This document shows positions 1 through 22,679 of a stretch of DNA of 22,679 nt, one piece after another. The translations under genes were made by a program, and so were the position numbers. Position 1 is the stretch's first letter. Each line of letters starts with the position of its first letter. Under the pieces are notes generated by a model. That model was not told where the DNA came from. It saw nothing but the letters and a program-made list of their open reading frames with translations, and ran no database searches. Source of the DNA: a virus; IMG/VR virus record IMGVR_UViG_3300008448_000710, positions 1 through 22,679 of that record. One strand, 5' to 3'.

Positions 1-272
1 TGATTTGCCTTAGGTTGTGTGTATTCCCCTAATCTACTAGACGTGCTGCCCATAAAAGGGCTGGCATATGATACTAGTTTCCACGATGACGGAAGATCAG
101 GATTTGCGCCGCCGAACTGTGGTATAAAGACTTGCAGTCTTCCTGACCTAGTATTAGTGTCAATGGCTTTTACTTTTCCAATATATATTCCGCTGGGTTG
201 CGGAATATCCATTTTTGTAGTGTCGATGAACGTGGGGTGTTTTGTACCCAAATATGGTTGATTGTATGACAT
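1..272 (-). CDS. 5: Baseplate hub protein gp5, N-terminal part (partial)
   Basis: The reading frame starts with ATG at 272 and stays open to the window edge (about 90 codons visible). The visible part looks like the N-terminal OB-fold of the T4 gp5 hub/needle protein: a stretch reading GIYIGKVKAIDTNTRSGRL, then QVFIPQFGG and VSYASPFMGS, is typical of marine T4-like gp5. In T4, gp5 trimers sit below the gp27 hub and carry the membrane-piercing spike and a lysozyme domain. Whether a lysozyme domain is present here cannot be seen, because the gene is cut. It starts 3 nt after the stop of the 924-aa hub-like gene, so it is the last visible gene of a four-gene baseplate operon. Confidence 0.72.
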   Translation of the reverse strand, partial: MSYNQPYLGTKHPTFIDTTKMDIPQPSGIYIGKVKAIDTNTRSGRLQVFIPQFGGANPDLPSSWKLVSYASPFMGSTSSRLGEYTQPKAN

Positions 273-275
273 AAT

Positions 276-3050
276 TTAAATGAAATTAGTAAAGTCGCCG
301 AATTCTAAATCGCTCAAACTTGCAAATGCTTCGGTTACATCAATATCCGTCACTCCAACATCCAAATCAAAATTGCCAATTGAGTCGAAACCAGACGCAT
401 AGTCCAGTGCTCCCGCGTATTTAAAATCTCCAATGGAATCAAAACTAGTATTGTAGTCTACTCCCAATGCACCTTGACTTTTAAATATATCAGTAATTCC
501 AGTTGTTATTTTATCTACTGCAATATTTACACCTCGGCCAACAACGTTATTAATTAAAGATCCTGCTACCTGCGCCCCAATAGCTTGAAGGAAACTTCCA
601 CCTTGTCCATTTGCTAGTGCCGCGGCGCCTTGTACTGCAAGATTTACCGCTGCTGAAGAATTAGTAGCTGGAAGCAAAGAAGAAATATTAGTTCTTGGAC
701 CTGCAAATCTGATTGCTGTATTCACTGTTGGAGTTAACGCATTTGACAATGCAGTTTCTGTTCTTTGTGTAACGGAAGAAGGTACCACTGGCTTTCCTTC
801 TTGATCATATAATAGTTTTGCCAACGTCAATGATTGTTCAAATTTTCCATTAGAAAAAGAATTGTCAACGGTAATTATTTTATAAACTCCGCTAAATTCG
901 CTGTATCTATATCTACTAGATGCTACATCTGCTATACCTGTGGTTTCGTCATAGTCCACTGGACTTTGAAAATTTACAAATACATATAGCTCTCCGCCGT
1001 CCATGTATAAACTACTGCCTGAACTGTTATTTAAAAATTGACCTGATGGAGTATCCAATCCTTGTCCCATGAATAAATCATCTTGTTTAATAAATTGCGG
1101 ATCCCCTACAATTTTTAAATTTAATGTTATCATGTCACCTTTGGCCCCTAGCATCAAAGATCTCTGTAGATCTCCTGCGTCTGCAGATGCCTGTGGCAGT
1201 CCACCAGCTCTCATAGTCGTTGCGACATTGTCACTGACTAGTCCTATAGAAATTGGCGCAACATTCTCTTGTGGTCTTTCTTCAGTGTTGGGATTAGGGT
1301 AAGCATTAGCATCGGGTCTAATAGGAGTTCCTGTTTGCGATTGTGTACTTTTTGTACGATTTGTGGTCATCTCTACTAGATATAAAGTGTTAAAATCTAT
1401 TTGTAAATCGAGTACGTCTTTATTTTTTCCCGTAAAAATATAATCATATTTTTTTACAAATCCAGGCACACGGCCTTTGGGATAAAATGGATGTTTAGCA
1501 GATAAGTTATATGGCTTTACATAAAATATAATGTCCATGCTATATCTGTTTTGTGTTGGATCATAATCTCTAATAAGGATACTAGGAATGATTCTAAACC
1601 ATTTTAGCCACGTGATGGTATTAGGGTTTCCGCCTGACTGAATACTTTCCCGTTGTTGTTTTGTTATTGATGGATCTTTCAATTGATCGCTGATATATTC
1701 ACTGTTTCTAACTGCCCAATCGATCATTCTGTCAATAGTGGTGCCCGCAGGAATATTTACGGTTGCTCCGTCGAATCGAAGCCCGCCTTTAGCAGCTCCT
1801 GATGCTGCTTGAATTTGTGATCTTTGTGCGGCAGTCGACGTTCCGCTGGCTGGAGCTCCAGCTGCATTAACAGGACCTGTATATAATTTACGGTTGCCTA
1901 TTTTTTCATCAAACACAACCCTAACAGTGTTGACTATAGATATTTGTTTTTGTACTTTTAATGAACTAAAATAACTATTGATAGCGGCGCAGAATCCAGT
2001 TATTCCAAAACTTGAATATTCATTGTTTAATTGACTGGTCAAATCGCTTATTCGGGCCCGGGTGTCAGCCGCAATGCTGGCATCAATTGGATCGCCAGAC
2101 GCTGCAAATTGTCTAGATTCTTCATTAAGGTTTGTAATTTGTCTTTCGATATCAGATCTTCGAAATAGATTTACATAAAATTTACCGTCTTCAGCTGATA
2201 CTTCAGCCGGACCACCAAATATTTGACTGACTGTAGTGGCTGTAACTGTTGTGCTAACAGGTAAGCTTACATTTATTTGATTAAATGCCTGATGATTAAA
2301 TGGCACTGCATCAATTTGATATTCTGTGCCTTTTGATGTTAATCTAGACTTGATATTAGTTATTCTAATAGGAATAAATTTTGAATGTTCTTTGAGTGGC
2401 CCGGGCGAGCCCCCGTCGACACTGCCAAAAAAATCAATTTGTAACATGTAAGGCATATGGATGTAACTACCTGTCCCGGGATTAACCCTACTAGCAGCCT
2501 CTAACATTCTATTAATTAGTGTAAACCCCAATGGCTCGATAATTGTAAAACTACATTCAATTAAGTTACTGTTTCTATTTCTGGAAGTAGTATTAACTAT
2601 GGTTTTTACTTTTAAGTTTTCGAAATAAAAATCTTCTTCAAATGCAGGGTCTCGTCTGAAAGTTTCCCCGTATCTTCCTGCACTACTGATTAAAACATTT
2701 TGCGGTACATACTTTTTTTGTAATGAACTATCTCTGCTGATCAAATTATTATAGTTTTGTATTCCCATTAAATGCAGGCTTAGACAATAAGTGTAAGAAT
2801 CATATTCTAACAATGGGTTATCAACTACACCTTGTCTGGCATTAGAGCCTATAAAAGCAGTGGTGTCAAATATTGCACGACCTTCTGCGTCACGTATTTG
2901 TGCCAACTCAGCTTCATTAGCTGCATCTATTGCCTCATCACCCACAGCTGGAATTAGATCTATCGCAGGAGTGGCAATATTTTGTCTCTCAGCTAACGAA
3001 ATAGCAACAGCTGATGCGTTGATAGTATTTGACTCTAAGGGATTACTCAT
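276..3050 (-). CDS. Large baseplate hub-like structural protein (924 aa)
   Basis: A long protein without signal peptide or obvious enzyme motif. It lies between gp53 and gp5 with gaps of only 3-4 nt, so it is almost certainly a baseplate component. Around residues 80-250 it has a beta-rich part (LLEYDSYTYCLSLHLMGIQN, then FTIIEPLGFTLINRM). Near residues 740-770 it has GVYKIITVDNSFSNGKFEQS, a pattern common at the end of hub-type tail proteins. The last ~60 residues hold an imperfect Phe-Asp-Ser-Ile-Gly repeat and are acidic. Position next to gp5 suggests it fills the role of T4 gp27 (391 aa), but it is more than twice that length. The gp27 link is inference from synteny and general pattern, not from a clear motif. 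It could also combine hub and another baseplate function. Confidence 0.6.
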   Translation of the reverse strand: MSNPLESNTINASAVAISLAERQNIATPAIDLIPAVGDEAIDAANEAELAQIRDAEGRAIFDTTAFIGSNARQGVVDNPLLEYDSYTYCLSLHLMGIQNYNNLISRDSSLQKKYVPQNVLISSAGRYGETFRRDPAFEEDFYFENLKVKTIVNTTSRNRNSNLIECSFTIIEPLGFTLINRMLEAASRVNPGTGSYIHMPYMLQIDFFGSVDGGSPGPLKEHSKFIPIRITNIKSRLTSKGTEYQIDAVPFNHQAFNQINVSLPVSTTVTATTVSQIFGGPAEVSAEDGKFYVNLFRRSDIERQITNLNEESRQFAASGDPIDASIAADTRARISDLTSQLNNEYSSFGITGFCAAINSYFSSLKVQKQISIVNTVRVVFDEKIGNRKLYTGPVNAAGAPASGTSTAAQRSQIQAASGAAKGGLRFDGATVNIPAGTTIDRMIDWAVRNSEYISDQLKDPSITKQQRESIQSGGNPNTITWLKWFRIIPSILIRDYDPTQNRYSMDIIFYVKPYNLSAKHPFYPKGRVPGFVKKYDYIFTGKNKDVLDLQIDFNTLYLVEMTTNRTKSTQSQTGTPIRPDANAYPNPNTEERPQENVAPISIGLVSDNVATTMRAGGLPQASADAGDLQRSLMLGAKGDMITLNLKIVGDPQFIKQDDLFMGQGLDTPSGQFLNNSSGSSLYMDGGELYVFVNFQSPVDYDETTGIADVASSRYRYSEFSGVYKIITVDNSFSNGKFEQSLTLAKLLYDQEGKPVVPSSVTQRTETALSNALTPTVNTAIRFAGPRTNISSLLPATNSSAAVNLAVQGAAALANGQGGSFLQAIGAQVAGSLINNVVGRGVNIAVDKITTGITDIFKSQGALGVDYNTSFDSIGDFKYAGALDYASGFDSIGNFDLDVGVTDIDVTEAFASLSDLEFGDFTNFI

Positions 3051-3054
3051 CTTA

Positions 3055-3357
3055 TTATCCGATGGCTCCAGTTATTGCAGCTTTCTTAGGCGAAAAAATT
3101 CTATTGCCTATTTTCATATCAAAAATAGGATCTTTAATAGTGTTAGGATTACGCAGTGCAAACACCCACCAGAGACCAGTATCTTCGTACAAATCGTATG
3201 CCAATAAATCAGGTCTATATTGATAAGTTTTGTTTATAGCAAAAAGTACATCATCAGGATTCTTAGGTATTACTGGAAAATTGGCAAGATCTAAAAAGTC
3301 TCCATAAAAAGGTGTTTTAGAATATAAACTATTTTGAGCATATTGAATTTCGGCCAT
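3055..3357 (-). CDS. 53: Baseplate wedge protein gp53
   Basis: A 100-aa protein with the LysM-like signature of T4-like phage gp53: YRPDLLAYDLYEDTGLWWVF, followed by ALRNPNTIKDPIFDM and a short tail with IGNRIF. T4 gp53 (196 aa) binds the gp6-gp7 wedge and helps join wedges around the hub; the short ~100-aa form is usual in marine relatives. The ATG overlaps the TAA stop of the upstream gene (TAATG), which points to translational coupling. The next gene starts 4 nt after its stop. Confidence 0.85.
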   Translation of the reverse strand: MAEIQYAQNSLYSKTPFYGDFLDLANFPVIPKNPDDVLFAINKTYQYRPDLLAYDLYEDTGLWWVFALRNPNTIKDPIFDMKIGNRIFSPKKAAITGAIG

Positions 3358-4247
3358 TATAGGAAACCTCCGATAGGTGAATTGCCATTCTGTATCAGCG
3401 CACCTCGCGAGAATCTGTCTAGTGTAAAGTTTCTAGCAATATTTTGTCTGCTGTATAAAGGTTGTAAGGTAATGTTCACTGTGCTGCTTGTTGGCAGTCG
3501 GACTGGGCCACCAAAGTTGACATTTGTTGGCAATTGCAATCCTGCACTACTCAATGAGGCACCCACTGGTATAGATACATAATCAACTTCTCCTGGCATA
3601 GTATGACTGAATGATGTTACAACGCAGGGAACATGGGGAAGATATGCTGCTCCAAACCCATCTAAGAATACCAGTGGAGGAGGGCTGTCTGCATTTTGAT
3701 CTGCTCCAAAAAACATTTTTGTCACAGTTCTAAAAAATTGTATTACTGCCATCAAATACTGACCTTCTTTAATATTTTGAACTGTAAATTCTCCATTTAT
3801 ATTAATGGAAGAAACTTCACTGCCTTCGTAGAAATAACTAGAATAATTACTGTGAGTTAATGGAGTAGAACCATATTTTGCATTATGCGTTATAGTAATA
3901 GACGGCGTATACGGAAATATAACTCCACTGGTTTCTCGCAATGGTCCAAGAATACTATTATCTATTCTATTATAAAATAAGTCAGCAGTTGGCCTTGCCA
4001 TACTAATTCGCACTCGCCAATCATATTGAGGGTCAATTGTTGATCCATCTGTACCATTAAAATTAACATTAAATACACTGCCGGCTATATCTGTCAGTAA
4101 ACCATTAGCACCTGGGGCAAGTCCAGAATTTGCTAGCCTCGATCCGCTTGAAGACGCCGAGCCTGTAGAACCCGTTACGGAGGCTGGGCTGAAAAATGCG
4201 CTTTGGGCAGAACTATCCCCTGCAAAAGTAGAAGTATTATATGACAT
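3357..4247 (-). CDS. Baseplate tail tube cap/initiator protein (gp48/gp54-like)
   Basis: A 296-aa protein with a Ser/Gly/Ala-rich N-terminus (to about residue 45) followed by a beta-rich body. Recognisable parts are DPQYDWRVRISM, PYTPSITITHNAKYG, SSYFYEGSEVSSININGEF, EGQYLMAVIQFFRTVTKMFF and SFSHTMPGEVDYVSIPV. This is the pattern of T4-like proteins on which the tail tube starts growing (gp48 cap and gp54 initiator); I cannot separate the two from sequence alone. It is the first gene of the minus-strand baseplate operon, and a TAAATA late-type box lies just upstream at 4263-4272. The start is the first ATG after that box. Confidence 0.65.
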   Translation of the reverse strand: MSYNTSTFAGDSSAQSAFFSPASVTGSTGSASSSGSRLANSGLAPGANGLLTDIAGSVFNVNFNGTDGSTIDPQYDWRVRISMARPTADLFYNRIDNSILGPLRETSGVIFPYTPSITITHNAKYGSTPLTHSNYSSYFYEGSEVSSININGEFTVQNIKEGQYLMAVIQFFRTVTKMFFGADQNADSPPPLVFLDGFGAAYLPHVPCVVTSFSHTMPGEVDYVSIPVGASLSSAGLQLPTNVNFGGPVRLPTSSTVNITLQPLYSRQNIARNFTLDRFSRGALIQNGNSPIGGFL

Positions 4248-4262
4248 TTGATACCCGTTTTA

Positions 4263-4272
4263 GATATTTATC
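4263..4272 (-). promoter_or_regulatory. Late-type promoter box GATAAATATC for the baseplate operon
   Basis: On the minus strand this reads GATAAATATC, 15 nt upstream of the ATG at 4247. It matches the TATAAATA-like -10 element read by gp55-type late sigma factors, which need no -35 element. Similar boxes precede several other structural genes in this window. Confidence 0.55.
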
Positions 4273-4301
4273 GAACCAAAAATAGTAGCTTATTATTGGC
4301 A

Positions 4302-4331
4302 TTGACATCACAACTTATAATATGTTAGTAT
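4302..4331 (+). promoter_or_regulatory. Possible sigma70-type promoter for the gp55 operon
   Basis: TTGACA (4302-4307) is followed after 18 nt by TAGTAT (4326-4331); a better TATAAT (4316-4321) lies only 8 nt after the TTGACA and so cannot pair with it. Placement in the 111-bp divergent gap before gp55, which has no TAAATA box on this strand, fits early or middle expression by unmodified host polymerase. Spacing and -10 match are imperfect. Confidence 0.35.
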
Positions 4332-4358
4332 GTACCAACCGCAGATTTAAAGGATAAA

Positions 4359-5249
4359 ATGAAATCAAATTACTTAAACAATAAAGATATTCTTAAAGAG
4401 ATACACAAAAGCAAGAATTCGTATTGCACATTCAGTGACCCAGAAGTTGCAGACTATGACATGATTCTGCCAGATGTTAAAAAAATTAATAAAAAAAATA
4501 TACTAGATGCTCGCAAATTAAGGGCAGAAAGATTAAGCAAATTAGCGCATGAAGCTGCCGTAGCGGCCACTGGGGAAAAGCAAAAAGCTGACCAATTTGA
4601 AATCAAATACACTAAAATTCCACAGACTGATGTAGTCTTTCGAATTATGACATGGGAGCATATACCATTAGACGATGTCAAGACTAAAAAAGCCAAAGAC
4701 GCGGCCAAAGAACTGTTTGAAGACGAAGATGAAACTGCTCATACCGAGTATGACGAAGATGATCCCAAACATAACAAATACGTTAAAGTCAATTTTCCGC
4801 CTTTCTTTCATTATAAAGTAGACGAAGAAGGCAACCCTATTCTGGTAGGCAAAAGTCATTGGTCGGGCGGATTAGACACTGGATCTTTTAATAGAGAACA
4901 TGGTGCAATGACTAATAAACTAGCTCATATGTTTATGAAACTGTGTGAACGTTATGCAACCAGAAGTAATTGGAGAGGGTACACTTATAACGACGAAATG
5001 CGTAGTCAAGCCTTATTACAACTCAGTCAAATTGGATTGCAATTCGACGAATCGAAATCGCAGAATCCTTTTGCTTATTATACTGCTGCTATCACTAATA
5101 GCTTCACTCGAGTGCTGAACATCGAAAAACGCAATCAAAACTTACGTGACGACATTTTAGAAATGAACAATCTTAATCCAAGCTACACTCGCCAAGGCCA
5201 GGGTGGGTCGTGGGGCGGTGCAGGGGGCGGCGTAGATGGTAACGACTAG
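4359..5249 (+). CDS. 55: Late transcription sigma factor gp55
   Basis: T4 gp55 is a minimal sigma factor that directs host RNA polymerase to TATAAATA late promoters and couples transcription to the sliding clamp. The C-terminal half (about residues 180-285) carries the family signature: LAHMFMKLCERYATRSNWRG, YTYNDEMRSQALLQL, FDESKSQNPFAYYTAAITNS and FTRVLNIEKRNQNLRDDIL, equal to sigma region 2. The protein is 296 aa, much longer than T4 gp55 (185 aa). The extra ~150 N-terminal residues contain an acidic stretch (FEDEDETAHTEYDEDD). The C-terminus is Gly-rich (GQGGSWGGAGGG), and I see no clear hydrophobic clamp-binding end. AAAGGA before the ATG serves as ribosome binding site. It overlaps the next gene by 14 nt. 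Confidence 0.88.
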   Translation: MKSNYLNNKDILKEIHKSKNSYCTFSDPEVADYDMILPDVKKINKKNILDARKLRAERLSKLAHEAAVAATGEKQKADQFEIKYTKIPQTDVVFRIMTWEHIPLDDVKTKKAKDAAKELFEDEDETAHTEYDEDDPKHNKYVKVNFPPFFHYKVDEEGNPILVGKSHWSGGLDTGSFNREHGAMTNKLAHMFMKLCERYATRSNWRGYTYNDEMRSQALLQLSQIGLQFDESKSQNPFAYYTAAITNSFTRVLNIEKRNQNLRDDILEMNNLNPSYTRQGQGGSWGGAGGGVDGND

Positions 5250-5904
5250 GATTAAATTTGATCCAACTAGTTCTGATATAATTCTCATAACCTACCCCCC
5301 GGGGGGTTTTGGGAATTTTGTATATCATCTATTAACTGAATTTACGGATCAAACAGTTAAACCCAATAATAGCTCATTTGCGTTTAGCGGCACCGGGAAC
5401 AGTCACGGTACTAAAAAATATACTGTAACGTATTCTCACAATCCCTCAAAATACCATCCGTACATAGACTCAGACGTAGCCACAGAGGGTAAAACAATTT
5501 TGGTACTGGTAGACAACAAATGGTACGATAACGATTACTCTCGCTTACGTGAGGTTTTTCCAAATGCAAAAATTGTAAGGATGTGCTTTGAGCCACGCAT
5601 GTATCCTATTGTGTTTGCTCTAGTTACTGCTAAAACAAAAGGCATACAGGCTAATATATACGTGCCGCCAAATTACAAAGGCGAAGGCAAATTTACTCCG
5701 TTACATTTGCCCAATGTTGTGAATGCATCCATCGAAGACTTTATCTTGGATCCGTTTGAAACGTTTTATAAGATAGCCACAGAGTTGGGATTAACTGTTA
5801 TTAATACTGATCAACTTCATGGCGTTGTTGCAGAATGGCGCAAGGTCCACAAACCATACTTTGAAGATCTATACAAAGAATTCCAGAAGGAGCATTTGCT
5901 ATAG
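5236..5904 (+). CDS. Sulfotransferase-like P-loop protein A (function unknown)
   Basis: A 222-aa protein of unknown role. Near the N-terminus it has ILITYPPGGFGNFVYHLL, which resembles the 5'-phosphosulfate loop of sulfotransferases (TYPKSGT-like). Near residues 105-130 it has FPNAKIVRMCFEPRMYP, like the sulfotransferase 3'-phosphate-binding region (FPNAKIIYVVRNP-like), but the usual Arg and Ser are not conserved. It is a paralog of the gene at 6950-7849: both share YP-x-G-x-FG-x-F and a FPNA motif at similar spacing. The start lies inside the end of gp55 (14-nt overlap), suggesting coupling. Alternatives are a nucleotide-binding regulator or a glycan/nucleotide-modifying enzyme. The sulfotransferase link is inference from two short motifs. 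Confidence 0.7.
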   Translation: MVTTRIKFDPTSSDIILITYPPGGFGNFVYHLLTEFTDQTVKPNNSSFAFSGTGNSHGTKKYTVTYSHNPSKYHPYIDSDVATEGKTILVLVDNKWYDNDYSRLREVFPNAKIVRMCFEPRMYPIVFALVTAKTKGIQANIYVPPNYKGEGKFTPLHLPNVVNASIEDFILDPFETFYKIATELGLTVINTDQLHGVVAEWRKVHKPYFEDLYKEFQKEHLL

Positions 5905-5936
5905 ACATGCCCTCTACAATAGTGTAAACTATATCC

Positions 5937-6953
5937 ATGAGTAACCTATTTAAGAAAGCCGCAGTATTCACCGACATCCACTTTGGTCTAAAGTCAAATA
6001 GTCAATTGCACAACGAGGACTGTTTGAACTTTATCAAGTGGGCTACCGCTAAAGCACGAGAAGAAGGTTGTGAAACCGCTATGTTTCTCGGAGACTGGCA
6101 CAATAATCGAGCCAGTCTTAATATTGTCACGCTTAATTATAGCCTTAGAGCATTGGAACATTTAAATGATAATTTTGAACGTGTTTATTTTATTCCTGGT
6201 AATCATGATTTGTATTATCGGGATAAACGTGATATTCAATCGGTTGAATGGGCTCGTCACCTCCCGAACGTTCAAATTGTTAACGATTGGTTTACTAGCG
6301 GCAATGTGGTTATTGCTCCTTGGCTTGTCGGAGACGACCACAAACGAATTGCCCGACTTACGGGAAAATACATGTTTGGACACTTCGAACTGCCCCACTT
6401 CTATATGAACGCCATGGTGCAGATGCCCGATCACGGCGAAATTAAAAATGAACATTTTGGAAATTTTGATCAAGTATTCACTGGGCACTTTCATAAAAGA
6501 CAGCAACGTCAAAATATTACATATATCGGAAATTGTTTCCCTCACAACTATGCCGATGCTGGCGATGACGATCGTGGACTAACTATTTTAGAATGGGGGA
6601 AAGAACCCGAATATCATGCATGGCCCAATCAGCCTAGATATCGTGTGCTAGGATTAGGTGCTATTTTAAATAACGCAGACTCGGTGTTAGGACAAGGTAT
6701 GCATGTTCGTGTTAATATTGACATCGATATTAGCTACGAAGAAGCAACCTTTATCAAAGAAACTTTTATGGAGTCTCATAAACTGCGAGAAATTACATTA
6801 ATCCCACAAAAAAATGCAGACTTAAATGAATTTGCAATACAGGGCAATGTTAATTTCGAAAGTGTAGATCAAATTGTTACCAATCAACTTACTGCTATTG
6901 CCAGTGAGCATTATGACAATAAGATATTGCTGGACATTTATAGAAATTTATGA
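5937..6953 (+). CDS. 47: Recombination endonuclease subunit gp47 (SbcD/Mre11-like)
   Basis: Calcineurin-type metallophosphoesterase that forms with gp46 the nuclease processing double-strand ends for recombination-dependent replication. Metal-binding motifs are all present in order: FTDIHFG (D13, H15), LGDWHNN (D53), PGNHDLYY (N89, H90, D91), FGHFE (H149) and FTGHFHKRQ (H184, H186). Length 338 aa is close to T4 gp47 (339 aa). The ATG is 32 nt after the previous gene, with no strong ribosome binding site visible. The end overlaps the next gene by 4 nt (ATGA). Confidence 0.95.
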   Translation: MSNLFKKAAVFTDIHFGLKSNSQLHNEDCLNFIKWATAKAREEGCETAMFLGDWHNNRASLNIVTLNYSLRALEHLNDNFERVYFIPGNHDLYYRDKRDIQSVEWARHLPNVQIVNDWFTSGNVVIAPWLVGDDHKRIARLTGKYMFGHFELPHFYMNAMVQMPDHGEIKNEHFGNFDQVFTGHFHKRQQRQNITYIGNCFPHNYADAGDDDRGLTILEWGKEPEYHAWPNQPRYRVLGLGAILNNADSVLGQGMHVRVNIDIDISYEEATFIKETFMESHKLREITLIPQKNADLNEFAIQGNVNFESVDQIVTNQLTAIASEHYDNKILLDIYRNL

Positions 6954-7849
6954 ACTTTGACAAATTATACACTATCCAATATCCTTCGGGAAGTTTTGGG
7001 CATTTTACTCATCTAATATTGTCTACTTACGGCGAAAATTTTACTAAACAAAAGGTCGAATTAAAATTTAAAAATAAAATGAATAGCGGCAGTAGTCATT
7101 TTATTTCTTCGCAAATTCAAAAATATTACGATGTGGATCGATATAAAGAGTATGCTGCAACAGCATTAACCGACGATTATATCGCATTGACTAAAAACGG
7201 AAACTACACAACTGTAATTATCGATTCTGGTATTGCTGATGACTCGGATACTTTTAAACAATTCTTTCCGAATGCAAACTGTATAAAAATATGTTATACT
7301 GATTATAGCTGGCCGTTCAGTGCTAAATCTTTCTACACCAGATGTATGAGCGAAGTTCTATTAGAAGAAACTAAAATTGACGATTTCATTAACCCCGATA
7401 AGGATAAATGGATATCGGCCGAGCCGTGGGAAAAAAGAGAAAAATATTTTCTATTTCTCCGAGATCATGAATTTAGACAGATGTGGAATCTTTCTAGTTC
7501 TCCGTTAACTGTTGATGTAAATGCATACCTTAGCTACGAGACTTTATATAATTCATTATCTAATATTGTCAAATTAAGTAATTTTCACGAATTATATGAT
7601 AAATTTTATAAAAATAATTCAATTCATATCGATTGGTATCTACGATGTCGAGAAATTTTATCAGCTATTCAAAATAATCAATGCATCGATCTAACTGATA
7701 TTTCCGATGATTTGTTCAGTCAAGCAACCATCAATTACTATATACAAATTTTGTATAACTTCGAAATTCCAGCATGGGATTACCGAGATTGGTTTTCTTC
7801 GACTGATCAAATATTTTCAATGCTCGACTTACATAATATTTCACATTAA
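6950..7849 (+). CDS. Sulfotransferase-like P-loop protein B (paralog of 5236-5904)
   Basis: A 299-aa protein of unknown function. Its N-terminus reads LYTIQYPSGSFGHFTHLIL, matching the YP-x-G-x-FG-x-F loop of the protein at 5236-5904. A second shared block, SGSSHFIS versus GNSHGT, follows, and a third, QFFPNANCIKICY, matches EVFPNAKIVRMCF. It has an extra C-terminal region of about 140 residues rich in Tyr, Asp and Trp (for example AEPWEKREKYFLF) that protein A largely lacks. It is linked to gp47 (ATGA overlap) and gp46 (shared A of TAATG), so it is certainly co-translated with the recombination nuclease. In T4 small unrelated genes lie between 47 and 46. Function may be nucleotide or sulfonucleotide binding; this is inference. 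Confidence 0.7.
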   Translation: MNFDKLYTIQYPSGSFGHFTHLILSTYGENFTKQKVELKFKNKMNSGSSHFISSQIQKYYDVDRYKEYAATALTDDYIALTKNGNYTTVIIDSGIADDSDTFKQFFPNANCIKICYTDYSWPFSAKSFYTRCMSEVLLEETKIDDFINPDKDKWISAEPWEKREKYFLFLRDHEFRQMWNLSSSPLTVDVNAYLSYETLYNSLSNIVKLSNFHELYDKFYKNNSIHIDWYLRCREILSAIQNNQCIDLTDISDDLFSQATINYYIQILYNFEIPAWDYRDWFSSTDQIFSMLDLHNISH

Positions 7850-9621
7850 TGTTTAAAATAAAATCCTTATCCGTTAAAAACTTCATGAGCGTGGGCAATG
7901 CCACCCAAGGTATTGATTTTGATCGCAACGATTTAACTCTTGTGTTAGGCGAAAACTTAGACCTAGGCGGTGATGACAGCGGTGCTCGAAATGGCACTGG
8001 TAAAACCACTATCATTAACGCATTGAGCTACAGTCTATTTGGTCAAGCGTTAACTAATATTAAAAAAGACAATTTGATTAATAAAACTAACAGCAAACAC
8101 ATGTTAGTTACCATCGATTTCGAATCCGAAGGTCGCCGCTATAGAATTGAGCGGGGACGTAAGCCAAATGTATTAAAGTTCTACGTGGACGACGAAGAAC
8201 TAGAAACCAAAGACGATAACAGTCAGGGCGACAGTCGAGAAACACAATTAGAAATCGAACGACTGTTAAACATGAGCCACGACATGTTTAAGCACATTGT
8301 TGCTCTAAATACATATACAGAACCATTTTTAAGTTTAAAAGCCAACGATCAACGAACTATCATTGAACAATTGCTGGGCATCACTGTGCTGTCAGAAAAA
8401 GCCGAAGCACTTAAAGAGCAAAACAAATCCACTAAAGAAGCAATTCAACAGGAAGAATTTCGAATTAAAGCTGTTGGTGATGCAAACAAACGAATTCAAG
8501 ATCAGATTGATGCGCTGATTCGTCGACAAACATTGTGGACTAATAAGCACAAAGATGACATTGCATCATTGCAAGCAGCATATGATCAACTCGCAGAATT
8601 AGACATAGAGTCCGAGCTAGATGCTCATAAAAAGCTAGCCGAATATAATACAAAAAGTAAACAAATAGCCGATCTTACAACACTGGTTAAACGCTGCGAA
8701 CAAGACGAAACCAGGGAAACCAAGGAAATAGAAAAGCTTAAAAAAGAAATTGTAGCTTTAAAAAATCACACTTGTCATAGCTGTGGTCAATCATTTCATG
8801 ATGACAAACAAGTAATTGTTTTGGAAGAAAAACAAAAAACACTGCAAGAAACTGCGTTACAAGCATTGTCTACTAATACACAATTGCTAGAAAATCAAGA
8901 AGCTCTTGGACTACTAGGTGATCTGGGACAAAAACCAGTGACATTTTACAAAGATGAAAGCGATGCTTTCGAACATCGTAGCAGCATGGCATCTGTTCTT
9001 ACGCAATTAAATTCTAAGCAGTTAGAACAAGACCCGTACACAGATCAAATTAATGATATGAAGGAAACGGCTGTTGAAGAAATAAATTATGATTTTATGA
9101 ATTCGTTGGTGAGAATTAAAGATCACCAGGATTTTTTACTTAAGTTATTAACCAATAAAGATAGTTTTATTCGTAAAAAGATCATAGATCAGAATCTAAG
9201 TTACTTAAATGCAAGATTGGGATTTTATTTAGATAAAATTGGACTACCTCACACTGTCAAGTTCAATAACGACTTAAGTATTAGTATTGAAGAGCTGGGC
9301 AGAGAGTTGGACTTTGACAACTTGTCGCGGGGTGAACGTAACAGACTTATTTTATCACTGAGCTGGAGTTTCCGAGACGTATGGGAAAGTCTATATCAGC
9401 CTATTAACTTATTGTTTATCGATGAGCTAGTAGACAGCGGCATGGATGCTAGTGGAGTCGAAAACAGTTTAGCGATTTTAAAGAAAATGAGTCGAGAAAG
9501 CAGCAAATCTGTGTGGCTAGTGTCACACAAAGACGAACTTGCCGGTCGTGTAAACAACATTCTTACTGTGGTCAAAGAAAACGGCTTTACAAATTATAAT
9601 ACAGATGTTGAAGTAGTATAA
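7849..9621 (+). CDS. 46: Recombination endonuclease subunit gp46 (SbcC/Rad50-like ATPase)
   Basis: SMC-type ATPase partner of gp47. Visible are Walker A GARNGTGKTT (residues 45-54), a long charged coiled coil on both sides of a zinc hook CHSC (C309 and C312), the ABC signature LSRGERNRL (492-500) and Walker B LLFIDELVDSG (about 519-529), with the H-loop near VSHKDE. Length 590 aa is close to T4 gp46 (560 aa). The start ATG shares its A with the stop of the preceding gene, so translation is coupled. Together with gp47 it resects DNA ends for phage recombination and replication. Confidence 0.95.
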   Translation: MFKIKSLSVKNFMSVGNATQGIDFDRNDLTLVLGENLDLGGDDSGARNGTGKTTIINALSYSLFGQALTNIKKDNLINKTNSKHMLVTIDFESEGRRYRIERGRKPNVLKFYVDDEELETKDDNSQGDSRETQLEIERLLNMSHDMFKHIVALNTYTEPFLSLKANDQRTIIEQLLGITVLSEKAEALKEQNKSTKEAIQQEEFRIKAVGDANKRIQDQIDALIRRQTLWTNKHKDDIASLQAAYDQLAELDIESELDAHKKLAEYNTKSKQIADLTTLVKRCEQDETRETKEIEKLKKEIVALKNHTCHSCGQSFHDDKQVIVLEEKQKTLQETALQALSTNTQLLENQEALGLLGDLGQKPVTFYKDESDAFEHRSSMASVLTQLNSKQLEQDPYTDQINDMKETAVEEINYDFMNSLVRIKDHQDFLLKLLTNKDSFIRKKIIDQNLSYLNARLGFYLDKIGLPHTVKFNNDLSISIEELGRELDFDNLSRGERNRLILSLSWSFRDVWESLYQPINLLFIDELVDSGMDASGVENSLAILKKMSRESSKSVWLVSHKDELAGRVNNILTVVKENGFTNYNTDVEVV

Positions 9622-9623
9622 TA

Positions 9624-10628
9624 ATGTTAGCAACATGGCACTGGCACATTGAAATTAGCAGTAAATGCACTTTACGCTGTCCTCGGTGCGCACGACAAGA
9701 AGTTCCTGATACTTTAATAAACACTGAGTTAGATTTAGAGTTTTTCAAAAGAAATTTTACCCCTGAGTTCATTCTTTCTAATGTGGAAAAAATAACATTC
9801 TGCGGCGACGACGGCGATCCTATATACGCACATGATCTAATACCTGTGATCAAATATCTGAAATCAGTCAAAGATATAGAGATTGTTATTGTTACCAACG
9901 GCAGCTATAAAAAAGAAGACTGGTGGACCAGTCTGGGTAGTACCTTGACTGCTAAAGATAGTGTACATTTTAGTGTCGATGGATTCGACAATATCAGTAA
10001 TAATTTGTATAGGATAAACAGCGACTATGATAGTATAATACAAGGTATAAAAACATTGCGGGCGCACAGTCCTTGTCAGATTGTATGGGCCGCAATTGCG
10101 TTTCGATTTAACGAAGATCATTTAGAATCAATGAAAGACTATGCCGACCAGATTGGCGTGGATCGATTTCAAATTACACTGAGTACAAAATTTGGTGCGA
10201 TCTATCCAAACTATGGAGAGAATGATCCTCTTCAACCCAGTAAAAAATATATTAGTAGCTCACATAGATTTGAACGCCAAATAACTGATTTTACTATTAG
10301 GCAAACACCTGTTCACCCAATTAATATCAAACTCTATGAACACACAAAATTAAAAGATACAATCGTACCGTTATGTGAAATTGGCAACAAAGGCTTGTAC
10401 ATAGATGCACAGGGTAGATTATTTCCGTGCTGCTGGGTTGCGAATAGATATTCTCACAATCAAGAATGGCAAGATCTCGGATCAAAATTTAATTTAAACA
10501 ATATAACAATAGAACAGGCATTGGCAGACCCTTTCTGGATCAATGAATTCCAATCGTTTAAGTGGCAAGAATGTCAGACAAAATGCAAGAAAAACATGGT
10601 AAACCAGGAATATGCAACATCATGGTAA
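9624..10628 (+). CDS. Radical SAM protein with SPASM-like C-terminus
   Basis: A 334-aa enzyme with the radical SAM cluster motif CTLRCPRC (C15, C19, C22; CX3CX2C), which binds the [4Fe-4S] cluster that splits S-adenosylmethionine. A GGEP-like motif CGDDGDP is at 60-66 and IVIVTNGS at 87-94. The C-terminal third has five further Cys (251, 269, 270, 317, 321) in LCEIGNKGLYIDAQGRLFPC and WQECQTKCKKN, a SPASM/Twitch-like auxiliary iron-sulfur arrangement seen in PqqE/MoaA-type and peptide-modifying enzymes. Substrate unknown; no precursor peptide gene is evident next to it. It follows gp46 by 2 nt, so it belongs to the same operon. Auxiliary metabolic or protein/peptide modification roles are both possible. 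Confidence 0.85.
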   Translation: MLATWHWHIEISSKCTLRCPRCARQEVPDTLINTELDLEFFKRNFTPEFILSNVEKITFCGDDGDPIYAHDLIPVIKYLKSVKDIEIVIVTNGSYKKEDWWTSLGSTLTAKDSVHFSVDGFDNISNNLYRINSDYDSIIQGIKTLRAHSPCQIVWAAIAFRFNEDHLESMKDYADQIGVDRFQITLSTKFGAIYPNYGENDPLQPSKKYISSSHRFERQITDFTIRQTPVHPINIKLYEHTKLKDTIVPLCEIGNKGLYIDAQGRLFPCCWVANRYSHNQEWQDLGSKFNLNNITIEQALADPFWINEFQSFKWQECQTKCKKNMVNQEYATSW

Positions 10629-10668
10629 ACTAGATAAATTATAGTACACATGGCACAACAAATCTAAC

Positions 10669-11103
10669 ATGACTTGGTTTTTTCAAGACACCCCAGTTGA
10701 GGAATTGCCCGAGGATTGCATAGGATTTGTATATCTAATCACAAACAAAATATCAAACAAAAAATACATTGGCAAAAAACTGGCAAAATTCAGTAAAACT
10801 ACTCAAAGAACAGTAAAATTAAAAAACGGCACCAAAAAGAAAAAGAAAATTCGCTCAAAAGTCGATTCAGACTGGAGAGATTATTATGGCTCAAGTCCTG
10901 AGTTACAAACAGATGTACAAACATTAGGCTCAGACAATTTTACCAGAGAAATACTTTACTATTGTAATTCCAAAGCAATTTGTAGTTATATTGAAGCAAG
11001 AGAACAATTTACCAGGCGTGTATTAGAATCAGACGAATATTACAACGGCATAATCAATTGTCGTATCCATGGCTCCCATATAAAAAATAAATTAAGCATT
11101 TAA
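10669..11103 (+). CDS. GIY-YIG family endonuclease
   Basis: A 144-aa protein with the GIY-YIG fold signature: GFVYLITNKISNKKYIGKK (GIY-like FVY at 20-22, YIG at 33-35), then a basic Lys-rich insert (50-65), WRDYYGSS (69-76) and a helix with the likely catalytic Glu in YIEAREQF (E109 or E112). No separate DNA-recognition modules such as NUMODs are seen, so it may be a stand-alone phage nuclease of the Seg/Mob sort or a repair-type enzyme. It starts 40 nt after the radical SAM gene and ends right before the hairpin-rich intergenic region 11104-11530, with which it might be functionally linked. Confidence 0.8.
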   Translation: MTWFFQDTPVEELPEDCIGFVYLITNKISNKKYIGKKLAKFSKTTQRTVKLKNGTKKKKKIRSKVDSDWRDYYGSSPELQTDVQTLGSDNFTREILYYCNSKAICSYIEAREQFTRRVLESDEYYNGIINCRIHGSHIKNKLSI

Positions 11104-11530
11104 GACTCGCACAGGTCAATATCATGTGCCCTAGACCTGGATCTCGGATCGCAGGGACGGAAGACTCACCGTGCTAGTGAGCACTCAACCACTACCCGAC
11201 AGGATGAAGATTGCCAATGCCGCAATTTGGTTGTTTGAAAAGGATTAACAGGCTAAAAAGACGTAGCAGTGATGCTACAAGGTTTATATGTATGTTAGCG
11301 TATAGATATAAACTTGCCGTTGTGATAAGAACTGAGCTCGAGGTACCGGACAACCGCCTCTGTAATCGCTTTAACGCTAATGACTGTGCTACTCGGATGA
11401 AGCATTATCATTTTTGCCCTGTGCGGGCAAAGTGTGACTGATTAATCTGGATGAAACTTATATCGCTACGCTCTTTAATTAAAATATATCACTGAGCGAC
11501 AGCGAAAGTGATAGATGTGCGTAGCACATC
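11104..11530 (+). ncRNA. Hairpin-rich intergenic region, candidate structured RNA
   Basis: No convincing gene covers these 427 bases between convergent genes, and it looks more GC-rich than its surroundings. Stems visible by eye include: 11112-11117 with 11134-11139 (6 bp, competing with the next); 11136-11143 with 11147-11155 (8 bp, one bulge); 11165-11169 with 11177-11181; 11210-11214 with 11222-11226; 11263-11268 with 11273-11278 closed by a GTGA (GNRA) tetraloop; 11279-11289 with 11306-11315; 11340-11349 with 11354-11360; 11413-11419 with 11425-11431 (7 bp). GGATGAA occurs three times (near 11202, 11394 and 11448). It does not match a tRNA, tmRNA, RNase P, hammerhead or group I core that I could recognise. 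Strand is assumed from the upstream gene. Confidence 0.35.
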
Positions 11531-11531
11531 T
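11487..11531 (-). terminator. Tandem hairpins after the gp26/51-like genes
   Basis: Directly after the minus-strand stop at 11531 lie two hairpins. The first is a perfect 8-bp stem, AGATGTGC/GCACATCT, with a 3-nt loop (11513-11531). The second is a 7-bp stem, TATCACT/AGTGATA (11487-11493 with 11507-11513), followed on the minus strand by TATTTTAATT. The T-run is weak, so this may be an mRNA 3'-end or processing signal rather than a strong intrinsic terminator. Part of the first stem (GCGTAGC, 11519-11525) could also pair with GCTACGC at 11465-11471. Confidence 0.4.
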
Positions 11532-11761
11532 TAAAAGAATGGTAATCCTGTTTCCTTTGTGGTATTAAGGTTGTCTTCAATAATACCATTAATGATTTCT
11601 CTTTCTTGGAAACTTATTTCCAAGGCTTCACTATAAGTTATTCCACCCCTCATATGCCAACAAATTTTTAATATATTCTTCTTAAGGGCTTTTGAATCTT
11701 TGTCGAAGTCTTTGATCATTTCAACAATTGATTCATTGTCTAAACTCAAAAGCCTTATACG
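11531..11761 (-). CDS. gp51-like C-terminal extension read by -1 frameshift from gp26-like gene
   Basis: The 72-codon frame 11531-11749 has no ATG; the only candidate start is a TTG at 11749 without a ribosome binding site. In the -1 frame relative to the gp26-like gene it is open without a stop from the T TTT TTC site at 11761-11767, adding Arg-Ile-Arg-Leu and then the 72 residues. The expected fusion is about 355 aa. The helical product includes ILKICWHMRGGITYSEALEI, REIINGIIEDNL and a TGLPFF end, a pattern I associate with the small gp51-like companion of gp26 in marine T4-like phages. By analogy with P2 E/E+E' and lambda G/GT it is probably the frameshifted form of a tail assembly chaperone acting on the adjacent tape measure protein. 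Confidence 0.7.
   Translation of the reverse strand, partial: RIRLLSLDNESIVEMIKDFDKDSKALKKNILKICWHMRGGITYSEALEISFQEREIINGIIEDNLNTTKETGLPFF
11683..11757 (-). promoter_or_regulatory. Stem-loop downstream of slippery site (frameshift stimulator)
   Basis: On the minus strand, 11757-11742 (TAAGGCTTTTGAGTTT) pairs with 11699-11683 over 16 bp with one bulged C (11688) and two G-T wobbles; the loop is about 42 nt. The stem begins 3 nt after the slippery heptamer, or about 6 nt if the first three weak pairs are open. This is a fitting place for a structure that pauses the ribosome. Confidence 0.5.
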
Positions 11762-12597
11762 AAAAAACTTGCTTGCTCAAAAACTAATGGGGTTTCATAG
11801 GGTTTGTTGCAGTCTTCGTGTTCGCAAGTTATGGGAATTTTTTTAAGTGGACTCTGTTCTCCAAAGCTTTCTAGTTTTGTTTTAACTGAGTCCCACACTG
11901 TTTTGTTGCAATTTTGAAAGAATTCATGAATTTGTTCCGGATCTTCTACTAGAACGCCTTCTTCTGTTTTAATCCCAGCTACACTCTTACTGATTTGTTC
12001 TACAGTAAGAGATAATAATCTTTGGAAAACCACATTGAATTTTGATAATTTTTCTTCGTCGCTCAGTGAATCGTCACCTGCTACAGCTAATAACCGTTGA
12101 TGTTCGTAGTTTTCTAAACTGGCTTTGTTAAATTGTTGGTAAGTCTGTGGCCTAATATAAATTTCGAGTCCTTCTACTTTTATAGTGGAATCAAAATCGG
12201 GACAAGTTATCTGTGACGATAATGCGCCAAGATCCGCAGTATTTTCATTTTTTCTTTGACAATGGGGACAAACACTGACGAACTCCATGCCCGGGCCATA
12301 TGTTGCATGACGTATAGCTATCAACACTGCATCTAAATCAATGGCAGGCATTTTCCATGCGTCTTTGATGGCAGGTACACAACTTTGTATAACTTCCACA
12401 GTACTTTGTCCATTTAACAGTGCATCGGGAGTTTTTAAGATTAGTTCGTCTTTGGCAGTCATCGGATAAACTGGTAATTCTCCAGTAACCGGTAGATCTA
12501 AACTGCCAGGTGGATACCATCGTCCCATGCTGGGCAATTTAAGATATAATTGAGGCTGTCTAAAATGTTTAGCCAAAGGATTAGCAATATTAACCAT
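11755..12597 (-). CDS. 26: gp26-like baseplate hub/tail assembly chaperone
   Basis: A 280-aa protein matching the T4-like gp26 baseplate hub family: N-terminal YLKLPSMGRWYPPG, then YPMTAKDELILKTPDALLNG and IRHATYGPGMEFVSVCPHC. It has CPHC (C110, C113), a further Cys at 132, and CEHEDC near the end (C258, C263), likely metal-binding. T4 gp26 is 208 aa and takes part in hub assembly; gp26 and gp51 are thought to correspond to the tape measure chaperones of other phages. The gene is divergent from the tape measure gene. The last codons are Phe-Phe-Val-stop, with Phe-Phe encoded inside a T TTT TTC slippery site, so part of the ribosomes probably continue into the gp51-like frame. Confidence 0.8.
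   Translation of the reverse strand: MVNIANPLAKHFRQPQLYLKLPSMGRWYPPGSLDLPVTGELPVYPMTAKDELILKTPDALLNGQSTVEVIQSCVPAIKDAWKMPAIDLDAVLIAIRHATYGPGMEFVSVCPHCQRKNENTADLGALSSQITCPDFDSTIKVEGLEIYIRPQTYQQFNKASLENYEHQRLLAVAGDDSLSDEEKLSKFNVVFQRLLSLTVEQISKSVAGIKTEEGVLVEDPEQIHEFFQNCNKTVWDSVKTKLESFGEQSPLKKIPITCEHEDCNKPYETPLVFEQASFFV
11761..11767 (-). promoter_or_regulatory. -1 ribosomal frameshift slippery heptamer T TTT TTC
   Basis: Six T then C on the minus strand, in the correct X XXY YYZ register for the gp26-like frame (AGT TTT TTC GTA TAA). Slippage by one base leads into CGT ATA AGG CTT TTG, which continues into the gp51-like frame without a stop. The zero-frame stop codon follows one codon later. Confidence 0.72.
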
Positions 12598-12607
12598 ATT
12601 TTATTCC

Positions 12608-12627
12608 AATAAATATATTAATACTTA
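12608..12627. promoter_or_regulatory. Divergent late-type promoter boxes between gp26-like and tape measure genes
   Basis: Plus strand AATAAATAT (12608-12616) lies 39 nt before the tape measure ATG. On the minus strand, TAAGTA (12622-12627), a one-base variant of TAAATA, lies about 25 nt before the gp26-like ATG. This is the whole 58-bp intergenic region, so both genes may be late and divergently driven from here. The minus-strand box is the weaker call. Confidence 0.4.
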
Positions 12628-12655
12628 TCTTGGTAAATTTACAAAAAAATAGATT

Positions 12656-14713
12656 ATGGATGAAAGAACACAACAACTGCTGGAAAAACTTGGTTTAACC
12701 GCCAACGCCACTTCGGGTGCAATGCAGCAGTTAATCTCTGCATTGAGTAAAACTGCATCGGCCAGTAACAATCAAACCAATGCAGCAACATTGACTGCAC
12801 AATCTTTGCAGCAAATGCAAAGCAGTGCTCAATCCACTGCTTCTTCTTTTAGAAATTTTTTAAGTATAGGCACTAGTTTTGCAGGGGGGTTAACAACTTT
12901 AACATCCAGCGTATACGGTGCAGACAAAGCTTTTGCCAGTGTTATTCCTACACTAGATTTCATTACCGGTACTTTTACTAAAACTGTTACCGCAGCTGGC
13001 ACAGCATTAAGTGGAGTATCTATTGCAGGATTTAGCTTTGGTAAAGCCAGTGAAGCTGCCGCGCAAGGAGTAGCAAACACATTTGAAGTTTTGTCTGACG
13101 TTATTAAATTTCAAATTAACAGTGCTCAAAAAGTTTCTGACCAATTTCTTGCATTATCTAAAGTTGGAGCAACTTTTGGTGGCAGCATAGGAACAATGGG
13201 TGCTGATGCAAAAAAATTACAAATTCCTTTACTTGAATTTGGTAGGATTATAACAACAAATGTGGAAAATTTAACCAAGCTTGGCAAAAGTGTAAGAGAT
13301 GCAGGTTTCGAAGTTGCAAATTATGCAGCAGGACTATATGAATCCAGTGATGCTTTAGTTGCTCTATATGGAAACGTCGAAAATATAAGTGCAGGAGTAG
13401 CTGACTTTCTAGCATTACAGGCACAGTTGGGGCGTGTTGACCAGATGCGTGGGGAACAAGGTCGAGCTGATTCTAATAGACAAAGTGCTGCTATCAAAGA
13501 ATATCTGATCAGACAAAAAGAACTAACAGCACTAACTGGACAAAGTGCAGATGCGCTTAAAAAAGCAGAGGAAGAACGAAGAAGAGATTTAGCTTATCAA
13601 TTAAAAGTTAGCAGAATGAGCACTACAGCTCAAGCAAATGTCAGTGAAGCATTCGGAATTGCTCAAACTAAATTTGGTGATGAAGCTGCTCAATACTTAA
13701 AAGAATATATCAGAACACAAGGAAAAGTAACAGATCCTGCAATGATATCATTTGCTGCTGGTAACCAAGAAGTTGCCCAGACCATGCAAATGTTTGCTGA
13801 AAATATAAATTTAGGAAAAGATGAATTCCGACGAACATACGCAGGATTCATAAAAGCAAATGCAGGTGCTTATCGAGGATTTGCTGAAGGCATTGAAGAT
13901 TTAGCAGAATTGCCGCCTTCGTTAATGAATAACTTTGTTCAATCTCAAACAAAAATGGGTGCTTCATTGATCAGTAATATGAACTTTTTTGAAAATTTAC
14001 CGACTACTATAGAAAGAATGATAGCTGAAGGCACAGATCTACGAGGAGTGTTAACTGATTCTGCTAGTAAAGCATTCGTGGATGCAGAGAGGAGACGTAG
14101 CCAAGTTCAGCAAGAAATTGATGCATCGGTGTTAGGAAATATGCAAAAACTTGGAAGTACTATGGAATTGTTAAATCAAGCTACATTGTCCATGGTAAGA
14201 GCACAAGATAGTATTAACCAGTTAGTAAATAGACTTAAAGATATACCAACGGGAAAAGAGTTTAACAAAGCTGTTGGGGATATTGTGGATCAGATCTTTA
14301 AAGGAATGGGAATACCATTGAAGAAAAACGAGCCTCCTGCACCTGCAAGAGTTCCAGAAGGAGGAGCTACTGAATTGCCCCCGGGAGCGTCATTGCCAGG
14401 ACCAACTTTTGCACAAGCTTCTCCTATCACACCCAGTACTCCCTCAGAAATTGCTGATCAAGTACTACTTATGGAACTATTGGCTGACAGTAAATCACAA
14501 AAAGCAAATCAAGAATCATCAGCTGAATCTCGTAATTTAGCAGCCGACATTACCAGATTACAAACACAAATTGCATCATTGGTTACTGCAAATAATAACA
14601 ACGAACAAGTAGTAGCAGCACTAACTGATCAGAATGGATTAATGTCAACATTAAATGACAAAATGAGTGAAATGATAGATTCTAATAGAAGCATATTCAA
14701 TGCATTGGCTTAA
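12656..14713 (+). CDS. Probable tail tape measure protein (gp29 role)
   Basis: A 685-aa protein rich in Ala, Gln, Ser and Thr with long helical stretches. It has a hydrophobic Gly/Ala-rich segment at about residues 68-140 (for example TSFAGGLTTLTSSVYGADKA and VTAAGTALSGVSIAGFSFG), and Gln-rich coiled coils at both ends, as expected for a tape measure protein that fixes tail length and later passes into the host membrane. The C-terminal region contains a Pro-rich linker (about 560-590) before a final helical segment. In T4 the tail length determinator is gp29 (590 aa). Its place beside the gp26/51-like chaperone supports the role. The identification rests on composition and context, not on a specific motif. 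Confidence 0.6.
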   Translation: MDERTQQLLEKLGLTANATSGAMQQLISALSKTASASNNQTNAATLTAQSLQQMQSSAQSTASSFRNFLSIGTSFAGGLTTLTSSVYGADKAFASVIPTLDFITGTFTKTVTAAGTALSGVSIAGFSFGKASEAAAQGVANTFEVLSDVIKFQINSAQKVSDQFLALSKVGATFGGSIGTMGADAKKLQIPLLEFGRIITTNVENLTKLGKSVRDAGFEVANYAAGLYESSDALVALYGNVENISAGVADFLALQAQLGRVDQMRGEQGRADSNRQSAAIKEYLIRQKELTALTGQSADALKKAEEERRRDLAYQLKVSRMSTTAQANVSEAFGIAQTKFGDEAAQYLKEYIRTQGKVTDPAMISFAAGNQEVAQTMQMFAENINLGKDEFRRTYAGFIKANAGAYRGFAEGIEDLAELPPSLMNNFVQSQTKMGASLISNMNFFENLPTTIERMIAEGTDLRGVLTDSASKAFVDAERRRSQVQQEIDASVLGNMQKLGSTMELLNQATLSMVRAQDSINQLVNRLKDIPTGKEFNKAVGDIVDQIFKGMGIPLKKNEPPAPARVPEGGATELPPGASLPGPTFAQASPITPSTPSEIADQVLLMELLADSKSQKANQESSAESRNLAADITRLQTQIASLVTANNNNEQVVAALTDQNGLMSTLNDKMSEMIDSNRSIFNALA

Positions 14714-14719
14714 TTTTTA

Positions 14720-14729
14720 GGTAAATATC
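14720..14729 (+). promoter_or_regulatory. Late-type promoter box GGTAAATATC before gp20
   Basis: GGTAAATATCTGA lies 7 nt after the tape measure stop and 19 nt before the gp20 ATG. The same extended string, with one change (GGTAAATACCTGA), recurs before the gene at 16483. It fits a gp55-type late -10 element; GGAGAAAAG downstream can serve as ribosome binding site. Confidence 0.5.
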
Positions 14730-14748
14730 TGACTGGAGAAAAGTTTTA

Positions 14749-16458
14749 ATGTCTTGGAAAAAGTATTTTAGGGTAGCAAATGTAGCTGGAGCAGTAAGTC
14801 CTATTAATGGCTCTCAGGCTCAAAATATGACCTATAGAAATTATCAAAGCAACTTGCCTGAAGTTTATATAGGTCATCCCAATAGAATTGAACGTTATAA
14901 CCAGTACGAACAAATGGATATGGACAGTGAAGTCAATGCCGCACTGGACATTTTGGCTGAATTTAGTACTCAAAGCAATGAAGAAAACGGCACAGCTTTT
15001 AAATTTTATTGGAAAGAGCAGCCCACAGACAACGAAGTTAAGATTATTCGTGAGCAGTTAACACAATGGGTTAGCTTAAATGAGCTTAACAAAAGAATAT
15101 TTAAAATGTTTCGAAATACTATCAAGTATGGTGATCAAGTGTTTATTCGTGATCCAGAAACATTTAAACTATTTTGGGTAGAAGTCAGCAAAGTTGTCAA
15201 AGTCATTGTAAACGAAGCAGAAGGTAAAAAGCCTGAACAGTATATTCTCAAAGATATTGCTCCAAATTTTGAAAATTTAACAGCTACAACCATCAATACC
15301 AGTGACGTTAATGTTAATCATCCACAAGTAGGCGGCGGCAGTGGTGCATATATTCAACCAAAAAATCCAATTGGTGGCGGGTCAAGATTCAGTCATGCTC
15401 AAAACGAAGCAGCAGTAAATTCTGAACACATAGTACATTTAACACTGACAGAAGGGCTGGATTTCAGCTGGCCTTTTGGTAACAGCGTGTTAGAAAATGT
15501 GTTCAAAGTATTCAAACAAAAAGAATTACTGGAAGATGCTATCATTATCTATCGCGTACAAAGAGCACCAGAACGTAGGATTTTTTACATTGACGTAGGT
15601 AACATGCCCAGTCACATGGCCATGGCCTTTGTTGAACGAGTTAAAAACGAAGTGCATCAACGCCGTATACCTACACAAACAGGTGGCGGTCAGAACATGA
15701 TGGATGCCACATATAATCCATTAAGCACTAACGAAGATTATTTTTTCCCACAAACAGCAGAAGGCCGAGGCAGCAAAGTTGATACACTGCCAGGCGGTAG
15801 TAATTTAGGGGAAATTACAGACCTGCATTTCTTTACCAATAAACTATTCCGCGGACTAAGAATCCCCAGCAGCTATTTGCCAACGGGGCTAGATGACGGA
15901 ACCAGTAATCCAAACTCTTTTAGTGACGGTAGAGTAGGAACTGCACTAATTCAAGAATGGCGATTTAATCAATATTGTATGCGTTTACAGCGTATGATCT
16001 GTGAAAAATTAGATCAAGAGTTCAAATTATTTCTTCGTTGGAGGGGCATTAATATTGACAGTAATTTGTTTGAATTACAGTTCAATGAACCGCAAAACTT
16101 TGCCAGCTATCGTCAAGCTGAAGTAGATCAGGCTAGAATCGGATCGTTTACTCAATTAGAAGCTTTTCCATATTTGAGCAAACGCTTCTTATTAACACGA
16201 TATCTTGGATTAACAGAAGAAGAAATAGCCGACAACGAACGTATGTGGGCCGAAGAGCAAGGGGACGTAGACAAAGCACCGCCAGGCGAAGCAGGACTAC
16301 GTAGTATTGGCATTAGTCCAGGCGGATTAGATGCTGATTTAGAAGCAGCAGCTCCACCAGCAGAAGGCGAAGCAGGTGCTGCACCACCTGCAGAAGTAGG
16401 AGCGCCAGCACCTGGAGCAGCAGCGGCAGCAGCACCAGCACCCACTGGAACCCTATGA
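14749..16458 (+). CDS. 20: Portal vertex protein gp20
   Basis: The portal forms the 12-mer ring at one capsid vertex through which DNA is packaged and to which the neck attaches. Family signatures are clear: PEVYIGHPNRIERYNQYEQM, MDSEVNAALDILAEF, IIYRVQRAPERRIFYIDVGN, GRGSKVDTLPGG, DLHFFTNKLFRGLRIPSSYL and a FLRWRGI segment. Length 569 aa is slightly above T4 gp20 (524 aa). The extra is mainly a C-terminal tail of about 45 residues made almost only of Ala, Pro, Gly and Glu (with a run of six Ala), unlike the rest of the protein. It leads the head-gene block 20, small protein, acidic core protein, 21, 22, 23. Confidence 0.95.
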   Translation: MSWKKYFRVANVAGAVSPINGSQAQNMTYRNYQSNLPEVYIGHPNRIERYNQYEQMDMDSEVNAALDILAEFSTQSNEENGTAFKFYWKEQPTDNEVKIIREQLTQWVSLNELNKRIFKMFRNTIKYGDQVFIRDPETFKLFWVEVSKVVKVIVNEAEGKKPEQYILKDIAPNFENLTATTINTSDVNVNHPQVGGGSGAYIQPKNPIGGGSRFSHAQNEAAVNSEHIVHLTLTEGLDFSWPFGNSVLENVFKVFKQKELLEDAIIIYRVQRAPERRIFYIDVGNMPSHMAMAFVERVKNEVHQRRIPTQTGGGQNMMDATYNPLSTNEDYFFPQTAEGRGSKVDTLPGGSNLGEITDLHFFTNKLFRGLRIPSSYLPTGLDDGTSNPNSFSDGRVGTALIQEWRFNQYCMRLQRMICEKLDQEFKLFLRWRGINIDSNLFELQFNEPQNFASYRQAEVDQARIGSFTQLEAFPYLSKRFLLTRYLGLTEEEIADNERMWAEEQGDVDKAPPGEAGLRSIGISPGGLDADLEAAAPPAEGEAGAAPPAEVGAPAPGAAAAAAPAPTGTL

Positions 16459-16470
16459 TTTTAATAAATT

Positions 16471-16480
16471 GGTAAATACC
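16471..16480 (+). promoter_or_regulatory. Palindromic late-type box GGTAAATACC
   Basis: A TAAATA box inside the near-palindrome GGTAAATACC, only 2 nt before the ATG at 16483. If it acted as a late -10 element, transcription would begin at or after that ATG, so it could drive the genes from 16815 on but not give a normal leader to 16483. Confidence 0.35.
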
Positions 16481-16482
16481 TG

Positions 16483-16707
16483 ATGCAGCTCTTAGAACTT
16501 TATAATGAGATTCCGGACGGTTATCGTAGTGAAAAAGACGATAATAGTGTCATTAAAATTGATGACACTAGAAAAACACGATTAACTTTGGACCGATTGA
16601 ATAAACTTCGCATTATGAACGACACTAGAAAATTAGAGCATGAAAAGAAACTGGAAAAAGTTTCCACTCAGTATAAATCAGCAGTTGAAGCCAGTGCTGG
16701 GCTTTAA
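16483..16707 (+). CDS. Small conserved head-region protein
   Basis: A 74-aa, highly charged, helical protein with RKTRLTLDRLNKLRIMNDTR and KLEHEKKLEKVSTQY. It sits 24 nt after gp20, where marine T4-like phages carry a similar small gene in place of T4 genes 67/68. A role in the prohead core is likely by position only. No ribosome binding site is seen before the ATG, which follows a TAAATA box; the in-frame sequence is open for only five codons further upstream and has no standard start there. Translation may depend on coupling with gp20. Confidence 0.6.
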   Translation: MQLLELYNEIPDGYRSEKDDNSVIKIDDTRKTRLTLDRLNKLRIMNDTRKLEHEKKLEKVSTQYKSAVEASAGL

Positions 16708-16759
16708 TTATTTTTTAAAAACATTCAAAAAACGCCCATTTAACCCATTAAATGCTCAT

Positions 16760-16783
16760 ATTCTGTAAATAACTATACAGAAT
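16760..16783 (+). promoter_or_regulatory. Late-type promoter box within an inverted repeat
   Basis: TGTAAATAAC (16764-16773) lies in a perfect 7-bp inverted repeat ATTCTGT...ACAGAAT (16760-16766 and 16777-16783, 10-nt spacer), about 31 nt before the ATG at 16815. The TAAATA element suggests late transcription of the core-protease-scaffold-capsid genes; the inverted repeat could be an operator or just an mRNA 5' hairpin. Confidence 0.4.
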
Positions 16784-16814
16784 TCACAAACATATTTTTA
16801 AAAGGAACACAAAT

Positions 16815-17735
16815 ATGTCAAAATATGAGCAACTAATTGAATACATTATTAACGAGCAAGAAGATAAAGCTCGCGAACTTTTCCACCAAATTGTGGTTGA
16901 AAAATCGCGTGATATCTACGAGTCGTTAATCGACGAGCAGGATCTTGAAGAAGTCGGTGGAAATGAAGTCGAATCTATGGTAGACGAAATCACTGGTGAC
17001 GAAGAAGGAATGCAAGAAGCCGAAGACGACATGGGCGATGACGAAGAAGACATGGGCGGTGACGATGACATGGGTATGGACGGCGGTGACGACATGGAAA
17101 ATCGTGTCATGGACCTTGAAGATGCGTTAGATGAACTTAAAGCAGAATTTGATGCTTTAATGGGTGGCGGTGACGACATGGGCATGGACGACGGTATGGG
17201 CATGGGTGACGATGAAGGCGACGAAGATATGGGTGAAAATCTTATTGTAGGCCTTACAGGTAAACCAACTCCTGAAGGCATGGGAGAATATGAAGAATCA
17301 GTCTATGAAGCTAAAAAAGATAAAAAAGAAGAAATGCTTAAAGACAAAGATAAAAAAGCCAAAAAGATGACTGAAGCTGAATGGATCCGCGAATACGTGG
17401 AAAAAATCGGTGAGCCATTCCCAGGAAAAAATACAGAAACAGGTGAAGTTGGTGCAGGTGGCACAGCCAGTTTGAACACTAAATCTATTGTTGCTGGTAA
17501 AAACGATATGGGTGGCACTGCTTCTAATATCGCTAAAGGTGGCGCAGAGTCTGATCCAAGCGGAACACCAAATAAAAAGCCCAGCGGTCTTTTAAAAGGC
17601 GGTTCTGACTTAATTGGTAAAGTACAAAACAGTCCAGGTGCTAATGCTGGTAAAACAGCTTATAAGAGTAAAGCTCCTGCTGCATCTAAGGCAGAAGCAG
17701 GTGGAACTAACGACAAAAGTCCGTTAGCTAAGTAA
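16815..17735 (+). CDS. Acidic prohead core protein (Asp/Gly/Met-rich)
   Basis: A 306-aa protein. The N-terminal 40 residues (YEQLIEYIINEQEDKARELF and VVEKSRDIYESLID) form a helical segment common to this head-region gene in marine T4-like phages. Residues about 60-145 are extremely acidic and built of repeats such as GDDMGMD. The C-terminal half turns basic and low in complexity (KKDKKEEMLKDKDKKAKKMT, then Gly/Ser/Ala/Lys-rich). Position between the portal and the gp21 protease, and an acidic composition like T4 gp67 and gp68, suggest an internal scaffold/core component that gp21 may cut. No enzymatic motif is visible. AAAGGA gives a good ribosome binding site. Confidence 0.65.
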   Translation: MSKYEQLIEYIINEQEDKARELFHQIVVEKSRDIYESLIDEQDLEEVGGNEVESMVDEITGDEEGMQEAEDDMGDDEEDMGGDDDMGMDGGDDMENRVMDLEDALDELKAEFDALMGGGDDMGMDDGMGMGDDEGDEDMGENLIVGLTGKPTPEGMGEYEESVYEAKKDKKEEMLKDKDKKAKKMTEAEWIREYVEKIGEPFPGKNTETGEVGAGGTASLNTKSIVAGKNDMGGTASNIAKGGAESDPSGTPNKKPSGLLKGGSDLIGKVQNSPGANAGKTAYKSKAPAASKAEAGGTNDKSPLAK

Positions 17736-17745
17736 GGCAAATATT

Positions 17746-18384
17746 GTGCGCGGATTAATAAGAGAACACTTATCGTTTGACAATGCTAGAATGGAAGTTC
17801 TAGCAGAAGCTAGTGCTGATGGCCAAGGTAAGAATCTCTACATGAAAGGTATATTCGTTCAAGGCGGTGTTAAAAACGCTAATCAACGAGTATACCCTGT
17901 ACAAGAAATATCGCAAGCAGTAGATTCTGTCAATAAACAACTTAAGGAAGGTTATAGCGTTTTAGGCGAACTAGACCATCCTGATGATTTAAAAATTAAC
18001 TTAGACCGTGTGTGCCATATGATCACAGAAATGTGGATGGATGGTCCAAATGGTTTTGGTAAATTAAAGATTCTTCCAACTCCAATGGGTAAACTGGTGG
18101 AAGCCATGTTAACCTCAGGGGTGAAGTTAGGAGTGTCCAGCAGAGGTAGCGGCAACGTTAACGAAAGCTCGGGCCATGTTAGTGACTTTGAAATAGTCAC
18201 TGTTGATATAGTTGCACAACCTAGTGCTCCCAATGCATATCCAAAAGCTGTTTACGAAGGGCTTATGAATATGCGCCATGGACACAAAGTTCTCGAAATG
18301 GCAAAAGATGCCGGTGCAAATCAAAAAGTCCAGAAGTATTTTCAAGAGGAAGTAAAACGCCTCATAAAAGACTTAAAAATATAA
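17746..18384 (+). CDS. 21: Prohead core protease gp21
   Basis: Serine protease (T4 prohead endopeptidase family) that degrades the core and trims the capsid protein during head maturation. The usual pattern is present: KNLYMKGIFVQGGVKNANQR near the start, catalytic His78 in LGELDHPDDL, catalytic Ser131/132 in LGVSSRGSGNV, and VDIVAQPSAPNAYP at about 153-166. Length 212 aa equals T4 gp21. The start is taken as GTG at 17746, which keeps the typical N-terminus GLIREHLSF; the nearest downstream ATG would remove it. Only a weak AAGG ribosome binding site is present, 10 nt after the preceding stop. Confidence 0.93.
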   Translation: MRGLIREHLSFDNARMEVLAEASADGQGKNLYMKGIFVQGGVKNANQRVYPVQEISQAVDSVNKQLKEGYSVLGELDHPDDLKINLDRVCHMITEMWMDGPNGFGKLKILPTPMGKLVEAMLTSGVKLGVSSRGSGNVNESSGHVSDFEIVTVDIVAQPSAPNAYPKAVYEGLMNMRHGHKVLEMAKDAGANQKVQKYFQEEVKRLIKDLKI

Positions 18385-18398
18385 AAGGAAAATGATCC

Positions 18399-19499
18399 AT
18401 GTTTGATGCTATCAAGCCATTAATCGACAGTGGTATCATTAACGAAGACACCAAGCAAGCTATCAGCGAAGCTTGGGAAACTAAGTTAAATGAAGCACGT
18501 GAACAACTTCGCGCAGAAATTCGTGAAGAGTTTGCCAACCGCTATGAACACGACAAAGGTGTAATGGTCGAAGCTCTAGACAAAATGGTCACAGAAAGTC
18601 TACAGTCAGAAATTCGAGAGTTTGCAGAAGAAAAAGAGCAACTAGCTGCTGATCGTGTACGTTTCAACAAACGTATGCAAGAAAGTGCTGGAAAATTTGA
18701 TCAATTCCTAGTTGGAAAACTAGCAGAAGAAATCAAAGAATTGCGTAGTGATCGCAAAGTTCAAAAAGAAAGCGTAAGCCGTCTAGAGAAATTTGTTATC
18801 CGTGCTCTTGCTGAAGAAATTCAAGAATTTGCTAAAGATAAACAAGATGTAGTTGAAACAAAAGTTAAATTAGTTCGTGAAGCAAAAACCAAGCTTGACC
18901 AATTACAGAAATCTTTTGTTACAAAATCTGCTGCTCTTGTAAAAGAATCTGTGGCTAACAAGCTAGAGTCAGAATTGACTCAACTAAAAGAAGACATCCA
19001 AACTGCTCGCGAGAACAATTTTGGTCGTCGACTATTCGAAGCTTTTGCCAGCGAATTTGCGATTACTCATTTAAATGAGAATCAACAAATCGCTAAACTA
19101 TCAAAAGCATTAGAACAAAAAGAAGCAATGATTGCAGAAGCTAAAAAGTCTGCTGCTGAAAAATCTGCTTTAGTTGAATCAAAAGACCGTGAAATCCGTA
19201 TCATTAAAGAATCTCAAGAACGTCAACAAGTAATGAGTGACTTAATGAAACCATTGAATAAAGAGAAGCAGGCTGTAATGAGCCAACTTCTTGAAACAGT
19301 GCAGACTAACAAATTGCAATCTGCATATGAAAAGTATCTACCCGCAGTTCTAAATAATTCTGTTGCACCAAAAGCTGAAAAAGCTCAAGTGTTAGCTGAA
19401 TCCAGAGTAGAAGTGACAGGAGATAAATCTGCTAAGGTCGCCGTTGAATTTGATCATAATAATGTGATCGAAATTAAACGTTTAGCAGGGCTTAAGTAA
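18399..19499 (+). CDS. 22: Prohead core scaffold protein gp22
   Basis: A 366-aa, highly charged, mostly helical protein made of Glu/Lys/Gln-rich heptad-like coiled coils. It starts MFDAIKPLIDSGIINEDTKQ, the usual N-terminus of T4-like gp22 in marine phages. It forms the inner scaffold around which gp23 assembles and is destroyed by gp21. Repeated internal patterns (LAEEIKEL, LAEEIQEF and similar) suggest internal duplication of coiled-coil units. A good AAAAGGAA lies before the ATG; the nearer ATG two codons upstream is out of frame and hits a stop quickly. Confidence 0.9.
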   Translation: MFDAIKPLIDSGIINEDTKQAISEAWETKLNEAREQLRAEIREEFANRYEHDKGVMVEALDKMVTESLQSEIREFAEEKEQLAADRVRFNKRMQESAGKFDQFLVGKLAEEIKELRSDRKVQKESVSRLEKFVIRALAEEIQEFAKDKQDVVETKVKLVREAKTKLDQLQKSFVTKSAALVKESVANKLESELTQLKEDIQTARENNFGRRLFEAFASEFAITHLNENQQIAKLSKALEQKEAMIAEAKKSAAEKSALVESKDREIRIIKESQERQQVMSDLMKPLNKEKQAVMSQLLETVQTNKLQSAYEKYLPAVLNNSVAPKAEKAQVLAESRVEVTGDKSAKVAVEFDHNNVIEIKRLAGLK

Positions 19500-19521
19500 A
19501 CCCTAATAAGGAAAGAAAAAA

Positions 19522-20706
19522 ATGACACAAGCACTATTAGAAGGCCGTTGGGGCGAAACAAAAGACGCCCTGCTAGAAGGTCTTAACGGTTCGCGTAGAA
19601 CCACAATGGGTGTGATTCTTGAAAACACCCGTAAGCACTTAGCTGAAGCTGCAACAGCTGGAGCAACAAGCGCAGGTAACGTAGCTACACTTAACCGTGT
19701 TATTCTACCAGTTATTCGTCGTGTAATGCCTACAGTTATTGCTAACGAAATCGTTGGCGTTCAACCAATGACTGGACCTGTTGCACAGATCCACACATTA
19801 CGTGTTCGTTATGCTGAAACAACCAATGTAACTGCACCAAGTCCATTTGACACAGGTACAACAGCAGGTGATGAAGCACTAAGTCCATTCAAGATTGCTA
19901 CAGCATATTCTGGTTCTTTGACAACCGGTCGTGCTACTAGCACATCTTCGTTAGAAGGTCAACCAGGCCGTAAGATCAACGTACAGATCTTAAAACAAGT
20001 TGTTGAAGCCAAAACTCGTAAGTTAAGCGCTCGCTGGACATTCGAGGCTGCACAAGATGCACAATCTATGCATGGCCTAGACATTGAAGCAGAAATCATG
20101 GCTGCTCTAGCACAAGAAATTACAGTTGAGATCGACCAAGAAGTTCTTGGTTCTCTACGTGCTCTTTCTGCTACAGACTTCGCTTATGACCAAGCTGCTG
20201 TTTCTGGTACTGCTACATTCGTTGGTGACGAACACGCTGCTTTGGCTGTTCTTATCAATCGTGCAGCTAACTTGATCGCTCAGCGTACACGTCGTGGTGC
20301 TGGTAATTGGGCTGTTGTAAGTCCAGCTGCATTGACTGTTCTACAGTCTGCAACAACCAGTGCTTTCGCTCGTACAACAGAAGGTACATTTGAAGCTCCA
20401 ACAAATACAAAGTTTGTTGGTACACTAAACGGAGCAATGCGTATTTACGTAGACAGCTATGCTAGCGATAGCACAGCCGTTCTAGTTGGATACAAAGGTT
20501 CTTCAGAGGCTGATGCCGCAGCATTCTACTGCCCATACATTCCTCTAATGAGCTCTGGCGTTGTTCTAGATCCAACAACATTCGAACCAGTCGTAGGCTT
20601 TATGACTCGTTACGGATATGTTGAGTTAACAAACACAGCATCGTCTCTAGGCAATGCTGGTGATTACCTAAGCGAAATTAGCGTAGCTAACCTATCGTTT
20701 CAGTAA
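19522..20706 (+). CDS. 23: Major capsid protein gp23
   Basis: HK97-fold capsid protein. Typical blocks are NGSRRTTMGVILENTRKHL, LPVIRRVMPTVIANEIVGVQ, PMTGPVAQIHTLRVRYAE, RKLSARWTFEAAQDAQSMHG, MAALAQEITVEIDQEVLGSL and YCPYIPLMSSGVVLDPTTFE. A gp21-type cut site (Leu-x-Glu) is LAE at residues 40-42, before AATAGATS, giving a short propeptide as in T4. At 394 aa it is clearly shorter than T4 gp23 (521 aa), so the insertion domain is probably reduced or absent. AAGGAAAG is the ribosome binding site, and a strong terminator follows. Confidence 0.95.
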   Translation: MTQALLEGRWGETKDALLEGLNGSRRTTMGVILENTRKHLAEAATAGATSAGNVATLNRVILPVIRRVMPTVIANEIVGVQPMTGPVAQIHTLRVRYAETTNVTAPSPFDTGTTAGDEALSPFKIATAYSGSLTTGRATSTSSLEGQPGRKINVQILKQVVEAKTRKLSARWTFEAAQDAQSMHGLDIEAEIMAALAQEITVEIDQEVLGSLRALSATDFAYDQAAVSGTATFVGDEHAALAVLINRAANLIAQRTRRGAGNWAVVSPAALTVLQSATTSAFARTTEGTFEAPTNTKFVGTLNGAMRIYVDSYASDSTAVLVGYKGSSEADAAAFYCPYIPLMSSGVVLDPTTFEPVVGFMTRYGYVELTNTASSLGNAGDYLSEISVANLSFQ

Positions 20707-20740
20707 TCAAGAGTTTACTTACCACTCGGGATGGGAAGTC

Positions 20741-20766
20741 AAAAAAGGGCCGCAAGGTCCTTTTTT
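20741..20766 (+). terminator. Strong intrinsic terminator after gp23
   Basis: A6-GGGCC-GCAA-GGTCC-T6: an 11-bp stem (one G-T wobble) with a GCAA tetraloop ending in a T-run, 35 nt after the gp23 stop. It is nearly symmetric, so it could work in both directions. Confidence 0.85.
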
Positions 20767-20777
20767 GTTGAGTATAC

Positions 20778-20786
20778 GATAAATAT
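20778..20786 (+). promoter_or_regulatory. Late-type promoter box GATAAATAT after the gp23 terminator
   Basis: GATAAATAT lies 12 nt after the terminator and 74 nt before the HNH gene ATG, which has a strong AAGGAG ribosome binding site (20847-20852). It may originally have served the virion gene now at 21584. Confidence 0.5.
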
Positions 20787-20860
20787 AATTATAAAATAAA
20801 AATGCTGATCGCGATACTGGTAATATCCATCAGCTCTATAACTAGTAAGGAGTTACAGCA

Positions 20861-21508
20861 ATGTTATTTATTGATAACAAATACTATAACTGGTATTGTA
20901 AAATTATCTCTAATGCAAGACTTCGTAGTCTATCGACAGTAAAATACACTGAACGACATCACATAATACCTAGAAGTTTTGGCGGTAATAATAAAAAAGA
21001 AAATATTGTTAAATTAACTGCCAGGGAGCATTTTATATGTCATTGGCTTTTAATCAAATGCACCACTGGTGATCTTAGAAATAAAATGATACAAGCATTG
21101 CATATAATGCAATGCAAAAATTCCATTCAATCTCGGTATTCTTCTAAAATTACATCAAAAGTATATTCTTTAATTAGGGAAGAATATGCTAACATAGTTA
21201 GTAAAAATATGAAAGGGAAGACAGGCAGATTACCATGGAATAAAGGCAAACAAATTGGTCCTCACTCGGCTGAATCTAATAGATTAAAATCAGAAGCACT
21301 TAAAAATAAATTTACTGGAAGTAAGAATCCAGCAGCTAAAACATATATATTCGAAGATCCATACGGAAAAGAGTATATTGTTACCGGAAGATTTAAATAT
21401 TTTTGTTTAGAGCATCAGTTGAGTTTCGATACTATGCGTAGAGCATTGAATAACAAAAAGAAAACATATCACGGCTGGTTAGTCAAATATTTCAATTCTG
21501 ATAAATAA
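20861..21508 (+). CDS. HNH homing endonuclease with NUMOD3-type DNA-binding motifs
   Basis: A 215-aa stand-alone homing endonuclease. The HNH core is TERHHIIPRSFGGNNKKENI (H33, H34, N48) with the second His pair in REHFICHWLL (H57, H61). NUMOD3-like motifs follow: TGRLPWNKGK (121-130) and FTGSKNPAAK (151-160). A C-terminal recognition region FKYFCLEHQLSFDTMRRAL...GWLVKYF resembles the NUMOD1/IENR-type helix-turn-helix. Such genes are mobile and often sit beside conserved virion genes. Its base use is more AT-rich than gp23. It has its own strong ribosome binding site and lies between gp23 and the next virion gene; the stop codon overlaps a GATAAATA late box (21500-21508). Confidence 0.88.
   Translation: MLFIDNKYYNWYCKIISNARLRSLSTVKYTERHHIIPRSFGGNNKKENIVKLTAREHFICHWLLIKCTTGDLRNKMIQALHIMQCKNSIQSRYSSKITSKVYSLIREEYANIVSKNMKGKTGRLPWNKGKQIGPHSAESNRLKSEALKNKFTGSKNPAAKTYIFEDPYGKEYIVTGRFKYFCLEHQLSFDTMRRALNNKKKTYHGWLVKYFNSDK
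21500..21508 (+). promoter_or_regulatory. Late-type promoter box overlapping the HNH stop codon
   Basis: GATAAATAA includes the TAA stop of the HNH gene and lies 75 nt before the ATG at 21584. It would let the downstream virion gene be transcribed late regardless of the insert. A 14-nt perfect palindrome AGTTTTTAAAAACT follows at 21512-21525. Confidence 0.4.
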
Positions 21509-21583
21509 ATGTAGTTTTTAAAAACTTCCTAGGAGTTGCCACTTCGAGGTAGCTTAGAACGCTAACATAAAGGAATAAATGAA

Positions 21584-22333
21584 ATGGCAAAATTAAAAAT
21601 ACAACACACAAGAACAGGAGCAGCAGGTTATGAAGCTGGTGCTAGCATCGTTACAGACAGTTATGTAAGTCCAACTCAGATCAATGGAACCAATATTGGT
21701 GGTACCGGCGGTGACTTAGATCAAACAGTACCAACTATCCGTTGCAGTTTCTTAAGAGACACCGGCGGCGCAGTTGATACAGGTTATATTATCTTCCAAA
21801 AAGGAATGCGTAAGTTTGAAGTTAATAACTCTTCAGAAGCAAATACAACTGTTGCTTCGTTGGTAAATGCTATTGCAAGTGAATTGACCACTGCAAACAC
21901 AATGACTATATTGGCAAATGTGGCAACTGTACTTGGTGCTAACACTGCTAATATTGGAACAGGTGGTGGTGGATATACTGATAATAGAGCATATGCTTAT
22001 GTAACATGGACAGCAGCTAACGTATCTGGTTATACTACCCCGAGCACAGAACATCAACTTTCTGGTACAGGATTAACTGGAAATGTCACTATTGTTGCTG
22101 TAAACAGTGCAACTAACGTCACTGTTAGCTGTGCAACACAGACAGTAAGTGCAGCTCAAGGCACAGTAACAGAACAATTCAACGTTTCAAGAATCAGCAA
22201 TAAATTTGTTTGGGAATGGGACAATACAAAATGGCGTTACTACTTAGGTACTCCATATTCTGATGGTGTAACAGTATTAGGTTCTCAACCTGCATGGCAA
22301 GCAGTGACGCTTGTTCGCGTAGACAATGCTTGA
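21584..22333 (+). CDS. Probable virion structural protein, unrecognised
   Basis: A 249-aa protein rich in Thr, Asn, Gly, Ala and Val with almost no Lys/Glu-rich helices, so probably all-beta. N-terminal MAKLKIQHTRTGAAGYEAGA; the middle (about 120-200) is Thr/Asn/Gly-rich with GTGLTGNVTIVAVNSATNVT, typical of phage surface proteins. The C-terminus reads FVWEWDNTKWRYYLGTPYSD. Placement after the capsid gene, with its own AAGGA ribosome binding site and a strong terminator, suggests a well-expressed late virion protein, for example head decoration or neck/fibre. I do not recognise a family. Confidence 0.6.
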   Translation: MAKLKIQHTRTGAAGYEAGASIVTDSYVSPTQINGTNIGGTGGDLDQTVPTIRCSFLRDTGGAVDTGYIIFQKGMRKFEVNNSSEANTTVASLVNAIASELTTANTMTILANVATVLGANTANIGTGGGGYTDNRAYAYVTWTAANVSGYTTPSTEHQLSGTGLTGNVTIVAVNSATNVTVSCATQTVSAAQGTVTEQFNVSRISNKFVWEWDNTKWRYYLGTPYSDGVTVLGSQPAWQAVTLVRVDNA

Positions 22334-22350
22334 TTAATTTAAGTTAATCC

Positions 22351-22383
22351 AAAAATAGGCTGTTTATCAGCCTATTTTTTTTT
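22351..22383 (+). terminator. Strong intrinsic terminator
   Basis: AAAAATAGGCTG (22351-22362), loop TTTAT, CAGCCTATTTTT (22368-22379) and a continuing T-run: a perfect 12-bp stem, 17 nt after the stop of the virion gene at 21584-22333. Confidence 0.88.
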
Positions 22384-22410
22384 CTTTGAAAAAGAGTTAA
22401 TTGTTATTTT

Positions 22411-22420
22411 GAATAAATAC
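22411..22420 (+). promoter_or_regulatory. Late-type promoter box GAATAAATAC
   Basis: GAATAAATAC lies 17 nt before the ATG at 22438 and follows a terminator, so it marks a new late transcription unit. The short leader contains AGAGTCTCT, a small palindrome, and only a weak ribosome binding site. Confidence 0.5.
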
Positions 22421-22437
22421 TCTAAACGAGAGTCTCT

Positions 22438-22679
22438 ATGGGCGCAAGCAAAAGAATTAATACTGGTAATTATACTATAACAACATTTCCCAATGATGGT
22501 AATCCTTTGGGAAATGTTGATATTACTACCAACACATTGATGGTATATGGTAATCTCAGAGTTACCGGAACTACTACAAATGTTCAAGCATATGATACCA
22601 CGCTTTCCATTTTTAGGTTAAATGCAAATTTAACTGTAGCAAATGCTCCTGCACCAGGATTTAGTGGAATTGAAAATGT
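22438..22679 (+). CDS. Virion or fibre-like structural protein, N-terminal part (partial)
   Basis: Open to the window edge, about 80 codons visible. It begins MGASKRINTGNYTITTFPND and continues with VDITTNTLMVYGNLRVTGTT, then VQAYDTTLSIFRLNAN. The 'gNLrVtGttt' pattern is common in long beta-helical, fibre-like structural proteins of marine T4-like phages. Its own late box and position after a terminator support late virion expression. The rest of the gene lies outside the window, so length and fold cannot be judged. Confidence 0.6.
   Translation, partial: MGASKRINTGNYTITTFPNDGNPLGNVDITTNTLMVYGNLRVTGTTTNVQAYDTTLSIFRLNANLTVANAPAPGFSGIEN

Follow-up and report, generated by a model that had tools for sequence, protein, structure and literature searches.

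The phage P2 genes E and E+E' are overlapping frames joined by a −1 shift, which gives two products. The chaperones of T4-like phages were reportedly identified by Vladimirov, Gautam and Davidson in 2022, in a work whose title is said to argue for a mechanism other than frameshifting. Searching by titles and abstract openings found no paper on a frameshift in gp26/gp51, the 2022 work being known by its title and a citing passage, and no absence is claimed. As far as the portions of the sources drawn on here extend, lambda gpG and gpGT are described as acting on the tape measure and tube proteins and the frameshift as widely conserved in long-tailed phages "except T4" (review PMC5009743), T4 gp26 and gp51 appear among the hub assembly chaperones (PMC3004832), the TAC-N genes of T4-like phages are stated to carry poly-T slippery sites (PMC12846349, citing Vladimirov 2022), and the chaperone locus of Pseudomonas phage Adele is assigned a −1 frameshift at GTTTTT (PMC12846349). 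Since chaperone frameshifts and poly-T sites are in print, this kind of system is already known, and a frameshift in part of the T4-like phages may itself have been published. What is new here is the lineage of the window and a comparison of the site itself among jumbo phages, cyanophages and further groups.

The window (the whole stretch analysed, a virus record of 22,679 bases) carries on its minus strand a gp26-like gene (11755–12597), which matches the Pfam family PF12322 (T4_baseplate; E = 6.9e-12, 46 bits against a cut-off of 24.5) and the PHROGs family phrog_150 (E = 4.5e-15). Judged by sequence, its 280-aa frame-0 product is a homologue of T4 gp26, and these matches and a fold match make it a probable TAC-N. 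The gene ends AGT TTT TTC GTA TAA on the minus strand, as the initial annotation read it, with the slippery heptamer T_TTT_TTC at 11767–11761 in exact −1 register and the frame-0 stop codon TAA (11755–11757) 10 bases past the first base of the heptamer; in the window's group of relatives this distance is 10, 16 or 19. The −1 frame had been described as open right from the slippery site and is in fact open from three codons further upstream, running for 81 codons to the stop at 11533–11531, or 78 counted from the heptamer. This extension (11531–11767, minus strand; 78 codons plus stop) is predicted to be helical and is a probable TAC-C. The two product lengths given earlier, 280 and approximately 355 aa, also stand, as 277 + 78 residues make the 355-aa fusion predicted for the whole recoded gene (11531–12597, minus strand) from the junction anatomy, an arginine constraint and codon invariance.

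Heptamers of the form X_XXY_YYZ stand in register at 53 of the 6873 codon positions of 20 coding sequences in the window, two of them being TTTTTTC, and because such heptamers occur by chance, one alone is weak evidence; the heptamer at the gp26-like gene is significant because it is conserved across distant relatives. A comparison of the gp26/gp51-like junction in related phages, proposed in the initial annotation, supported the frameshift. The search with the gp26-like protein yielded 42 contigs (the window's group), one of which (L034) stops short of the gp26 stop, and all 41 that reach it have T_TTT_TTC in register and an open −1 frame, although in L009 and L021 the contig ends before the extension does. 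The cyanophage-type set consists of the best 80 of at least 597 matches to S-BM1 gp26, and 80 of these 80 contigs have an open −1 frame and a T_TTT_TTC that precedes the gp26 stop by exactly 10 bases, the extension running off in L077 and L082. Among the 26 named phages, 21 have an in-register T_TTT_TT(C/T/G) with an open −1 frame: T_TTT_TTC in 18 (Phosso, Atu_ph07, PA5oct, Vibrio 2.275.O, 121Q, RaK2, GAP32, SCTP-2, S-BM1, S-SM2, S-PM2, Aeromonas 65.2 and PX29, BUCT608, K575, ORM_20, ValKK3 and EniLVp02), T_TTT_TTT in RAS14 and XacN1, and T_TTT_TTG in N34.

The heptamer is absent in the other five named phages (T4, 44RR2.8t, G5211, D528 and SP-15) and in all four T4-type gp26 contigs that were read (six loci, the other two being partial), while contig searches with the gp26 of K575 and of D528 found no relatives. 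In Vibrio phage D528 (L141, ~4050–4255), the −1 ORF has an ATG that overlaps the gp26 stop, and in Bacillus phage SP-15 (L052, ~4680–4915), the gp26-like gene is followed by an open +1 frame whose C-terminal pattern is similar, and from the sequence a +1 shift is possible there. Because both phages have one PF12322 match and no heptamer, the heptamer is not universal in single-copy phages.

This anatomy and its conservation are accompanied by selection on both frames. The counts for the window's group come from 36 contigs and the window, which give 29 distinct ORFs, six of the 42 contigs being left out: L002, which repeats the window's protein, L009, L021 and L034, which are 3' truncated, and L036 and L042, which are 5' partial. 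For the cyanophage type, leaving out L077 and L082 gives 78 contigs and 76 distinct ORFs (from the best 80 of at least 597), while the named set in the ORF statistics comprises 11 phages and excludes T4 and SP-15, which lack the heptamer, and the phages added later. Among the conserved degenerate columns, a single codon is used only at the two Phe positions of the heptamer, which are 2 of 67 columns in the window's group (29 distinct ORFs) and 2 of 75 in the cyanophage group (76 distinct ORFs, from the best 80 of at least 597), and other conserved Phe columns mix TTT and TTC in both groups.

After the two Phe, all 29 distinct ORFs of the window's group have Arg as the first −1 residue (CGT 6, CGC 17, CGG 5, CGA 1), as do 72 of 76 of the cyanophage group (from the best 80 of at least 597), the remainder having Gln or Leu. 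The frame-0 residue encoded by nearly the same bases varies (V/A/G/E in the window's group, A/E/G/S/V/N in the cyanophage group), and the third base of the first −1 codon, which is the second base of the frame-0 codon, varies freely. Arg is kept while the frame-0 residue varies, so that constraint acts on these bases through the −1 frame and not through frame 0; it therefore begins at the heptamer, ahead of the TTG at 11749. Median dN/dS, taken only from pairs with pS below 0.6, is 0.19 for the −1 extension and 0.06 for frame 0 in the window's group, and 0.21 for both in the cyanophage group (from the best 80 of at least 597). A −1 frame stop lies directly before the heptamer in L014, L018 and phages 65.2, PX29 and EniLVp02, which confines the shift to the ten bases from the heptamer to the frame-0 stop.

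On this comparative evidence a programmed −1 frameshift, called probable in the initial annotation, is very likely, being supported by the conservation of the heptamer and by selection on the protein encoded in the −1 frame, which sets in at the heptamer. The locus is best explained, with a probability of about 0.93, as a T4-like tail assembly chaperone gene with a programmed −1 ribosomal frameshift. Most ribosomes would read AGT TTT TTC GTA TAA and release the 280-aa protein, whereas some, holding tRNA-Phe in both the P and the A site, would slip one base back, from TTT TTC to TTT TTT, pass the frame-0 stop and add 76 residues beyond the two Phe to make the 355-aa protein; simultaneous slippage of tRNA-Phe in both sites is the standard reading. 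If the lambda gpG/gpGT pair is taken as a guide, coating of the tape measure protein would fall to the short form, and the long form, made less often, would use its helical C-terminal domain to recruit the tail tube subunit to that protein. That cells perform the shift, and how efficiently, is inferred, as is the role as a chaperone.

The −1 frame is protein-coding and has no conserved start of its own, although some relatives have a start near the stop. In the window, the 72-codon frame said to contain no ATG starts with the TTG at 11749, and the first ATG is codon 17 of the extension; the reported lack of a ribosome binding site is almost, though not quite, correct, as AAGG lies three bases upstream of the TTG, a spacing that is short for a Shine-Dalgarno site. 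Most of the window's group retains a TTG soon after the heptamer, with none near the site in L035, L039, L040 and L041. Of the distinct ORFs, 3 of 29 in the window's group, 18 of 76 of the cyanophage type (best 80 of at least 597) and 7 of 11 of the named set have no ATG, GTG or TTG at a distance of up to 36 bases from the heptamer, and PA5oct has none anywhere in its −1 extension. The expected absence of a start codon across relatives is therefore found in part: none is conserved, yet one is present in many relatives. In 121Q, BUCT608, N34, K575, ValKK3 and EniLVp02, the frame-0 stop is overlapped by an ATG, and in 54 of 76 cyanophage-type ORFs (from the best 80 of at least 597) an ATG lies no more than 36 bases from the heptamer. 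With an ATG or TTG near the junction in so many relatives, a short product with its own start is also possible, and a free C-terminal domain may be made alongside the fusion.

Relatives with an overlapping ATG might accordingly use both routes, making the frameshift fusion and a reinitiated free C-terminal domain, as the heptamer and TAATG/TGATG occur together in the same six phages; we consider this possible but rather unlikely, since such a start is missing in other relatives and the free form is thus not generally needed. A separate small gene that is translated by termination-reinitiation at the TTG at 11749 (in relatives, at an ATG at or after the stop), with no fusion made, could draw on the AAGG before this TTG, on the ATG that overlaps the stop in the six phages or lies just after it in many cyanophage contigs, and on several database records which annotate the second part as its own gene. 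It is nonetheless very improbable, because the ORFs counted above have no ATG, GTG or TTG near the heptamer and PA5oct has none in its whole extension, the −1 residue after the two Phe is constrained upstream of the candidate starts, and the heptamer is retained even where an ATG exists. That RNA polymerase slippage on the T6 run, and not ribosomal slippage, makes the fusion is scarcely credible, as the six-T run is present but six Ts are short for bacterial transcriptional slippage, the conserved element keeps the X_XXY_YYZ register, and a seventh T is found among the named phages only in RAS14 and XacN1.

Candidate stimulators of the programmed −1 frameshift differ between the groups, and the window's own group shows no clear one, which speaks against the frameshift. 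An SD-like motif upstream of the heptamer is found in 0 of 29 distinct ORFs of the window's group, so that an upstream SD is not supported as stimulator there, and folding downstream of the heptamer is weak in this group (mean z −0.84, 2 of 29 below −2, window −0.35), so that a stimulatory RNA structure is unsupported as one of its features. Downstream folding has a mean z of −1.61 in the cyanophage type (22 of 76 below −2; from the best 80 of at least 597) and of −1.91 in the named set (6 of 11 below −2). All 76 distinct cyanophage-type ORFs (raw count; best 80 of at least 597) have an SD-like GAGG, GGAGG, AAGG or AGGA 8–10 bases before the heptamer, a word which is partly implied by the encoded Glu-Gly (L056–L135) and is possibly a dnaX-like stimulator, its spacing being close to that which stimulates the dnaX shift. 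Directly after the −1 frame stop, folding predicts strong terminator-like hairpins on the minus strand (11450–11530), the segment 11450–11535 having −28.9 kcal/mol and a z of −5.7; a terminator-like stem lies at 11505–11489, and the region has 3 such sites where 1.2 (sd 1.1) are expected. These stable hairpins suggest that the message ends just past the −1 frame stop.

The AlphaFold2 model of the 280-aa protein has a mean pLDDT of 86 and matches predicted T4-like baseplate hub assembly proteins in BFVD, while that of the −1 domain is helical and of moderate confidence (pLDDT 75, pTM 0.38). The PDB gave no significant sequence match, the fold search of the 280-aa model gave none with E below 0.001, and VIA-align of this model against the PDB gave only middling helical matches. 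The model also matches uncharacterised proteins of 380–550 aa from phages Special G, phiRSL1 and RSF1 in BFVD, which are possibly relatives not recognised by sequence. Neither domain significantly matches other chaperone families by sequence, and the −1 domain has no significant match among the Pfam chaperone families; the Mu Gp41 tail assembly protein is matched by 1 of 27 members with E 0.11, where unrelated families reach 0.004 in the same scan.

The neighbour of the gp26-like gene is a divergent 685-aa ORF (12656–14713), which has no family match in Pfam, PHROGs or NCBIfam and no hhalign match to T4 gp29 or the cyanophage neighbour protein; its identification as a tape measure protein is unsupported by Pfam, PHROGs, NCBIfam and hhalign to T4 gp29. 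In K575, the gene after gp26 matches the tape measure family phrog_4200 (E 1e-6), the sole such match among the seven neighbour proteins from relatives that were scanned, and in SP-15 the gp26-like gene sits between the tube gene and a large tail gene. Lambda G/GT and P2 E/E+E' are reasonable models for a chaperone function, and a G/GT-like role is likely for the predicted 280-aa/355-aa pair, because T4 gp26 and gp51 are counted among the hub assembly chaperones and lambda gpG/gpGT act on the tape measure and tube proteins.

The window also encodes a T4-type portal and capsid, a prohead protease and a late sigma factor, along with several features of separate interest. A Polynucleobacter-1 RNA (RF01718; 114.9 bits, E 1.2e-24) lies on the plus strand at 11104–11236, directly preceded by a SegE-type GIY-YIG endonuclease gene (10669–11103), and may point to a mobile cassette or to a host resembling Polynucleobacter. 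Two plus-strand ORFs, 5236–5904 and 6950–7849, are related to each other (25% identity over 120 aa, E 2e-7), have no family match and flank a phosphoesterase (gp47-like) gene, before a gp46-like AAA gene. A Radical SAM/SPASM protein is encoded within the T4-like structural region (9624–10628, plus strand), and an HNH-type endonuclease-like ORF (20861–21508, plus strand), with Pfam matches below the cut-off, follows the gp23 capsid gene.

The −1 domain, termed gp51-like in the initial annotation, aligns with T4 gp51 only at its C-terminus (residues 224–249; hhalign probability 82%), and the frame-0 profile aligns with gp51 residues 15–186 (hhalign 95.5%), so that the term fits the C-terminus of gp51 but not its N-terminus, which is a second gp26-type domain. 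T4 gp51 matches phrog_150 over residues 3–248 and phrog_634 ("baseplate hub assembly catalyst") over 147–246, and phrog_634 is matched by 3 of 15 −1 domains scanned, presumably those of the cyanophage type. Genes 26 and 51 of T4 are indeed separate, as had been stated, and gene 26 lacks the heptamer, but the two genes are divergent and not consecutive, and gp51 has 249 aa. The window's locus does not show the layout of gp51, in which a gp26-type domain and the C-terminal domain share one continuous frame; only the frameshift fusion would combine the two.

PF12322 has two matches in T4 (genes 26 and 51), 44RR2.8t and G5211, all three without the heptamer, one match in 22 of the other 23 named phages and none in SCTP-2, a copy count which could miss a strongly diverged second copy and did miss the gp26-like gene of SCTP-2. 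None of the 21 phages with the heptamer has more than one copy, and D528 and SP-15 have one copy and no heptamer. From the domain matches and this copy pattern, gp51 looks like the long form and gp26 like the short form, separately encoded, although the pattern of two copies versus heptamer is a correlation across few lineages. We lean towards the reading in which the −1 frameshift is ancestral in T4-related phages (jumbo, cyanophage, KVP40-like, Aeromonas and rhizobial groups) and T4 gp26/gp51 is a derived duplication, with D528 and SP-15 as further two-product solutions. The ATG overlap without heptamer in D528 and the +1 frame in SP-15 belong to this ancestral-frameshift reading.

The database records examined split the gene into a "baseplate hub" gene and a small "hub assembly catalyst" or hypothetical gene; the S-BM1 record annotates only a 31-aa stub of the second part, which is unannotated in PA5oct and RaK2. 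One recoded gene would give a concrete proposed role to T4 gp26/gp51, as short and long tail assembly chaperone forms, and recoding versus gene duplication is a natural comparison for how a two-product ratio is maintained.

Compared with described systems, the locus resembles lambda G/GT in its overlapping frames, in a −1 shift late in the first gene and in the expected short major and long minor products, as far as the consulted part of PMC5009743 describes them; unlike in lambda G/GT and P2 E/E+E', its first domain belongs to the T4 gp26 family (PF12322). It is like T4 in that gp26 is homologous to the frame-0 product and the gp51 C-terminus is related to the −1 domain, whereas T4 uses two divergent genes and has no heptamer in gene 26. 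The Adele locus, according to the portion of PMC12846349 used here, is similar in that its frameshift is inferred from the same kind of comparative evidence, but belongs to a different phage family with a different slippery motif. Cyanophages S-PM2, S-SM2 and S-BM1 share the same heptamer and −1 arrangement, with a second part annotated as gp51/hub assembly catalyst; they differ in that the pair is followed by a large gene on the same strand, and in an SD-like motif that is absent in the window's group.
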